From Granulicella sibirica (lineage in GTDB: Bacteria; Acidobacteriota; Terriglobia; Terriglobales; Acidobacteriaceae), in contig NZ_RDSM01000002.1 in NCBI RefSeq assembly GCF_004115155.1, positions 248,001 through 312,000 of the forward strand: DNA of 64,000 nucleotides, in the 5' to 3' direction. Shown here piece by piece: positions 1 to 64,000 of the stretch (the first letter of the stretch is position 1; every line of letters starts with the position of its first letter). A model generated the notes under the pieces. It did not search any database. It was not told the origin of the DNA and was given only the letters and a program-made list of their open reading frames with translations. Made by a program: the position numbers and the translations under genes.

Positions 1-1
1 C

Positions 2-1036
<1,035 letters not shown>

Positions 1037-1055
1037 CGGCGGTTGTTTGTTGGGG

Positions 1056-1085
1056 AAGGCCCGGCTTTTGCCGGGCCTTTTGCTT
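1056..1085 (+). terminator. Rho-independent terminator of eno
   Basis: A perfect 10-bp stem (AAGGCCCGGC at 1056-1065 with GCCGGGCCTT at 1070-1079) closes a TTTT loop and runs into a short T-rich tail. It starts 20 bases after the enolase stop codon. Confidence 0.9.
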
Positions 1086-1142
1086 TGGCACTTCCGTTGG
1101 CGGTAAGTAGCTGCAGAAGCAGGTGCAAGAACAAAGGCAAGT

Positions 1143-1198
1143 GCAAATGCAGGTCCTTCGACTTCGCTGCCTAAGCAGTGAGCCTGAGCGACGAAGTC
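1143..1198 (+). repeat. Interspersed palindromic repeat, family 2, copy 1
   Basis: GCAAATGCAGGTCCTTCGAC leads into a fold: GACTTCG (1160-1166) pairs with CGAAGTC (1192-1198), and CTGC (1167-1170) with GCAG (1175-1178). Related copies lie at 5964-6017 and 13929-13970. The repeat overlaps the last bases of the permease gene encoded on the opposite strand. Confidence 0.7.
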
Positions 1199-3635
1199 AG
1201 TGGCGGAGAGCCTCTACGGGGTCGATGAGGGAGGCACGGCTTGCGGGGAGGGCGCAGGCGATCGCCGCTACCGTGCATAGGACGACTGTGACCAGGAGAA
1301 GGATCAGCGGGTCGTGGGAGCTGCCTTCGGCCCAGTGGGAAAGGAGCTTGTTGAGAGCGAGGGTGAGGGCTACTCCGGCGGCGAGGCCGGTTCCTACGCT
1401 GACGGTTGTCGAGGCGAAGACGATCTGCAGGACGTGGGTGCGCTGGGCTCCGAGCGCCAGGCGGATGCCGAACTCGTTGGTGCGCTGGGCGACTGTGTAG
1501 GAGACGACGGAGTAGAGGCCTACCGCGGCAAGGATCAAGGCGAGGAGGGCGAAGGCTCCGAAGAGGAGTGCGACGAGGTGCTCCTGCTGGTACTCCTGCT
1601 GGCCGGTGATCCACTGCTCCAGATCCTGGATGTTGCCGGAGATCTGCTGGTCGGGGTCGACGGAGATGACCTGGGAACCTACGGCGTGGAGGAGGGTGAG
1701 GGGAGGGACGGAGGAGCGGACGAGGATCTGGGTCCACATGCGGAGGGACAGGGTGTACGGGATGAAGGCTTCGGGGAGGATGGGCTTGCGGAGGCCGTCG
1801 TCGCGCTTGTCGGCGACGATGCCGATGATCTGAAGCCATCCTTCGGCTCCGGGAGCGACGAGGTTGTAGGGTGGAGCGTCGTGGAGATCGGGAATCTTGA
1901 GGGCATGACCGACGGCGTCGCCGTTGGGGAAGTAAAGCTTGGCCATGGTCTCGTTGATGACGACGAGGGGAAGACCGTGGAGGTTTTCGGTCTCGTCCCA
2001 GATGCGGCCCTGGAGCCTGGGAACGCCGAGGACGGGGAAGTAGTTTGGGCTGACGAAGTTGATGCGGACCTTCTGGTCGTCGTTGGTGGGCTTGCCGAGG
2101 AATTGGACTGCCGTCTCCCAGCCGTTGGCGGGCGGGGTGGCGTTGGTGGAGATGGCGGTCATGGTGACGCCGGGGACTTCGGAGATCTTCTTCTGGAGCT
2201 GGTTGAAGTAGGTGGAGCGGGCTTCCCAGGTGGGGTAGGTGTTTTCGTGGACAGGGATGCCGACGGACATGACGTTGTGCGGGTCGTAGCCGAGTGGGGC
2301 GTGCATGATCTTGAGGAAGCCCTGGATGGAGGCTCCGGCTCCCGCGAGCAAGAGAAGAGTGAGCGCGATCTGGGTGGCGATGAGGGCGTTGTTGGTGGCT
2401 TTGCCGGAGAGGCTTCCGGCTACCTTGCGAGAGCCGGACTGGATGATCTCGCCGATGTTGGGGCGAGAGAGCTGAAGGGCGGGCCAGAGTCCGAAGAGCA
2501 CGCCGGTGAGGAGAGCGAGGACGACGCTGAAGGCAAGGACGGGGATGTCGAGGCGGATGGCGGCTTCGTGGGGGAAGGAGTATTCGGGGAGTTGCTTGAT
2601 GATGAAGGCGAGCGAACGGTAGGCGAGGAGGATGCCGAGGGCGGCTCCGGTGGCGGAGAGGAGTACCGCTTCGGTGAGCATCTGGCGGATGAGCCGGCCA
2701 CGGGTGGCTCCGATGGCGACGCGCAGGGCAAGTTCGTGCCGGCGGCCGGCGCCGCGCGCGAGCAGGAGGATGGAGACATTTCCACAGCCGATGGCGAGGA
2801 GGAGCACGACGGCGCTGAAGAGGAGATAAAGGGTTCCGCCGAGGTTTTGGACGGTGTCCTCGTTGAGGCCGTAGAGGCGGAACTTGTAATGGCCGCCGGT
2901 GGGGAAGTGCTTGGGGGTTTCTTTCTGGAACTGCTCGATGAGGGGAGCGATGGCCTCGGTGCCGGCCTTCAGAGAGATGCCGGGTTTGAGACGGATGCCG
3001 ACGTAATGCTCGGCGACCTGGTCCTGCGTGATCTTGAGGGGAAGGTAGACGTCGCCGTCATCCCAGGTGAAACGCGGGTTTGCGACGCCGACGATGGTGT
3101 AGTTCTTGCGGACGAGCTGAAGAGTGTGGCCGACGACGGTAGGGTCGGAGTTGAAGTGGCGCTGCCAGAACTTGTAACCGAGGACAACGACGGGCTGTGG
3201 ATCCTGGCCGTCGATGGCGTCGGCGGGGATAAGGCCTCGGCCGTAGAGGGCGGGGACGCCGAGGAAGTTGAAGGCGTTCGAGGAGAGGAAGCTGCCGTTG
3301 ACGTCTTCGGGGAGGTCGTGGCCGGTGACGGTGAGACTCCAGTTGTCGGTGATGAAGGCGTCTTCGACGGCGGGGGATTTGCGGAGCTGTTGCCACTGCG
3401 GGAAGGAGAGGTTGGCGCCGCGGTTGTCGGTTGGGCTCTGCTCGAGGCGGAGGTGGGCCATGCGCTCGGGTTTGGCATAGGGGTAGGGGTCGACGAGGAT
3501 GGCGTGGACGACCGAGAAGACGGCGGTCGTGGCCCCGATGCCGAGCGCAAGGGAGAAGATGGCGGTGAGGGCGAAGCCGGGGCTCTTGAGGAGCTGACGG
3601 ATGGAGAAGCGGAGGTCCTGGAAGATGCTCTTCAT
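1197..3635 (-). CDS. ABC transporter permease, ADOP (MacB-like) family
   Basis: Large inner-membrane permease of the Acidobacterial duplicated orphan permease type, related to MacB and FtsX but with the half-unit duplicated. The 812 residues start MKSIFQDLRFSIRQLLKSPG, the hallmark N-terminus, followed by the first membrane helix (FALTAIFSLALGIGATTAVFSVV) and a periplasmic MacB-type core domain. Three FtsX helices with GRRHELALRVAIGATRGRLI come next, then a second helix, a second periplasmic domain, and three C-terminal helices with RTNEFGIRLALGAQ. I placed the start at 3635 because AGGGG sits 8 bases upstream and the longer frame adds 31 unrelated residues. No ATPase gene adjoins it, as is usual for these orphans. 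Function unknown; efflux or envelope stress is only a guess. Confidence 0.9.
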   Translation of the reverse strand: MKSIFQDLRFSIRQLLKSPGFALTAIFSLALGIGATTAVFSVVHAILVDPYPYAKPERMAHLRLEQSPTDNRGANLSFPQWQQLRKSPAVEDAFITDNWSLTVTGHDLPEDVNGSFLSSNAFNFLGVPALYGRGLIPADAIDGQDPQPVVVLGYKFWQRHFNSDPTVVGHTLQLVRKNYTIVGVANPRFTWDDGDVYLPLKITQDQVAEHYVGIRLKPGISLKAGTEAIAPLIEQFQKETPKHFPTGGHYKFRLYGLNEDTVQNLGGTLYLLFSAVVLLLAIGCGNVSILLLARGAGRRHELALRVAIGATRGRLIRQMLTEAVLLSATGAALGILLAYRSLAFIIKQLPEYSFPHEAAIRLDIPVLAFSVVLALLTGVLFGLWPALQLSRPNIGEIIQSGSRKVAGSLSGKATNNALIATQIALTLLLLAGAGASIQGFLKIMHAPLGYDPHNVMSVGIPVHENTYPTWEARSTYFNQLQKKISEVPGVTMTAISTNATPPANGWETAVQFLGKPTNDDQKVRINFVSPNYFPVLGVPRLQGRIWDETENLHGLPLVVINETMAKLYFPNGDAVGHALKIPDLHDAPPYNLVAPGAEGWLQIIGIVADKRDDGLRKPILPEAFIPYTLSLRMWTQILVRSSVPPLTLLHAVGSQVISVDPDQQISGNIQDLEQWITGQQEYQQEHLVALLFGAFALLALILAAVGLYSVVSYTVAQRTNEFGIRLALGAQRTHVLQIVFASTTVSVGTGLAAGVALTLALNKLLSHWAEGSSHDPLILLLVTVVLCTVAAIACALPASRASLIDPVEALRH

Positions 3636-3898
3636 GTGGGTGCCCCTGGAATCGCTGATCGTAGCAATAACGTACGGATGCACGTGCGTCGCCGTTGCGA
3701 GTGCCTGGTTTCTTCTTTGTTTTCGCAATCGATGCGATCGACGGTGGCCGGAAGTGAGATGGGCTGACCGCGAATGGACAGCGGATCTCTGATTCCAGGG
3801 AATTTTGGGCAGAGAGATCGCAACGAATCGGAGGCGGCAAGCACCATCCTGTATCCGATCTCCAAGGCGGATACCTGATAGAAGAAATGAGGTTTGCT

Positions 3899-4186
3899 AT
3901 GAATGAAGGACGTTTCATCATTATCGGTAACATTGGCAGCGATGCCGGGTACTGGGTTTTCGACGGTCACACGTTCCGGCATGTTGGCGGCTGGCCTCCG
4001 TTCGAGCAGGCGGAGTTCAAGGAGGCTCTGACGATCCTGGGCGCGGCGAGCCGGTTGAAGACGACGGGGCTGTCGGAGAGGATTGCCGAGACGGTCTCGG
4101 GGTTTGTGAGGCGGCAACTGGAGACGCATGTTACGGCGAACCAGGTCGACACCGGGCTCCCTGTCGTTGTGGTGATGTCGGCCTAG
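3899..4186 (+). CDS. Hypothetical protein, 95 aa
   Basis: Small soluble protein beginning [19 protein letters not shown], with no signal peptide, membrane segment or motif that I recognise. The second in-frame ATG is preferred because GAGG lies 6 bases before it; an ATG 12 bases upstream has no such site. Coding direction and base usage match the following gpmI gene, 116 bases downstream. The short hydrophobic strands at both ends (RFIIIGN and LPVVVVMS) suggest a compact alpha/beta fold. It is probably a lineage-restricted conserved protein, and no function can be assigned. Confidence 0.6.
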
Positions 4187-4302
4187 ATGCATGGCGCGTG
4201 AGGGCGAGGACAGCTCGTTGTGAGCATCGCCCTGGCGCGGCGTTTCCCCGGAATGGTGGGCTCCGTGTGCAAGAATCATCTTGGAAAGATGCAAGGATGA
4301 TG

Positions 4303-5919
4303 ATGCCGAAGAAGCCGATTGTTCTGACGATTCTGGATGGGTGGGGGTACCGGGCGGAGACGCACGGGAATGCGATTGCAATGGCGCGGAAGCCGGTGTA
4401 CGACGGGCTGCTGCGGGATTATCCGAACACGCTGCTCAGGGCGAGTGAGCACTTCGTGGGCCTGCCGGATGGGCAGATGGGGAACTCCGAGGTGGGGCAC
4501 CTGAACCTTGGGGCGGGACGCATCGTTCGCATGGACATGACGCGGATCGATACGGCCATCATGACGGGGGAGTTCTTCGACGATCCGACGCTGGTACGGG
4601 CGTATGAGCTTGCCGGTCAAAAGGGCAGGGCGCTGCACCTGATCGGGCTGCTGTCGGATGGCGGCGTGCATTCGCACCAGAGGCATCTGTATGCGCTGCT
4701 GCGGATGGCGGCGAAGCACAAGTTGAGCGAGGTTTACGTCCATGCGTTTATGGATGGGCGGGACACCATGCCCACGAGTGGGGTGGGTTATCTGGAGGAG
4801 TTGACGCAGAAGTTTGCGGAGTATGGGGCGGGGCGGCTGGCTTCGGCTTCGGGGCGGTACTTCGCGATGGATCGGGACCTGCGGTGGGAGAAGGAGAAGC
4901 AGGCGTTCGATGCGATGGTGACGGGTAAGCCGGAAGGTGGGGTTTACCAGGATGCGATTGCGCGGGTGCGGGAGTGTTATTCGAACGGGGTGACGGATGA
5001 GTTTGTGCCTCCGTTTACATGTGTGGGCGGGGATGGGAAGCCGGTTGGGCTGATCGAGAATGAGGATGTTGTTGTCTGCTTCAACTACCGGGCTGACCGG
5101 GTAAGGCAGGTGACGCGGGTGTTGACGCGGCGGTCTGGGCTGACCGCGGATCCGGTGGGGAGCCAGGGGCTTGGGCTGCCGAAGGGGGCGGAACTGGATG
5201 AGGCTATTCCGCTGAACACGGTTCCGGTGGGGCTGCATTACGTCTGCATGACGCAGTATGACAAGAACTTCAAGCTGCCGGTGGTGATTCCGGCGGAGTC
5301 GATGGATAACCTGCTGGCGAACCTGATGGCGCAGGCGAATCTGCGGAACCTGCGGGTGGCGGAGACGGAAAAATACGCGCACGTGACGTACTTCTTCAAC
5401 GGCGGGATCGAGAAGCCGTTTGCGGGGGAGGATCGGGAGCTTGTGCCGTCACAGAAGGTGGCGACGTATGACCTGGCTCCGGAGATGTCGGCGGCTGGGA
5501 TCGCGGATGCGGTGATCAAGGCAGTGAACGATACGGCGTTCGACGTGGTGATCGTGAACTTTGCCAACGCGGACATGGTGGGGCACTCGGGGATGATGGA
5601 GCCTACGGTAAAGGCGGTTGAGACTGTCGATACGCAGTTGGGGCGGATCTATCAGGCGGTGAAGCAGCATGGGGGGGCGTTACTGGTGACGGCGGATCAT
5701 GGGAATGCGGAGATGCTGATCGATCCTGTGAGCGGGGGGCCGCATACGGCGCATACGACGAATCCGGTGCCGTTTTTGCTGGTTACGGATGAGGGGCGGA
5801 AGGTTTCGGTGCGGGATGGGGGGAGTCTGCGGGATATTTCGCCGACTATGCTCTCTCTGCTTGGGTTGCAGAGGCCGGATCAGATGACGGGTGGGGATTT
5901 GCGGGTGGTGGCGGGGTAA
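4303..5919 (+). CDS. gpmI: 2,3-bisphosphoglycerate-independent phosphoglycerate mutase
   Basis: Interconverts 3- and 2-phosphoglycerate with two Mn2+ ions through a phosphoserine intermediate, the step just before enolase (found 3 kb upstream). The 538 residues show the N-terminal metal aspartate in TILDGWGY (D12), the phosphorylated serine in [12 protein letters not shown] (S62), SDGGVHSH, the substrate loop [33 protein letters not shown], and the C-terminal metal sites NADMVGHSG and TADHGNAE. Three ATGs follow each other at 4297, 4300 and 4303. AAGG at 4293-4296 best fits the last one, which also gives the usual MPKKPIVL start. Slightly longer than most family members (about 510 residues). 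Confidence 0.95.
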
Positions 5920-5931
5920 CGGAAGACAGCC

Positions 5932-5958
5932 GCAGATTCCCTTCGGGAATGACAACCA
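5932..5958 (+). repeat. Interspersed repeat, family 1, copy A
   Basis: Begins GCAGATTCCCTTCGGGAATG and ends in ACAACCA. ATTCCC-TTC-GGGAAT is a perfect 6-bp hairpin. Starts 13 bases after the gpmI stop codon. Five other copies are at 7429, 10235, 41877, 51201 and 60471. Confidence 0.85.
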
Positions 5959-5963
5959 GAGAG

Positions 5964-6017
5964 GCAAGAGCGGATGCAGGTCCTTCGACTTCGCTGCGCT
6001 TCGCTCAGGATGACAGG
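5964..6017 (+). repeat. Interspersed repeat, family 2, copy 2
   Basis: GCAAGAGCGGATGCAGGTCC, then an imperfect palindrome rich in TTCGCT and GCGCTTCGC, ending CTCAGGATGACAGG. It lies directly after family-1 copy A and shares its frame of a GCAG start and a GATGACA-like end. Confidence 0.75.
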
Positions 6018-6069
6018 TTTGTGATTGGGGAGTTTTGAGGCTTTCGCGAGGGAAGGGCATCTGAACGGC

Positions 6070-7074
6070 ATGGGGTTTTTGCAGCGAGCGAAGAAGGTGG
6101 GTCGGAAGTTTGAAAATCCGGTCCCGACGCAACTGGGTGGGTTTCGGTTGATGGTGAAGCTGCTTCCGCTGTACTACGCGAACCGGGAGCAGAAGACTCC
6201 AGCAGAGCCAGTGGGGCCGTTTCGGACGGATGCTTCGGCATACGACATGCTTCCGGCGAGTGGACTGCGGGTGACGTGGTTCGGGCATAGCGCTTCGCTG
6301 GTCGAGATCGACGGTGTGCGGGTGCTGATCGATCCGGTTTGGGACGAGCGGGCGGCGCCGGTGCAATGGTTCGGGCCGAAGAGGTTTTTTCCGCCGACGC
6401 TGCCGCTGGAGAGGCTGCCCCGGATCGATGTCGTCCTGATCTCGCACGATCACTATGACCATCTTGGCAAGGGAACGATCCGGCGATTGGCACGGCTTCT
6501 GCCTGGCGTGCAGTGGGTGACGTCGAAAGGCGTGAGCGCTAGCCTGAGGAAGTTCGGCGTGGCGGCGAGTTGTATCACGGAGCTTGATTGGACGGAGAGT
6601 GTCGCGGTTGGAGAGTTCTCCGTCACGTCAGTGCCCTCGCGGCACTTTTCCGGAAGGGGAATGACGAACCGGAACGAGACGCTTTGGGGATCGTTCGTGC
6701 TCAAGGGACCGAAGCACACGGTGTACTACGGAGCTGACTCGGGGTGGTGGGACGGTTTTGAGGAGATTGGGAAGGCGTATGGGCCGTTCGACCTCACGAT
6801 GCTCGAGATCGGGGCGTACCACCCGCTGTGGGGGGATATCCATCTTGGTCCGGATAACGCGGTGAAGGCGTTCGAGGCTCTGGGCGGCAAGGGGCTGTTT
6901 ATGCCGATCCACTGGGGGCTGTTCGACCTGGCGCTTCATGGTTGGAGGCAGCCAATGACGCGGCTGCTGGAACTGGTGTCAGAGCTGGGAACGATGGTCT
7001 GGTCGCCCGAGCCGGGGCGTCCGACGGAGGTCGTTGCCGGGACCACGGTCCAGGCGGATTGGTGGCGCGGGTAG
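6070..7074 (+). CDS. MBL-fold metal-dependent hydrolase (UlaG / NAPE-PLD-like)
   Basis: Metallo-beta-lactamase-fold hydrolase of 334 residues. The signature SHDHYDHLG carries the HxHxDH zinc site. It is preceded by WFGHSASLVEIDGVRVLIDPVW, typical of the UlaG/NAPE-PLD branch, and followed by the later histidines in VPSRHFSGRG and MPIHWGLFD, with the aspartate in YGADSGWW. There is no signal peptide. A TTG 45 bases upstream keeps the frame open, but the ATG at 6070 has GGAAGG 13 bases before it and gives a normal N-terminus. Substrate unknown: members of this branch cleave phosphodiester or lactone bonds in lipids and sugars. It stands alone between two repeats and an HTH gene. Confidence 0.88.
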   Translation: MGFLQRAKKVGRKFENPVPTQLGGFRLMVKLLPLYYANREQKTPAEPVGPFRTDASAYDMLPASGLRVTWFGHSASLVEIDGVRVLIDPVWDERAAPVQWFGPKRFFPPTLPLERLPRIDVVLISHDHYDHLGKGTIRRLARLLPGVQWVTSKGVSASLRKFGVAASCITELDWTESVAVGEFSVTSVPSRHFSGRGMTNRNETLWGSFVLKGPKHTVYYGADSGWWDGFEEIGKAYGPFDLTMLEIGAYHPLWGDIHLGPDNAVKAFEALGGKGLFMPIHWGLFDLALHGWRQPMTRLLELVSELGTMVWSPEPGRPTEVVAGTTVQADWWRG

Positions 7075-7097
7075 ATTTGGCTTGTGTGCCTGTGCAA

Positions 7098-7137
7098 AAC
7101 GGGGTACAACGGGGTGACTGAGTGACTGAATTCACCC
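7098..7137 (+). promoter_or_regulatory. Tandem direct repeats ahead of the HTH gene (candidate operator)
   Basis: AACGGGGTAC (7098-7107) is followed directly by AACGGGGTGA (7108-7117), then GTGACTGA occurs twice (7114-7121, 7122-7129). GGGTGA (7112-7117) and TCACCC (7132-7137) form an inverted pair. The array ends 12 bases before the HTH gene start. Confidence 0.45.
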
Positions 7138-7149
7138 TAGGGGGCTTCG

Positions 7150-7410
7150 ATGGCAGGGACGGTACAGATGATGGTCCGCGAGGTAATGGATATCCGGCAG
7201 GCTTCGGAATATCTTGGGATCAGCGGGGATACGCTGTATCGCTATGCTTCGGAAGGGTTTATCCCGGCATTCAAGCTTGGGAACCGGTGGCGATTCAAGA
7301 AGAGCCTGCTGGATAGCTGGATGGTGGAGAAGAGCGGGAAGCGGGCCGAGGTGGAAGCTCCGACGCCGGTGGCCGTGGTGGAGAAGAAACCGGTGCGGCG
7401 GGCCCGGTAG
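7150..7410 (+). CDS. Excisionase-type helix-turn-helix DNA-binding protein
   Basis: An 86-residue protein with a single MerR/excisionase-like winged HTH at about residues 10-58 (VMDIRQASEYLGISGDTLYRYASEGFIPAFKLGNRWRFKKSLLDSWM) and a basic, Pro/Ala-rich tail. The GNRWRF wing is the most typical element of the HTH_17 group. AGGGGG lies just upstream of the ATG. It has no effector domain, so it probably acts as a small DNA-binding regulator or architectural protein. The upstream tandem repeats hint that it controls itself. No integrase or phage gene is near, so a role as a true excisionase is unlikely. Confidence 0.85.
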   Translation: MAGTVQMMVREVMDIRQASEYLGISGDTLYRYASEGFIPAFKLGNRWRFKKSLLDSWMVEKSGKRAEVEAPTPVAVVEKKPVRRAR

Positions 7411-7428
7411 AGCAAAGCGAAGGCAGAC

Positions 7429-7455
7429 GCAGATTCCCTTCGGGGATGACAACCA
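7429..7455 (+). repeat. Interspersed repeat, family 1, copy B
   Basis: Same as copy A except GGGGAT for GGGAAT, which turns one T-A pair of the hairpin into T-G and so keeps it foldable. Starts 19 bases after the HTH gene stop. Confidence 0.85.
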
Positions 7456-7496
7456 AGAAGACAACGACAAGAGCAAAGGCTGCTGTCTGGCTACCT

Positions 7497-7545
7497 GCGT
7501 TCCAACTTTCCCGCGATGGTACCGCGCGGGAAAGATGGGGCACCC
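7497..7545 (+). repeat. Hairpin element with 9-nt loop, family 3, copy 1
   Basis: CTTTCCCGCG (7506-7515) pairs perfectly with CGCGGGAAAG (7525-7534) around a 9-nt loop, followed by ATGGGGCACCC. Related hairpins with different stem sequences but the same loop length and GGTGCCCC flank (here on the other strand) are at 41942 and 51271. Confidence 0.75.
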
Positions 7546-7580
7546 TTGGGTTCGTGGCAGTCGAAAGGCCCAGGTTGACG

Positions 7581-8495
7581 CTATGTGGCTCTCTGCAGTG
7601 TGAAGACCGTCAGCTCCGGGCGGCAGTTGAATCGGAACGGGACACCTACCGAGCCTACCCCCCGATTGACGTAAAGCTGCGTGTTGCCGAACTGGTAGTG
7701 ACCCATCACGTACTTGCGGCCCATGGGCGGCAACGCGAGGGGACCGAGGAATGGGACGCGGACCTGGCCGCCGTGGGAGTGGCCGGAGAGCATATAGTCC
7801 ACGAGGTGCCCGTTGGGGTAGACGACGAGGTCGTCGGCGAAGTCGGGCGCGTGGGCCATGAGGATGACAGGGCCATCGGGCTTGGGCGGGATGGCGAGAT
7901 CCAGGTTGGGATGACTGGTCGAGGGGTCCAAGACCCCGCCGATCCAGAGGCGCTGTCCGTCGCGCTCAATGGGTACATAGCGATTGTTCAGCACGGCCAG
8001 ATCATGGTCGTGGAGGACGCGCGTGATGAACGAGGCTCCGACGGTGCAATCGTGGTTGCCGAGGATGCCGAGGCGCTGCGGGCATTGGATGGCACTGAGT
8101 TCCTGGGCGCATGCGTAGATGGCGTGCTCGGGAACGATGCGCGGGGGGCCGTGGGTGATGAAGTCGCCGGTGATCAGAACGAGGTTGGGGGCGAGGGCGT
8201 TGATCTCGGCGATGATCCGGCGGAGGTAGAAGGGCTCCGTGTACTCCTCGTAGTGGATGTCGGAGAGCTGGACGATGCGGAAGTTCTGAAACGCGTCGGG
8301 GAGATTGCGGATGACCATCGGGAGGTGGGTGATCTCGAGGTCGTGCCGGACGTACTCGCCGGAGTAAAGGGCAAGGGCCGCTGCGGAGAAGCCGGTGACC
8401 TGAAGGAAGCGGCGGCGAGTGAGGTGGTTGGTTGGGCCTGCCGTGCTGCGGGGCGCCGGGGTTGGCGACAGGCGATAGGGGGCGGCGGGAGGCAT
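7581..8495 (-). CDS. Metallophosphoesterase with Tat signal (YkuE-like)
   Basis: Calcineurin-like phosphoesterase of 304 residues. The N-terminus carries a twin-arginine motif, TRRRFLQ (residues 26-32), with a following hydrophobic stretch, so it is probably exported folded with its metals loaded. The di-metal site is complete: DIHYEEY (D-x-H), TGDFI, GNHD, MAHAPDF and GHSHGGQ. This order and the length fit the YkuE/YaeI group of membrane-associated phosphoesterases; a lipid A-related pyrophosphate or UDP-sugar hydrolase role is possible but unproven. It is transcribed opposite to its neighbours, and its start is divergent from the peptidase gene that begins 66 bases away. Confidence 0.9.
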   Translation of the reverse strand: MPPAAPYRLSPTPAPRSTAGPTNHLTRRRFLQVTGFSAAALALYSGEYVRHDLEITHLPMVIRNLPDAFQNFRIVQLSDIHYEEYTEPFYLRRIIAEINALAPNLVLITGDFITHGPPRIVPEHAIYACAQELSAIQCPQRLGILGNHDCTVGASFITRVLHDHDLAVLNNRYVPIERDGQRLWIGGVLDPSTSHPNLDLAIPPKPDGPVILMAHAPDFADDLVVYPNGHLVDYMLSGHSHGGQVRVPFLGPLALPPMGRKYVMGHYQFGNTQLYVNRGVGSVGVPFRFNCRPELTVFTLQRAT

Positions 8496-8561
8496 GGTTC
8501 ATTTTAGCGGGTGGGCGGTTACGGCTAGGTGGGATCGCGGCGTGTCGCTAGAATGACATGG

Positions 8562-9674
8562 ATGAATTACAAGCGAAGGCAGAGGTTGGCGGTTCGGCGG
8601 GTGGGCACGGATATTGAGGCTTTGTTGATCACGCACCTGCCGGATGTGCGGTATCTGTGCGGGTTTACCGGATCGAACGCGGCGCTTGTGCTCGCTGGCG
8701 CGAAGGCTGTGCTGTTTACCGACGGGCGCTATACGGGGCAGGCGAAGGCCGAGGCTGTCGGGACGAAGGTCGTGATTGCGGCGAAGAATGCGGTGATTGC
8801 CGCCATCGAGTGGTTGGAAGCGGCCGGGTTGGGACGGTGCGGGTTCGATGAGACGCAGACGACGGTGGCGGCGCTTGGGCGGATGCGTGGCGCGCTTTCG
8901 AAGTCGGTGAAGGCGAAGGCGCGGCGGGAGATGTTCGTGGAGGTTGGGCCTGTGGTGGCCAGGATCCGCGAGGTGAAGGATGAGGACGAGATTGCGATCA
9001 TCCGGCGGGCGGCGGCGCTTGGATGCGAGCTGTTTGAGCACATGCTTGGGTTCATCGATGGTGGGATGACCGAACTCGCGGTCGCGGCGGAGCTGGAGTA
9101 TCGGGCTCGTCTGCGCGGGGCGGAGGCGATGAGCTTCGAGACGATCGTGGCGAGCGGGGGGCGGTCGGCGCTACCGCATGGGCGGGCTTCGGGGGCGAAG
9201 ATTCCACGGCGCGGCTTTGTGACGATGGATTTCGGCGTGGTGGTGGACGGCTACATGTCCGACATGACGCGGACGGTGCATATCGGGCGGGCGAACGTGG
9301 CTCGGAAGGGCGTTCCGGGGGAGCGGGACGTGTATGATTCCGTTCTGGAAGCGCAGGAGGCGGCGGTTGCGGCGGTCGCGCCGGGCGTGACTGCGGGCGA
9401 GGTCGATGAGGCGGCTCGGAGTGTGTTGCGGAGGGTGGGGTTGGATGGGTATTTCAGCCACTCGACGGGGCATGGGGTTGGGCTGGAGATTCATGAAGGG
9501 CCACGGCTTGCGGCGAAGCAGACCCAGGTGCTTGCAGCTGGGATGGTCATTACAATAGAACCTGGCGTTTATGTGCCGGAAGCTTTTGGTGTGCGGATCG
9601 AAGATATGGTCCTGGTGACGGCTGCGGGTGGAGAGGTATTGACCCCGAGCACGAAGGCCTGGATCGAGCTGTAA
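8562..9674 (+). CDS. pepP: Xaa-Pro peptidase, M24B family
   Basis: Cytosolic aminopeptidase that removes an N-terminal residue preceding proline. The creatinase-like N-terminal domain (about 1-135, with THLPDVRYLCGFTGSNAA) is followed by the pita-bread catalytic domain with all five metal ligands: MDFGVVVDGYMSDMTRT (Asp about 223 and 234), FSHSTGHGVGLEIHEGP (His about 304), ITIEPGVY (Glu) and VRIEDMV (Glu). The 370-residue length is that of short PepP/PepQ proteins. No clear ribosome site marks the start; ATG 8553 is 9 bases upstream, but MNYKRRQRL is the more usual N-terminus. It sits just before accB-accC, as related peptidase genes do in several bacteria. Confidence 0.92.
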   Translation: MNYKRRQRLAVRRVGTDIEALLITHLPDVRYLCGFTGSNAALVLAGAKAVLFTDGRYTGQAKAEAVGTKVVIAAKNAVIAAIEWLEAAGLGRCGFDETQTTVAALGRMRGALSKSVKAKARREMFVEVGPVVARIREVKDEDEIAIIRRAAALGCELFEHMLGFIDGGMTELAVAAELEYRARLRGAEAMSFETIVASGGRSALPHGRASGAKIPRRGFVTMDFGVVVDGYMSDMTRTVHIGRANVARKGVPGERDVYDSVLEAQEAAVAAVAPGVTAGEVDEAARSVLRRVGLDGYFSHSTGHGVGLEIHEGPRLAAKQTQVLAAGMVITIEPGVYVPEAFGVRIEDMVLVTAAGGEVLTPSTKAWIEL

Positions 9675-9701
9675 CGGAATTGCGCTACTCGCGCGGGAGA
9701 G

Positions 9702-10226
9702 ATGATGGACGGAAACAATCTGGATGAGTTGCGGGAGCTGATCGAGTTCCTGAAGGCGAATGAGATCGCCGAGTTTGATATGGAGCGGGCGGACCTGAAG
9801 GTTCGGATCAAGTTTGCGGGAGAGGCCCCTGCGGCACCCGCGGTTTCGGCTTTGGATATGGCGCAGTTGAGCCGGCTAATGGCTTCGGCAGGGGCTGCGG
9901 CTCCGGTGGCTGGTGCTGCTCCGGTTGCGGCTGCGGTTGCTCCGGCTCCAGCGGTGGAGGCTCCTGCTGCTTCGGTCGAGGAGAAGGTGCACGAGGTGAA
10001 GTCGCCGATCGTCGGGACGTTCTATGATTCGCCCTCGCCGGGTGCTCCTGCCTTTGTGAAGGTCGGGGACATCGTGGAAGTGGGGCAGGTGCTGTGCATC
10101 GTGGAAGCGATGAAGCTGATGAACGAGATTGAGTCGGATGTCGCGGGCGAAGTGGTGAAGAGGATCGCCTCGAGCGGACAGCCGGTGGAGTATGGGCAGG
10201 CTTTGTTTGCGATCAAGGCCAGCTAA
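9702..10226 (+). CDS. accB: Biotin carboxyl carrier protein of acetyl-CoA carboxylase
   Basis: Carries biotin between the carboxylase and transferase parts of acetyl-CoA carboxylase, the first committed step of fatty-acid synthesis. The 174 residues have an N-terminal helix domain (NNLDELRELIEFLKANEIAEFDME), an Ala/Pro/Val-rich linker (about 45-95), and a C-terminal biotinyl domain with SPIVGTFYDSPSPGAPAFVKVGD and the biotinylated lysine in EAMKLMNEI. GGGAGAG lies just upstream of the first ATG; the second ATG at 9705 is an alternative. It is followed by accC after a 95-base gap that holds a family-1 repeat. Confidence 0.97.
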   Translation: MMDGNNLDELRELIEFLKANEIAEFDMERADLKVRIKFAGEAPAAPAVSALDMAQLSRLMASAGAAAPVAGAAPVAAAVAPAPAVEAPAASVEEKVHEVKSPIVGTFYDSPSPGAPAFVKVGDIVEVGQVLCIVEAMKLMNEIESDVAGEVVKRIASSGQPVEYGQALFAIKAS

Positions 10227-10234
10227 GAGCAAAT

Positions 10235-10261
10235 GCAGATTCCCTTCGGGAATGACAACCA
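10235..10261 (+). repeat. Interspersed repeat, family 1, copy C
   Basis: Identical to copy A over the 27-base core, starting 9 bases after the accB stop, between accB and accC. It is flanked by A-rich sequence with GCAAA and AAAGCAA. Confidence 0.85.
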
Positions 10262-10321
10262 GAAAAACAAAAGCAATGGCGGGCGCGTTGCGGGAACGGT
10301 ACTTAGAAGGCTTCGGTAGGC

Positions 10322-11677
10322 ATGTTTCGTAAGGTATTGATTGCAAATCGCGGGGAGATTGCGCTGCGGGTGATCTCGGCTTGTAAAGAGATGGGGATCC
10401 GCACCGTTGCTGTGTATAGCGAGGCGGATCGGAATTCGCTGCACGTGCGGTTTGCGGATGAGGCGATCTGCATCGGGCCGAACCGGAGTGCGGATAGCTA
10501 TCTGAATGTTCCAGCGGTGATTTCGGCGGCGGAGATCACGGATGTGGATGCGATTCATCCGGGGTATGGGCTGCTGAGTGAAAATGCGAACTTTGCCGAA
10601 GTTTGCCGGGCTTCGAATATCAAGTTCATCGGGCCTCCTCCGGAAGTCACTCGGATGATGGGTGAGAAGTCGACCGCGCGGCAGACGATGAAGAAGGCCA
10701 AGGTGCCGATTCTGCCGGGATCGGACGGCGTGATCGCGGACGAGAACGAGGCGCTGGAGTGGGCGAAGTCGGTTGGGTATCCGGTGATCCTGAAGGCGGT
10801 TGCGGGTGGCGGCGGACGCGGGATGCGGATCTGCCGGAGCGCGGCGGAACTGCCTTCGATGTACCAGCAGGCGACGACCGAGGCTGCGAACGCGTTCGGC
10901 AACGGCGATATGTACATGGAGAAGTTCATCGAGAAGCCGCGGCATATTGAGTTCCAGGTGCTGGCCGATGAGCACGGCAACGTGATGTCTCTGGGCGAAC
11001 GGGAGTGCTCGATCCAGAGGCGGCACCAGAAGCTGATTGAAGAGGCTCCGAGCCTCGCGATTACGCCGAAAGTTCGCGAAGAGCTGGGCAAGGTCATCAA
11101 GAAGTCGCTCGAGAATATCGGCTATTGGAATGCGGGCACGATCGAGTTTCTGATGGATGAGGACGGCAAGATCTACTTCATCGAGATGAACACCCGTATC
11201 CAGGTAGAGCACTGCGTTACGGAGATGGTGACCGGGATCGACCTGGTGAAGGCGCAGTTGCGCATTGCGGCGGGGGAGAAGCTTTCGTCGATCATCACGT
11301 CGCCGGTGGAGATTCGTGGGCATGCGATCGAGTGCCGCATCAATGCCGAGCATCCGGAGAAGTTCACGCCGTCCGCCGGGCGGATCACGGCTTATAACGT
11401 TCCGGGCGGAAACGGCGTTCGCGTGGATACGGCGCAGTATGCGGAGGGCGTGGTGCCCCCTTACTACGACTCGCTGATCGCGAAGCTGATCTGCCATGGC
11501 AAGGATCGCGAGGAGGCCATGAACAAGATGCAGCGGGCGCTCTCGCAGTTTGTGGTGGAGGGGATTCACACGACGATTCCGCTGCACCAGAAGATCTTCC
11601 AGGATGCGGAGTTCCGATCGGGCAAGATCGATACGAAGTTCATGGAGCGTTTTTTCGAACGACAGAAGCAGAGCTAG
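10322..11677 (+). CDS. accC: Acetyl-CoA carboxylase, biotin carboxylase subunit
   Basis: ATP-dependent carboxylation of the biotin carried by AccB. At 451 residues it is the usual size. Domains are an N-terminal pre-ATP-grasp part ([26 protein letters not shown]), a central ATP-grasp with the glycine loop [30 protein letters not shown], the [19 protein letters not shown] signature and [24 protein letters not shown], and a C-terminal domain with [11 protein letters not shown]. All residues of the ATP and bicarbonate sites that I checked are present. Cotranscription with accB and thiE is likely. Confidence 0.97.
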
Positions 11678-11695
11678 GCGGAGCACTCCCACACG

Positions 11696-12340
11696 GTGAA
11701 GTTGATGACGAACTGCTTTGGTGGACGGCTGTACCCGATTCTCGATGTGGGTCTGCTTGCCTCTTTGGGTGTCCGGGTGGAATCGTTCGCGTGGGAGATG
11801 CGAGAAGCGGGGGTCGGCTTTCTGCAGTATCGAGATAAGGTCTCGATGCCGGAGAGTGTGCTGCGGAATACCGCGCTTGTCCGCAAGGTTCTGGGCGGGA
11901 ACGGCTGCCGCTTGATCTGCAATGATCGCGCAGACTTGGCGGTGCTTGCGGAGTGGGACGGGGTGCACGTCGGGCAGGGGGATCTGCGGCCGGAGGATGC
12001 ACGTCGGGTGGTGGGGAATCGCCGTCTCGTTGGTGTTTCGACGCACACTCCTGAAGACGTTGCGGCAGCGGAGCTGAGCTGCGCGGACTACGTTGCCATC
12101 GGGCCTGTGTTCTCAACGAGAACGAAGGCCGATGCTGCTCCTGTAGTCGGGCTTGAGGGTGTGCGGATGGCGCGGGCGCTGACGGCGAAGCCGCTGGTGG
12201 CCATCGGCGGCATTACGCGTGAGAACGCGCGAAGCGTCATCGATGCGGGAGCGGACTGCGTGGCAGTGATTTCTGGTCTGCTGGCGAAGGGCGAGAGCCC
12301 GTCGCGGGTGGCGAGAGACTTTCTCGCGCTTCTGCGGTAG
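11696..12340 (+). CDS. thiE: Thiamine-phosphate synthase
   Basis: Couples the hydroxymethylpyrimidine pyrophosphate and thiazole phosphate moieties to thiamine phosphate. The TIM-barrel protein of 214 residues shows the ordered family motifs: FLQYRDK (usual QLREK), ICNDRADLA, GVHVGQGDL, VGVSTHTPED, YVAIGPVFSTRTK with the flexible phosphate loop, LVAIGGIT and VAVISGL. The frame opens with GTG 11696, preceded by GCGGAG; an ATG lies 9 bases further on. It begins 18 bases after accC, so it is probably read through from the acc operon. No thiamine riboswitch and no other thi gene is visible nearby. Confidence 0.93.
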   Translation: MKLMTNCFGGRLYPILDVGLLASLGVRVESFAWEMREAGVGFLQYRDKVSMPESVLRNTALVRKVLGGNGCRLICNDRADLAVLAEWDGVHVGQGDLRPEDARRVVGNRRLVGVSTHTPEDVAAAELSCADYVAIGPVFSTRTKADAAPVVGLEGVRMARALTAKPLVAIGGITRENARSVIDAGADCVAVISGLLAKGESPSRVARDFLALLR

Positions 12341-12352
12341 AACTGTTGATAC

Positions 12353-13912
12353 GTGAATAGACAAAGAATCGAAGAGACGAGCCCGGTATCCGAGGCGGCG
12401 TCGCCGCAGTTCGTGCAGGGGATGGGCCTGTTCTCGGCGACGGCGATCGTGATGGGTTCGATGATCGGGTCGGGGATCTTTATTGTCTCGGCGGATATGT
12501 CACGCGCGCTGGGGTCTCCTGCGCTTCTGATCCTGGCGTGGCTGGTGACGGCGGCGATGACGATCATTGGCGCCTTGAGCTACGGGGAGCTTGCGGCGAT
12601 GATGCCGAAGGCGGGCGGACAGTATGTCTACCTGCGCGAGGCGCTCGGGCCGCTGTGGGGATTCCTTTATGGGTGGACTCTGTTTCTTGTCATTCAGACG
12701 GGGACGATTGCTGCGGTCGGTGTAGCGTTTGGGAAGTTTCTCGGGGTGTTCTTCCCGTCGGTGAGCGCGTCGCACTGGATCTGGCATATCGGACGTGTGC
12801 CTGCCGTGCCGGTCGGGCCAATGGTCCTAGGGAACATGGAGATCGGGCTGAACACGGCGAACCTGGCCGCGATCATCGTAATCGTCGCACTGACGCTGGT
12901 GAATACCTTCGGCGTGCGGATGGGGTCGGCAGTGCAGAACGTGTTCACGTCGGCCAAGGTGCTCGCGCTGGGGGCAGTGGTGCTGGTTGGTCTGTTCGCC
13001 AGCAACGCTGCTGCGATCGCGGCGAACTTCGGGGCGGGGTGGAAGAACTTCTGGGCGGGAGCCGGATGGGGAACACTGCATTCCGTGCAGGTTGGAGTTG
13101 GCGGGCCTACGGCGTACGTGGGACTGTTGACCGTTGTTGCGGTCGTGCAGGTGGGATCGCTGTTTTCGTCCGATGCCTGGAATAACGTGACGTTTACGGC
13201 GGGGGAGATCCGGAACCCGAAGAGGAATTTGCCGCTGAGCCTGGCGATCGGTACAGGCGTGGTTCTTCTGCTGTATGTGCTTTGCAACTTCGTCTACCTG
13301 AGCGTGCTTCCGATGGCCGGAAGCGAAGGTGCGGCGACGGTGGTGGGGCGGGGAATTCAGTTTGCTTCCGAGGATCGAGTGGCGACGGCGGTGATGTCGC
13401 AGGCGTTCGCGGGGTATGGCGCGAAGCTGATGGCGGGGGCGATCCTGGTGTCGACCTTCGGGTGCGTGAACGGGATGCTGCTGGCCGGGGCGCGGGTGTA
13501 CTACGCGATGAGCCAGGATGGCTTGTTCTTCAAAGCGGTGGGCAGGCTGAGTGAGAAGTCGAAGACGCCGGTGAACTCGCTTTGGGTGCAGTGTGTGTGG
13601 ACGTGCCTTCTTTGCCTGAGCGGAAGCTACGGGCAGTTGCTTGACTACGTGATCTTCGCGGTGCTGATCTTCTACGTGCTGACGATCGCAGGTTTGTTCG
13701 TGCTGCGCAGGACGCGGCCCGATGCGGTGAGGCCTTATAAGGCGATCGGGTACCCTGTGCTGCCGGCCCTGTATATCGTGATGGCTTTGTGGATCTGTGG
13801 GGTACTATTGCGGTACAAACCGCAGTACACGTGGCCGGGATTGATTCTCGTTCTGCTCGGGGTACCGGTGTATCTGCTTTGGTCGAAGGCTGAGCGGGTC
13901 GCTGTTGCCTGA
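12353..13912 (+). CDS. APC-family amino-acid permease
   Basis: Inner-membrane amino-acid transporter or exchanger of the APC superfamily, 519 residues with about 12 membrane helices. Helix 1 holds the unwound substrate-binding motif GSMIGSGIFIVSADMSRALG, and helix 3 has PKAGGQYVYLREALGPLWGFLYGW, typical of the LAT/SteT-like branch. Loops 6-7 contain WNNVTFTAGEIRNPKRNLPLSLAIG. The start at GTG 12353 lacks a strong ribosome site; it lies 13 bases after thiE, so coupling is possible. A second, distinct permease follows. Substrate not deducible. Confidence 0.9.
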   Translation: MNRQRIEETSPVSEAASPQFVQGMGLFSATAIVMGSMIGSGIFIVSADMSRALGSPALLILAWLVTAAMTIIGALSYGELAAMMPKAGGQYVYLREALGPLWGFLYGWTLFLVIQTGTIAAVGVAFGKFLGVFFPSVSASHWIWHIGRVPAVPVGPMVLGNMEIGLNTANLAAIIVIVALTLVNTFGVRMGSAVQNVFTSAKVLALGAVVLVGLFASNAAAIAANFGAGWKNFWAGAGWGTLHSVQVGVGGPTAYVGLLTVVAVVQVGSLFSSDAWNNVTFTAGEIRNPKRNLPLSLAIGTGVVLLLYVLCNFVYLSVLPMAGSEGAATVVGRGIQFASEDRVATAVMSQAFAGYGAKLMAGAILVSTFGCVNGMLLAGARVYYAMSQDGLFFKAVGRLSEKSKTPVNSLWVQCVWTCLLCLSGSYGQLLDYVIFAVLIFYVLTIAGLFVLRRTRPDAVRPYKAIGYPVLPALYIVMALWICGVLLRYKPQYTWPGLILVLLGVPVYLLWSKAERVAVA

Positions 13913-13928
13913 TCGGGCGTAGCTAAGA

Positions 13929-13970
13929 GCAAGCGCAGGTCATTCGACTGCGCCGCGCTCAGGATGACAA
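13929..13970 (+). repeat. Interspersed repeat, family 2, copy 3
   Basis: GCAAGCGCAGGTCATTCGAC, then a CGCCGCGCTC core and CTCAGGATGACAA. Starts 17 bases after the permease stop codon, in the same orientation as the other two family-2 copies. Confidence 0.75.
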
Positions 13971-14016
13971 GGTGTTTGTTGATAGCGGTTTGGGTCTAGA
14001 GGAGAACTGGCAACGC

Positions 14017-15615
14017 ATGGGAAATATTTTTGCGAGGAAGTCGATGGAAAGCCTCATGTCGGAGGCGAACGAGCATGGCGAGCAGACGCTGGAGCGATCG
14101 CTCGGACCGTTTGCTCTGACGGCTCTTGGCATCGGGGCCGTGATCGGGGCGGGAATCTTTGTGCTCTCCGGTTTGGGAGCAAAGACGGCGGGGCCAGCCT
14201 TGATGCTGGCCTTTGTGCTGTCTGGGCTTGGCTGCGCGTTCGCGGGTCTCTGCTATGCGGAGTTCGCCGCGATGATCCCGCTCGCCGGTTCGGCTTACAC
14301 CTATGCTTATGCGACCCTCGGTGAGTTGTTCGCATGGATTATCGGCTGGGATCTCACGCTCGAGTATGCGATGGGCGCGAGCACGGTGAGTTCGGGCTGG
14401 TCGAATACCTTTGTCGAGTTCCTGGCGATCTTTCATCTCAAGTTTCCACTGTGGCTTGCCTACGACCATTGGACAGGTTTGAAGAAGGCGTTCGATGCGG
14501 TGGGACGCGCGGCGGTCCATGCCTCCAACCCTGACCTGCTGCCGGGGACGAAGGCGTTCAGCGATGCGCTGGCTGCCGTGCTCGCACATCCTTCGGCGCA
14601 GATGGTGGCGAACGCGCATGCTCTGCTGAATGCGCCCACGATCGGGGGGGTTGAGATCGGTTTCAACCTTCCGGCGTTCTTCATCGCGCTTGTGATCACG
14701 ACGGTGCTTGTGATCGGGATCAAGGAGTCGGCCAACTTCAATGCGGGTATCGTCGTGCTGAAGGTGGCGGTGGTGCTCTTCGTTCTCGGTCTCGGGTCGC
14801 ACTACGTGAACAAGGCGAACTGGGGTTCGGACTGGCACACGTTCGCGCCGTTTGGCATGGGTGGAATCGGCCTCGCGGCGGGGTTGGTGTTCTTCTCGTA
14901 TATCGGATTCGACGCGGTGTCGACGACGGCGCAGGAAGCGAAGAACCCGCAGCGGGACATGCCCATCGGGATGATCCTTTCGCTTGCCATCTGCACGCTT
15001 CTTTACATCGGCGTGGCCGCGGTTCTGACAGGGATGGTGTACTGGCCCGACGTGAACATCGAGGCTCCGCTGGTGCGGGCGTTCCTTGATCGCAACCTGA
15101 ACTCGGCGGCGAACGTGATCACGATCGGCTCGCTCGCCGGACTGACGAGCGTGATGCTTGTGATGCTGCTTGGACAGAGCCGCGTGCTCTACTCAATGGC
15201 CAAGGACGGGCTTCTGCCGACGGGCTTCTTCGGCGCAATTCATCCGAGGTTCCGGACGCCGTGGAAGGGAACGATCCTCGCTGGAATTCTCGCGGCGATT
15301 GTGGGGTCGGTAACTCCGATCGACGACATCGGCAAGATGGTGAACATCGGAACGCTATTTGCCTTCGTGATCGTATGTATCTCGATCATGGTGCTGCGGC
15401 ATAAAGATCCGGATCGCCCGCGGCCGTTCCGTACGCCGTTCATGCCGGTTGTGCCGATCCTTGGCATCCTGTTCAACGGCTACATGATGGTCGAGCTTGG
15501 CGCGGCAAACTGGATACGGCTGATCGTGTGGCTGATCATCGGCTTGTTCGTTTACTACTTCTATAGCCGTAAGCACAGCAAGGTGCAGCGTGCGCTGAAC
15601 GGGCCCGGCGCCTAA
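14017..15615 (+). CDS. Amino-acid permease, cationic amino-acid transporter (CAT)-like
   Basis: APC-superfamily transporter of 532 residues. GAVIGAGIFVLSGLGAKTAGPA in helix 1, CYAEFAAMIPLAGSAYTYAY in helix 3, and GWDLTLEYAMGASTVSSGWS are signatures of the CAT/YfnA branch. FFSYIGFDAVSTTAQEAKNPQRDMP marks helices 6-7. A long hydrophilic segment between helices 4 and 5 (about 150-215) is an addition seen in some bacterial members. AGGAGA lies 11 bases upstream of the ATG; the frame extends further back without support. A strong terminator follows. Confidence 0.92.
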   Translation: MGNIFARKSMESLMSEANEHGEQTLERSLGPFALTALGIGAVIGAGIFVLSGLGAKTAGPALMLAFVLSGLGCAFAGLCYAEFAAMIPLAGSAYTYAYATLGELFAWIIGWDLTLEYAMGASTVSSGWSNTFVEFLAIFHLKFPLWLAYDHWTGLKKAFDAVGRAAVHASNPDLLPGTKAFSDALAAVLAHPSAQMVANAHALLNAPTIGGVEIGFNLPAFFIALVITTVLVIGIKESANFNAGIVVLKVAVVLFVLGLGSHYVNKANWGSDWHTFAPFGMGGIGLAAGLVFFSYIGFDAVSTTAQEAKNPQRDMPIGMILSLAICTLLYIGVAAVLTGMVYWPDVNIEAPLVRAFLDRNLNSAANVITIGSLAGLTSVMLVMLLGQSRVLYSMAKDGLLPTGFFGAIHPRFRTPWKGTILAGILAAIVGSVTPIDDIGKMVNIGTLFAFVIVCISIMVLRHKDPDRPRPFRTPFMPVVPILGILFNGYMMVELGAANWIRLIVWLIIGLFVYYFYSRKHSKVQRALNGPGA

Positions 15616-15638
15616 GCTTTACGCGACCGGAAGATTGC

Positions 15639-15690
15639 AACATGGCCAAGCCGCTTTCTTCAACAAGCGACTTGGCCATGTTTCGTTTCA
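15639..15690. terminator. Bidirectional terminator between permease and mug
   Basis: AACATGGCCAAG (15639-15650) pairs with CTTGGCCATGTT (15671-15682). After one mismatch, CGCTT (15652-15656) pairs with AAGCG (15665-15669). TTTCGTTT follows on the + strand. It separates two convergent genes and can serve both. Confidence 0.9.
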
Positions 15691-15752
15691 GGGGTAGAGA
15701 GTTGCGGGTTTGATCTCCGATGAGCCCTCGTCCGCATGCTGCAAGAGCTCGG

Positions 15753-16370
15753 CTAACTCTCCACGCAATTGCTTCGCCGTCTCCAGGTACTCCTTGGAAT
15801 TGAACCTGCTTCTTGAGAGGCCTTCCGAAGCTCTCGGTAGGCGGACACCAGGGCATCGAGCGTGAAGGCCCGGTTCAACCCACTCGGGTTCGGCAAGACC
15901 CAGACTTCGGCACCGCCAAGTGTGAGCTCCTGGCGACCCCAACGGACGGATCTCGTGTTGAAGAGAGCTGCGAATGCGGGTTTCCCGAGAAAGGCAAGAA
16001 AGCGCGGACGACAGCGCCGCACCTTTTCTTCCAGCGTCTCAGCCGCTGCGCGATACTCGTGGAGTGCAAGCTCGCTTGCCTTGACGGTTGGTCTTTCAAC
16101 GGCTGTCGTTAACCCACATCCATAGAGAAGGATGGTGTGGTCGTCTTCGGGTTGAATGCGGTGCGGCGTAAATTCCGCGAGATGAAGCGCTCGCCAGAAC
16201 CTGTTGTTGCGATTGGAGAAGTGATGTCCTGATCGCGCAGCACTCAAGGCCGGGTTTATTCCGCAAAACAAAATATCGAGATCCTCGGCGAGCAAATCCA
16301 GCAATCGCTCCGGTGATCCTTTCTCGCCCTGTGCCTCGCTCCCATCCATCACAACACCCAACCTCGCCAT
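15753..16370 (-). CDS. mug: G/U mismatch-specific DNA glycosylase
   Basis: Base-excision repair enzyme of the MUG/TDG group of the uracil-DNA glycosylase superfamily; removes uracil or ethenocytosine opposite guanine. Key motifs in the 205 residues are FCGINPALSAARSGHHFSNRNNRFW (catalytic asparagine in GINP, about residue 39) and LPNPSGLNRA (the intercalation loop). YGCGLTTAVERPTVKASEL, FLGKPAFAALF and RWGRQ are also typical. About 35 residues longer than E. coli Mug, mostly at the two ends. The start at 16370 is favoured by GAAGAGAG just upstream; an ATG 21 bases downstream is the alternative. Confidence 0.9.
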   Translation of the reverse strand: MARLGVVMDGSEAQGEKGSPERLLDLLAEDLDILFCGINPALSAARSGHHFSNRNNRFWRALHLAEFTPHRIQPEDDHTILLYGCGLTTAVERPTVKASELALHEYRAAAETLEEKVRRCRPRFLAFLGKPAFAALFNTRSVRWGRQELTLGGAEVWVLPNPSGLNRAFTLDALVSAYRELRKASQEAGSIPRSTWRRRSNCVES

Positions 16371-16608
16371 GGCTCTCTTCACAGTATCCCGTCCGCTCCA
16401 ACGACTGCAAAATCGCAAGTTGTCTTTGCATTCCGATCGACACCTGACCGGGGCGTAAACCATCGCCACGGAACCCGGGGCGGTCTGCTCAGAAATCAGA
16501 TCAAGACACTCCGGACAGGATCGATGCAATTCGCCATCATGCCTAGAGAGGATTTCGGCCGCACCATCGTCGTCTCAGCACTGCTCATGACGTGGATTGG
16601 ACACCCTT

Positions 16609-16636
16609 GTAACTATTCGGGCCGTTGCCTCTCTAA
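16609..16636 (+). promoter_or_regulatory. Candidate ECF (sigma-E-like) promoter upstream of doxX
   Basis: GTAACT (16609-16614) and TCTAA (16632-16636) resemble the GGAACTT and TCTAA elements read by sigma-E-type factors, 17 bases apart, and lie 80 bases before a gene set that includes such a factor. CGTTGCC (16623-16629) and GGCAACG (16657-16663) form an inverted pair across the likely start site. The rest of the 345-base gap 16371-16715 shows nothing recognisable. Confidence 0.4.
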
Positions 16637-16715
16637 CGCGTTGAATAGCCTTAACGGGCAACGACCTCTGGTCCAGCACAGGCCACTCCGACCCTTAAGG
16701 CCCCGAGAGATAAGA

Positions 16716-17183
16716 ATGAAACGTTTGATCGCAATGTACGCTGAACTATCAGGAATGCTGTCTCGTCTCCAATCGCCGTTCCTTCTCGCGGTCCGGCTGT
16801 ATTGGGGTTGGCAATTTGCCCAGACGGGCTGGGGCAAGATGCACGATATCGCGAAGATTACTGCGTTCTTTACGACTCTGAACATTCCATTCCCGGCATT
16901 CAATGCCCATTTCGTCGCGGGCCTCGAATTCTTCGGCGGAATCCTTCTGATCCTGGGTCTGGGTGCCAGGCTCGTCAGCCTTCTTCTGGCTGCTAACATG
17001 TTTGTGGCTTACTGGACCGCCGATCGCGAGGCATTGGGCTATTTCTTTTCCGATCCGGGCAAGTTCTATGTAGCCGATCCCTTCACCTTCCTGTTTGTGT
17101 CTCTGATCGTTCTGATTTTCGGCGCGGGCTTTCTTTCCCTCGACCACCTCATCGCGAAACGTCTGAAGGAGCAGGCCCGCTAG
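16716..17183 (+). CDS. DoxX-family membrane protein
   Basis: A 155-residue inner-membrane protein with four predicted helices. The DoxX signature is clear: SPFLLAVRLYWGWQFAQTGWGKM, then FVAGLEFFGGILLILGLGARLVSLLLAANM and a C-terminal helix (FTFLFVSLIVLIFGAGFLSLDHL). DoxX proteins have been linked to thiol and oxidative-stress responses and to superoxide-detoxifying membrane complexes. GAGAGATAAG before the ATG at 16716 supports this start over a longer frame. The sigma factor gene starts 2 bases after its stop, so the two are translationally linked, and the pair fits a redox-stress operon. Confidence 0.9.
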   Translation: MKRLIAMYAELSGMLSRLQSPFLLAVRLYWGWQFAQTGWGKMHDIAKITAFFTTLNIPFPAFNAHFVAGLEFFGGILLILGLGARLVSLLLAANMFVAYWTADREALGYFFSDPGKFYVADPFTFLFVSLIVLIFGAGFLSLDHLIAKRLKEQAR

Positions 17184-17185
17184 CT

Positions 17186-17809
17186 ATGGACGCAGAACTC
17201 TCAGTCCGGGATGAAGCGCGGATGATCGCCTCTATACTTGCTGGTGAGAGGGAACAGTACCACGAGTTAGTCCGCCCGTATGAGCGCAGCGTCTACAAGA
17301 TGGCACTTTCATTCATGAAAAATGAAGCTGATGCCGAAGATGTTGCGCAGGAAGCCTTTCTGAAGGCCTTTAGAAAGCTTGCGGACTTTCGGGGACAGGC
17401 GAAGTTCAGCACGTGGCTCATCACCATTACCTTGAACGAGGCGCGAGGCCGTTTGCGGCGGCAGGCGATAGCGCGGACGGAGTCGCTTGACGAATCCCCG
17501 GAGGAGGGCGGTCACATTTCGCCAGCGCTGCTCAGGGACTGGCGCGAGGTCCCCTCAGCGGCGCTCGAGAGGCAGGAAATCCGCCAAATGCTTCAGGACG
17601 CAATTGCCAATTTGTCACCGTTATATCGAGAAGTTTTCCTTCTGCGGGACGTAGAAGAGTTCTCTATTGAGGAAACGGCCACAGCACTCGCACTCACAGC
17701 CGGCACGGTTAAGGTTCGGTTGCATCGCGCCCGAATGATGATGCAGAAGGAGCTTGCGCCGAAACTCAAGAACGCCGGGCCCCGGAGGAGGTGGTTTCAA
17801 TGGTCATAG
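17186..17809 (+). CDS. ECF RNA polymerase sigma factor (SigR/RpoE-like)
   Basis: Alternative sigma factor of 207 residues with only regions 2 and 4. Region 2 spans about 25-95 (YHELVRPYERSVYKMALSFMKNEADAEDVAQEAFLKAFRKLADFRG, then FSTWLITITLNEARGRLRR). Region 4 spans about 140-190 (LSPLYREVFLLRDVEEFSIEETATALALTAGTVKVRLHRARMMMQKEL). An acidic linker lies between them. AAGGAG sits 14 bases before the ATG, inside the end of doxX. The next gene, overlapping by 10 bases, encodes a zinc-type anti-sigma, the usual partner arrangement. The candidate promoter ahead of doxX suggests autoregulation. Confidence 0.95.
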   Translation: MDAELSVRDEARMIASILAGEREQYHELVRPYERSVYKMALSFMKNEADAEDVAQEAFLKAFRKLADFRGQAKFSTWLITITLNEARGRLRRQAIARTESLDESPEEGGHISPALLRDWREVPSAALERQEIRQMLQDAIANLSPLYREVFLLRDVEEFSIEETATALALTAGTVKVRLHRARMMMQKELAPKLKNAGPRRRWFQWS

Positions 17810-18066
17810 AATGCAAGCACGTTTGGGACTACATCTCCGACTATCTTGATGACTCGTTATCCCCCGAGACGAGGGAAATGGTTCAACGGCACTTGGAACA
17901 CTGCGAGATTTGCTCTGCAATCCTCGATTCGAGCCGCAATATCATGGTGCTCATCGCGGACGACCAGGTGTTTGAGTTACCGCTCGGCTTCAGCGAGCGT
18001 CTGCACGCGAGGCTATCCGAAGAGATTGAGAGTAAGCCAGAAAACATCGTCAAGGATTCTGGCTAG
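17800..18066 (+). CDS. Soluble zinc-binding anti-sigma factor (ZAS / RsrA-like)
   Basis: An 88-residue cytosolic protein with the ZAS zinc motif H-x3-C-x2-C (H31, C35, C38 in RHLEHCEIC) and further candidate ligands C5 and H7. There is no membrane helix, which separates it from the RseA type and places it with soluble, thiol-sensing anti-sigmas. In that group oxidation of the cysteines releases the sigma factor. GGAGGAGG lies 9 bases before the ATG at 17800, within the sigma gene, so translation is coupled. The 3' end overlaps by 4 bases with the convergent gene downstream. Confidence 0.88.
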   Translation: MVIECKHVWDYISDYLDDSLSPETREMVQRHLEHCEICSAILDSSRNIMVLIADDQVFELPLGFSERLHARLSEEIESKPENIVKDSG

Positions 18067-18518
18067 ATGGAGCCGTGCAGGTAGATGTGTATTCCCCATT
18101 CCGCCACCAGCAAGCCCAGTGTGAGGATGGCAAGAGCAATCTGGATCCGTTCGGCGCATATCGTCTCCGCAGGAACTTTTCCCATCCGCCATTGAGACGA
18201 ACCTCGGGCACGCAACGACCGTACACGCCAAATTGCGTACAGGTTCACGGCAGACCCGCAAACAGCAACGATCTCCATGGGGATTCGAATGGCCTCGCCG
18301 TGGATCGAGGCTAGGAAGCGCATACTAGTCGTCGCAGCAGCCAATGAGCCAACTCCAATCAGCAGGCGGAGGCCGCTGATCGCCATGAAGGCTGCGCATG
18401 CACTCTGGAGCAAGATGAAAAACAAGCTCGTGAGCCCAATAATCCAGGACCGGCTCTTCGCATCGTTCAGTGGTCGAGTATCGGCTGGCGCGTTCTGTTC
18501 GAGCAAGGTGTTCTCCAT
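18063..18518 (-). CDS. Hypothetical four-helix membrane protein
   Basis: 151 residues starting MENTLLEQNAP. Four hydrophobic segments are visible: SWIIGLTSLFFILLQSACAAFMAI, LLIGVGSLAAATTSM, IPMEIVAVCGSAVNLYAIW and IQIALAILTLGLLVAEWGIHIYL. No family recognised. AAGGAGG lies 11 bases upstream of this ATG; a TTG two codons earlier would be 5 bases from the same site and is an alternative start. It converges on the anti-sigma gene with a 4-base overlap, so no terminator fits between them. Confidence 0.7.
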   Translation of the reverse strand: MENTLLEQNAPADTRPLNDAKSRSWIIGLTSLFFILLQSACAAFMAISGLRLLIGVGSLAAATTSMRFLASIHGEAIRIPMEIVAVCGSAVNLYAIWRVRSLRARGSSQWRMGKVPAETICAERIQIALAILTLGLLVAEWGIHIYLHGSI

Positions 18519-18684
18519 GAGCAATGCTACCTCCTTTTGAACCCGCACTGGATCCCGATCCGCGCTGTCATAGGAGCCTGCTCAAGCTCTTTACGTCGTA
18601 GAGAATCACTCTTTCCAAGCAAGTTCGCGCGGTTGCCGTGCACGGAAGTATGATGACCTCCGCAAGGCAACTTAATGTCTTCCA

Positions 18685-18742
18685 AATCTGGAGTAAGCGG
18701 GCATATGCGTACCAGCTCCGCTAGGGGATTGATCTCCAGATT
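18685..18742 (+). promoter_or_regulatory. Inverted repeat upstream of the redoxin gene
   Basis: AATCTGGAG (18685-18693) and CTCCAGATT (18734-18742) are a perfect 9-bp inverted pair 40 bases apart, ending 64 bases before the redoxin ATG. It could be a looped operator or a leader structure. Nothing else is evident in the 288-base gap 18519-18806. Confidence 0.35.
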
Positions 18743-18806
18743 CAACAGAGTTATCTGCCCACGAAGCAGTCGTGATCCGCAACCGATTGAAGGAGATCTC
18801 AAGAAC

Positions 18807-19403
18807 ATGCGAGTCGACATCATACCCGGAGCCCGCTTCCCTGATTACCAGTTAACCGACCACACCGCGACACGACGGAAACTCTCCGAACTTCAGGCTG
18901 CGGATCCCATGATCGTCGTGCTCAGTCGGGGAGGCTTCTGCCCAAAGGATCGACGCCAGGCGGAAGGGCTCCTCCAGCTACATCGTGAAATGGAAGTTGG
19001 CTACTGCCGCCTCGTCACCATCAGCACGGATAACCTTACGGAGACGAATGAATACCGCAACGGAGTCGGTGCTCACTGGCCTTTCCTGTCCGACGCTGGC
19101 CGTGTTATCCAAAAGGATCTCGACATCGCCGAATACACGGACACTTTGCACAATCCAATGATCCCCCACGTTGTTGTGCTTGAGCCGGATCTCATCATCC
19201 ACAAGATCTATAGCGGGTACTGGTTCTTTGGAAGGCCCACCATGGAGGACTTGCGCCAGGATCTGCGGGCTGTCACCAGGAAATGCAGGCCGGATTGGGA
19301 CATTACGACGCCCGAGATGAAACGTGCGTGGCAGGAAGGTCGCAAGGAGCTGTTTTACCCATACGGCAAGACGTATGCCGAGACGATCCGTGATAAGGAC
19401 TGA
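18807..19403 (+). CDS. Redoxin-domain (peroxiredoxin-like) protein with a single active-site cysteine
   Basis: 198 residues with a thioredoxin fold. It starts MRVDIIPGARFPDYQLTDH, the peroxiredoxin-like N-terminus. LSRGGFCPKDRRQAEGL contains one cysteine in the position of the CPxC or CPFCR pairs of relatives; the second cysteine is replaced by aspartate. LSDAGRVIQKDLDIAEYTD is another AhpC/TSA-type element, and the C-terminal 60 residues are specific. AAGGAG is 11 bases upstream of the chosen ATG. It lies near the redox-type sigma module and ends facing a TetR gene. Peroxidase activity is likely but not certain. Confidence 0.8.
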   Translation: MRVDIIPGARFPDYQLTDHTATRRKLSELQAADPMIVVLSRGGFCPKDRRQAEGLLQLHREMEVGYCRLVTISTDNLTETNEYRNGVGAHWPFLSDAGRVIQKDLDIAEYTDTLHNPMIPHVVVLEPDLIIHKIYSGYWFFGRPTMEDLRQDLRAVTRKCRPDWDITTPEMKRAWQEGRKELFYPYGKTYAETIRDKD

Positions 19404-19574
19404 TATGCGCGGCCAATACAAGAGAGAACACGCCACGGAGACTTAGACCGAAGATAACAACTCTCCTAAGCCGACTATCATGCCTGTACACGAGGGGCCG
19501 AGGACTCGTCGCTCTGGGCTGACGGCGTGATCAGCGCTCCAGCGCGACGGCTATCCGATCAAGCCGGCGATCAA

Positions 19575-20177
19575 CTACTTCGATAGCTGGGATATCTCCC
19601 GAAAGACTTCATCGATCAACTCGAGCATCGGCCGGTCCTGTTGCTCCACCCACGTCGTCGAGCAGAGCTGCGTCGCAGAGAGGGTGATGCTGGCCAGAAT
19701 ACGGTCCTGGAGTGAGCGAATTCCCTTGCGCTTCGCCCGCAGGCTGAAGGCCCCCGCAAGCCTGTCCTCTACCTCGGACACAGCGAGATACTGTGCGCTT
19801 CGAGCCGCTGGGCTTCGCCGTCCAACATGGATCACGCGCTCCGTCGTCTCGGAGGGGAAGTGAGGAGCCAGCACCTCGCTCACGGCGAGCTTCGCACTCT
19901 CCAGAGGGGAGGCACCGGCTTTCTGCCTGGCGATCGCCTCCTCCAGCGCAGCGCCATAGCTCCGAATCGTGGCGGACATAAGGTCTTCCTTCGAGGAGAA
20001 ATATCGAAAGAAGGTCCGCCGAGAAATACCCGCTTCGGATGCAATCTGTTCCACGGTGACGTTCTCGAACCCGGCGGAATAAAAGAGATTGACCGCCGCC
20101 TTCCAGATCTCCGTGCGCACCAGCTCCTGCTTTTTCGTTTGCATGGAGTCCGGCGAAAGATGTGCTGACGAAGCCAT
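19575..20177 (-). CDS. TetR-family repressor of the adjacent efflux operon
   Basis: 200 residues. The N-terminal HTH spans about 20-65 (ELVRTEIWKAAVNLFYSAGFENVTVEQIASEAGISRRTFFRYFSSKEDLM), with a C-terminal ligand-binding helical domain lacking recognisable signatures. It is divergent from the MFP-RND-TolC operon, with 140 bases between the starts. A palindrome sits in the spacer of the operon promoter (20245-20259) and a half-site (TGGCAC, 20198-20203) lies nearer its own start. Both fit a repressor of the pump and of itself that is released by pump substrates. Confidence 0.92.
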   Translation of the reverse strand: MASSAHLSPDSMQTKKQELVRTEIWKAAVNLFYSAGFENVTVEQIASEAGISRRTFFRYFSSKEDLMSATIRSYGAALEEAIARQKAGASPLESAKLAVSEVLAPHFPSETTERVIHVGRRSPAARSAQYLAVSEVEDRLAGAFSLRAKRKGIRSLQDRILASITLSATQLCSTTWVEQQDRPMLELIDEVFREISQLSK

Positions 20178-20237
20178 TGGTCCAGTCTACGACAAGTTGG
20201 CACTTTTAGCTCAGTGAGACCTAATTGGCTCAATAGG

Positions 20238-20266
20238 TTGACAGTGGCACTGTGTGCCATTATTCT
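20238..20266 (+). promoter_or_regulatory. Sigma-70 promoter with TetR operator in its spacer
   Basis: TTGACA (20238-20243), an exact 17-base spacer, then TATTCT (20261-20266). The spacer holds TGGCAC-TGT-GTGCCA (20245-20259), a perfect 6+6 palindrome, so a bound repressor would block polymerase. It lies 52 bases before the membrane-fusion gene. Confidence 0.75.
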
Positions 20267-20317
20267 GAGTTTGCCTGTGAGATCAAGATTCAGAAGGAAG
20301 AGCAGGGGACTATACCT

Positions 20318-21628
20318 ATGCACCACCAAAGACGTGCCATAGAAGGGCAGCGCTGGCGGGAGTTCAGCCTCATCGCATGCTGCGCCCTTTCGCTCGGCAC
20401 AGGATGTAAGAAGCAGGTGAACGCGGCGACCGAGACAAAAGCGCAGGCGATCGAAGTGACGGCCATCCGGGCAGCCGGCAGACAGGTTCCGGTAACGCTC
20501 GCAGAGACTGGCAGTTTCGTAGCGGATGAGGCCTCGAAGGTGGCGCCACCGGTAGCCGGCCGTGTCTTCAAGACCCCGGTCAACGTCGGCACCTTCGTCA
20601 AGACGGGCGACGTTTTGTGCGAACTCGATCATCGTGATGCTGAGCTGAAGCTTGTGCAGATGCGGGCGCAGCTTGCGGAAGCAACTGCGGGTCTTCGCCA
20701 GTCGGAGTCGAGGATCGGTCTTGGGTCCGGAGGCTTCGATCCCGCGAAAGTTCCCGAGGTCGCGGGTGCCCGCGCCAACTATGAATCTTCTGAGGCCCAG
20801 GCACAGCTTGCGGCGGCGGATGCGAAGCGATACGCCAACCTCATCGCCACCGGTGACACCTCGCAGAGCGTCTACGAGAAGATGCGGACGCAGGCGGAAA
20901 CAGCGGCAGCCCAGGCAAATGCCTCACGCCAACAGTACGAGTCCGCGCTCAACTCCGCGAAGCAGGGCTATCAGGCGGTCAACTCCTCGCAGGCCTCTCT
21001 CGACGCCATGCGAGCCCAGGTTTCGCAGGCCGAAAAAGCCCTCGCCGACACCACTATTCGCGCGCCATTCGACGGCTTCGTCAGTGCGCGCCCCGTATCC
21101 GTTGGCGAATGGGTCGCCACAACGAACACTGTCGCGACCGTGGTGCGGGTCGGCGTGCTCAAGCTTCAACTGCAGACGCCCGAAAGGAATGCCGCAGGGC
21201 TCAAGATGGGTATGCCGGTGACCGCGCGTGTCGCTGCCTACGGTGACCGCGACTTCGTCGGAGAGACTTCAGCCATCAATCCGGCAGTGAATCCGGACTC
21301 CCGCTCCTTCATCCTTGAAGCGCGTTTCCAGAACACCGATAACTCCCTCCGTCCGGGGATGTTCTCGACGGCACGCGTCGTGCTTCCCGGCACGGAGGCC
21401 GCTGTCTTCTTGCCCAAGTCCACCGTCTTACGTGACCGCACCACGGACTCGAACCAGATCTACGTCCTCGACGGAGGGAAAGCTCATCTCCGTATCGTCA
21501 CGCTTGGCGAAATCGACAACAATCAGGTACGCGTCCTCTCCGGCCTCACTGCCAACGAGATGGTCGCAACCAGCCGTCAGTCCGAACTCTATGATGGCGC
21601 GCCCGTCGACATCCACGGAAAGCGATAG
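20318..21628 (+). CDS. RND efflux membrane-fusion protein (AcrA/HlyD family)
   Basis: Periplasmic adaptor linking the inner-membrane pump to the TolC channel. The 436 residues have a signal segment FSLIACCALSLGTGC (a lipobox-like cysteine, though glycine at -3 is not ideal), then a barrel-sandwich domain with VAPPVAGRVFKTPVNVGTFVKTGDVLCELD. A long coiled-coil hairpin (about 110-235, rich in Ala and Gln) follows, then ADTTIRAPFDGFVSARPVSVGEWV, the beta-barrel domain and the membrane-proximal domain (LPKSTVLRDRTTDSNQIYVLD). The ATG at 20318 follows CAGGGGA; the frame extends 66 bases upstream but would overlap the promoter. First gene of the pump operon, 8 bases before the RND gene. Confidence 0.93.
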   Translation: MHHQRRAIEGQRWREFSLIACCALSLGTGCKKQVNAATETKAQAIEVTAIRAAGRQVPVTLAETGSFVADEASKVAPPVAGRVFKTPVNVGTFVKTGDVLCELDHRDAELKLVQMRAQLAEATAGLRQSESRIGLGSGGFDPAKVPEVAGARANYESSEAQAQLAAADAKRYANLIATGDTSQSVYEKMRTQAETAAAQANASRQQYESALNSAKQGYQAVNSSQASLDAMRAQVSQAEKALADTTIRAPFDGFVSARPVSVGEWVATTNTVATVVRVGVLKLQLQTPERNAAGLKMGMPVTARVAAYGDRDFVGETSAINPAVNPDSRSFILEARFQNTDNSLRPGMFSTARVVLPGTEAAVFLPKSTVLRDRTTDSNQIYVLDGGKAHLRIVTLGEIDNNQVRVLSGLTANEMVATSRQSELYDGAPVDIHGKR

Positions 21629-21636
21629 GTGACGTC

Positions 21637-24600
21637 ATGCACGGTCTAGCGCAACTCTGTGTCCGCCGCCCGGTCTTCGCCACGATGCTGATCATGTCCC
21701 TGGTCGTGGTCGGGGCTTTCTCTTACTTCAGCCTCGGCGTCGATCTCGTGCCTAAGGTTGATATTCCGGTGGTGTCCATCTCCGTCTCGGATCCGGGCGC
21801 ATCGCCGGAGGAGCTTGAGACCGAAATTACAAAAAAGATCGAAGATGCCGTCAACACTATTAGCGGGATCGATGAGTTACGGTCCACTTCTTCTGAAGGA
21901 ATCTCGCTGGTCGTCATCAGCTTCGATCTCTCAAAAGATGGCGACGTAGCCGCGCAAGAGGTCCAGAACAAGATCAACCTCATCCGCAACGATCTGCCGC
22001 AAAATGCCAAGGCGCCCGTGGTGCAGAAGTTCGATCCTGATGCCACGCCCGTCATGCAGATTGCGGTCTCCGCGCCTCGCTCTCTTCGCGACCTCACGCT
22101 CATCGCGGATAAGCTCATCAAGCAGAAGCTGGAGAACGCGCGCGGCGTCGGTCAGATACAACTCGTCGGCGGAGCTCGCCGCGAGATACACGTCGACGCT
22201 AACCCGGAGTTACTCAAAGCCTTCGGTCTCACCATCAACGATGTTGTCAACGCTGTACGAGAGCAGAACTTCGAACTCCCAGGCGGATCGCTCAACGCAG
22301 GTGCGCGGGAGTTCACCGTGCGCACCATGGGCAAGGCAACCGACGTGCGGCAGTTCAACGATATCGCCATTGGGATACGCAATGGTTATGTCGTCAAAGT
22401 AAGTGACATAGGGACCGCCGAAGATAGCTACGAAGAGCCGCGAACCTCCGGTCGACTGAACGGCACACCGGCGATTACGCTTGTCGTGTCGAAGCAATCC
22501 GGTGCGAACTCTGTCGCCACCGCCGAAGAAGTAAAGGATCGGCTGGCCGAGGTAGAACCGACCCTTCCCAAAGACGTCCGGGTCCGCATCGTCGCCGATC
22601 AGTCTGTCTTCATCAACGCTGCCATCGAAGCGATCAAGCATCACCTCATCGAAGGCAGTTTCTTCGCATGCGTCATCATCTATCTCTTCCTTGCGAACTG
22701 GCGCACAACCCTGATCGCAGCCATCGCGATTCCAACATCCATTATCTCGACCTTCGCCCTCATGAAAGCGATGGGATTTACGCTCAACCAGATCACCATG
22801 CTTGCGCTAACGTTGATGGTGGGCATCGTGATCGATGACGCGATCATCGTGCTGGAGAACATCTATCGCTTTATCGAAGAGAAAGGTATGTCTCCCTTCG
22901 AAGCAGCCATTGAAGGCACAAAGGAGATCGGTCTCGCCGTGATGGCGACCACGTTTTCACTTCTCGCCGTCTTTCTGCCGGTCGGATTCATGGGCGGCAT
23001 CGTGGGCCGCTTCATGAGCTCGTTCGGCTTCACCTCTGCCTTCGCCATTGCCGTGTCGCTGATTGTGTCCTTTACGCTTACTCCGATGCTGTGTTCGCGC
23101 TTCGTCAAGGTGCGTCCGGCGTCAGAGCGGCACGAAGCCAGTTCGAAGGAATCGAAACTCTTTCAGTTCATCAACGGGCGCTACATGCGTCTGCTGCAAT
23201 GGTCGATGGCGCATCGCAAGGCAGTGCTCATCACCTGCGGCTGCGTTATCCTGAGCACCATCCCGCTCTTCATCATGGTCGGCAAGGACTTCACGCCTAC
23301 CGACGATCAGTCTCAATTCAATGTTTTGGTCCGTGCACCAGAAGGAACGTCGCTCGCCTCAACAACACAGGAGGCGGAGGCCATCGCTCAATCCATTCGG
23401 AGGCTGCCCGGCGTTCAGAACACACTGACGAGCGCGGGCGGTGGCACGGACGGCGCAGTCAACAGCGCCTCCATCTTCGTAACGCTTATCGACGTGGGCA
23501 AGCGCCACGACTCGCAGGAGCAACTCATGCAGAAGACCCGCGCCCTGCTCAAGACCTTCCCCAACCTGCAAACCAGCGTGGAACTCGTAGCGACCATCAG
23601 CAATGGAGCAAGTAATGCGCAGGTGCAGTACTTTATCGGCGGACCCGACCTCGCCAAGCTGGCGCAGTACTCGGATGACCTTCTCGCTCGCATGAAGAAG
23701 ATTCCCGGTGTCACCGATGCGGACTCTACCCTGCGCAGCGGCAAGCCCGAGATACGGCTTGATATCGACCGTGCGAAGGCAGCCGACCTTGGCGTATCCG
23801 TCAACAGTATCGAGCAGGCGCTCAACACGCTCATCGCGGGTGAAACCGTGTCGACCTTCAACGCAGGCGACGACCAGTACGATGTGCGTGTTCGAGCCGG
23901 CGAACAATATCGCACACGCGAAGAGGAGTTGAAGAAGATGACCGTCTTCTCCACCCGACAGCTTGGCTCAGTCGGCCTCGACGAAGTTGTCTCGACGACG
24001 GCGGCCACCGGACCCTCTTCCATCAATCGCATCGCACGTGAACGCCAGGTCACCCTGAGCTGCAACATCCTTCCCGGCTACTCTCAGTCAGCCATTCTAA
24101 GTGCGCTGCAGAAGCAGGCAGATGAGTTGCACATGGAGCCCGGCTATCACACTGGCCTCGCCGGCACGTCGAAGGAACTTGGCCGCGCCGGGTACTACTT
24201 CCTCGTGGCCGTCTCGCTCACCTTCATCTTCATGTACATCGTGCTGGCGGCGCAGTTCGAGTCGTTCATCCATCCCATCACGATCCTCCTCACGCTTCCA
24301 CTTGCGGTCCCGTTCGGCATCCTCTCGCTCCTGCTCGCGGGCCAGTCCGTGAACTTGTTTTCGCTTCTTGGCTTGTTACTCCTCTTCGGCATCGTCAAGA
24401 AGAACGCCATCCTGCAGATCGACCATACCAACGGCCTTCGCGCAACCGGTATGCCTCGCGCTCAAGCCATCCTGCAGGCGAACACGGACCGCCTGCGCCC
24501 GATCCTCATGACGACCCTCGCGCTCGTCGCGGGGATGCTGCCTCTCATCATCTCAAGCGGCACCGGTTCAGCATCAAACCGTTCCATCGGCGTACTTGTC

Positions 24601-24798
24601 GTTGGCGGCCAAACGTTGTGCCTGTTGCTTACTCTGGTCGCAGTCCCGGTCTTCTACTCCTTCTTTGAAGACCTCGCGGCTCACCCATTATGGAGACGAC
24701 CCGCAGCAGCCGCGCATAAGGTTTTCGCAAGGCTCAACCCCATTCGCTCACGGATCGGAACAATGCGGAACCCTCGTCCAGAAGGGCCGGTCGCATGA
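21637..24798 (+). CDS. RND multidrug efflux pump, inner-membrane permease (HAE1 family)
   Basis: Proton-driven exporter of 1053 residues, full length for AcrB-type pumps. N-terminal VRRPVFATMLIMSLVVVGAFSYFSLGVDLVPKVDIP; then two large periplasmic loops and 12 helices. The proton-relay aspartates are in GIVIDDAIIVLENIYR (about 395-410) and the paired lysine in LFGIVKKNAILQIDH (about 914-925). GRFMSSFGFTSAFAIAVSLIVSFTLTPMLCSR is the helix 5-6 signature. The class of substrates (hydrophobic or amphiphilic drugs, solvents) follows from the HAE1 motif. The last 4 bases overlap the start of the TolC gene. Confidence 0.96.
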   Translation: MHGLAQLCVRRPVFATMLIMSLVVVGAFSYFSLGVDLVPKVDIPVVSISVSDPGASPEELETEITKKIEDAVNTISGIDELRSTSSEGISLVVISFDLSKDGDVAAQEVQNKINLIRNDLPQNAKAPVVQKFDPDATPVMQIAVSAPRSLRDLTLIADKLIKQKLENARGVGQIQLVGGARREIHVDANPELLKAFGLTINDVVNAVREQNFELPGGSLNAGAREFTVRTMGKATDVRQFNDIAIGIRNGYVVKVSDIGTAEDSYEEPRTSGRLNGTPAITLVVSKQSGANSVATAEEVKDRLAEVEPTLPKDVRVRIVADQSVFINAAIEAIKHHLIEGSFFACVIIYLFLANWRTTLIAAIAIPTSIISTFALMKAMGFTLNQITMLALTLMVGIVIDDAIIVLENIYRFIEEKGMSPFEAAIEGTKEIGLAVMATTFSLLAVFLPVGFMGGIVGRFMSSFGFTSAFAIAVSLIVSFTLTPMLCSRFVKVRPASERHEASSKESKLFQFINGRYMRLLQWSMAHRKAVLITCGCVILSTIPLFIMVGKDFTPTDDQSQFNVLVRAPEGTSLASTTQEAEAIAQSIRRLPGVQNTLTSAGGGTDGAVNSASIFVTLIDVGKRHDSQEQLMQKTRALLKTFPNLQTSVELVATISNGASNAQVQYFIGGPDLAKLAQYSDDLLARMKKIPGVTDADSTLRSGKPEIRLDIDRAKAADLGVSVNSIEQALNTLIAGETVSTFNAGDDQYDVRVRAGEQYRTREEELKKMTVFSTRQLGSVGLDEVVSTTAATGPSSINRIARERQVTLSCNILPGYSQSAILSALQKQADELHMEPGYHTGLAGTSKELGRAGYYFLVAVSLTFIFMYIVLAAQFESFIHPITILLTLPLAVPFGILSLLLAGQSVNLFSLLGLLLLFGIVKKNAILQIDHTNGLRATGMPRAQAILQANTDRLRPILMTTLALVAGMLPLIISSGTGSASNRSIGVLVVGGQTLCLLLTLVAVPVFYSFFEDLAAHPLWRRPAAAAHKVFARLNPIRSRIGTMRNPRPEGPVA

Positions 24799-26525
24799 AG
24801 ATCCTGCTCGCCCTAACCTTTTTCCTTGGCTTGAACGTAGAAGCCCAGTCGACCCTCGGTAGAGGGAATGATCCTGTCCCACCGCCGCTCCCGCCATCCG
24901 CGCCACTGCAGCTTGCGCCACGTCTTGGCATTACAGGCGATGTCGATATCACGCTCACAGATATCATCCGCGCGGCCCTCGCGAACAACCGCGACATCGA
25001 GGTCTCGCGCATCGCCAACATCAAAAGCGTGCTTGGCGTGAAGTCCGCGAAGGGATACTTCGATCCGGTCGTCGGAGGCACAGGCTACAAACTCAGAAAT
25101 GTATCTCCGCAGTCTTCATCGCTGGGCGGAGGAACGAACGGACGTCTGACCCAGAAGGAGCTCTTCGCCGACCCGCAGATCAACGGGAGCTCTCCATGGC
25201 TCGGCTCGACGTACAAGCTGGACCTCTCGTCCTCCCGCCAGGAGAGCGATAGCACTTTCAATACGTTGAATCCCACCTATGTCACGTCGGCGAACCTGAA
25301 CCTCGTGCAGCCCCTCTGGGGCGGGCTCCTCTTCGACGCCAATCGAGAACGCGTGGCTGTCGCGAAGAAGAGCCGGACGCAGACCCAGGAGCAATTTCGC
25401 GATCAGGTCATCACCGTGACCACGCAAGCCATTCGCGCTTATTGGGAGTTAGAGTACGCGCAGCGCAGCGTTGAAGTACAGACCGAAGCGGTGCGCCTCG
25501 CCGAGCAGCAGGACGCAAGCAACCGTCGCCAGGTCGCGCAAGGCATTGAGGCTCCCGTCGACGTCATCCAGACCCAGACGCAGATATCTACTTACCAGCA
25601 AAACGTCTTCAATGCGCAGGAGCAACTTACCCGCGCGGAGAATACGTTGAAGGCCCTAGTCCTCCCAAACCGCGATGACCCACTATGGAGTACCGCGCTT
25701 CACACAAAGATCGACCTCGGAGAAGCGGACGCAACTCCTCCGCTCGACGAGGCGATGCATCAAGCTCTTACCCATCGCCCCGATGTCTCTGCCGGACGCA
25801 TCGGCATTCAGCTCAGTGAGCTCGATGCGCGTCTCGCCAAGGAACAGGTAAAGCCTCAGATCAACCTAACCGCGCAGCTTAGCTCGCAGGGGCTCGCAGG
25901 ACAAACCGTAGCGCAGACCACGGACATCTTCTCCGCACTCTTTGGTCCCATCATCGACAGGGTAAACACCCTTTCCGCCGCCGCCGGTCTTCCGCCGGTC
26001 TCTTCGTCCACGGGGGGGACGAGCACGATCCCACCCATCTTCGTCGGCGGCTACGGACAATCTCTTTCGAACCTGCGAGCGGGATCCTTTCCTATCGTGA
26101 AAGTAGGTCTGCAGGTCTCAATTCCCATTCGCAATCGCACCGCGATCGCCCAGTCAGGAATTGCCGAGCAGAACAAGCGTCAGTCCATCACGCAGCAGCA
26201 GCGACTCGAGATGAACGTCGAAAGCGATGTCCGCAACACCCTGCAACAACTCGTCAATTCAAGGCTCGTTCTGACTGCCTCACAACGCGCACGTGCCTTG
26301 GCCGAGCAGCAACTCGCAAGCGAACAGAGGCAGTTACAGGCTGGAACCTCTTCGGTGTATCTTGTCCTGCAGCGGCAGAACGAACTGGTGAGCGCGAAGC
26401 TGCGCGAGATTCGCGCAACGGCGGATTGCGGAGAGGCCGAGGCAGACTTCGATCGAGCCACGGCAAACACGCTGACGAAACAAAACATCGACATCGCCGC
26501 CGTTGATAAGGGCAAGATTAGCTGA
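24795..26525 (+). CDS. TolC-family outer-membrane efflux channel
   Basis: 576 residues with an N-terminal signal peptide (MKILLALTFFLGLNVEAQS) and the duplicated OEP domain of TolC-like trimers. ITLTDIIRAALANNRDIEVSRIAN opens the first repeat, and the second ends with QLQAGTSSVYLVLQRQNELVSAKLREIRATADCGEAEADFDRATA. A Gly/Ser/Thr-rich insert around 375-425 is unusual but is likely a periplasmic loop. ATGA overlap with the RND gene shows coupled translation. Completes the tripartite pump; a hairpin terminator follows at 26541. Confidence 0.93.
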   Translation: MKILLALTFFLGLNVEAQSTLGRGNDPVPPPLPPSAPLQLAPRLGITGDVDITLTDIIRAALANNRDIEVSRIANIKSVLGVKSAKGYFDPVVGGTGYKLRNVSPQSSSLGGGTNGRLTQKELFADPQINGSSPWLGSTYKLDLSSSRQESDSTFNTLNPTYVTSANLNLVQPLWGGLLFDANRERVAVAKKSRTQTQEQFRDQVITVTTQAIRAYWELEYAQRSVEVQTEAVRLAEQQDASNRRQVAQGIEAPVDVIQTQTQISTYQQNVFNAQEQLTRAENTLKALVLPNRDDPLWSTALHTKIDLGEADATPPLDEAMHQALTHRPDVSAGRIGIQLSELDARLAKEQVKPQINLTAQLSSQGLAGQTVAQTTDIFSALFGPIIDRVNTLSAAAGLPPVSSSTGGTSTIPPIFVGGYGQSLSNLRAGSFPIVKVGLQVSIPIRNRTAIAQSGIAEQNKRQSITQQQRLEMNVESDVRNTLQQLVNSRLVLTASQRARALAEQQLASEQRQLQAGTSSVYLVLQRQNELVSAKLREIRATADCGEAEADFDRATANTLTKQNIDIAAVDKGKIS

Positions 26526-26540
26526 GATTCCAGGACGGAT

Positions 26541-26578
26541 GCGGCCGTGAAAGCGGACAGTCCCGCTATCACGGCCGC
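26541..26578. terminator. Strong hairpin between convergent tolC-like and serC genes
   Basis: GCGGCCGTGA (26541-26550) pairs with TCACGGCCGC (26569-26578). After an A-A mismatch, AGCGG pairs with CCGCT around a 6-nt loop. No T tract on either side, so it may act with Rho or as a transcript stabiliser rather than a classical terminator. Confidence 0.65.
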
Positions 26579-26603
26579 AAGCCACGAGCCTCAAACCTCA
26601 GGC

Positions 26604-27773
26604 TTAAGTAAGCTTTGCCTTGGTAGTCGCAAACGCGTAGTCAAGCCAGGCCAGCAAACTCTCGATATCACTCGTCTCGACCGTAGCGCCACCCCACACC
26701 CGCAGGCCCAGCGGAGCATCCCGGTACGAAGCAATATCGAACCCGGCGTTCTCCTTCTCAACCAGGCTAGTGAAGTCCTTCAAAAACTGCGCCTGTTGCT
26801 TCGCATCCCACGTAACAAATGCTGCATCCACGATCTTCAGGCAGATCGAAGTGCAGGACCGTGTAGCCGGCACTTCCGCGAGAAAGTCAACCCATGAGCT
26901 CTTCGCTTGCCAGTCGACGATCGCCTTCAAATTCGCCTCCGACCGCCGAATCAGCTCCGGCAAGCCCCCAATCGATTTCGCCCAACGCAGACCGTCCAGC
27001 GCATCCTCGACCGCAAGCATCGACGGCGTATTGATCGTCTCGCCCTGGAAGATTCCTTCGATCAGCTTGCCGCTCTTCACCAGCCGAAAGATCTTCGGCA
27101 GCGGACGTCCCGAGTTATAGCTCTCAAGCCGCTCCACTGCGCGCGGGCTGAGCACAAGCATGCCGTGCGCGCCTTCTCCTCCCAGCACCTTCTGCCACGA
27201 CCACGTCGTAACATCCAGCTTCTGCCACGGGAGATCCATCGCGAACGCAGCCGAAGTCGCATCGCAGATCGTGAGCCCCTCCCTCGAGTCCGAAATCCAA
27301 TCCCCATTCGAAACGCGAACCCCGGAGGTAGTCCCGTTCCACGTGAACACGATGTCCCGGCTCGGATCGACCTTTGAGAGGTCGGGAAGCTCGCCATAGC
27401 CAGCCTCGTAGACGTTGAGATCCGTGAGCCGGAGTTGCTTCGTGACGTCTGTCACCCACTCCTTACCAAAGCTCTCCCATGCCAGCACGTCCACGCCGCG
27501 CGCCCCCAGCAGCGACCAGAGCGCCATCTCCACCGCTCCTGTATCCGACCCCGGAACGATCCCGATGCGGTACTCGGCAGGAATGCCCAGGATCTCCCGC
27601 GTCAGTTCGATCACCTCTTGCAGCTTCTGCTTGCCGGGTTTCGAACGATGCGACCGGCCAACGAGCGCGTCGTTCAGCGAAGCAGGCGCCCAGCCGGGCC
27701 GCTTCGCGCACGGGCCGGAGGAGAAATGCGGATTGACAGGCAACGTCGCTGGTTTGTTCGGGAGTTCGGGCAC
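26604..27773 (-). CDS. serC: Phosphoserine transaminase
   Basis: PLP enzyme of serine biosynthesis that converts 3-phosphohydroxypyruvate and glutamate to O-phosphoserine. The 389 residues match the branch that begins with [24 protein letters not shown]. They include [44 protein letters not shown] and the PLP lysine in [17 protein letters not shown]. The start is GTG 27773: AAGGAAA lies 6 bases before it and the resulting VPELPNKP agrees with the family, whereas the longer frame to 27884 adds unrelated residues. It stands alone; no other serine gene is nearby. Confidence 0.93.
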
Positions 27774-28178
27774 TTGATTTCCTTCCAGGGATTCAGGGAG
27801 TTGATCGGCGATCAGGCCGATGAGCCAGTGATTGCGAAGCGAGCGCGCGGGCTCGCCGCACCGGTTACGCGCAGAAACGCGCATCTCCGTTGCAGGCTCA
27901 TTGATTTTTGGGGTGTGTCTGGATCGGCTCGTTCCCGGTACGACGCTTCGGTCGTCGAGAAAGAGAGAGTCACAGGATGGGTCGTAGCGCTTTTCACGAT
28001 GGTCCTAACGATGTCTCCATCATAGTCCATCCGTCGCGCCGCAGGCATGCCTGAGCCTCCACCGGGAGGAACAAACGATACAGCCTGGCGGACGCTCACG
28101 ACACAGGAGCAATCCGTCAGGCTGGTATGACAAGCGAAGGGAATCGCTCTCCATCGGATGCAGCAAATCGCAGCACCC
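27774..28178. other. 405-base intergenic region with a hairpin near its right end
   Basis: No convincing gene: frames in this stretch lack ribosome sites and known motifs. The one structure is CAGCCTGGCGGA (28081-28092) with TCCGTCAGGCTG (28113-28124), a 12-bp stem with one G-T pair and a 20-base loop. It lies about 55 bases past the end of the - strand SDR gene and is followed on that strand by a moderately T-rich run, so it may be that gene's terminator. Confidence 0.5.
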
Positions 28179-28919
28179 TTAGGCGTTGGTGCCGCCGTCA
28201 ACGGTCAGGTTTGCCCCCGTGATGTAGGAGGCTTCCGGGCTCGCCACAAACGACACAAGCGCCGCGACTTCTTCCACGGTCCCATACCGATTGAGCGCCG
28301 TGACGGCTTTTTGCGGAGTCGCCCAGTCGCCCGCCGCCGGGTTCAGATCTGTGTCGATCGGCCCCGGCTGCACGTTGTTGACCGTGATGCCGCGCGCACC
28401 AACCTCTCGGGACAGTCCCTGCGTAAACATCTTGACCGCACCCTTCGTCGCCGAATACGCCACAAGTCCCGGCGTGAGCACGCGTTCTCCCACGCACGAG
28501 CCGATCATGATGATGCGGCCGCCATCATTCATATGCTTCAACGCCTCCTTCGTCGCGACGAAGATGCCACGGAGGTTGATGTCGACCATACGGTCCATCT
28601 CTTCTAACGTGGTCTCCTCGAACGGTTTTGGGATCGCGGTCCCGGCGTTGTTCACCAGCACATCAAGCCGCCCAAGCGAAGCAACGGCCTGCGCAACCGC
28701 GGCGGCAACGGCCTTCGCGTCGGCGGCGTCTGCCTGGATCGCAATGGCCTTTCCGCCTGCCCCTTCAATCGCCTTGACCACGGCCGAGGCCGAGGTGGCG
28801 TCCTTTGCATACGTGATAGCGACACTCGCTCCGTCGGATGCCAGGCGCTTTGCAATCGCCGCGCCAATACCTCTTGAGCCACCTGTAACAAGAGCAACTT
28901 TGTTAGCTAACTTAGACAT
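28179..28919 (-). CDS. SDR-family oxidoreductase (3-oxoacyl-ACP reductase-like)
   Basis: NAD(P)-dependent short-chain dehydrogenase of 246 residues. Motifs in order: VTGGSRGIGAAIAKRL (cofactor loop), QADAADAKAV, VNNAGTAIPKPF, IIMIGSCVG (catalytic serine), AYSATKGAVKMFTQGL (YxxxK), NNVQPGPIDTDLNPA and the C-terminal ITGANLTVDGGTNA. It resembles FabG but has no fatty-acid neighbours and faces a LysR gene, so an inducible role in alcohol, sugar or xenobiotic reduction is more likely. Confidence 0.92.
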   Translation of the reverse strand: MSKLANKVALVTGGSRGIGAAIAKRLASDGASVAITYAKDATSASAVVKAIEGAGGKAIAIQADAADAKAVAAAVAQAVASLGRLDVLVNNAGTAIPKPFEETTLEEMDRMVDINLRGIFVATKEALKHMNDGGRIIMIGSCVGERVLTPGLVAYSATKGAVKMFTQGLSREVGARGITVNNVQPGPIDTDLNPAAGDWATPQKAVTALNRYGTVEEVAALVSFVASPEASYITGANLTVDGGTNA

Positions 28920-28943
28920 GGAACCCCTTCTCTTTCTTGTCGA

Positions 28944-28965
28944 ATAACGCTATTTATTGCGAAAT
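28944..28965. promoter_or_regulatory. Candidate LysR-type site between SDR and LysR genes
   Basis: ATAACGC, 8 bases, GCGAAAT: an imperfect inverted pair (5 of 7 positions) in the A+T-rich part of the 224-base divergent gap, 25 bases upstream of the SDR gene. GAATCATCATTC just beside it is a second short palindrome. Weak evidence only. Confidence 0.3.
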
Positions 28966-29143
28966 GAATCATCATTCCGCGCCGCACTGAATACTTTCTG
29001 GATATCTCCTCGCTCGCGGTGCTGACTTACCCGCGGGCTGCCTGGCCATAATCTCCTACGTATGCAATGGATGTGTTTCTAAGTAACGCGGATCATACTT
29101 TGAAGGTCTAGAATCTATGCTCGGGAAGCATGGAGCTGGATCT

Positions 29144-30106
29144 ATGGAATTAAGACACCTTCGCTACTTCGTAGCGGTTGCGGAGTCAGGCAGCCTCACC
29201 GTCGCAGCCAGCGAGAAGCTGCACACAACCCAACCTTCTCTCAGCAGGCAGATAAAAGATCTGGAGTCGGAGGTAGGCGCACAACTCCTGACACGCAGCG
29301 TTCGAGGCATTGAACTTACCCCCGCCGGACGAGTCTTTCTCGACCACGCCCGCGTGGTGCTCTCGCAGGTCGAGATCGCCGTCGAGTCGGCCCGTCGTCT
29401 CGCCGAACCCACGAAACCGTACTTCGTCCTGGGCTTCCTCACGGGGCATGAATCGACTTGGCTGCCCGAGGCTCTTCAGCTTCTCCGAGATGAGTTGCCG
29501 AATATTCACATCGTGGTCTCGAGCCAGGTATCTCCACAACTCGCCGTGGGTCTCTCGAAAGGCACGATCGACGCTGCTTTCCTGCGCCGCGAGGAAGGAA
29601 CCTCAGACCTCGCGTTCCGCCTACTGGTCAAGGAGCAACTGGAAGTCTTTATGCCGGTAGGGCATCGCCTCGCCTCTCGGGATGGCGTCGACCCACGAGA
29701 GCTCCGAGGCGAAATCTTTCTCAGCATATCGGCCAAGGCACTCAACGGAGTTGGTGGTCCGCCAGCACTACGTATCGTGATCGACGCCTATCTGAAGAAG
29801 TGTGGTATCTCTCTCAAACCAAGTCACGAAGTAGATAATCTGGCCGGTATTATGTCACTTATTACATCAACGGGCGGCGTCGCGCTTCTCCCGACGTATG
29901 CAAAGAACCTGCTTCCCGTGGCCGTCATAAGCCGGCCCCTCAAAGGAGTCATCCCAACCGTCGATCTTTGCATCGGCTACAAGAAGGACAATCCGTCCCC
30001 CGTGCTACAGATCTTCCTCTCCCGATTGGAGGAATTGATCGATCGTGTCTCCCGCAAGACGCATCAAGTCTCGCCCGGTGCTCGAGTGAAGCATCACCAT
30101 GGTTGA
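29144..30106 (+). CDS. LysR-family transcriptional regulator
   Basis: 320 residues. N-terminal winged HTH MELRHLRYFVAVAESGSLTVAASEKLHTTQPSLSRQIKDLESEVGAQLLTRSVRGIELTPAG, then a linker helix and a two-lobed periplasmic-binding-type effector domain (from about residue 90, YFVLGFLTGHESTWLPEALQLLRDELPNI). This resembles the HcaR/CatR-like aromatic-response branch. GGAG lies 8 bases before the ATG at 29144. It is divergent from the SDR gene, which it probably activates on binding a small molecule. Confidence 0.93.
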   Translation: MELRHLRYFVAVAESGSLTVAASEKLHTTQPSLSRQIKDLESEVGAQLLTRSVRGIELTPAGRVFLDHARVVLSQVEIAVESARRLAEPTKPYFVLGFLTGHESTWLPEALQLLRDELPNIHIVVSSQVSPQLAVGLSKGTIDAAFLRREEGTSDLAFRLLVKEQLEVFMPVGHRLASRDGVDPRELRGEIFLSISAKALNGVGGPPALRIVIDAYLKKCGISLKPSHEVDNLAGIMSLITSTGGVALLPTYAKNLLPVAVISRPLKGVIPTVDLCIGYKKDNPSPVLQIFLSRLEELIDRVSRKTHQVSPGARVKHHHG

Positions 30107-30140
30107 CACCTTCGCCTATTAGAATCACAATGTAGTTATT

Positions 30141-30452
30141 ATGCTCGGGGAGTTCGAATACCTCCTGATGACCGCTGCCGCTCGCCTTGGAGAAGACGCC
30201 TACGGAGCCGCGATTCGCCGCGAGATCGAACTGGCGACAGAGCGCCGCTGCTCCATCGGAGCGCTCTACACAACACTCGATCGCCTCGAAAAGAAAGGGC
30301 TCGTCAAAACCTGGATGGGCGAGGCGACCGCCGAGCGGGGCGGCCGCGCGAAGAGGATGGTGCAGGTCACGGCAGAGGGCATCCGCGCGGCAACCGCCTT
30401 CTATGAGGCCGTACGGCGCGCCAGCCGGGATGTCTCTTGGGAGATCAAATGA
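30141..30452 (+). CDS. PadR-family transcriptional regulator
   Basis: 103 residues with the PadR winged helix: LGEFEYLLMTAAARLGEDAYGAAIRREIELATERRCSIGALYTTLDRLEKKGLVKTWMGEATAERGGRAKRMVQVTAEG. The GALYTTLDRLEKKGLV recognition region is the family hallmark. The last 4 bases overlap the start of the membrane-protein gene. In Acidobacteria such small PadR proteins often precede membrane proteins, and the pairing suggests that it controls this operon. Confidence 0.92.
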   Translation: MLGEFEYLLMTAAARLGEDAYGAAIRREIELATERRCSIGALYTTLDRLEKKGLVKTWMGEATAERGGRAKRMVQVTAEGIRAATAFYEAVRRASRDVSWEIK

Positions 30453-31318
30453 GGAGCCTATCGCGGCCGGCAGAGTTCGCATCGCGAATGCTCGAAGCAG
30501 CCGAGCGCGAGGCCGTGTGTGGTGATCTCAACGAAGCCGCGGGCACCAGCTTAGAGGGGCTCCGTGAAGTCCTCGGCCTCGTCGCGAGGCGTCAGGCGCA
30601 ACTCTGGCTTGGTTGGCGCCCATGGTTATGCCTCGCTATCGTTCTGCCCCTCGGAATTCTTCTGTCCGTGGTGTCCCATAGGATCAGTTCCGGAAACGCC
30701 GTAACGCTCTGGCTCACCGCCAACAATGTAGATGCCTACCTCCTGCGCAACGAGGGCTTCTGGAGCGGTGTGCGTGATAGCGTCCCCGGCGTCTTCCTGG
30801 CGTGGCTGGCAATCGGCTGCTGGAGTTGGACCTGCGGATTCGCCGCCGGCGTCCTGTCTCGCCGCGCCGTCTTGTCGACAGGCGCAATCTTCTGCGTGGT
30901 GTTACTTGCATGCGCCGTGCCCGGTGTCCTCTCTGCAATGGACTACAAGCCCGCCTTTATCCGAGCCGATCTGTATCACGTCAACGACGCGGTCTTCCGC
31001 CTAGCCTTCTACCGCTGGATGCTTCCGCTCTTCGTGCAGATCGCGCTCGTCCTGATCCCCGTCCTACGCGGAATGTGCGACGGGACACGCAGTAGTTTCA
31101 TTCCGCGCGCCCTCAAAATCGTCATGTGGCTCTCGGTCTCGCTTACCGTCTTTAGCCTCGTCACGCAGGGGATGTTCTGGTGGATGGTGCGCGTATGGAT
31201 GATGTATCCCCTGCGCTATCCGCTTCTGCCTTCGCTTCTGCCGTTCGCCATGCTCGGACCGATGGCGTATCTGCTAAGTCTTACAACCCAACAAAGAAAA
31301 AAGGTGAGCACGCGATGA
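30449..31318 (+). CDS. Multi-helix membrane protein coupled to PadR
   Basis: 289 residues. The cytosolic N-terminus (about 1-50, RPAEFASRMLEAAEREAVCGDLNEAAGTSLEGLREVLGLVARR) resembles the short helical prefix found ahead of PadR-linked permeases. About six hydrophobic segments follow, with Trp-rich loops (GWRPWLCLAIVLPLGILLSVV; FLAWLAIGCWSWTCGFAAGVL; RAVLSTGAIFCVVLLACAVPGVL). No catalytic motif is visible. ATGA overlaps with both the PadR gene before it and the TlpA gene after it show a tight three-gene unit. Function unknown. Confidence 0.8.
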   Translation: MRSLSRPAEFASRMLEAAEREAVCGDLNEAAGTSLEGLREVLGLVARRQAQLWLGWRPWLCLAIVLPLGILLSVVSHRISSGNAVTLWLTANNVDAYLLRNEGFWSGVRDSVPGVFLAWLAIGCWSWTCGFAAGVLSRRAVLSTGAIFCVVLLACAVPGVLSAMDYKPAFIRADLYHVNDAVFRLAFYRWMLPLFVQIALVLIPVLRGMCDGTRSSFIPRALKIVMWLSVSLTVFSLVTQGMFWWMVRVWMMYPLRYPLLPSLLPFAMLGPMAYLLSLTTQQRKKVSTR

Positions 31319-31845
31319 AACGTGGCCTCTCTGTAGGAGCTGTCTTTCTCTTAGCCGTGATGTCCCTGGCGCAGGATCATCCGGCACCCGCCGATGTGAA
31401 GACCACGCCCGACCGCATCACGCCAATTCCCGAACGCAAGCCCGCTGCCGACTTCTCGCTTCCCGACGCCCAAGGCAACACCATCACGCTCTCCGGGCTC
31501 AAGGGCAAGGTCGTGCTCCTCGACTTCTGGGCCACCTGGTGCGGAGGATGCAAGCTCGAGATCCCCTGGTACATGGAGTTCGACAAGAAATATCGCGATA
31601 TGGGCCTCTCCGTCATCGGCGTCTCGATGGATGACGAAGGCATGAAGGTCGTCAAGCCCTTCCTCGCCCAGAGACACATCGATTATCCCGTCGTCATCGG
31701 CGACGAGGCCATGGGCAAGCGTTTCGGCCTCGGGCAGATGCCTCTCACCCTCCTCATCGACAAGCAGGGAAGAGTCGCCATCGCGCATTCCGGCGTCGTC
31801 GATAAAGATGACTTCGAATCCCACATCCGCGAGTTATTGCAGTAA
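31315..31845 (+). CDS. TlpA-like thioredoxin-domain protein
   Basis: Exported thiol-disulfide oxidoreductase of 176 residues: signal peptide MKRGLSVGAVFLLAVMSLAQ, then an AhpC/TlpA-type thioredoxin fold from about residue 40 (KPAADFSLPDAQGNTITLSGLKGKVVLLDFWATWCGGCKLEIP). The active site is C76-G-G-C79. The cis-proline loop is GQMPLTLLIDKQGR. Proteins of this type keep periplasmic cysteines reduced, for example in cytochrome c maturation, but no such genes are near. The ATG overlaps the preceding stop. It converges on a TetR gene 3 bases away. Confidence 0.92.
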   Translation: MKRGLSVGAVFLLAVMSLAQDHPAPADVKTTPDRITPIPERKPAADFSLPDAQGNTITLSGLKGKVVLLDFWATWCGGCKLEIPWYMEFDKKYRDMGLSVIGVSMDDEGMKVVKPFLAQRHIDYPVVIGDEAMGKRFGLGQMPLTLLIDKQGRVAIAHSGVVDKDDFESHIRELLQ

Positions 31846-31848
31846 TTC

Positions 31849-32478
31849 CTAGCCTGGGAGCGCACGCAGCGTAAGATCCACCACGCGCTGCATCTCGGCC
31901 TTCGTCGCGCCGTTCGAAGCCTGCGTCCCAAGCCCGGAGAGGACGGTGCAGAGATAGCGCGCTAGGTCGCCCGGATGAATATCCGCAGGCAAATCCCCTT
32001 CGGCCCGCGCGCGCCTTAGACGCTTCTGAATCGCCGCCTCAGCCGCCTTCTGCCACTCGATGATGTCTTTGGTGACAGGCTCGGAACCTCTCCCCGGCGT
32101 AATCGGATGAACCGACATCCACCCGCGCGGATTCCGCGGATCGGCCAGAAGATTCAAGGCTCCGCGTAGCAACGCTTCAACGACTCCCCGCGCTGTCGGC
32201 TCTTCAAGAGCCGTATGCAGATACGACGCCGGCCCCTCGGTATACAGGATAAAAGCCCTCCGAAAAAGCGCTTCCTTATCCCCAAACGTCGCATAGAGGC
32301 TGGGCCGATTGATCCCCATGGCCTCGGTCAGATCGTTCAGCGACGCCCCTTCATACCCTTTCTCCCAGAACACTCGCATCGCCGCCTCGAGCGCAGTGTC
32401 CTCACAAAAGCAGCGTGGCCGCCCCATCTTCGCAGGTGCTGTCGAGCTCGGTGCTGCGGTCTCGGGAGTCTGTCCCAT
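31849..32478 (-). CDS. TetR-family repressor divergent from an SDR gene
   Basis: 209 residues. HTH at about 18-65 ([58 protein letters not shown]) of the AcrR type with RPSLYATFG. The C-terminal domain ([17 protein letters not shown]) resembles regulators that sense electrophiles. The SDR gene starts 107 bases away on the other strand, and two similar operator-like sites lie between them, one in front of each gene. It most likely represses both. Confidence 0.92.
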
Positions 32479-32492
32479 GATCGTTAGATGAA

Positions 32493-32563
32493 TTTTATAC
32501 CGCGAGGTTCAAAAGAGTTGCATCCTACCGCTTCGCAGTGACATCTTTATCGTGCGGTACAAA
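32493..32563. promoter_or_regulatory. Paired operator-like sites between tetR and SDR genes
   Basis: TTTTATACCGCGAGGTTCAAAA (32493-32514) has arms TTTT..ACC and GGT..AAAA. TTTATCGTGCGGTACAAA (32546-32563) carries the same core inverted: TTTGTACCGC on the - strand. A third TACCGC lies at 32526-32531. The sites lie 15 bases from the tetR start and 21 bases from the SDR start. Confidence 0.55.
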
Positions 32564-32584
32564 AATAGGCCGCCTGGAGGATGT

Positions 32585-33337
32585 ATGTCGAAGAAGCTTG
32601 AAGGAAAGATTGCGCTGGTCACCGGCGGAAGCACCGGGATCGGTCTCGGGACAGCGCGGCAGTTCGTCGCCGAAGGCGCGTACGTGTTCATTACCGGACG
32701 CCGTCAGCCTGAACTCGATGCCGCCGTCAAGACAATCGGTTCGAATGTAACCGCGATCCAGGCCGACGCCTCGAAGCTCGAAGACCTCGATAAGCTCTAC
32801 GCGCAGATCAAAAAGGAGAAGGGTCGCGTCGACATCCTGTTCGCCAACGCAGGCGGAGGCCAGTTTGCCCCGCTTGGACAGATCACGGAAGAGCACTACG
32901 ACAGCATCTTCAACACCAACGTCAAGGGGCTCCTCTTCACCGTGCAGAAGGCTCTTCCGCTGATGCCCGATGGCGGCAGCATCATCCTCAATGCATCGAT
33001 CGTCTCCATCAAGGGAATGCCGGCGTTCAGCGTCTACTCCGCCACCAAGGCAGCGGTCCGCTCCTTTGCGCGAGGTTGGACCAGCGATCTGAAAGACCGG
33101 AAGATCCGCGTCAACGTCATCAGCCCCGGCCCTATCGAAACCCCCGGCGTCGACGGCCTCCTCCAGACGGAAGAGCAGAGGCAGGGCTTCTACGCCACCA
33201 TGGCCGCGCAGGTTCCGCTTGGCCGCGTCGGCCGCCCCGACGAGATCGGCAAGGTCGCCGTCTTCCTGGCATCGGACGACGCGAGCTATGTCGCCGGCGT
33301 GGAACTGTTTGTCGATGGCGGAATGGCCCAGATCTAA
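32585..33337 (+). CDS. SDR-family oxidoreductase under TetR control
   Basis: 250-residue NAD(P)-dependent dehydrogenase. [17 protein letters not shown] (cofactor loop), [14 protein letters not shown] (an Arg favouring NADP), [27 protein letters not shown] (catalytic serine region), [16 protein letters not shown] (YxxxK) and [21 protein letters not shown] sits 4 bases before the ATG. The arrangement with a divergent TetR gene is common for quinone- or aldehyde-inducible reductases. A hairpin terminator follows 23 bases after the stop. Confidence 0.92.
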
Positions 33338-33360
33338 GCAAGTCGTACGTCAGTCGACCT

Positions 33361-33394
33361 CAGGGTGCGGTCATGGGAGCGCACCCTGCTTTTA
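33361..33394 (+). terminator. Rho-independent terminator of the SDR gene
   Basis: CAGGGTGCG (33361-33369) pairs perfectly with CGCACCCTG (33380-33388) around a 10-base loop, followed by CTTTTAG. Confidence 0.85.
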
Positions 33395-33422
33395 GCAGCG
33401 CTTAGTCAGAGAGAGGCACACA

Positions 33423-33917
33423 ATGTCAGCAGCAGAAAATCAATCAGACCAATTCGCGTCGCTCGCAGTCGGCGTCTTCAAGTCCACCGTCGAACGAACC
33501 GCCAAGCTCTGGTCTGGCCTCACCGAAGAACAGCTTCATAGCGAGATCGCTCCGGGCAAGAATCGCGTGATCTACATCCTCGGACACCTCACCGCAACCG
33601 CGGATGCGATGTTCAGCCTCCTCGGCTTCGGCCCACGTCTTCATCCGGAACTCGACGAGATCTTCATCAAGGCCCCGGATAAGTCCATCGCCATCCTTCC
33701 TTCATCGGATCACCTGAAGGCACAGTGGGACGAGATCAACGCTGCCGTCCTCTCCCACAGCGCGAAATTATCCCCATCCGAGTGGCTCCAGAAGCACACC
33801 GCTGTCTCCGAAGAGGACTTCGCCAAAGAGCCCCATCGCAACCGCTTCGCGATTCTCCTTGGCCGCACCAGTCACCTCGCCTATCACCTCGGCCAGATCG
33901 TCCCCGGAACAAAGTAG
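33423..33917 (+). CDS. DinB-family protein
   Basis: 164 residues of the DinB/DUF664 four-helix bundle, a fold of metal-dependent thiol transferases (bacillithiol, mycothiol or glutathione S-transferases). IYILGHLTATADAMFSLLGFG gives the first metal histidine and TSHLAYHLGQIVPG the pair near the C-terminus. The substrate and thiol are unknown. Lies between two terminators, so it is a single-gene unit. AGAGAGGCAC provides a ribosome site upstream. A second, different DinB protein is encoded at 34441-34944. Confidence 0.85.
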   Translation: MSAAENQSDQFASLAVGVFKSTVERTAKLWSGLTEEQLHSEIAPGKNRVIYILGHLTATADAMFSLLGFGPRLHPELDEIFIKAPDKSIAILPSSDHLKAQWDEINAAVLSHSAKLSPSEWLQKHTAVSEEDFAKEPHRNRFAILLGRTSHLAYHLGQIVPGTK

Positions 33918-33941
33918 CACTAACCCGACCTGACCCGCCAA

Positions 33942-33977
33942 GCCCTGCCGCGCCCTCGCGTGACAGGGCATTTTTTC
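33942..33977 (+). terminator. Rho-independent terminator of the first DinB gene
   Basis: GCCCTG (33942-33947) or GCCCT (33952-33956) can pair with CAGGGC (33964-33969), followed by ATTTTTT. The long T run makes this a convincing terminator. Confidence 0.8.
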
Positions 33978-34036
33978 TGCCGCTCCGCAGTCCCTCGCGC
34001 CTGCATTCGCATCTACGGTTTAAGTGAGCACAGCGA

Positions 34037-34444
34037 ATGCCCGATCCGAAGCCATCCCCCGGCGCACCCAACGGACCACACGCGGACAAGCACTGCGCCA
34101 CCTGCGGGCGCACCATCACCTGGCGCAAAAAGTTCGCGAGCAACTGGGACGAGGTGAAGTTCTGCAGCGACGGCTGCCGCAGGCACAAACCAGACAGCAC
34201 GGACACGGCTCTCGAAACCGCGATCCTCGACTTACTCAAGGCACGCGGAAGAGGCAAGACCATCTGCCCTTCGGAAGCGGCCCGAGCCATCAAGGAGACC
34301 GGCTGGGAAGACCTCATGGAGCCCGCACGAAGAGCAGCCCGCCGCCTTGTCGCCGCGGGCCGCATCGACATCCTGCAGAAGAACAAAGTCGTCGACGGAT
34401 CAACCGCAAAGGGCCCAATCCGCCTACGGCTACGGGGTACCTAG
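34037..34444 (+). CDS. DUF2256-DUF3253 fusion protein
   Basis: 135 residues joining two small families. Residues about 15-52 are a DUF2256-type zinc ribbon, KHCATCGRTITWRKKFASNWDEVKFCSDGCRRHK, with two CxxC-like pairs (CATC and CSDGC). Residues about 57-134 match DUF3253, a winged-helix-like unit (ILDLLKARGRGKTICPSEAARAIKETGWEDLMEPARRAARRLVAAGRIDILQKNKVVDG, then KGPIRLRLRG). Both parts look complete. A zinc ribbon plus winged helix suggests nucleic-acid binding. The 3' end overlaps the convergent DinB gene by 4 bases. Confidence 0.88.
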   Translation: MPDPKPSPGAPNGPHADKHCATCGRTITWRKKFASNWDEVKFCSDGCRRHKPDSTDTALETAILDLLKARGRGKTICPSEAARAIKETGWEDLMEPARRAARRLVAAGRIDILQKNKVVDGSTAKGPIRLRLRGT

Positions 34445-34944
34445 AAGCCCATCTTATCGTCCGCCGAAGGCCCATACAGCCCAGGAACAGGCTGGTTCAG
34501 CAGACGCAGATACACGCCAAGCTGCGCCCGATGATGGATCATGTGGTTGATCCCCATCAGCCTGTACGCATGAAAGCGCGTGCCGGAGAAGATCGGCTGA
34601 TCGTTGTACGTCAGCTTCCATATCTCTTCGAACGCCTCGTCCGACGTCCCCGCCAGATCGGACTGAGCCTTGGTAGCGAGCTCGTCGAAGGCCGCAGCGA
34701 TCTGCCCGGCAGATTCGAACACGAGCGACGGACTCTTCGTCTTGCCGAAGTCATACGCCGGCGTCGTCAGGATGATGGACATGAAGCTCGGCAGTTGCGC
34801 AACGTGCCCCGCCAGCTTCCCCAGCGGCATGGACTTGTCGTGAGGCCTGAACTCGCCCTGACTATCCGGAAGCCGTTCGAGTATCTTGCGGGTGTTTTTG
34901 AACTCACTGGCGAGCTCTGCCGTCAGAAGCGTTGAAAAGGGCAT
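34441..34944 (-). CDS. DinB-family protein (second)
   Basis: 167 residues. LGKLAGHVAQLPSFMSIIL supplies the first metal histidine and RLMGINHMIHHRAQLGVYLRLL the other two, the typical DinB triad. AAAGGT lies 5 bases before the ATG at 34944, favouring it over a frame that extends into fabI. It is the last gene of a long - strand series, 32 bases after fabI. Likely a metal-dependent thiol S-transferase or related detoxifying enzyme, with unknown substrate. Confidence 0.87.
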   Translation of the reverse strand: MPFSTLLTAELASEFKNTRKILERLPDSQGEFRPHDKSMPLGKLAGHVAQLPSFMSIILTTPAYDFGKTKSPSLVFESAGQIAAAFDELATKAQSDLAGTSDEAFEEIWKLTYNDQPIFSGTRFHAYRLMGINHMIHHRAQLGVYLRLLNQPVPGLYGPSADDKMGF

Positions 34945-34976
34945 CGGGACCTTTCTGCTAGACCGCGTGACGAAAG

Positions 34977-35753
34977 CTAAATCCCGGTAATGTTGAAGCC
35001 GCAATCGACAAACGTAATTTCGCCCGTAATCCCCGAAGCCAGGTCGGATGCAAGAAATAGCGCAGCCCCGCCAACCTCGGACTGGTCCACATTCCGCTTC
35101 AGCGGCGCACGCTCCGTCACGGCATCCAGAATCTTGCTGAAGTCGCCGATACCGCGCGCCGCCAGCGTCTTGATCGGCCCCGCCGAGATCGCGTTCACCC
35201 GAATCCCCTTCGGCCCAAGCGAAGCCGCCAGGTACCGCACCGTCGCCTCGAGCGCGGCCTTCGCCACACCCATCACGTTGTAGTTCGGAAACACCTTCTC
35301 CGCGCCATAGTACGTCAGCGTGAGGATCGACCCACCCGACTCCATCAACGGAGCCGCCGCTCGCGCCACGGCGATCAGCGAGTAAACACTCACATCATGC
35401 GCAATCCGGAACCCCTCGCGGCTGGTCAGCAGGAAGTCGTTCTTAATCTCATCGGGCGGTGCAAACGCCACCGCGTGTACGACGCTGTGAATCGTCCCAT
35501 AGGTCTCTTTGATCTGCGCGAACAGTGCATCGATCTCTTCATCCTTCGACACGTCGCACTGGAACGCCTTGGCGCTATGCTCCTGGGCTAGTTCCGTAAT
35601 CAGCCCTTCGGCTTCTTTGCGCAGCCTCTCGGACTGGTAGCTGAGCACGAGCGTCGCGCCCGCCTCCGCAAACTTCTGGGCGATGCCATACGCGATGCTG
35701 CGCTTATTCGCGAGGCCGAAGATAACGGCGACTTTGCCTTTGAGATCGATCAT
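34977..35753 (-). CDS. fabI: Enoyl-[acyl-carrier-protein] reductase (NADH)
   Basis: Last reductive step of each fatty-acid elongation cycle. The 258 residues show the FabI variant of the SDR fold: MIDLKGKVAVIFGLANKRSIAYGIA (cofactor site), QCDVSKDEEIDALF, VVHAVAFAPPDEI, and the active-site set Y148, Y158 and K165 in TYYGAEKVFPNYNVMGVAKAALE. The spacing Y-x6-K is the FabI mark; AISAGPIKTLAA and the C-terminal ITFVDCGFNITG also agree. Target of triclosan-type inhibitors in other bacteria. Lies 76 bases after the aldo/keto reductase gene. Confidence 0.96.
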   Translation of the reverse strand: MIDLKGKVAVIFGLANKRSIAYGIAQKFAEAGATLVLSYQSERLRKEAEGLITELAQEHSAKAFQCDVSKDEEIDALFAQIKETYGTIHSVVHAVAFAPPDEIKNDFLLTSREGFRIAHDVSVYSLIAVARAAAPLMESGGSILTLTYYGAEKVFPNYNVMGVAKAALEATVRYLAASLGPKGIRVNAISAGPIKTLAARGIGDFSKILDAVTERAPLKRNVDQSEVGGAALFLASDLASGITGEITFVDCGFNITGI

Positions 35754-35829
35754 GCTGTGGCGATGCTCCTGTGTTCCGTCGGTAAGGATACCAGCCGGAC
35801 CGGACTGTGTGTCTAACGTGCCTGCATAT

Positions 35830-36714
35830 CTAGCTTGCCTGCGTATCGAGGATCAGATCGATGTCATCCCAGTCCTCATCCGAAACATCCAGCTTCGCCG
35901 CCGCAAAGTTCTCTTCCAGATGCTCGATCGAACTCGTCCCGGGAATCGGAATGATATTCGCCGACCGATGCAGAAGCCACGCCAGCGAAAGTTGCCCGAT
36001 CGTAGCCCCGTGATCCCTCGCAAGCCCCTCCAGAGGATGATTCGTTGACGCCGAATCGCTCGAAGGCCGCGTCAGCTTCCCCGCGTTGATCGGGTACCAC
36101 GGAATGAACGCCAACCCATGCTCTTCGCAGTAGGAAAGCGTACTCTCCGACTTGCGTTCGACGAGGTTGTACCGGTTCTGCACGCTCACAATCGGAACGA
36201 TCTTCCGCGCCTCTTCTATCTGCACCGGCGTCACCTCGGACAGCCCGATGTGCCGGATCTTCCCCTGGCTCTGCGCGTCCTTGAGCGCACCAAGCGTATC
36301 CGCCAATGGGACCGTCGGGTCGATCCGGTGAAGCTGGTACAGATCGATCCGTTCCACCTTCAGCCGTCGCAGGGAAAGCTCCAATTGCTGCTGCAGATAA
36401 TCCGGCCGCCCACAAGCCTTCGACTTCGCCGGTCCCTGCCGCGTCAACCCGCCCTTCGTCGCAATCACCAAGCCAGCCGGATAGGGATGCAGCGCCTCCG
36501 CGATCAGATCCTCGGCGATTTGCGGCCCATAGGCATCCGCCGTATCGATGAAGTTGATCCCCAGATCTACGCACTTCCGCAAGACAGCATGCGCCGCCAC
36601 CAGGCCAGTCGGCGGCTCGCCCCAGGCACCCTCACCCGTCAGGCGCATCGTGCCATAGCCCATCCGATGCACCGGCAGATCACCACCAAGAACAAACGTA
36701 TCCCTCAAAGCCAT
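35830..36714 (-). CDS. Aldo/keto reductase
   Basis: NADPH-dependent reductase of 294 residues with a TIM-barrel fold. Catalytic residues are visible as FIDTADAYGPQIAEDLIAEAL (Asp and Tyr), VIATKGGL (Lys) and LYQLHRIDP (His). RHIGLSEVTPVQIEEARKIVPIVSVQNRYNLV and the C-terminal cofactor-binding IIPIPGTSSIEHLEENFAA follow. The overall pattern fits the YdbC/pyridoxal-reductase-like branch of the AKR superfamily. Located between the EVE and fabI genes in the same direction. Confidence 0.92.
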   Translation of the reverse strand: MALRDTFVLGGDLPVHRMGYGTMRLTGEGAWGEPPTGLVAAHAVLRKCVDLGINFIDTADAYGPQIAEDLIAEALHPYPAGLVIATKGGLTRQGPAKSKACGRPDYLQQQLELSLRRLKVERIDLYQLHRIDPTVPLADTLGALKDAQSQGKIRHIGLSEVTPVQIEEARKIVPIVSVQNRYNLVERKSESTLSYCEEHGLAFIPWYPINAGKLTRPSSDSASTNHPLEGLARDHGATIGQLSLAWLLHRSANIIPIPGTSSIEHLEENFAAAKLDVSDEDWDDIDLILDTQAS

Positions 36715-36747
36715 AAGCCCTCTACTCCCTATCCCCTGCTCCCTGCC

Positions 36748-37140
36748 TTAACCATGCACAAGCCAGTCATACTGCTCGTCCGTCAGAGGAACGACCGAAA
36801 GCCGGAACTGCCGGAACATGATCGACCCCGTAAACACCGGAGCCTCGCGAATCTCCGCCAGCGGCTTCTCCCGCTTCAACCTCTTCAGCGGCTTGATCCG
36901 CACCAGCGGAAACTTCGGATCATCGGGATTGGTACCATTCGACACGATCTCAGCCGTCCCGACCGCCGCCTTGCCAACATTCGAGTGATAGATGACAGCC
37001 TTCTCACCCTTCTTCATGTTGCGCAGCGTGATCAGCGCCTGGTTATTTGTGATCCCGTCCCACGTCGTCTCGCCATCCCGCAGCAGGTCGTCGTAGGAGT
37101 ACTTGTCCGGTTCCGTCTTCAAAAGGTAGGGCATAGACAT
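36748..37140 (-). CDS. EVE-domain protein
   Basis: 130 residues, a complete EVE domain: YLLKTEPDKYSYDDLLRDGETTWDGITNNQALITLRNMKKGEKAVIYHSNVGKAAVGTAEIVSN and RLSVVPLTDEQYDWLV. The fold is related to PUA and YTH domains, which read modified bases in RNA or DNA. As a stand-alone protein its target is unknown. It starts 12 bases after murI; MPYLL at the third codon is an alternative start. Occurrence inside an envelope cluster is probably incidental. Confidence 0.9.
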   Translation of the reverse strand: MSMPYLLKTEPDKYSYDDLLRDGETTWDGITNNQALITLRNMKKGEKAVIYHSNVGKAAVGTAEIVSNGTNPDDPKFPLVRIKPLKRLKREKPLAEIREAPVFTGSIMFRQFRLSVVPLTDEQYDWLVHG

Positions 37141-37152
37141 AGGGTATAAGCC

Positions 37153-37974
37153 CTAGCCGCCAAGGTCTATCAAACTCACCGGCGGCAGCACCTGTCCAAG
37201 AAACCGCGACCCGAGCCGCTGGAACTTCTCGATCGAATCCGTCGCATAGAACGCCGTACTCGTGGCCACTCCAACCGCAGCCCGAGTGCCAATCTGCCCC
37301 GCAACCGCCTGCGCCGTAGCATCGGCGGAATCGATCAGCCGCAGCGGATAGTCCAGCCTCCGCAGCGTCTCTTCGATCAGCGGCTTCAGCAGCGGATAGT
37401 GCGTACACCCAAGCAGCAGGGAAGTCGCCTGCGGAGCCTCCGCCATTGCCTCCGCAAGATAAATCCGCAGCACCTCCGCCGTAACCGCGATCGTCTCTGG
37501 AGTAGCCTCGAGCCACCCCTCCTCTACCAGCGGCACAAGCAGGGGACAAGCCTTCTCTGTCGCTGCCAAGCCCCGCGCCTCAAGCGCCCGTGTATAAGCT
37601 CCAGACTGCACCGTTGCCGTCGTCGCCAGCACAAGCACATGCCCTGCTGCGCCCACAGCCTGAGCCGCAGCGGCCCCAGGAGCAATCACGCCCGTCACTG
37701 GAATAGGTAGATCAGCTTTCAGATCCTCAAGCGCCAGCGCCGTCGCCGTATTGCAGGCGACGACCAGGTGTTCCGCCCCTTGTTCCAGCAGAAATCGCCC
37801 ACTCGAGAGCGCATACCGCGCAATCGTCTCCCGCGACTTCGACCCGTACGGCAACCGCGCCGTGTCCCCCAGGTACAGGTACCGCGCACCCGGAATCAGC
37901 GGAAGCAGCGCCCGCAGCACCGTCAGCCCGCCAAAGCCCGAATCGAACACGCCAATGGTGAGAGGTGAGTTCAA
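37153..37974 (-). CDS. murI: Glutamate racemase, probable TTG start
   Basis: Makes D-glutamate for peptidoglycan. Residues 1-273 counted from a TTG: IGVFDSGFGGLTVL with Asp11, LYLGDTARLPYG, VVACNTATALAL with catalytic Cys74, VTGVIAPG, and LLLGCTHYPLL with the second catalytic Cys190. The TTG at 37974 lies 4 bases after the stop of the GerMN gene and has GAGAAG upstream; there is no in-frame ATG near it that keeps the N-terminal strand. The alternative would be a start far upstream inside the neighbour gene. The length is normal for the family. Confidence 0.93.
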   Translation of the reverse strand: MNSPLTIGVFDSGFGGLTVLRALLPLIPGARYLYLGDTARLPYGSKSRETIARYALSSGRFLLEQGAEHLVVACNTATALALEDLKADLPIPVTGVIAPGAAAAQAVGAAGHVLVLATTATVQSGAYTRALEARGLAATEKACPLLVPLVEEGWLEATPETIAVTAEVLRIYLAEAMAEAPQATSLLLGCTHYPLLKPLIEETLRRLDYPLRLIDSADATAQAVAGQIGTRAAVGVATSTAFYATDSIEKFQRLGSRFLGQVLPPVSLIDLGG

Positions 37975-37978
37975 GCGT

Positions 37979-38635
37979 CTACTTCTCGTCGCCCGTCGGA
38001 GGACGGTTCGCGGTATCGACCGCCGGATACGCTCGCAGCAGGCTCGCATGCCCCGCAAGCGTCTCCCGAGGCTTCCCATCCACCAGAAACCGTATCTGTT
38101 CGATCTCCGGAAGCGTCGCATGCAGCGTCCCAATCATCGACTGCACCGTAAGCGTCTCCACAACGACCCCCGACGGATGATGATCGGCAAACGAACCCTT
38201 CAGGTTGATCACCGCAGTCAGCCCCCCCCGTGTTTGTGAGAGCGAATCCTGCCTGCTCCCCTGCGCGCCAGACGCGGCAGCCGGAGTAAACAGATACACA
38301 TCATCGACTGCCCCTCCGCTCTGCAGAGGATGAGCCGACCCAGGCTGCGCGTACAGCGAAATAAGATTCTCAAGCAAAGCTCGCGCCTTCAGACCGGGAT
38401 CCTCCGGAAGAGCGATCTGCCGCGATGTCGGCGTAAGAGAGACATCCGCATCGTTCGCCATCGACAAAGTCACATTTGCCAGCTCGGAAGGCGTAGGAGC
38501 GGCCAGCGGAGTCAGATCTCCATGATTGGCAAACTTCTCCCGGGCCTGTTCGCATCCGCGCAGGAGGAACAGGAACATGAACAGGATGCACCCAAGCAGG
38601 CACCAGAACAGCACGCGCTGATAGCGAGGGATCAT
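37979..38635 (-). CDS. GerMN-domain membrane-anchored protein
   Basis: 218 residues: an N-terminal membrane helix (RVLFWCLLGCILFMFLFLL) ending in a possible acylated cysteine (RGCEQ), then a linker and a GerMN domain (about 85-205). This includes IALPEDPGLKARALLENLISLY, VDDVYLF, GGLTAVINLKGSFADHHPSGVVVETLTVQSMIGTLHATLPEIEQIRFLVDGKPRETLAGHASL. The domain name comes from spore germination protein GerM, but it also occurs in cell-envelope proteins of non-spore-formers, often with amidases and MurI, as here. The start overlaps the end of the amidase gene by 4 bases. Confidence 0.9.
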   Translation of the reverse strand: MIPRYQRVLFWCLLGCILFMFLFLLRGCEQAREKFANHGDLTPLAAPTPSELANVTLSMANDADVSLTPTSRQIALPEDPGLKARALLENLISLYAQPGSAHPLQSGGAVDDVYLFTPAAASGAQGSRQDSLSQTRGGLTAVINLKGSFADHHPSGVVVETLTVQSMIGTLHATLPEIEQIRFLVDGKPRETLAGHASLLRAYPAVDTANRPPTGDEK

Positions 38636-39531
38636 CGCGCCCCTCCCGGCTTAATCGGCGCGATCGAAGGCACGGACCTCAAGGGCGCGCCCGGCGGAGT
38701 CGGCGGAGCAGGCGCCGCAACCGGCGGCTTGATCTTAGGCCGGGGAGCGGCCTTCGGCGCGGACGGATCAGCCGACGGATCCACAACCGGCTTCGGCGGA
38801 TCGAACGTCGTCCGCCACGCCACCAGCGCCCCCGTAATCGCATCCGCAAGCTGTTGCTGATACCCCTCGTCATTCACCGGCGTACCCGACTTCGGCCCAA
38901 ACTCGATGAGCACCGCCGGACACGTCAGCGAATCGATCGGAGGCACCGAAGACTGCAACGTCACCGGCTTGAACGACGCCGAAGCCAGCGCACTCGTCAG
39001 CCCTTCCAGCAAACTCAAACTCTGCGATACGTAGGTAGCCTGTGCCGTCTCCCATTGCAGAACAGAGTGCGGCTCCGGATCCGCCTGCAACGATGAAGTT
39101 GCCAGGTAAGCTCCCGACCCGGACGAGGTCGCATGAATCAGAAGGCATGCAATCGGCCTCGAGTGATTCGCAATGTCCGCCCTTTGGTCCGAGGTCATAG
39201 AGGCATCGCCATCCCGAGCCGAAACCACCGTCAGCCCCTTCGCCTGCAAGAGCGACCGCAGCCTCTGTTCGAACGCCAGCGTCACATCCTTCTCTTGAAG
39301 CTTGCCGCTCAGGCGAGCCCCGTTGTCCGTCCCACCATGTGCCGGGTCGAGAAACACCACATTCCGGTTGTACATCGGCAGGCTTGCGATCCCCTGAGCA
39401 CCAAGCGGGATCGCTGAGAGTGCGGAAAAAGCAAGGGCAGCAGGAAAGAGCCGTCGAGTAGGAGGGGCTTGGCAGGTCACAGGATCAGTTCGATGCGGTT
39501 CGTCGTCCATTGTAGAGGACCGGCCAGCCAT
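38632..39531 (-). CDS. N-acetylmuramoyl-L-alanine amidase (Amidase_3)
   Basis: Exported zinc amidase that cuts the peptide from the glycan in peptidoglycan. 299 residues: a signal segment (RRLFPAALAFSALSAIPLGAQG), then the AmiC-type domain with NVVFLDPAHGGTDNGARLSGKLQEKDVTLAF (first His and Glu), CLLIHATSSG (second His) and PAVLIEFGPKSGTPVND (catalytic Glu region). The first histidine motif reads DPAHGG rather than DPGHGG, and IHATSS replaces the usual IHANA. A Pro-rich tail (about 240-299) follows. An in-frame ATG 21 bases downstream is an alternative start. Confidence 0.85.
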   Translation of the reverse strand: MAGRSSTMDDEPHRTDPVTCQAPPTRRLFPAALAFSALSAIPLGAQGIASLPMYNRNVVFLDPAHGGTDNGARLSGKLQEKDVTLAFEQRLRSLLQAKGLTVVSARDGDASMTSDQRADIANHSRPIACLLIHATSSGSGAYLATSSLQADPEPHSVLQWETAQATYVSQSLSLLEGLTSALASASFKPVTLQSSVPPIDSLTCPAVLIEFGPKSGTPVNDEGYQQQLADAITGALVAWRTTFDPPKPVVDPSADPSAPKAAPRPKIKPPVAAPAPPTPPGAPLRSVPSIAPIKPGGAR

Positions 39532-39564
39532 CCGCGTAAGTTGCTCTCGGGGTTTGCCTTCCAG

Positions 39565-40362
39565 CTAGTGCGAACTCCAGGTCTTCTCAATAGAATTGCA
39601 AAGCGTCTCCAGCGTGCAATCCGCGCACCGTGGCTTCCGCGCAATACAAATCTGCCGCCCATGATGGATCAGTTCATGCGAGAAAGCGATCCACCGGTCC
39701 TTCGGCAGGATCTTCTCCAGATCCTTCTCGATCTTCTCCGGCGTGCTCTCTTTTGTCAGCTCCAGCCGCCGCGAGAGCCGCAGCACATGCGTATCAACCA
39801 CCACCCCCGAAGCGATCCCGAACCACGACCCCAGCACCACATTCGCCGTCTTCCGCGCGACGCCGGGGATGCGCAGCATCTCCTCCATCGTCTGCGGAAT
39901 CTCCCCGCCATACTCGCCCGAGACAAGCTTCGCCGCACCCAGGATCGACTTCGCCTTGTTCCGATAGAACCCCGTCGTTCGGATCAGCTCCTCTAACTCC
40001 GGCAGCGTCGCCTTCGCCATCGCCGCTGGGGTCGGAAATGCCCGAAACAGATCGGGCGTCACAATGTTCACCCGCACATCCGTACACTGCGCCGAAAGAA
40101 TCGTGGCAACCGTAAGCTCCCACGCATTGTGGTGATTCAGCGCACACACCACTCCCGGATACGTCTTCCGCAGCGCATCGAGAATCGCCGCCACCCGCTC
40201 CGGCGAGGTCGGCCTAGCGGTCCGCCCAGGCCGCTTCTTTGGAGCCACCGGCTCCGTCGCCGCAATCGCCCGCGCAGCCGCCCCCTCCGGTGACTTCGGA
40301 ACCGGCCGAAGCGGAGTGATTACTTTCTTCGCGCTTTTAGCAGCCTTCTTCCCCGGAGCCAC
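39565..40362 (-). CDS. nth: Endonuclease III, probable GTG start
   Basis: DNA glycosylase/AP lyase acting on oxidised pyrimidines. HhH-GPD fold with LSAQCTDVRVNIVTPDLF, TTGFYRNKAKSILGAAK, the helix-hairpin-helix IPGVARKTANVVL with the catalytic lysine, and VVDTHVLRLSRRLEL with the catalytic aspartate. The C-terminal 4Fe-4S loop is C-x6-C-x2-C-x5-C in ICIARKPRCADCTLETLC. A basic Pro/Ala/Lys-rich N-terminal extension of about 55 residues precedes the core. The GTG at 40362 lies 2 bases after the hemQ stop and is preferred over an ATG that lies inside hemQ. Confidence 0.92.
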   Translation of the reverse strand: MAPGKKAAKSAKKVITPLRPVPKSPEGAAARAIAATEPVAPKKRPGRTARPTSPERVAAILDALRKTYPGVVCALNHHNAWELTVATILSAQCTDVRVNIVTPDLFRAFPTPAAMAKATLPELEELIRTTGFYRNKAKSILGAAKLVSGEYGGEIPQTMEEMLRIPGVARKTANVVLGSWFGIASGVVVDTHVLRLSRRLELTKESTPEKIEKDLEKILPKDRWIAFSHELIHHGRQICIARKPRCADCTLETLCNSIEKTWSSH

Positions 40363-40364
40363 GG

Positions 40365-41165
40365 TTAGCCCAGCCGGTCCAGCATCTCCGCCGGCTGCAG
40401 CCTCACGCACGAGAAGATCGGCGTATCCTGCAGCGTGTACAGGCTGATCTCCGTCTCCCGAAGCTGCTGCACGAGATCAAGAAAGTCCTCGGGAAAGTTC
40501 GTCTCGAACGCCACCACGAACTCCTGGTCGTCGATCCCGAACGAGTAAGTGGTATTCAGCTTCACCCGCGGATACAGCAGCCCAATCCGGATGTGCTCAT
40601 CCATCAACCTCTTCCGCTCCGCCGCCGACAGCAGGTACCACGGCCGCGTCTTCCAGAACGGATAGATGAAGATGTACTTCTGCCCGCCCGGCCGGATCGC
40701 GCCACGCCCCTCGCCTTCACTCTCATCCGGCCGATCGATCTGGTACTGCGATCTCTTGGTCATCGCCAGGAAGTTATGCGGCGAGGACAGATATCCGCCG
40801 AGCGGCGTGCCCATCAGCTCAGAACGCATCTTGTTCAGCTCATCGACCGCATATCCGATCGACCACACGCAGAAATCCACGTCGCCCCGCGTCCCGATCG
40901 TCGAATACGTCAGCGAAAGAAACTCGCCGGGCTTATTCCAGCGCTTCAACACCTCGACGAAAGCAGCTTTGTGCGCTGCCTTCTCCTCCGCCGGCAGACG
41001 ACGCCACTCCGGCATCACCTTATAGAAGCTGAAGCACACGATCTGCCGCTTCACTGCCGGCTTTGAAGGATCATGCGGGGCCGCGCCGTAGCTGCTCGCC
41101 GGGCGACCGGGGGCGGGAGGGGTAGCGACGGCGGAGGCGGTTGCGACGGGGTTAATTTCTGCCAT
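40365..41165 (-). CDS. hemQ: HemQ, chlorite dismutase-family coproheme decarboxylase
   Basis: Heme-binding protein of 266 residues. KRQIVCFSFYKVMPEWRRLP opens the domain, FCVWSIGYAVDEL follows, and the C-terminal half is highly typical: YPFWKTRPWYLLSAAERKRLMDEHIRIGLLYPRVKLNTTYSFGIDDQEFVVAFETNFPEDFLDLVQQLRETE, ending YTLQDTPIFSC. The KTRPWYLL and DDQEFVVAFE pattern is that of HemQ, which oxidatively decarboxylates coproheme to protoheme, rather than chlorite-degrading enzymes. A low-complexity Ala/Pro N-terminus of about 38 residues precedes it. It is the first gene of a nine-gene - strand run. Confidence 0.92.
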   Translation of the reverse strand: MAEINPVATASAVATPPAPGRPASSYGAAPHDPSKPAVKRQIVCFSFYKVMPEWRRLPAEEKAAHKAAFVEVLKRWNKPGEFLSLTYSTIGTRGDVDFCVWSIGYAVDELNKMRSELMGTPLGGYLSSPHNFLAMTKRSQYQIDRPDESEGEGRGAIRPGGQKYIFIYPFWKTRPWYLLSAAERKRLMDEHIRIGLLYPRVKLNTTYSFGIDDQEFVVAFETNFPEDFLDLVQQLRETEISLYTLQDTPIFSCVRLQPAEMLDRLG

Positions 41166-41228
41166 GATGCTGAATCTCCTGAGTCAGTATCATGCTAGCA
41201 AAGGCGCGACCCGATATACTGGGCTCAC

Positions 41229-41858
41229 ATGTCTGAAAAACTTGTTGCGGTCCTCATAGGCCTGATCTCCGCCGGCGGCTACTTCAGCGTCATGCTCCTC
41301 ATGGCGCTCCAGTCCGCCTGCATCCCCATCCCGTCCGAGGTCATCATGCCCCTCGCGGGCTACGCCCTCGCCCACAGCCAGGCCGATCTCATTCTTCTCG
41401 CGACGCTCGCCTCCCTGGCAAGCAACATCGGCTCCATCCCCGCTTACTGGATCGGCGCGAAGGGTGGCCGTCCCATGGTCGAGCGCTTCGGTGGCTACGT
41501 CCTCCTCAGCCGCCGCGACCTCGATCTCTGCGAGCACTTCTTCTCCAAGTACGGCTCCATCACCGTCCTCATCGGGCGCATGCTTCCCATCGTCCGCACC
41601 TTCATCGCCCTGCCCGCCGGCATCGCGAAGATGAACCAGTTCCGCTTCCACCTCTACACCTTCATCGGTTCCTGGCCCTGGTGCTACGCCCTCGCCTACG
41701 TCGGCATGCGGCTCGGCGCGCAGTGGGACACGAACCCGAAGTTCAAGGCCGTCTTCCAGAAGTTCCACCTCGGCGTCGAAGTCCTGTTGGTCATCGGCAT
41801 CATCTGGTTCATCTCCTCCCACTGGAAGAACCGCATCCGCGCCGGCGAACCCGCCTAG
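41229..41858 (+). CDS. DedA-family membrane protein
   Basis: 209 residues with about five membrane segments. Family marks are MALQSACIPIPSEVIMPLAGYALA, NIGSIPAYWIGAKGGRPMVERFGGYVLLS, FFSKYGSITVLIGRMLPIVRTFIALPAGIAKM (the conserved acidic-arginine helix region), and FTFIGSWPWCYALAYVGMRLG. DedA proteins act as proton-coupled lipid-carrier flippases, including undecaprenyl phosphate and phosphatidylethanolamine recycling in other species. It diverges from hemQ with 63 bases between the starts. Two repeat elements follow it. Confidence 0.94.
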   Translation: MSEKLVAVLIGLISAGGYFSVMLLMALQSACIPIPSEVIMPLAGYALAHSQADLILLATLASLASNIGSIPAYWIGAKGGRPMVERFGGYVLLSRRDLDLCEHFFSKYGSITVLIGRMLPIVRTFIALPAGIAKMNQFRFHLYTFIGSWPWCYALAYVGMRLGAQWDTNPKFKAVFQKFHLGVEVLLVIGIIWFISSHWKNRIRAGEPA

Positions 41859-41876
41859 CTCTGGCCTTTGCCGTTC

Positions 41877-41903
41877 TGGTTGTCATTCCCGAAGGGAATC
41901 TGC
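41877..41903 (-). repeat. Interspersed repeat, family 1, copy D (reverse)
   Basis: Reverse complement of copy A, identical over the core. Starts 19 bases after the DedA stop. Unlike copies A-C it points against the gene that it follows. Confidence 0.85.
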
Positions 41904-41941
41904 GTTTGCCTTGTCTCTCGCTAGACCCGTCAAAACCCAGC

Positions 41942-41987
41942 GGGTGCCCCACCTTCGGCACAGTTCCATCGTGCCTAAGGTGGGAGC
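41942..41987 (-). repeat. Hairpin element with 9-nt loop, family 3, copy 2
   Basis: CCCACCTTCGGCAC (41948-41961) pairs with GTGCCTAAGGTGGG (41971-41984), one C-T mismatch, 9-nt loop. The flank GGGTGCCCC at the left matches the other two copies. Between the DedA and pepA genes, which converge, it may also stop transcription. Confidence 0.8.
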
Positions 41988-42015
41988 CGATACCGCCCAG
42001 CGCGTCAAACCAGAC

Positions 42016-43518
42016 CTAATACCCCCGAACCCACTCCACCAGCGATCTCACCGCCACCCCGCTAGGCCCCTTGGCGATCCACGGCTTAGCGTCATCCAGC
42101 CACGCACACCCCGCAATATCCAGGTGGATCCAGGGTGTATCCCCGACAAACTCCTTCAGGAACATAGCCGCGGTAATCGCCCCGCCATACCGCGACCCCC
42201 CGGTATTCATAATGTCGGCGATAGCGCTCTTGATCTGGTCCCGGTAATCATCGGTGCAGGGAAGCCGCCAGAACTTCTCCCCGGTCGTCCCAACCCCACT
42301 CATAAACGCTTGCCAAGCAGCTTCGTCGTTCGAGAACACCCCGACATTGATCTTGCCCAGCGCAATCGCCACCGCCCCCGTCAAAGTAGCCGCGTTGATC
42401 AAATGCGTACACCCAAGCGTCTTGGCGTAGTGCAGTCCATCCGCCAACACAAGCCGCCCCTCGGCATCGGTATTGATGATCTCGATCGTCTTGCCTGACA
42501 TCGCGGTGAGGACATCTCCCGGCTTATACGCCTTCCCATCCGGCATGTTTTCCGCCGAGCAGATCACGCTGATCACCTTCACCTTCGGCTTAAGCGCCGC
42601 GATCGCTTTCATCGCCCCGATCATGGCTCCCGCCCCCGCCATGTCGTACTTCATCTTCTCCATGCCGTCGCCTGGCTTGATCGAGATCCCGCCCGTATCG
42701 AACGTAATGCCTTTCCCGACAAGCCCGAGCACCGGCGATCCTTCGCCCGGTGCCTCGGAAGGCTCATACGTCATCACGATCAGCGCCGGAGGCTCCGCCG
42801 ACCCCTGTGACACCGCCCAGAAAGCCCCCATCTTCAACTCGTGCAGCTTCTCTGTCGAGTAAACCTCACACGTCAGCCCAGCCTCGGCACACATCGCTGT
42901 AGCGCGCTTTCCGAACTCCGTCGGAGTCAGCACGTTGCCCGGCTCGTTCACCAGCCACCGGGTAAAGTTCTGCCCCGAGGCAATCGCCAACCCCTCGCTG
43001 AAGCCCGTCGTCAGAGCAGCATCCTCCGCCGCAGCCAGCACGGTGACCGAGCTTACGCTCTGATCCTTTCGGTCACTCTTATAGGTGTCATAGTCCGGAT
43101 CCGCCAGCTCCGCCCCTTCGGCCAGCACCCGTGCCACCAGCCCGCCCGCAAGCGAGGTCTCCGCCGGAAACGCAACCGCCACATCCCGCAGCCCACGAGG
43201 CTTGCAGAAACGAACCGCCGTCCCGCCACCCTTGCGAACCTCATCGAGCGTGAGCTTCGCAGCCTTACCCAGCCCGATCACCAGGAGCCGCTCAGCCTTC
43301 ACTCCGGCCGGCGCATGCAGCAAAACCGTCTCGCACACTCCAGCCTTGAACTCACCGGAAGCGAGCACCTTAGCAGCCGCGCCCTTGATCGCCTCTGAAC
43401 CCGTTAGCAGCGTGACTGACGCAGCAGCATCCTTGCCCGTAGCCGAATCGACGGCAAAAACTGCAAGCAGCGGCGTCTCAAACGCGGCTGCATCCTCAAA
43501 GAGAAGCTTCGTGATCAT
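42016..43518 (-). CDS. pepA: Leucyl aminopeptidase (M17)
   Basis: Cytosolic hexameric di-metal aminopeptidase of 500 residues. Macro-like N-terminal domain (about 1-170), then the catalytic domain with LGLVGKGITFDTGGISIKPGDGMEKMKYDMAGAGAM (metal lysine and two aspartates), ENMPDGKAYKPGDVLTAMSGKTIEIINTDAEGRLVLADGL (the NTDAEGRL signature) and THLINAATLTGAVAIALG. The ATG at 43518 gives MITKLLFED; the longer frame reaches into smpB. PepA also binds DNA in some bacteria. Lies 37 bases after smpB and is probably cotranscribed. Confidence 0.95.
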   Translation of the reverse strand: MITKLLFEDAAAFETPLLAVFAVDSATGKDAAASVTLLTGSEAIKGAAAKVLASGEFKAGVCETVLLHAPAGVKAERLLVIGLGKAAKLTLDEVRKGGGTAVRFCKPRGLRDVAVAFPAETSLAGGLVARVLAEGAELADPDYDTYKSDRKDQSVSSVTVLAAAEDAALTTGFSEGLAIASGQNFTRWLVNEPGNVLTPTEFGKRATAMCAEAGLTCEVYSTEKLHELKMGAFWAVSQGSAEPPALIVMTYEPSEAPGEGSPVLGLVGKGITFDTGGISIKPGDGMEKMKYDMAGAGAMIGAMKAIAALKPKVKVISVICSAENMPDGKAYKPGDVLTAMSGKTIEIINTDAEGRLVLADGLHYAKTLGCTHLINAATLTGAVAIALGKINVGVFSNDEAAWQAFMSGVGTTGEKFWRLPCTDDYRDQIKSAIADIMNTGGSRYGGAITAAMFLKEFVGDTPWIHLDIAGCAWLDDAKPWIAKGPSGVAVRSLVEWVRGY

Positions 43519-43555
43519 CCCTCTATCGTAACCCGCCACCCGCGGAACGACCGAG

Positions 43556-44095
43556 CTAACGCCTCTGGCTGCGAGCGACAGCGGCCTTGGCTTCCGAGTC
43601 CGCCTCACGCTTCCTCTCGGTCGCGCGCTTGTCCCATTCCTGCTTGCCTTTAGCCAGCGCAAGTTCGCATTTCACCCGCCCGTTCCGGAAATAAAGTCGC
43701 ACCGGGATGAGCGTAAATCCCTTCTGCTTCGTCATACCTTCGAGCTTCCGGACCTCTTGTTTATGCAGCAAAAGCTTCCGGGTGCGAAGCGCTTCATGAT
43801 TCATCGCATTGCCATGAGAGAACGGTCCGATGTGCGCATTCAGTAGAAAGCACTCCCCGTCTTTCAACAGCCCATACGCGTCCTTCAGGTTGGCCTTGCC
43901 CTCCCGGATGGACTTCACCTCGGTCCCGCGGAGCGAAATCCCCGCCTCGAACTTGTCGGTCAAAAAGTAGTTGAAGCTGGCCGACCGGTTGAACGCCGCA
44001 TCCCGTTTGCCCGCCGCCACGGGGTCGCGATCCTTCTCCTTCACCACGGGTTTAGGCTGGTTCGCAACGGTCGGATTGGAAAGGGAGCGCGGCAT
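43556..44095 (-). CDS. smpB: SsrA-binding protein SmpB
   Basis: Binds tmRNA and brings it to stalled ribosomes for trans-translation. The 179 residues contain the OB-fold core from about residue 31: DAAFNRSASFNYFLTDKFEAGISLRGTEVKSIREGKANLKDAYGLLKDGECFLLNAHIGPFSHGNAMNHEALRTRKLLLHKQEVRKLEG, and the basic C-terminal tail KGKQEWDKRATERKREADSE. An extra N-terminal stretch of about 30 residues is Pro/Lys-rich. No tmRNA gene is visible in the window. Confidence 0.96.
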   Translation of the reverse strand: MPRSLSNPTVANQPKPVVKEKDRDPVAAGKRDAAFNRSASFNYFLTDKFEAGISLRGTEVKSIREGKANLKDAYGLLKDGECFLLNAHIGPFSHGNAMNHEALRTRKLLLHKQEVRKLEGMTKQKGFTLIPVRLYFRNGRVKCELALAKGKQEWDKRATERKREADSEAKAAVARSQRR

Positions 44096-44503
44096 CAGGA
44101 TCCTTCAACGGCACGGGAAGCAGTCACCGGGCCAACCCTTATGTTAACACGCGAGACAACCGGGCCTATGCAGCGTAAGACCACGAGAACGCCCCAGTTA
44201 GACCCACGAGACGCCACCACCGAGCGTCCGCCGAACACGAAGAAGACCATGATGAAGCAAGCCAGGCCAGAAGACGCACGAATGGTATACTCAGCCGAAT
44301 CGAAGACCACACGAGACGCTGTCCCCGGAGGCAAAGTGAACCTCCCAGCCGACCTTGCCGATGTGGTCTCTGGATCGGTCAGGCAGTTCTCGCATCACGA
44401 GCAGAATCGCAAGTACAGCAATGACAAGATGCTTCGGGCAGGATATCTTCTTCTGCGGCTACGCTTCACTCCGCACGGTGTAAAGGACGCAAACAGAACA
44501 AGC
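44096..44503 (+). other. 408-base region ahead of the secretin gene
   Basis: The secretin frame stays open through it, but the translated sequence (Lys/Thr/Arg-rich, no motif) does not look like part of the protein and there is no signal peptide until residue 122 of that frame. TATACT (44286-44291) could be a -10 element, without a good -35. Probably the promoter and leader of the secretin operon. No RNA gene recognised. Confidence 0.45.
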
Positions 44504-46963
44504 ATGGGTCGCGGAGTTATCTCGTCTTTCCTCTCTGAAGTACTGCCCTCCAAGCGGCGCGTCGCGCTGCTCGCCCTCGTGTCGGCGGGCGTCATCGCCG
44601 TCCCGAGTCCCAAGGCCGAAGCCCAGTCAGCTCGCACCTGGAACAAGCGCGCCCAGAACGCCGAGCTCCACGAGGACTACGACACCGCCTACGAGGACTA
44701 CCGCCAGGCCGCCCTCAAAGCCCCCGCCGACCTTCGTTACAAGACCCGCTACGAGCGTATGCGCTTCCTCGCCGGAGTCTCCCACGTCGACCGTGGCCGC
44801 GTCCTCAAGCAGAGCGGAGATATCCCCGCCGCGCTCAACGAGTTCGCCCGCGCCCTCGCCGTCGACCCCTCGAACCAGACCGCGACGCAGGAAATCAACC
44901 TCATCCAGCATCCGGACAACATGCCGCCTCCGCCCGGCGCACCCCCCACCCCAGAGTCCGCCGCGCTCGAGCAGACGCCCTACCAGGCGGAGACCCTCCG
45001 AACCATCAACTCCGTCGCCGGCCCCGTCCAGCTCCAGCCCGTATCGAACGACCCCATCACCCTCCACGCTGTCGAAGACACCAAGGTCATCTACCAGACC
45101 ATCGGCAAGCTCGCCGGCCTGAACGTCCTCTTCGACCCCGACTACCAGTCCAAGCGCATCCCCGTCGATCTCCAGTCCGTCACCCTCTTCGACGCCTTCC
45201 GCATCGTCGGAACCCTCGCCGGAACCTTCTTCAAGCCCGTCACCGCGAACACCATCTTCGTCGCCCAGAACAACCGCACCAAGCGCACCGATCTCGACGA
45301 GCTCTCCGTCCAGACCTTCTATCTCACCAACATCGGCCAGGCCCAGGACCTCAACGAGATCCTCACCACCGTCCGCAACATGCTCGACCCGACCGTCAAG
45401 ATCTACTCGGTCGCCTCGCAGAACGCCATCATCCTCCGCGCCACGCCCGACCAGCTCCTGCTCGCCCAGAAGATCATCAACGATCTCGACCGCGCCCGCT
45501 CCGAGGTCGTCGTCGACGTCGCCGTCCTCCAGGTCAACCGCGACCGCGTCCGCAACCTTGGCATCACCCTCCCCCAGTCCTTTACCCTGACCCCGCAAGC
45601 CGCAACGTCCTCCACCAGCTCCACGAGCAGCAGCACCTCCACCAGCACCACGAGCACCACCTCCACCTTCACCCTCAACAGTCTCGCGAACCTCAACGCC
45701 ACGAACTTCGCCGTCGGCCTCACCGGTGGAACCCTCAACGCGCTGCTTACCGACTCCGACACCCGCATCCTGCAGAACCCTCGCATCCGCGCCACCGACG
45801 GCCAACGCGCCACTCTCAAGATCGGCTCCCGTATCCCCATCGCCACGGGCTCGTACAGCTCGGGCGTCAGCACCGGAACCGTCTCCCTCGGCGTACAGAC
45901 CCAGTTCACCTACCTCGACGTCGGCGTCAACATCGATCTCACTCCCACCGTCCACTACGACCACGAGATCACTCTCAAGCTCAAGATCGAAGTCTCCTCG
46001 CAGAGCGGAACCGTCACCATCTCGAGCGTCAGCGAGCCAATCATCGCCCAGAACGTCATCGAGCAGACTATCCAGCTCAAGGAAGGCGAGCCCAGCATCA
46101 TCGCCGGCATCCTCACCAAGCAGGACAACCGCACCAACAGCGGAACCCCCGGCCTCGCCGAAATCCCCTTCCTCAAGTATTTCTTCGGAACCCAGGGCAC
46201 GGAAAAGCAACAGAACGAAGTCGTCTTCCTTCTCATCCCCCATCTCGTCCGCGAGTCGGTCCTCACCAGGGTAAACACCAGCCCCATCGACACCGGCACA
46301 AGCACAAGCTACGAGCTTCGCCGCAGCCCGGCAACCTTCGAGTCCGCCGGAGCCGCCGGAGCCGAGGCCACCGCCAACCTCCTCGCCGGCAGGCCCGTCG
46401 CCCGCGCCACCGGGCCTACGACCACCGCCGCCAACGCCGCCGCCGCCATGGCCCAGCAGCTCGCCCAGCAGGCCGAAAAGCCACTCCCGCCGACAGCCGC
46501 CGCGGCCGCAGCCCAGAATGGCGTTCCGCTCAACCCCGGAGCCGCCTCCGGCCCAGTCAGCCTCGGCGTCGTCCCGGCCAGCCCCAACCAGGCGGTCGGC
46601 GCTACCTTCCAGGTCGCCGTCTCGGCCACCAACGCCCACGACCTCTACGCCGTTCCGCTCCAGATGCAGTTCGATCCCAAGGTCCTCCAGCTCGTCAACG
46701 TCGACGCCGGAGACTTCCTCGGGCGCGACGGGCAGGCAGTCGCGATCGTCCACCGTGACGAGGGCAACGGTCTCGTCACCATCTCCACCTCCCGTCCGCC
46801 AAGCGCCAAGGGCGTCGACGGCCAGGGCAACATCTGCACCCTCACCTTCAAGGCCATCGCCGCCGGGGACTCGCAGCTTACGCTCACCAAGGTCGGCGCC
46901 AAGAACAGCGCGCAGGCAAGCCTGCCCGCCGTAGGATCGCAGGCCACGGTACACGTAAAATGA
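44504..46963 (+). CDS. Secretin (GspD/PilQ-like) with C-terminal cohesin domain
   Basis: Outer-membrane channel of a type II secretion or type IV pilus-like machine. 819 residues from MGRGVISS: a signal peptide to about 41 (LLALVSAGVIAVPSPKAEAQ), TPR-like helices (about 44-125), an STN/N1-type region (ITLHAVEDTKVIYQTIGKLAGLNVLFDPDYQSKRIPVDL), and NAIILRATPDQLLLAQKIINDLD. The secretin core follows (GTLNALLTDSDTRILQNPRIRATDGQRATLKIGSRIPI through NEVVFLLIPHLVR). Residues about 369-390 are a Ser/Thr-only insert. Residues about 686-819 form a cohesin-like beta-sandwich (VGATFQVAVSATNAHDLYAVPLQMQFDPKVLQLVNV). The last 4 bases overlap the first pseudopilin gene. Confidence 0.9.
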   Translation: MGRGVISSFLSEVLPSKRRVALLALVSAGVIAVPSPKAEAQSARTWNKRAQNAELHEDYDTAYEDYRQAALKAPADLRYKTRYERMRFLAGVSHVDRGRVLKQSGDIPAALNEFARALAVDPSNQTATQEINLIQHPDNMPPPPGAPPTPESAALEQTPYQAETLRTINSVAGPVQLQPVSNDPITLHAVEDTKVIYQTIGKLAGLNVLFDPDYQSKRIPVDLQSVTLFDAFRIVGTLAGTFFKPVTANTIFVAQNNRTKRTDLDELSVQTFYLTNIGQAQDLNEILTTVRNMLDPTVKIYSVASQNAIILRATPDQLLLAQKIINDLDRARSEVVVDVAVLQVNRDRVRNLGITLPQSFTLTPQAATSSTSSTSSSTSTSTTSTTSTFTLNSLANLNATNFAVGLTGGTLNALLTDSDTRILQNPRIRATDGQRATLKIGSRIPIATGSYSSGVSTGTVSLGVQTQFTYLDVGVNIDLTPTVHYDHEITLKLKIEVSSQSGTVTISSVSEPIIAQNVIEQTIQLKEGEPSIIAGILTKQDNRTNSGTPGLAEIPFLKYFFGTQGTEKQQNEVVFLLIPHLVRESVLTRVNTSPIDTGTSTSYELRRSPATFESAGAAGAEATANLLAGRPVARATGPTTTAANAAAAMAQQLAQQAEKPLPPTAAAAAAQNGVPLNPGAASGPVSLGVVPASPNQAVGATFQVAVSATNAHDLYAVPLQMQFDPKVLQLVNVDAGDFLGRDGQAVAIVHRDEGNGLVTISTSRPPSAKGVDGQGNICTLTFKAIAAGDSQLTLTKVGAKNSAQASLPAVGSQATVHVK

Positions 46964-47475
46964 TCTCGCTTCGGCTCCAATCCGCGCCGGCTCCCCTCGC
47001 CATCGCGGGGCGTAGCCGGAACGTCAGCCTCGCCAACTCCCAAGCCGGCCTCACCCTGGTCGAACTGATCATCGTCGTCGCCATCGTTGGAATCCTCGCC
47101 GGTGCCGCTATCCCCATCGCCCGCTTCCAGGTCAAACGCACCAAGGAAAAAGAACTCCGCCGCGACCTCTGGGAGATGCGTGACGCCATCGACCACTACA
47201 AGGACGCCGCCGACAAGAGCGCTTTCCAGACCAAGCTCGACTCCTTCAACTACCCCCCCGACCTCGATACCCTCGTCAACGGCGTCGATGCCGGAACCAA
47301 GAAGGTCCGCTTCCTCCGCCGCATCCCCAAGGACCCCATGACCGGTCAGGCCGAATGGGCCACCCGCTCCATGCAGGACGATCCCGACTCCGACGGCGGC
47401 GGCCAGAACGTCTTCGACGTCCACTCCAAGAGCGACGGAACCGCACTCGACGGGACAAAATACAACACATGGTGA
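46960..47475 (+). CDS. Type II secretion pseudopilin (GspG-like), first
   Basis: 171 residues. The prepilin peptidase site is G30-L31 with Glu at mature position 5 (AG/LTLVELIIVVAIVGILAGAAIPIARF); leucine replaces the usual phenylalanine at +1. The leader of 30 residues is longer than the common 6-10. The mature part has the N-terminal helix, a short globular domain and the C-terminal GTALDGTKYNTW, as in GspG major pseudopilins. Start overlaps the secretin gene by 4 bases. The second pseudopilin gene starts inside its last 7 bases. Confidence 0.93.
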   Translation: MISLRLQSAPAPLAIAGRSRNVSLANSQAGLTLVELIIVVAIVGILAGAAIPIARFQVKRTKEKELRRDLWEMRDAIDHYKDAADKSAFQTKLDSFNYPPDLDTLVNGVDAGTKKVRFLRRIPKDPMTGQAEWATRSMQDDPDSDGGGQNVFDVHSKSDGTALDGTKYNTW

Positions 47476-47897
47476 AGCTCCCTTCAACCCGTCCCGCACC
47501 CCAGTCCCGCACCGACGAAAGCGGCTTCACCCTCATCGAGCTGATGATCGTGATGGTCATCATCGGCATCCTCGCCGCCTTCGCCATCCCCGCCTACGTC
47601 TCGAACGTCCGCGCCGCCCGCGAAGCCGTCCTCCGCGAGGACCTCCACGCCATGCGCACGGCCATCGACTCCTACACCGTCGACAAGCAGAAGGCCCCGC
47701 AATCCCTCGACGACCTCGTCACCGGCGGCTACCTCAAGGTCATGCCCAAGGACCCCATCACCCAGCGCAGCGACACCTGGGTCCCCGCCCAGGACGACAA
47801 CCTCTCCAGCATCGACCAGACCGAAGCCGGCATCAGCGACGTCTACAGCGGAGCCCAGCAAACCGCCAGCGACGGAACCAGCTACAACACCTGGTAG
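47469..47897 (+). CDS. Type II secretion pseudopilin (GspG-like), second
   Basis: 142 residues with prepilin cleavage between G19 and F20 (SG/FTLIELMIVMVIIGILAAFAIPAYVSNVRAAREAVLREDLHAMRTAIDSYTVDKQKAPQSLDDLV). This is followed by the GspG-type block GYLKVMPKDPITQRSDTW and the same ending, GTSYNTW, as the preceding protein, so the pair arose by duplication. The ATG overlaps the previous stop by 7 bases. No ATPase (GspE), platform protein (GspF) or prepilin peptidase gene follows, so those parts must be encoded elsewhere. Confidence 0.94.
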   Translation: MVKLPSTRPAPQSRTDESGFTLIELMIVMVIIGILAAFAIPAYVSNVRAAREAVLREDLHAMRTAIDSYTVDKQKAPQSLDDLVTGGYLKVMPKDPITQRSDTWVPAQDDNLSSIDQTEAGISDVYSGAQQTASDGTSYNTW

Positions 47898-48103
47898 ATG
47901 CCGCACGGCACCACTCCGCCACAAACCGATCCAACAGGAGCGCCGTTGTACATCCGTTGTCACGTCGATGCCATCTTTTCGTCGGTCTCCTATGGCGGAA
48001 GCGCGCCGACCAGATAGTCGCCCTCGAAGGCATGGATCTCGTGGCGAAACCCGGCAGTACCAGACCTTCGAAGCCTTCCCATTGACGATGCCCGCATAAA
48101 AGC

Positions 48104-48139
48104 ATTCCGAGACGCTCAGTGTCGCCCTAGGCTCGGAAT
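48104..48139. repeat. Inverted repeat in the gap after the pseudopilin genes
   Basis: ATTCCGAG (48104-48111) and CTCGGAAT (48132-48139), perfect 8+8 with a 20-base loop, no T tract. It lies just past the end of the convergent membrane-protein gene. The rest of the 263-base gap 47898-48160 shows no gene. Confidence 0.4.
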
Positions 48140-48160
48140 CGGTTGCGGAAGGAGGCTTTG

Positions 48161-49729
48161 CTATCGTGTCACCCTGGGCTCCCGCTCCTGCCGGATAAGA
48201 AAGGGATACACCGCGCGAAGATCTGCTGACTCAAGGCATCGTTCATGTTGCTTGACTGCTAGTGGCGTGAAATGTATGTCTTTCAGTTCGGAACGGGTCG
48301 CCAGAGCCTTGCCAAGTTCTACTGCGCGTTTTTGAGCAAGGTCCGGATTATTTCCTTCTCCACCTTTGCGAAACGGAGTGCAGTCAGTTGATCCGAGCAG
48401 TAGAACGATATCGTGCGGCGTCAGATGCATCTTTGCCAAGCTATCTCCTAAGATGCGAGGCTGGTCTTTGTCGCTATCCCTCAGCAGTTCGTGCCCCTTT
48501 ACATACTGTCTGACTGGTGACAATTCCTCAGGTCGCAGGGCCGTCGTCTCCACTCCCGGGGCTGATCCCCTACTCGGTGCCGGGTAAGCGGTTATTGCAA
48601 ATGCCCACAGCAACACGAGAACGGAATATCCAAGTGAAGAGGAAGAGCTGAGAAAGCCCTTCTCCCGTTCCTTATCAGACTTCTTTCCTTTGCCGTCCTT
48701 CGCTCCATCCTCATCTTCCTTGTCTTGATTCTCTTCCTCCCGCGGCTCCTTCTCCGCCTTACCCATCATCAACTCGGCCACACGGGTCTTTTCCCCAGCA
48801 ATTTTCAAGCTCCTCCAGATCGCAAGGCAAAACAAAACCGTCAGGGCAAAAGAGATCCCAAGGTATCCGCCTAGCACCCACCAATACATCTTGTCGCTCA
48901 GCTTCGCATACTGGTCTGCGTGCTTCACCACCTCAGCAGCCAGCCCTGCTGCGCCTGCGATTGGAACGGCCTCTGAATGCTTCTTGCCGACGAATGCCAG
49001 CGCTGCGAACCCAGCCAGAAATACGAGGACCAGGCTCCAGGGCACGCCCCGGTCATGTTGCTGCACCAAGTTCGCGAGCGCCTCAACATCCTTCGTGAGC
49101 GCCTCAACATCGGGACTTGCGGGCTTGCCCGCTCCTGTCCCATTGCCCTCGCCGGTATCAGGCCCCTTCATCCTCAGGCAAAGGAGGCAGTCTTTCAGTT
49201 CCTGCTCAGCCTGGCTTTTCCCTAAGCTGTCCGGAGGCTGCGCTGCTGTTGAACCTCCGCGCCCTGCTAATGCAACCACCCGCAAATCCTTCTGCAGTTC
49301 CTCGACTGAGGAGCGTAATCCATCCTCAGCTTTCTTGGCTTCCGAAACCTCAGCCCTCGTCACACTGAGCGCTGCCCGGTCGAGCTGTGCGGCCCTCCAG
49401 GACCCAGTCCCTACAAAGAGAACCGCCATACCCAAAATGAAGGCCGATTCGGTCGTCGCCAGCCTTCGCCCCCTAATTCTCTGTTCTTGCTTGTCTTGCT
49501 CAGCTCCCAGTCCCCAGTTGGATTCCAGCAGGACGAAGAGTCCGATCACGAGGATGACGTAAGCCCACCACCAGTGAGCGGACACTCCAAACTCAGGCGC
49601 ACGCAATGCTGTAGCGCATGCCGCCGTTAGGAAAGCACACCCGGCAACACGCGAAAGCCGCGTGCCCTCCTCCAAAAACCGCTGAGATAGGCTGGCAATA
49701 CTCTCCCAGATACTCTGAAATAGGTCCAT
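48161..49729 (-). CDS. Six-helix membrane protein with OmpA-like C-terminus, unrecognised
   Basis: 522 residues, function unknown. Visible layout: helices at about 30-46, 54-72 and 95-112; a predicted coiled coil at 117-152; a Gly-rich linker with a CLLC pair (181-184); helices at 230-247 and 283-306; a highly charged Lys/Glu/Asp stretch (325-358); a helix at 366-385; then a soluble C-terminal part. In it, DIVLLLGSTDCTPF, then NNPDLAQKRAVELGKALA (440-476), follows the pattern of OmpA/MotB peptidoglycan-binding domains (GHTD, N-x2-LSxxRA-x2-V). GGAGGTG stands 6 bases before the ATG at 49729. Base composition is lower in G+C than its neighbours, which suggests later acquisition. Confidence 0.75.
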   Translation of the reverse strand: MDLFQSIWESIASLSQRFLEEGTRLSRVAGCAFLTAACATALRAPEFGVSAHWWWAYVILVIGLFVLLESNWGLGAEQDKQEQRIRGRRLATTESAFILGMAVLFVGTGSWRAAQLDRAALSVTRAEVSEAKKAEDGLRSSVEELQKDLRVVALAGRGGSTAAQPPDSLGKSQAEQELKDCLLCLRMKGPDTGEGNGTGAGKPASPDVEALTKDVEALANLVQQHDRGVPWSLVLVFLAGFAALAFVGKKHSEAVPIAGAAGLAAEVVKHADQYAKLSDKMYWWVLGGYLGISFALTVLFCLAIWRSLKIAGEKTRVAELMMGKAEKEPREEENQDKEDEDGAKDGKGKKSDKEREKGFLSSSSSLGYSVLVLLWAFAITAYPAPSRGSAPGVETTALRPEELSPVRQYVKGHELLRDSDKDQPRILGDSLAKMHLTPHDIVLLLGSTDCTPFRKGGEGNNPDLAQKRAVELGKALATRSELKDIHFTPLAVKQHERCLESADLRAVYPFLIRQEREPRVTR

Positions 49730-50022
49730 TCGCACACCTCCAAGTTAGTCGCACGCACGCAGCCTCACCGAGGTCAGTGGGAATACGCTCATCTTCTCTG
49801 TGGGGGACCCAGGATAGTGATCAAACGGAGCACGCACGACGGCGTGTCTCGCAAGGTAAGGAGTTACGAGGAAACCAGCCTAGCATGTCTCTTGAGATAC
49901 GTCTCCAAACCACCTCCCCTCCATCTTCTCCCGCCGCCCCCCCGAGACATTTTCCAAAAAAAAGCGTCTTATAAAGCGTGGAGCTGTGTCCGTTCTCGCG
50001 GTGCTGCCTCCAGGAGACCGCC

Positions 50023-51183
50023 ATGCGCACCGTCACTCACCTCGGCCTTGCAGCCCTGCTTACCCTCTCTGTAAGTGCGTACGCGCAGACGAACCCGAAC
50101 AATACGCCCAGCTCCAAGTCCCCCAACAGCTCCCCCGTCCCGACGGACAACAAGGCCCCCACCGCCGACGAGCTCAAGGCCGCCAAGGATAAAGTCGCCG
50201 CCAAGACCGACTCCCTCCCGTCCCCCGGCGAAGACCTCAAGACCAACATCAAGCCCGGCAGCGAGGACGACGTCAGCGCCATCGGCACCCGCAACATCGG
50301 AGGCCGCGGCTTTGGCAACTGGTACTCGACCGATTGGGAGGTCCGCACCGGCAAGCAGTATTCAATGGAAGTCGAAAAGTCCGCCCATCTCGTCACCGAC
50401 CCCGTCATCGTCGAGTACATCAACCGCGTCGGCCAGAACATCGTCAAGAACTCCGACGCCAAGGTCCCCTTCACCATCAAGGTCATCGACTCCGACGAGA
50501 TCAACGCCTTCGCCCTCCCCGGCGGCTTCTTCTACGTCAACTCCGGCCTGATCCTCGCCGCGGATGAAGAGTCCGAACTCGCCGGCGTCATGGCCCACGA
50601 GATCTCCCACGTCGTCGCCCACCACGCCGCCCGCCAGATGACCAAGATGAACATGGCCCAGATCGCCTCGGTGCCCCTCATCATCTTTACCCAGGGCTCC
50701 TGGACCGGCTACGGCATCTACGAAGCCACCCAGCTCGCAATCCCCGTCGCCTTTCTGAAGTTCTCCCGCATGGACGAAGCCGAAGCCGACTACCTCGGCC
50801 TCCAGTACATGTATCGCGCCGGCTACGACCCCCAGTCCTTCATCACCTTCTTCGAAAAGATCGACGCTCTCGAGAAGCACAAGCCCGGCGCCGTTGCCAA
50901 GCTCTTCTCCGATCACCCGCAGACCCCCGACCGCATCCAGCGCTCTGAGGAAGAGATCGCGACTATCATGCCGCCGAAGCCTGACTACATGGTCACCACA
51001 AGTGAGTTCGACGATGTGAAGTCCCGCCTCCTGCGTCTCGAGAACAAGCGCAAGCTCAACAACCCCAAGGACGCCAACAAGCCCACCCTCCGCCGCGCAG
51101 GCGCCAGCGACCCCAACACCAACTCAGGCAGCAGCACCTCGAGTACCGACGACAACCGCCCCACCCTCGGCCGTCGGAACTAA
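50023..51183 (+). CDS. M48-family metalloprotease (BepA/YfgC-like)
   Basis: Exported zinc protease of 386 residues. Signal peptide MRTVTHLGLAALLTLSVSAYAQ, a Pro/Lys/Asp-rich low-complexity segment (about 23-75), then the peptidase domain with the zinc motif HEISH (H192, E193, H196 in VMAHEISHVVAHHAARQ) and the third ligand E254 in SRMDEAEADYLGLQYMYRAGYDP. FALPGGFFYVNSGLILAADEESELAGV is the family lead-in. No TPR tail, unlike BepA; the C-terminus is a short disordered segment. Probably an outer-membrane protein quality-control protease. AGGAG precedes the ATG by about 6 bases. Confidence 0.93.
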   Translation: MRTVTHLGLAALLTLSVSAYAQTNPNNTPSSKSPNSSPVPTDNKAPTADELKAAKDKVAAKTDSLPSPGEDLKTNIKPGSEDDVSAIGTRNIGGRGFGNWYSTDWEVRTGKQYSMEVEKSAHLVTDPVIVEYINRVGQNIVKNSDAKVPFTIKVIDSDEINAFALPGGFFYVNSGLILAADEESELAGVMAHEISHVVAHHAARQMTKMNMAQIASVPLIIFTQGSWTGYGIYEATQLAIPVAFLKFSRMDEAEADYLGLQYMYRAGYDPQSFITFFEKIDALEKHKPGAVAKLFSDHPQTPDRIQRSEEEIATIMPPKPDYMVTTSEFDDVKSRLLRLENKRKLNNPKDANKPTLRRAGASDPNTNSGSSTSSTDDNRPTLGRRN

Positions 51184-51200
51184 CCTCAGACTTCGCTTCT

Positions 51201-51227
51201 TGGTTGTCATTCCCGAAGGGAATCTGC
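51201..51227 (-). repeat. Interspersed repeat, family 1, copy E (reverse)
   Basis: Reverse complement of copy A, identical core, 18 bases after the protease stop and again opposed to the gene it follows. Confidence 0.85.
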
Positions 51228-51270
51228 GTCTGCCGTTGCCGTTGTCCTTCGCCGAACAGCCCCGACGCAC

Positions 51271-51317
51271 GGTGCCCCGACTTCGCCGACAGCCTCACCG
51301 TCGGCTAAGGTGGGAGC
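51271..51317 (-). repeat. Hairpin element with 9-nt loop, family 3, copy 3
   Basis: CTTCGCCGAC (51281-51290) pairs with GTCGGCTAAG (51300-51309), one C-T mismatch at the same place as in copy 2, 9-nt loop AGCCTCACC. Flanked by GGTGCCCC on the left and GTGGGAGC on the right, as in copy 2. Confidence 0.8.
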
Positions 51318-51371
51318 TCGTACCGCTGGGGATGGCCCATAACCCGGTTCGGGACCCCATACAATCACGAA

Positions 51372-51908
51372 ATGCAAATCCCCATGCGGCCTGCCCGCGA
51401 ACAAGATCTCCCTGCCATCGTTACCCTCATGAACGCCGCCTTCCGGGGCGGCGGCGAACATCGTGGCTGGAGCACCGAAGCCGACTATATCTCCGGAACC
51501 CGCACCAGCGAATCCCTGCTCAGGGAAGAGATTGCCAGCCAAGCCCAGTTCTTCGTCGTCGACGCGGACGCCCCTTCCAGGATCCGGGGATGCGTCAGCC
51601 TCAAGCAGCTCTCACCCGAAAAATGGTACCTCGGCTCCCTCACCGTCGACCCCGCGCAACAGAACTCAGGCTTCGGCCGTGAACTCCTGGCTGCGGCAGA
51701 GGACTACCTCGTTTCGCAGGGTGCCTCAGTAATCGAGATGACAGTGGTCCAACTCCGCCACGCCCTTATCTCCTGGTACGAGCGCCGAGGCTACCACCTC
51801 ACGGGCGCAACTCGCCCGTTTCCCTACGGCGACTCCCGTATCGGAACTCCCCTCCGGGATGACCTCTCCTTCGTCGTCCTTGAGAAGCTCTTGGAAACCG
51901 TTCGTTAA
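51372..51908 (+). CDS. GNAT-family N-acetyltransferase
   Basis: 178 residues with the GNAT fold. N-terminal IPMRPAREQDLPAIVTLMNAAFRG, a central strand WYLGSLTVDPAQQNSGFGRELLAAAEDYLVSQGASVIEMTVV that holds the acetyl-CoA pyrophosphate loop (Q-x2-G-x-G), and the C-terminal RHALISWYERRGYHLTGATRPFP. Acceptor unknown. The ATG at 51372 has no strong ribosome site. It is separate from its neighbours, with repeat elements upstream. Confidence 0.88.
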   Translation: MQIPMRPAREQDLPAIVTLMNAAFRGGGEHRGWSTEADYISGTRTSESLLREEIASQAQFFVVDADAPSRIRGCVSLKQLSPEKWYLGSLTVDPAQQNSGFGRELLAAAEDYLVSQGASVIEMTVVQLRHALISWYERRGYHLTGATRPFPYGDSRIGTPLRDDLSFVVLEKLLETVR

Positions 51909-52093
51909 CCACCTTTACCGCACAACGGCCCACATCCTACCGCCACTTTCCAACGAAGAGACCCGGCTCCAAACCCAAAGCCAACCCCATAAACCCGCGC
52001 GCCGCCCAACGAAACACCCAGAACTCACCACAGACCCCAAAAATTGCAGATGAACCCAGAAGCATCATTGGGAACCCGCCGAATTGGTCCGGC

Positions 52094-52127
52094 CAAAAAG
52101 CAGTGCCCCAGCCCGAAGGCTGGGGCA
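52094..52127 (-). terminator. Rho-independent terminator of clpC
   Basis: TGCCCCAGCC (52104-52113) and GGCTGGGGCA (52118-52127) form a perfect 10-bp stem with a 4-base loop. On the - strand it is followed by CTGCTTTTTGG. It begins 19 bases after the clpC stop codon. Confidence 0.9.
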
Positions 52128-52145
52128 TCACTGGAACCGGACACG

Positions 52146-54617
52146 CTAAACAGTCGTCAGCGCCAAACCAATTCCTTTCTCTTCCCCCTCACCCGCAATC
52201 GGACGATAAAAGAGCTGGTTGTTGTCCATGTAGACCTCAAGGAACGCCGGCCGCTGCACTAACCCACCTGAAATCAACGCTTCAGATAACGGATCCTCGA
52301 TATACCGCTGTAGTGCCCGACGCAGAGGACGCGCACCATACGTCCGGTCCGCCACCGTCTTCGCCAGGATCCAGCTCTTCGCATCGTCCGTCACCGAGAT
52401 CGTGATGGCTTTGTGGACCAGGTTCACGTTCAGCGACTGCACCAGCAACTCGAGAATCTGCATCAGGTCCGAATCCGACAGCGACGTAAAGACGATCACC
52501 TCGTCGAGACGATTCAGGAACTCGGGATTGAAGGTCCGTTTGACCTCGCTCATCACCATCTCCTGCATCTTCTCGAGCACGATCTCGTCCTTGCTCGACT
52601 GGAACCCAAGCCCCTCACGCTTCATCAGGTGCTTCGCCCCGATGTTCGAGGTCATCACGATGATCGTGTTCTTGAAGTCGACCGTGTTTCCGAGCCCATC
52701 CGTAAGCTGTCCGTCTTCAAACACTTGCAGCAATAAGTTAAAGACGTCTGGATGAGCTTTCTCGACTTCATCGAGAAGCACGACAGAGTAAGGATTCCGC
52801 TTCACGCGTTCCGTAAGCTGACCGCCCTCCTCGTAACCGACGTAGCCCGGAGGCGAGCCGATCAGCTTCGAGACCGAATGCTTTTCCATGAACTCCGACA
52901 TGTCGAACCGGATCATCGACTTCTCGGACCCGAACAGGAACTGCGCCAGCGTGCGCGCCATCTCTGTCTTTCCAACGCCAGTCGGCCCAAGGAACAGGAA
53001 GCTTCCGATCGGACGAGCTGGATTCTTGAGGCCAGCTCGAGACCGCCGAATCGCCCGCGAGAGGGCGGAAATCGCCTTATCCTGGGAAATAACCCGCTTA
53101 TGCAGCTCTTCCTCGACCCGAAGAAGCTTCTGCGTCTCTTCTTCCTTGATCGAGTTGATCGGAACCCCAGTCCAGCGGCTTACCACATCCTCGATATCTT
53201 CCTTGGTTACAATCCCCGCGGAAGAGTCGTCGAGGTGGTATTTATCCCGCAACGACCGCAAATTCTCCCGTTCTTTGCGCTCTTCGTCCGAATAAAACCG
53301 CGCCTTCTCGAACTCATGATTCGCAATCGCGTTCTCCATCCGGTGGACGATGAACTTGATCCGCTTCTGGACCTCGGTAAGCTCTTCGGGAAGGGAAGTC
53401 TGCCGCAGCTTCACTCGCGCTCCCGCCTCATCGATCAGATCGATGGCCTTGTCCGGCAGGAACCGGTCCGGAATGTACCGCGAAGAATGCGACACGGAGT
53501 AGTTGATCGCCTCATCCGTATAGCTCACCGCGTGGAACTTCTCGTACTTGTCCTTGATCCCCATGATGATCTTGATCGCATCCTCCTCGTTCGGAGGTGG
53601 AACCTTGACCGCCTGGAAACGCCGTTCGAGCGACCTATCTTTCTCAATCGACTTGCGATACTCCGCCGGAGTCGTAGCCCCAATGCACTGGATCTCGCCG
53701 CGCGAAAGCGCCGGCTTCAGGATATTGGCAGCATCGAGCGAACCCTCAGCCGAACCAGCCCCGACCAGCGTATGCAGCTCGTCGATGAATACGATGGAGT
53801 TCTGGTTCTCCATCAGCTCCTTCATGATCGTCTTCAGCCGCTCTTCGAACTGCCCGCGATACTTCGTTCCAGCCACGATCAGCGAGAGATCGAGCGCAAG
53901 CACCCGCTTATCCGCAAGGAAGGAAGGAACTTCGCCGTCGGCGATCTTCTGTGCCAGCCCCTCGACGATAGCGGTCTTACCAACGCCCGGCTCGCCAATG
54001 AGCACAGGATTATTCTTCGTCCGCCGGCAAAGAATCTGGATGACACGGTCGACTTCCTGGTCGCGTCCAACCAGCGGATCCAACTGCTGATCCATGGCCG
54101 ACTGCGTCAGGTCGCGCGAAAACTCCGCCAGCATGCTCTGCTCGCCGCGCTGTCCCTTGCCTGTAGTCGCCGAGGCGGGAGCCTTCTCCTGCGTCGTGCG
54201 CTGCAGCTCTTCCCGGATCGCCGGAAGTCTCAGCCCACGCTCCTGCAGGATCTCCGCCGCAAAGCACTTCTCCTCGCGCAGAAGCCCTAGCAAAAGGTGT
54301 TCGGTACCAATATGTTTGTGCGAAAGCCGCTCTGCCTCTTCCGCCGCGTAGGCGAGCACACGCTTGCACTCATTCGAGAGTGGAAGATCGACTGAGGTCG
54401 ATACCTTCTCACGAATAGTGGTATGACCTTCAATCTGCTTCCGTATGGATTCAACCGACTGATGCGACCGCAAAAAACGGTTCGTAAGAGCCTTGTCCTC
54501 CCGCAGCAATCCGAGCAGGAGATGCTCGGTCTCGATGTAAGGCGACCCAAATTGACTCGCTTCATACCGCGCAAAGAAGATTACGCGGCGCGCCTTTTCC
54601 GTATAGCGTTCGAACAT
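52146..54617 (-). CDS. clpC: ATP-dependent Clp protease ATP-binding subunit ClpC
   Basis: AAA+ unfoldase that feeds proteins to ClpP. The 823 residues have the double Clp N domain (about 1-150: [44 protein letters not shown]). AAA-1 has Walker [16 protein letters not shown] and [33 protein letters not shown]/linker segment (about 410-450) distinguishes ClpC from ClpA and ClpB. AAA-2 has [53 protein letters not shown] and a ClpP-binding loop region. [19 protein letters not shown] closes it. Transcribed alone, with a terminator; no clpP, ctsR or mcsAB genes adjoin it. Confidence 0.96.
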
Positions 54618-54891
54618 GTTCCCCCTTCAGCCTTTTCGCCCTTTCAGGCTCTAAGCCCGGCCACTGTACAGGCCGTGAGGTCCATACAGCGCCGTTGGTC
54701 CCCAAACCATCCCCGTGCCAACCGCTCACGGAAACCATCAGGCTGCCACCGGCAAACGGAGCATCCAATCACTGCAGTTAGTGTAGACGCCAAGTCAATT
54801 CTCAAGGCGAAGACGATGCAAAAGTTATGCCTAAACTAACCCATAAGTGTTAGACGCTTCTGTTGAAAATCGGTCGCAAACCCAAAACTCC

Positions 54892-55641
54892 TCAGCCTTC
54901 GAGCTTCCCGTCCTTCAACCGGAGCATACGATCGCATCGTTCCGCAAACTCCTGGTTGTGCGTGACCAGAACGCTAGTCAGCCCATGATCCCGGTGAAGC
55001 CTCTGAATCAACCCGAAAACACTCTCTGCCGTCTTCCCGTCCAGATCCCCGGTAGGCTCATCCGCCAGCAGGATCTGCGGCTCCCCAACAAGAGCCCGCG
55101 CCAGGCTCACCCTCTGCTGCTCCCCACCGCTCAGCTCGCCTGAACGGTTCTCCAGCCGATCCCCGAGTCCCACCTCGCCAAGCCAAAGCCGCGCCCTGTC
55201 GAGAGCCGCCGCGCGCCCCATCCCCCGCGCCAGCAGAGGCATCGCCACGTTTTCCAGCGCCGAAAACTCCGGAAGCAGATAGTGGAACTGCCACACATAC
55301 CCCACATCGTTATTCCGGAACTTCGCCGCCTCCGCCGCCGAGAACCGGCTCACCCGCCGATCTCCGCACCACACCTCGCCCTCCGTCGGCCGATCGAGTG
55401 CCGCCAGCAGGTGCAGCAGGGTGCTCTTGCCCGTGCCGCTCTCCCCCACGATCGCGACCATCTCGCCCGACCGGATCACCAACTCCAGATCCCGAAACAG
55501 CACGATCTCGCTCCCCGTCGCTCCAACCTTGGGATAGATCTTCGTCAGCCCCTCCGCTCGCATCACGACGCGCGCAGCCGCCACTCCATACAAAGGCTCC
55601 AGGTTCCCGAATCGCTCGCTCCCCTCCACAAGTTCACTCAT
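54892..55641 (-). CDS. lolD: Lipoprotein-release ABC transporter ATP-binding protein (LolD-like)
   Basis: 249-residue ATPase of the LolCDE/MacB type, which extracts lipoproteins from the inner membrane. Walker A GESGTGKST (66-74), Q-loop WQFHYLLPEFSALENVAMPL, signature LSGGEQQRVSLARAL, Walker B ILLADEPTGDLD and H-loop VTHNQEFAERCD. The ATG overlaps by 4 bases with the stop of the carboxymuconolactone decarboxylase gene, so it is coupled to that gene and through it to lolC. About 20 extra residues precede the usual N-terminus. Confidence 0.93.
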   Translation of the reverse strand: MSELVEGSERFGNLEPLYGVAAARVVMRAEGLTKIYPKVGATGSEIVLFRDLELVIRSGEMVAIVGESGTGKSTLLHLLAALDRPTEGEVWCGDRRVSRFSAAEAAKFRNNDVGYVWQFHYLLPEFSALENVAMPLLARGMGRAAALDRARLWLGEVGLGDRLENRSGELSGGEQQRVSLARALVGEPQILLADEPTGDLDGKTAESVFGLIQRLHRDHGLTSVLVTHNQEFAERCDRMLRLKDGKLEG

Positions 55642-56138
55642 TCCTCGACCGAGACCTTCCCGCCGTCGTCCTCGATCGCGTCCTCCGGCTTCGCCGCCGC
55701 TTTATGCTCCGCACGAAACGCAATCGCCATCCTGTTCCAAAGATTGATGCTCCCAATAGCCATCGTCAGATTCGTCAGATCAACCTCGGAGAAGTGCTCC
55801 CGCGCCGTCGCATATGCCTCGTCCGAAGCATGTCCATCCTGAATGTTCGTCACCACCTCGGTCCACGCAAACGCCGCCCGCTCCCGCTGGGTATAGGCAT
55901 CCGACTCCCGCCACCTCGCAACGTCCGCGATCCGCCCTTCCGTCTCGTTATGCTTCTTCGCCTCATGCTGATGCATCCCGATGCAGTACTCGCACCCATT
56001 CATCAGCGAAGCCCGTAGTCGCACCAGCGCAAGTATCTCCGGCTCAAGCCCCGTCCCGGTATTCAGATGGTGCTCGACGGCCCGCATCGCCGCGATTCCC
56101 TCCGGCGCAAGCTCCGTGTACTTCAACCTCTGTGCCAT
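55638..56138 (-). CDS. Carboxymuconolactone decarboxylase/AhpD-like protein
   Basis: 166 residues of the AhpD-like fold. The redox or decarboxylase helix LRASLMNGCEYCIGMHQHEAKKHNE has the CxxC pair (C49, C52) and histidine 56, as in AhpD-type peroxidase proteins. RERAAFAWTEVVTNIQDGHASDEAYATAREHFSEVDLTNLTMAIGSINLWNRMAIAF is the family C-terminus. It sits between the two subunits of a Lol-type transporter with a 4-base overlap on one side and 13 bases on the other, which is an odd place for this protein. Peroxide defence is the likely general role. Confidence 0.92.
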   Translation of the reverse strand: MAQRLKYTELAPEGIAAMRAVEHHLNTGTGLEPEILALVRLRASLMNGCEYCIGMHQHEAKKHNETEGRIADVARWRESDAYTQRERAAFAWTEVVTNIQDGHASDEAYATAREHFSEVDLTNLTMAIGSINLWNRMAIAFRAEHKAAAKPEDAIEDDGGKVSVEE

Positions 56139-56151
56139 AAGCCCTCAAAAA

Positions 56152-57408
56152 CTACTCGTACCGCAAAGCCTCAGCTGGAAGCACCTTAGCCGCCGAGCGC
56201 GACGGATAAAGTGTAGCCAACAAACTCACCCCCAGGCTCACAGCCGCCACGATCACCGCGTCCAAAACCTTCGGCGCAAACGGCAGGTAGTCGATCGAGT
56301 ACACCGAAGCATCCAGCCGGATAAACCGGTAGTGCCCCCCCGCCCAACTCGCCCCGTACCCCACTACCAGCCCAATCACCGTCCCCACCACGCTGATCAG
56401 CAGTCCCTGAAACAGGAAGATCCGCCTCACCTGCCGCTCCGTCACCCCAAAGCTCATCAGCACCGCGATATCTCGTGTCTTCTCCATCACCATCATGGTC
56501 AGCGCGATCAAGATATTCAACGCCGCCACGCACACAATCAGCGCCAGCACGATAAACGTGACCACCTGCTCCAGCTTGAGCGCCCGAAAGAGTTCTCGAT
56601 TCTGCTCCATCCAGTTCGTTGTCTGAAAACCCGCCCCCGCCGCCGCCTCGATCGTCTTTCCAATCTCCGCCGCCTGGTAAAGATCCTTCACCTTGAAGCT
56701 GATGATCGAAATCAGATCCGGCTCGGAAAACAATCTCTGCGCATCCTTCAACCGCATGTAGCAGTAACTCGAGTCGTACTGGTAGAACCCCGAAGCGAAG
56801 ATCCCCACCACCCGAAACCGTTCATACCTCGGCACGATCCCCAGCGGCGTCAGCTCTCCCTGCGGACTCGTTACCAGCACCGTATCCCCAACCCCCGCCC
56901 CGATCGACTCCCCAAGATCCTTCCCGATCACGATCGGCGCAATCGCCCGCGCATTCGGATCGGTGCTATCGGCCACCGCATCCGGCTCCAGTTCCCGCGC
57001 GCTTCCATCCCTCACGGCCCCCAGCAGATCGCTCACGGTCCTCTCGTCCGCCGGCAGAATGCCCTTGATCAAAGCCCCGCCACTTCTAGCTCCACGCGAA
57101 ATCAACACCTGCCCATACAGCCCAGGAGCCGCCGCCACCACACCCTTCACCCCACGCAGCCGCGCCAGCAGAGGCTGCCAGTCCCGCATGCCATCTCCCG
57201 CCACCTTCATCAGGTCCACATGCGCCGTCGACCCCACCAGCCGGTCCTGCAGATCCCGCCGCATGCCATTCGTGATCGCCAGCGCAATGATCAGCGACGC
57301 CACCCCCGCCGCCACTCCAAGCACCGAGATCCCCGTCACCACCCCGACGACGGCCTGCCGCCGCTTCGCCCGCAGGTACCGCGCCGCTATAAAGAGTTCG
57401 AATCGCAC
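56152..57408 (-). CDS. lolC: Lipoprotein-release ABC transporter permease (LolC/LolE family)
   Basis: 418 residues with the LolC/E architecture: one N-terminal helix, a periplasmic MacB-type domain, and three C-terminal FtsX helices. FELFIAARYLRAKRRQAVVGVVTGISVLGVAAGVASLIIALAITNGMRRDLQDRLVGSTAHVDL is the typical start and DIAVLMSFGVTERQVRRIFLFQGLLISVVGTVIGLVVGYG the typical end. A single gene of this type suggests a homodimeric channel with LolD. Whether it is closer to LolC or LolE cannot be told here. Starts 34 bases after the TRIC gene. Confidence 0.93.
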   Translation of the reverse strand: MRFELFIAARYLRAKRRQAVVGVVTGISVLGVAAGVASLIIALAITNGMRRDLQDRLVGSTAHVDLMKVAGDGMRDWQPLLARLRGVKGVVAAAPGLYGQVLISRGARSGGALIKGILPADERTVSDLLGAVRDGSARELEPDAVADSTDPNARAIAPIVIGKDLGESIGAGVGDTVLVTSPQGELTPLGIVPRYERFRVVGIFASGFYQYDSSYCYMRLKDAQRLFSEPDLISIISFKVKDLYQAAEIGKTIEAAAGAGFQTTNWMEQNRELFRALKLEQVVTFIVLALIVCVAALNILIALTMMVMEKTRDIAVLMSFGVTERQVRRIFLFQGLLISVVGTVIGLVVGYGASWAGGHYRFIRLDASVYSIDYLPFAPKVLDAVIVAAVSLGVSLLATLYPSRSAAKVLPAEALRYE

Positions 57409-57441
57409 CGTGTCCCCAGCCTACAATGTTCGACTTGCCAC

Positions 57442-58083
57442 TTAGTGAAGCGCAACGTGCGGCAGGTTCCAGCCTCGCGTCACCGCCACCATCCGAAGCG
57501 CGAAGCACAGCACGCCGCCCAGGATCATCGCCCACGACTTCGACCGTCCGAACTTCAGCCCCAGCACCACCACCGTCGCCCCGGCCAGCGCGGCTACCGC
57601 ATAGATATCCGCTCGCAGCACGTTCGGAACCCGCGCCAGCATCAGGTCCCGCAGCGTCCCACCCCCCACCCCGGTCAGCACCCCCATCAGCGTCGCGAGC
57701 AGGCCCGGGATCCTGTACTCGAGCGCCTTGGTCGCTCCAGCCACGGCACACAGCGCAAGACCAGCCGCGTCCAGCCCGATCATCAGGTGGATGGGTGCCT
57801 CAACGAACAGCGGGCTGAAGCAGATCACCGCGCCGCCGCCCGCGAGCGCCGTAGCCCCGTAGCGCCAGTCGCAAATCGCCTTTGGAGGAACCGCCCCGAT
57901 CAGCAGATCGCGGATCAGGCCGCCGCCAAGCGCGGTCGCGAACGCCAGCACCAGCACCCCGAACACATCCAGTTGTGCCCGCACCGCGGCCAGCGCACCC
58001 TCGACCGCGAACACGAACACCCCCGTCAAATCGAAGACCAGCAGCGCCCGGTCTGTCACGTCCGCCGGCCACCAGTCCCTCAT
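57442..58083 (-). CDS. TRIC-family cation channel protein (UPF0126)
   Basis: 214 residues, about seven membrane helices in two similar halves. Each half carries the GGG-x2-RD signature: ALGGGLIRDLLIGAVPP and GVGGGTLRDLMLARVP. LVFDLTGVFVFAVEGALAAVRAQLDVFGVLVLAFATALGGG is the usual first helix pair. Bacterial TRIC proteins form trimeric K+/Na+ channels. The frame opens 6 bases upstream with TTG, overlapping the propeller-gene stop, but ATG at 58083 is likelier. Coupled with the upstream gene. Confidence 0.9.
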   Translation of the reverse strand: MRDWWPADVTDRALLVFDLTGVFVFAVEGALAAVRAQLDVFGVLVLAFATALGGGLIRDLLIGAVPPKAICDWRYGATALAGGGAVICFSPLFVEAPIHLMIGLDAAGLALCAVAGATKALEYRIPGLLATLMGVLTGVGGGTLRDLMLARVPNVLRADIYAVAALAGATVVVLGLKFGRSKSWAMILGGVLCFALRMVAVTRGWNLPHVALH

Positions 58084-58085
58084 CT

Positions 58086-60326
58086 TCAATGCACAACCAC
58101 CTTTTCCGACGCCACATTCTCAAACCGGTCATACACCCGAATCGCAAGCACATGCTCCGCCGGATCCGTAACACCCGCCGAAGAACCCCCAGCCAGTAGG
58201 TCCACCGGAACCGTGAACCGGTAGCTCTCCTTCAGACCATCCGACAACTTACCCACCGGCTCGACATACTGCCACGGACCCGCATCGAGCGAATACTCCG
58301 CATGTCCGATAGGCGACGTCGCATCCACCGCTTCGAACGAAGCCTCGATCGTCACCCTGCCCCCAATCGGCCGCGCACCCGCCGCCGACACCGCAGCCTT
58401 CAGCACCGACACCACCGGAGCAGTCGTATCCACGACAAACACCCCGCTCACCCGCTCGCCCGTCATCGTCTCCTGGTCCGTGTGCGATGGCCCATCGCTC
58501 GCTACCACCTTCAGCACATACGGCCCATCGGGAAGAGTCACGGCGTCAAAGCTATAGAAGCGATCCGAGATCTTGTCCTTGATCAGCCTGAAATTCTTCT
58601 CTCCCACACCCCGGCACCACACCGCGAACATCATGTCGTCTCCGTTGTCGTCGTGGGCGCTCCACCGCACCGTCAGTGCAGTCCGGTCCTTCTGACCCGT
58701 CAGTGGACCCGTTCCTGCATCTCCCGTCGGAAGCGTGAATCCGGTTGCCATCCCGGTCGGCACGGGGGCAGGGAAGGCCACCTGCACGGTCGTGGACGCC
58801 GTCGCACCCGTCCCCGGAGCGATCCGCGCTCCCATCTGCACCGCAACATCGTCCACCACCGGCGCGACATTCCTTGGCAGATAGTTCAACCCGACCGCCT
58901 CGACTCCACTCTGCCTATTTCCCAAGTCGACCTTCCACTGCGCGTAGCGACCGTCCGGAACCTTACCCGCTCCTCCATCGAGCTTTATCCAGTCACTCCA
59001 ACCCTCCACCGGGCTCGGAACATTGCCGACGCGGACAAACATCCCATAACCCGTCCCCTCAGCCCGAACCTCGGCACGCCCCCAATGCGTAAATCCACCC
59101 GCGTCGAAGACTTCGCTCGTGTACGTTGCCGTCTTTGCCACCCCACCCAGCCGGTAAAGCTTCCCACTGTTGCTCGTCCCGATCAGTAACCCGCCTCCAG
59201 CGACTGTCGCCAGCGCCGTTCCCTGCGAAGCCTCGAGATGGGCAATGTCCGCGTATCGTCCTGCCATCGCAAGATCCACCCGGTAGACGCGTCCGCGATT
59301 CCCCGTCGTCGCAATCAAGGCTCCGTCCCGAACCGCCAACCCATACACAACATCCTCCTTCAGGCTCAGCAGACGGGAAGGCGTGCCGTCGGCAGCAATC
59401 CGGTACAGCTCGCTCCCATCCGGAACGAGCGCACTTCCACTCACCGCGCCCGTAGAACTGGGCTGGACGAACGTCACCGTCACGCCCACCGCGCCCGTCA
59501 CCGGCAATGGAGGCAGCGAAGTCCCCGTCTTGCTCCCGACGGCCGACACGTAGACATTCCCCGCCTCATCCTCGGCCAGCGCGGTCACCTCGCGCTGCGC
59601 CGCCGCATACATGGCAAAGGGCTTCGCTCCAGTCTGTCGCGGGTCCACCCGGTAGACGACTCCGCCGCCATCTGTTCCCGCCCACAGCATTCCTGTCCTG
59701 CTCATCAGCAGGCACCGGATATGCTGATCCGCCGTCTTGAACAGCAGCTCGGCCTTCCCACCGGTCACACGATACACCGCCGCAGGCGCCCCCGCCGCGA
59801 CATAGACTTCGTCCCCTTTACCCACTGCAAGGTCCCAGAGATACTTCGACTTCTCCGCGGTAGCTGCCGGATCGAAGACCACCAGCGGTGGTCCGCCTTC
59901 CTTCGTCACCCGGTAAACCTTGCCATCCGGCGAGGTCGCGACATACACCGCCCCATCGCCGCCCACCCGCACCGACTGAACCCCAAGCTCCTTACCCTCG
60001 AAGATCTTCGTGGCTTTGCCGTCCACTCCAACCCGCATCACTGTCGCTGAACCGGAGACCGTTCCGCCCGTACCGAGATAAGCGTTTCCAGCCGCATCGC
60101 CAGCTACCGACCACACGTAATTGCCTGTCGTCGTGTAGATCAGAGACGTCGCCGGAGCGCTCTCCAGGCGCCCGTCGTTCCGGATCGCCACGCCATTCGT
60201 CGATCCGCGCTCGAGTTCCTCATACCGCCCAACCGTCCAGAGCTTCGTCCCTTGCGCCAGCGCGCTTCCGGAAGCCAAACCAAGTCCCACTAACCCTGCC
60301 GCAAGCACCGCGCACCGTCGCATCAT
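58086..60326 (-). CDS. Exported beta-propeller protein with Ig-like C-terminus
   Basis: 746 residues, hypothetical. Signal peptide MMRRCAVLAAGLVGLGLASGSALAQG, then repeated blades of about 45-60 residues (about 25-400) with GNAYLGTGG, GAVYVATSPDGKVYRV, DEVYVAAGAPAAVYRV, GMLWAGTDGGGVVYRVDP, GNVYVSAVG and GALIATTGNRGRVYRVD. These resemble NHL/two-component-type propellers. A Ser/Thr/Pro region and two beta-sandwich domains follow, with a VVDTTAPVVSV motif as in Ig-like domains. No enzyme motif. The ATG pair 60323-60326 begins the signal peptide. First gene of the lol operon, so a role at the envelope surface is plausible. Confidence 0.82.
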   Translation of the reverse strand: MMRRCAVLAAGLVGLGLASGSALAQGTKLWTVGRYEELERGSTNGVAIRNDGRLESAPATSLIYTTTGNYVWSVAGDAAGNAYLGTGGTVSGSATVMRVGVDGKATKIFEGKELGVQSVRVGGDGAVYVATSPDGKVYRVTKEGGPPLVVFDPAATAEKSKYLWDLAVGKGDEVYVAAGAPAAVYRVTGGKAELLFKTADQHIRCLLMSRTGMLWAGTDGGGVVYRVDPRQTGAKPFAMYAAAQREVTALAEDEAGNVYVSAVGSKTGTSLPPLPVTGAVGVTVTFVQPSSTGAVSGSALVPDGSELYRIAADGTPSRLLSLKEDVVYGLAVRDGALIATTGNRGRVYRVDLAMAGRYADIAHLEASQGTALATVAGGGLLIGTSNSGKLYRLGGVAKTATYTSEVFDAGGFTHWGRAEVRAEGTGYGMFVRVGNVPSPVEGWSDWIKLDGGAGKVPDGRYAQWKVDLGNRQSGVEAVGLNYLPRNVAPVVDDVAVQMGARIAPGTGATASTTVQVAFPAPVPTGMATGFTLPTGDAGTGPLTGQKDRTALTVRWSAHDDNGDDMMFAVWCRGVGEKNFRLIKDKISDRFYSFDAVTLPDGPYVLKVVASDGPSHTDQETMTGERVSGVFVVDTTAPVVSVLKAAVSAAGARPIGGRVTIEASFEAVDATSPIGHAEYSLDAGPWQYVEPVGKLSDGLKESYRFTVPVDLLAGGSSAGVTDPAEHVLAIRVYDRFENVASEKVVVH

Positions 60327-60430
60327 CGTGACCCCGAGTCTAAACCCTGCCAAAATCTTGCTTCTCCCACAATAAAGACGGGCGAAGCCGAAGCCCCGCC
60401 CGCCCATCCTGCATCCCCGAAAGAATGTGT

Positions 60431-60497
60431 CTTTGCCGTTGCCTTTGCCCTTTGGGTTGCCGTTGCCCTTTGGTTGTCATTCCCGAAGGGAATCTGC
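60431..60497 (-). repeat. Interspersed repeat, family 1, copy F, with GGCAAM-type tandem
   Basis: 60471-60497 is the reverse complement of copy A. Next to it (60431-60470) runs an imperfect tandem of TTTGCC and GTTGCC hexamers. It starts 14 bases downstream of the alcohol dehydrogenase gene, in the same direction as that gene. Confidence 0.85.
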
Positions 60498-60511
60498 GTT
60501 TGCCTTCCCGC

Positions 60512-61519
60512 CTAGTTCGTCAAAACCGCGCGATACCGCACCTGGTTTTTCTTCACCTTCGCGACTGCCTCGTTCGCAGCCGACATCGGGAATCGCTCCG
60601 TGATCGCCTTGATCCCATGCCGAGCCGCTACATCCAGCATCTCGTGCAGGTCGCGTGGGCTTCCCGTCGGGCTGCCGGAGATAGCCTTCTGTTGGAGAAT
60701 CAGCGAGAAGGCCGAGATCGGCATCGGTGAAGGAGCCGCGCCTACCACGCACAACATGCCCTTCGGGCGAAGCGAAGCGATCAACCCGGCCCAATCCTGG
60801 TCCGCGCTCACCGTGCAGAGAAGGAAGTCGAAGCTTCCCGCTACCTTCTTCAGCGCGCCTGTATCCCGCGTATTGACGAAGTGGTGTGCTCCCAGCTTCT
60901 TCGCCTCCGCTTCCTTATCCTTCGAGGTCGAGAAGGCCGTCACCTCCGCGCCGAACGCACGCGCGAATTGCAACCCGATATGTCCGAGCCCGCCGATCCC
61001 GACAACGCCGACACGCGAAGAAGGCCGAACGCCGTGGTTCCGCAAGGGGCTATAAACCGTGATGCCGCCGCAGAGAAGCGGTGCCACGTTCTCGCTATCG
61101 AGCACAGCCGGAACCGGAATCGCAAACCGGCTGTTGACCCGCACATAGTCCGCGTAACCACCATGCCGCCCAACGCACGTCGGCTGGCTCTTCAGGCAGA
61201 GATGCTCCTCGCCCTGCCGGCACCACTCGCAAATCCCGCAGCTATCCGCCTGCCAGCCCACCCCGACCCGCTCACCCACGGTGCGGTCCTTGACACTCGA
61301 ACCCACCGCTGTGATCGTCCCGACGATCTCGTGGCCCGGAATAAACGGGTATTTGCTGATACCCCAGTCGTTATCGATCAGGTGGATATCGCTGTGGCAC
61401 ACGCCACAGTGCGAGATTTTGATCGCAACGTCATTCGGCTTTAAATCACCGGCGTCGACCTTGAAGGGAAGCAGATGCGCGCCAGCCGCGTGGACGGCTA
61501 ACCCATTGATATCATTCAT
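60512..61519 (-). CDS. NAD(P)-dependent alcohol dehydrogenase, zinc type
   Basis: 335 residues of the medium-chain dehydrogenase superfamily. Catalytic zinc site CGVCHSDIH (C38) and IPGHEIVGTI; structural zinc lobe with four cysteines (C94, C97, C100, C108 in SCGICEWCRQGEEHLC); Rossmann motif VGIGGLGHIGLQFARAFG. QPTCVGRHGGYADYVRV and the overall pattern fit the cinnamyl-alcohol/YahK-Ahr aldehyde reductase branch. There is no neighbouring pathway gene, so the substrate is open. A family-1 repeat follows. Confidence 0.94.
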   Translation of the reverse strand: MNDINGLAVHAAGAHLLPFKVDAGDLKPNDVAIKISHCGVCHSDIHLIDNDWGISKYPFIPGHEIVGTITAVGSSVKDRTVGERVGVGWQADSCGICEWCRQGEEHLCLKSQPTCVGRHGGYADYVRVNSRFAIPVPAVLDSENVAPLLCGGITVYSPLRNHGVRPSSRVGVVGIGGLGHIGLQFARAFGAEVTAFSTSKDKEAEAKKLGAHHFVNTRDTGALKKVAGSFDFLLCTVSADQDWAGLIASLRPKGMLCVVGAAPSPMPISAFSLILQQKAISGSPTGSPRDLHEMLDVAARHGIKAITERFPMSAANEAVAKVKKNQVRYRAVLTN

Positions 61520-61646
61520 GAAAGTCCCTGTTCCTTGGAGTCGCGCGATCTACCCGGCTGCGCGCCTGCATTCCTGATGCTACAACAGGAGAAGCCGAAC
61601 TTCTCCCTTTCTTCGCTACCCATCTGGCAGAAATACGACAGAAGTA

Positions 61647-63455
61647 TCAGCGAACCATCAGCGTCAGCACCTTCGATCCCGAAATAGCTTCCGGAACCTC
61701 CACCGAACCCGCCTCCGTAGCGCTCTCGCCCGTCAGTCGCATTTCGAGGCCATCCTTGAGCGGCTCCAATACGTTCGCCATCGAAAGCGGCACCGAGGCC
61801 ATCGTGCTCGCAGGAAGCACCGCCTGCGCCGAATGTTCGAGCACCGTGACATACAGTCGATCGTTCGCATGCGACCGGTTGATCTGCGCCACCGTATCCG
61901 CCAACCCAAGCGGGTGCGGTGTCGTCGCGGTCGGCTGCAGCAGCCGGTCAAGCGTAGCCCCATCGCTGACCATCACCCTCAAGGGACCCGCCGTGGTTCC
62001 GGCCGGAACCTGCACCTGCATTCGCACCACACGCGTCTCCGCTTGGAAGGGCCGCACTGTTGTCTCCACTTCGACGGTCTCTCCCGCGCGAGCCTCCGTC
62101 CGTCCAAGCCTCGCGGTCTCGATCACCGCCGTCCGCCGCATCGGAACCGCTTCCACTTTTAGCCGGAGGCCCGTGATCACCGGCTGCTCCACCGCATTCT
62201 GATACACCCGGCTGAACCTCTCGCCCACGAACAGCGCCGCATTGATCGCCGCCGGGTTGAACTCGTTCTGCGCCATCTCCCCATCCATCGAGACCGGTGG
62301 CAACGCCTTCCCATCCATACCCGATACCGTCAGCTCACCCGACATGCGATAGCTGATCTCCGCCGCCGAGCTGTTCGTCCCCTGCAGCGCCTGGTATACC
62401 GAAACCAGCATCGTCGACGGCGTCAACTGCTTGTTATCCAGCACCTCGAAGTGTAATGTCCTGCTCTTGATCGAAGCCCCACCCGATCCCGCCACCTCGA
62501 CCGTCACCGGAATCATCCGCGCCTTTGCCCCAAAGCGCCCAAGGATCGCCGAAGCCCGATCCTGCGTGAACGCCCCAACCGTCTCGGTCGCGTTCACAAT
62601 CTTGAAGGCGTTCATCGGAGATGCCAGCGTCGCCAGCACATTCGCCTTCGTCATCGGGATATCGACCTGCCCATACTGTGTCAGCGGATGCCCACACGCC
62701 AGCAGTTGATTCGCATCCACATACGTCACCGTGCACGTCCCCGCAGCTGATAAATCCCCCCTTACCAGCACCGCGCTGACTGCCGACCCCGGCACCAGGG
62801 GCTCAGGCTGCTTGGCATCGCCATCCACCCCGCCCAATCCCGCCACCGGCGTCAGCCCCATCGCCTTGAACCGGTCCCCAAACCGGTCGATCGCCTCCTG
62901 CGAGAAGCCGCTGAACACCAGTGGTGTCTCCATCGGCTGCACCTGCATCCCGCCCGCATTCACCGGAGCCTTTGTTCCCGCCTCAGCCCCCGCACCCTGC
63001 CCATCCCGCACCTCGAACATCTGCTCGATCGGCGTGATCCCGGCAATCGGCTCCTTGCTGAACTGCCCGATCCGGTAGCTCACCGCCCCCAGCAGCCGCC
63101 CATCGACATATACCGGGCTGCCGCTCATCCCAGCCACAACGCCCGTATACTCTGGCTTCGTCCCCTTCAGCCTCGCCAGGATCATGTCCTGCCCCGGCCC
63201 GATCGCATCCTTGAGCACACCAAGAAGTTCAACGTCCATCGGCTCCGGGTTCACGCCTTCGAACACCGTGTACGCCACACCCATCATGCCGCGCTTCACA
63301 TCCGCCAGCGGAAACACCGACATCCCCGCCGGAACCCCCGTCGGCCGCACCTCACCGTGCGGTGCCTGCGCTGAGACCGGCGAAGCACCCGCCCAACCGA
63401 AACAGCCGAGCGCGCAGCCCACCAGTAGCTCATGAAGCCAGGAATGTTTAATCAC
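61647..63455 (-). CDS. SpoIVB-like S55 peptidase-domain protein, GTG start
   Basis: 603 residues. N-terminal signal segment (LHELLVGCALGCFGWAGASPVSAQA), then VKRGMMGVAYTVFEGVNPEPMDVELLGVL, a serine motif VVAGMSGSPVYVDGRLLGAVSYRIG (G109-M-S-G-S-P, serine 111 or 113), and VTYVDANQLLACGHPLTQYGQVDIPMTKANVLATLASP with His256. The rest is a beta-rich region of about 320 residues without motifs. This is the S55 family named after SpoIVB, but the organism shows no other sporulation genes here. GTG at 63455 is the first start that leaves a signal peptide. Divergent from the VWFA gene. Probably an envelope protease or its inactive relative. Confidence 0.85.
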   Translation of the reverse strand: MIKHSWLHELLVGCALGCFGWAGASPVSAQAPHGEVRPTGVPAGMSVFPLADVKRGMMGVAYTVFEGVNPEPMDVELLGVLKDAIGPGQDMILARLKGTKPEYTGVVAGMSGSPVYVDGRLLGAVSYRIGQFSKEPIAGITPIEQMFEVRDGQGAGAEAGTKAPVNAGGMQVQPMETPLVFSGFSQEAIDRFGDRFKAMGLTPVAGLGGVDGDAKQPEPLVPGSAVSAVLVRGDLSAAGTCTVTYVDANQLLACGHPLTQYGQVDIPMTKANVLATLASPMNAFKIVNATETVGAFTQDRASAILGRFGAKARMIPVTVEVAGSGGASIKSRTLHFEVLDNKQLTPSTMLVSVYQALQGTNSSAAEISYRMSGELTVSGMDGKALPPVSMDGEMAQNEFNPAAINAALFVGERFSRVYQNAVEQPVITGLRLKVEAVPMRRTAVIETARLGRTEARAGETVEVETTVRPFQAETRVVRMQVQVPAGTTAGPLRVMVSDGATLDRLLQPTATTPHPLGLADTVAQINRSHANDRLYVTVLEHSAQAVLPASTMASVPLSMANVLEPLKDGLEMRLTGESATEAGSVEVPEAISGSKVLTLMVR

Positions 63456-63542
63456 GTCTAAAAGATTAGCCCGTTTCCAGTCGTTCGACGCGTTGCCCCC
63501 GCTTATCTCTTGCCCCACCCGCAAACCGGAGTAAAGTTTCAG

Positions 63543-64000
63543 ATGATGACCCCGACGACCCCGAAGATTCCCGACACCTCCAGGACCCCTCAGGCAGATA
63601 CCCACCGCGATTCGAGCCTCTTCCCCGGCGCCGTCCATCTTCTCTCCGCGATCGGCCTCGGCCTCCTTCTCGCCGTCTCACCCATCCCCCGCGCCGGTGC
63701 GCAGCAGGGCGCTCCTCAAGCAACGGACCCCCAGAAGACAGCCCCTCCCAGCGCAGAACCCGAGCAGGGACCAACCACCGACGACGGCGGCATCGTCCTC
63801 CGCAAGAAAAAAGAACCCACCGAAGAACCCGAGCCGCCACCTGCTCCCGCCGAGCCCAAGGTCAAGAACCCCGACAACGCCACCTACTCCCTCCGCGTCG
63901 ACGTGCCCATCGTCAACCTCGACGTCAACGTCATCCTCGACAAAACCCACCAGTTCATCCCCGGCCTGAAATCCGGAAACTTCCTCGTCCAGGAAGACGG
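63543..64000 (+). CDS. VWFA-related Acidobacterial protein, 3'-truncated by window edge
   Basis: The frame runs open from ATG 63543 (or 63546) to the end, 152 residues. Signal peptide HLLSAIGLGLLLAVSPIPRAGAQ, a Pro/Glu/Lys-rich stretch (about 55-110), then NATYSLRVDVPIVNLDVNVILDKTHQFIPGLKSGNFLVQEDG. This last part matches the lead-in of the VWFA-related domain common in Acidobacteria (R-V-x-V-x-L-V-x-L-D-V, then GL-x3-F-x-V-x-EDG); the von Willebrand A fold itself lies beyond the edge. GGAG lies about 11 bases before the ATG. Exported, function unknown. Confidence 0.85.
   Translation, partial: MMTPTTPKIPDTSRTPQADTHRDSSLFPGAVHLLSAIGLGLLLAVSPIPRAGAQQGAPQATDPQKTAPPSAEPEQGPTTDDGGIVLRKKKEPTEEPEPPPAPAEPKVKNPDNATYSLRVDVPIVNLDVNVILDKTHQFIPGLKSGNFLVQED

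Follow-up and report, generated by a model that had tools for sequence, protein, structure and literature searches.

GGTG-tagged hairpins of Granulicella sibirica, a probable REP-like family of miniature elements dispersed by RAYT transposases

Results

Three Hairpins and Their Neighboring Repeats

The window, a stretch of 64 kb from the Granulicella sibirica genome, contains three hairpins, each with a 27-base repeat termed family-1 (TTGTCATTCCCGAAGGGAATCTGCGT) close by, as the preliminary description had reported, and on the same strand. The features are as follows, with scores from the covariance model R1, which was built from 25 sequences.

5930-5955, (-) strand, family-1 repeat
7427..7452, (-) strand, family-1 repeat by hairpin copy 1, same strand, pattern match with 1 mismatch, gap 47 bases
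7500..7544, (-) strand, hairpin copy 1, arranged as GGTGCCCC-ATC-TTTCCCGCG-9 nt-CGCGGGAAAG; R1 46.9 bits, fold z -3.5
10233-10258, (-) strand, family-1 repeat
41880..41905, (+) strand, family-1 repeat by hairpin copy 2, same strand, exact match, gap 37 bases
41943..41985, (+) strand, hairpin copy 2; R1 64.5 bits, fold z -4.8
51204..51229, (+) strand, family-1 repeat by hairpin copy 3, same strand, exact match, gap 41 bases
51271..51315, (+) strand, hairpin copy 3; R1 66.6 bits, fold z -2.2
60474-60499, (+) strand, family-1 repeat

A hairpin is present at each of the three sites first described, all three being matched by R1 and folding better than dinucleotide shuffles, with 0/200, 0/200, and 7/200 shuffles folding as well for copies 1, 2, and 3, respectively. 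Copies 2 and 3 begin with a GGTGC tag and continue inward through an outer stem, a C.T mismatch, and a variable inner stem to a loop of 9 nt. The outer stem of copy 2 is CCCACCTT/AAGGTGGG and its inner stem GGCAC/GTGCC, and copy 3 has an imperfect outer stem with GCCGAC/GTCGGC as the inner stem. The stem of these two copies extends beyond what was originally described: the CCC of GGTGCCCC, together with the bases after it, pairs with RTGGG, so that the outer stem reaches up to 8 bp. Copy 1 is a divergent member without the C.T mismatch and with TTGG replacing GTGGG. PepA loci were considered as a possible empty site for copy 2 and rejected, with DedA, the neighbor in the window, found in 0/22 of the loci examined (of 80 PepA loci); GGTGCCCC was likewise absent within 450 bases downstream of PepA in these 22.

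Family Size, Form, and Spread

R1 matched the 6.14-Mb genome of the same strain 141 times at E <= 1, and removal of opposite-strand matches of the same hairpins and of those with E > 0.01 left 106 hairpin copies, the three in the window included. A first sequence pattern had found 35 copies, and its reversed form 0. The hairpin core measures 33-47 nt, most often 45 nt (58/106) or 43 nt (22/106). The typical unit reads GGTGC, CCCAYCTT, C, inner stem, loop, inner stem, T, AAGGTGGG, and A, and is followed on its 3' side by a looser C-rich tail resembling aCCCAAACCGCCCAAC. The tag bases G, G, T, G, and C are conserved in 96, 94, 92, 95, and 99% of the 106 copies, and the constant part of the family is the 5' flank GGTGCCCC, not the loop. 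The C.T mismatch, whose retention in copies 2 and 3 had been pointed out, is general in the family (72/106 copies). By a crude gene caller 91/106 copies are intergenic, 9 lie within genes in the sense direction, and 6 in antisense. Close neighbors (up to 200 bases apart) form direct pairs in 8/8 cases and inverted pairs in none.

The family pattern occurs in all 31 sampled genomes of the genus, with 2,154 matches, nested ones included, where the reversed pattern has 6. At E <= 1e-4, R1 matches 22 of 25 genus genomes, own genome included, and 0 of 16 outside the genus, and the copy number at this threshold spans 0 to at least 150 within the genus. Among the 80 PepA loci, taken from named public genomes, 14 carry looser hairpins, most of them in Acidobacteriaceae and some perhaps in the same genus. 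The outer stem varies in these loci (CCCGGGTCTC/GAGACCCGGG in L232, for example), and the constancy of GGTGCCCC there is no result since the search used GGTGCCCC itself. A literature search, judged by titles and the beginnings of abstracts, returned no prior description of this hairpin. A tandem array at L019 (1373-1672) has the family-1 repeat plus hairpin as a unit of ~127 bases and holds three hairpins, and in L044 (1399-1647) three hairpins are spaced 102 bases apart. In L016 (1501-1543) the C.T mismatch has become A.G (CTTAGGCAC...GTGCCGAAG), as if the stem alone had flipped.

Stem Covariation and Loop Length

The proposal of a covarying stem was borne out in the own genome and in relatives, with pairing exceeding that of shuffles. 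In an alignment of 98 distinct rows from the own genome, fitted to the R1 model and including one antisense match, 96.4% of cells are paired compared with 88.1% after shuffling. There are 94 double-change cells compared with 17.8 in shuffles, nine pairs show changes in both partners, and covariation scores 0.263 compared with 0.115, a signal that is lost on sliding the partners. Two checks did not depend on such fitting. Among 54 distinct ungapped copies of 45 nt in the own genome, inner pairing is 95.7%, the shuffled mean being 86.0% and the maximum 89.5% (5,000 shuffles). In 71 distinct hairpins of relatives (from G042, G003, and one row of G011), picked by GGTGCCCCAY...GTGGG only and scored on inner pairs outside that pattern with arms shuffled between copies, 93.2% of inner pairs are paired against a shuffled mean of 55.9% and a maximum of 66.2% (5,000 shuffles). 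The 18 distinct 5' arms of this set alone give 88% against a mean of 52% and a maximum of 73%. The GTGGG-ending filter was adopted after the result of an earlier set of 82 hairpins was known, which had 77% paired compared with 51% and in which many hairpins were truncated by nested pattern matches.

The loop fared differently. All three window copies have a 9-nt loop, and this is the commonest value in the own genome (49/106 by one counting rule), but loop lengths in the 71 relatives' hairpins vary widely, mostly from 3 to 12. Freely varying loops had been named beforehand as grounds for giving up the idea; the constant 9-nt loop is accordingly rejected as a family trait, and the claim for the stem survives. 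Strong conservation of pairing under sequence change means that the folded strand matters, as first argued. The choice then offered between selection on a fold and a relict of copying is nevertheless a false one, as the family looks like a mobile repeat that spreads in hairpin form, and the fold is most likely retained because a transposase reads the hairpin.

Association with One Type of RAYT Gene

Y1_Tnp is matched in 30 of 41 genomes, counting the own genome. The 55 matches in 24 genus relatives were divided into a first set of 19, one locus (the best match) from each of 19 genomes, and a second set of the remaining 36, which were typed by profiles built from the first. Taken together, hairpins lie within 700 bases of 25/28 genes of one RAYT type and of 0/27 other Y1 genes. 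In the first set GGTG hairpins are found within this distance at 11/19 loci, on both sides in 9, and these 11 loci encode the one RAYT type, whereas the other 8 proteins do not belong to it. The hairpin density at the first-set loci is 29 in 24.5 kb (1.19 per kb), compared with 30 in 252.5 kb (0.119 per kb) at 60 MnmG/AlaS loci. In the second set hairpins accompany 14/17 genes of the hairpin type, on both sides in 11, and 0/19 of other types; L382, L383, and L385, which are of the hairpin type, have none within 700 bases. Outside the genus 1/10 loci has a hairpin (L110), and its gene resembles the same type with a damaged frame. The NCBIfam family REP_Tyr_transpos is matched over its cut-off by 9 of 10 first-set proteins tested, including L094, which is without a hairpin, and among solved structures E. 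coli TnpA_REP (PDB code 4ER8; E 1.4e-9) is the closest. The hairpin label requires 2 changes on the RAYT tree compared with an average of 10 in shuffles, a tree compatible with one origin and with more than one, so that the hairpin RAYT type may or may not be a single clade. In the alignment with TnpA_REP, Trp-94 and Gln-95 are kept and Arg-104 is not. All three are among the GTAG-reading residues of TnpA_REP in the accessible part of PMC6006769, and the loss of Arg-104 would fit a tag other than GTAG.

At several RAYT genes the two hairpins of the flanking inverted pair have a stem type in common, and this type varies from one RAYT to another. The own genome has one broken RAYT of the hairpin type (L062), placed between two same-strand hairpins. 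On the tree it falls together with L107 (support 91/74), and the hairpins of L107 are of the same CTTCG...CTAAG mismatch class. The search of the own genome turned up no intact RAYT of this type, and with the only one found being broken, the copies there are probably now immobile; no insertion polymorphism was seen within the species. None of this type was found either in G005, a genome 93% complete with at least 150 hairpin matches.

The units are short, repeated, and palindromic, as would be expected of MITE-like remnants of another transposon, with the RAYT genes carrying them as bystanders. The three hairpin-type RAYTs lacking hairpins and the similar behavior of family-1 repeats, for which no RAYT link was found, agree with such an origin. 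A bystander would not be expected to be flanked in so type-specific a manner, however, nor would inverted pairs be expected to share a stem type RAYT by RAYT, and remnants of this kind are a very improbable source of the family.

Orientation and GC Skew

The GGTG strand is the C-rich strand at all 106 copies in the own genome, as judged from flanks of 200-1500 bases on each side. The signed skew has a median of 0.245 and a minimum of 0.014, and the rule holds for 104/106 left flanks alone and 105/106 right flanks alone. It extends to relatives (36/39 and 23/26) and to PepA loci of named genomes (21/25). Hairpins at RAYT loci follow it in only 20/30 cases, since the two members of an inverted pair cannot both obey. 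The orientation is independent of the direction of neighboring genes, and 17 copies with both neighbors antisense still obey. In sampled 20-kb segments the sign of the skew is mostly equal in genes of both strands, and gene direction therefore does not explain the orientation.

These data bear on a role in RNA. A host element at gene 3' ends, such as an mRNA stabilizer, terminator, or processing site selected on the transcript, would account for the conserved stem pairing and for the same-strand gene found 5' of the hairpin in 70/91 intergenic copies (40 convergent and 30 tandem, by crude calls). An orientation that tracks skew in every copy irrespective of the neighboring genes argues against it, as do the copies lying in frame within coding genes and the spread of copy number within one genus. 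In the window no terminator-like site was present at the three hairpins, and no Rfam family matched over its gathering cut-off. A host RNA function is not supported, and an element of this sort is an improbable explanation for the family.

The one-orientation rule suggests strand-specific, perhaps replication-coupled insertion. If the leading strand is G-rich, as leading strands tend to be, the GGTG strand would be the leading-strand template. The analogy with IS608 would predict the opposite strand if GGTG were the 5' guide. In G023, a single contig, skew is positive in 9/10 segments from the first half and negative in 8/10 from the second, a pattern that replication-linked skew would give, local exceptions aside. 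Of the flanks of rRNA operons, 9/10 downstream ones are G-rich on the rRNA strand, and 6/10 upstream ones are C-rich on it. Several side observations concern the skew itself. Sampled stretches of the own genome and of G023 form a mosaic of skewed segments in which gene strand mostly plays no part. Between ~12000 and 20000 in the window, the GC skew drops from +0.28 to below zero, and it lies at -0.2 to -0.28 farther along. In several genomes the sign flips across the rRNA operon (L341/L342, L345/L346, L351/L352, and L343/L344) in an origin-like manner, being negative upstream and positive downstream on the rRNA strand. In the own genome the flip coincides with both rRNA copies of one contig or precedes them by a few kb.

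The orientation might instead reflect nothing other than a C-rich target composition with no link to replication, which would otherwise be compatible with dispersal by RAYTs. Copies do lie in strongly skewed DNA (the median compares with 0.115 in background windows, from one contig), GGTGCCCC sites without a hairpin lean the same way (26/38), and targets with at least about 9 net C could also yield 106/106. The probability of 106/106 is ~10^-7.2 with a target of 4 net C and ~10^-3.7 with 6 net C, so a short C-rich target is unlikely to be the cause, and composition as the whole explanation is doubtful.

Family-1 repeats, with 130 copies at up to 3 mismatches in the own genome, obey the same rule in 56/56 copies of sampled own sequence, 16/16 of them away from hairpins, showing that the rule is not specific to the hairpin family. 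Based on 100 of the 130 copies, a family-1 repeat lies within 150 bases of 34/106 hairpins, compared with 0.75 expected at random, and is on the same strand in 34/34 of these pairs. A third repeat pattern gave an orientation count of 8/9, and a fourth had no copy. The family-1 repeat was considered as the partner of another RAYT and rejected, with no family-1-like sequence and no mobilizing enzyme for it found at the 13 Y1 loci examined (12 genes).

Copies within Protein-coding Genes

Eight copies are placed in frame and in the sense direction within long, high-GC3 genes. The length of each is a multiple of three, and all encode a peptide of the form GAP[PS]S...[KR]VG. Their hosts, identified over the NCBIfam cut-off, are AlaRS, MnmG (two copies), and PolX; GyrA and SMC are best matches under the cut-off, the protein being truncated by the locus edge. 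The remaining two, assigned by Pfam, are a PMT_2-type transferase (with a weak ArnT-like NCBIfam match) and an M1 peptidase. A ninth candidate (L023) may precede the true start. Orthologues were compared for AlaS and MnmG, and the three copies in these genes are absent from those examined. The AlaS orthologues L184, L190, L194, and L197 have no insert, a difference of ~24 residues, and at the second MnmG site a loop of 7 residues is present in 20/28 readable rows of relatives compared with 31 residues in the own protein.

Discussion

The hairpins are very probably REP-like miniature elements of the genus and its Acidobacteriaceae kin, dispersed by RAYTs. Like the REPs of E. coli and Pseudomonas with their RAYT/TnpA_REP genes (REPtrons), as far as these are described in the accessible parts of PMC3733652 and PMC6006769, they are short high-copy hairpins with a constant 5' tag that flank a Y1 RAYT gene and also occur within genes. 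High copy number, conserved stem pairing, RAYT flanking, and a mostly extragenic location are shared with REPs. The tag is GGTG where REPs have GT[AG]G, and the hairpins are not canonical GT[AG]G REPs. Inverted pairs (BIME/REPIN) are absent among the dispersed copies of the own genome, unlike REPs, and are present around the RAYTs of relatives, and the one-orientation rule relative to skew also differs from REPtrons. Overall, the family likely works like a REP/RAYT system. Several findings weigh against this reading: the GGTG tag, the direct instead of inverted close pairs, the three hairpin-type RAYTs with no hairpin nearby, the tree, the lack of an intact RAYT of the type in the own genome and of any in G005, a strand sign opposite to the IS608 analogy, an orientation rule shared with family-1 repeats, and the absence of an observed insertion polymorphism within the species.

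Related systems have been described in the same phylum. The accessible text of PMC3733652 places TIRtrons and TIRYT genes in Terriglobus saanensis, Granulicella mallensis, Koribacter versatilis, and Acidobacterium capsulatum, including a repeated family named for K. versatilis ORF 1552. TIRtrons resemble the present loci in having RAYT-like genes with inverted repeats on both sides. Some of their TIRs share GGGGWSAS in that account, which GGGGCACC, the GGTG tag reversed and the outer end here, does not fit. Compared by description, the hairpin family may coincide with these acidobacterial TIRtrons noted in 2013. The Class 3 TnpA_Y1 repeats, for example those of Solibacter, as outlined in PMC6006769, are similarly high-copy atypical hairpins beside Y1 genes in Acidobacteria, but with a 5' foot of CnGA compared with GGTG here.

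In the unit so defined, the conserved GGTGC tag on the 5' side is followed by a hairpin of ~10-15 bp, whose inner stem can change, and by the looser C-rich 3' tail. From comparative sequence data the family is probably mobile, most likely via a single-strand DNA transposase. We propose that the RAYT, an HUH Y1 single-strand nuclease/ligase, would recognize the tag and the folded hairpin in single-stranded DNA and would cut and paste the unit in a single orientation relative to the replication fork. Drift of the stem would be allowed only while both arms still pair, and new RAYT lineages would bring new stem types. Copies without an in-frame stop could persist in protein loops as short peptide inserts. 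It can be suggested, tentatively, that RAYT-driven spread of REPs in these bacteria is strictly one-orientation with respect to the fork, such that the repeats would record fork polarity across the genome, as well as subsequent inversions, and would repeatedly seed in-frame inserts in loops of essential proteins. The mode of REP movement has long been hard to demonstrate, and a type-specific RAYT, a constant tag, free stems, and an orientation without exception in the own genome make this a clean system in which RAYT action at the replication fork, and the strand acted on, are testable.

Beyond ordinary REPs, the family stands out in the strand rule holding for 106/106 copies and in the eight in-frame gene copies, in which REP-like DNA has come to encode part of housekeeping proteins in a soil phylum. 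REPs within genes and in-frame Rickettsia palindromic elements (RPE) are already reported in the accessible text of PMC3733652, making the present copies a striking instance and not a new principle. RPEs, as described there, are likewise palindromic repeats in frame within protein genes, but they have a CGTC tag and no associated transposase, compared with the GGTG tag and RAYT partner here. The AlaS of G016 (L180) has a GGTG-type insert, and other species carry different inserts at the same loops. Other repeat-like inserts (HSERSEE, HPERSGA, and RSAQND) are seen at the same loop positions in L185 (AlaS) and in L155 and L175 (MnmG).
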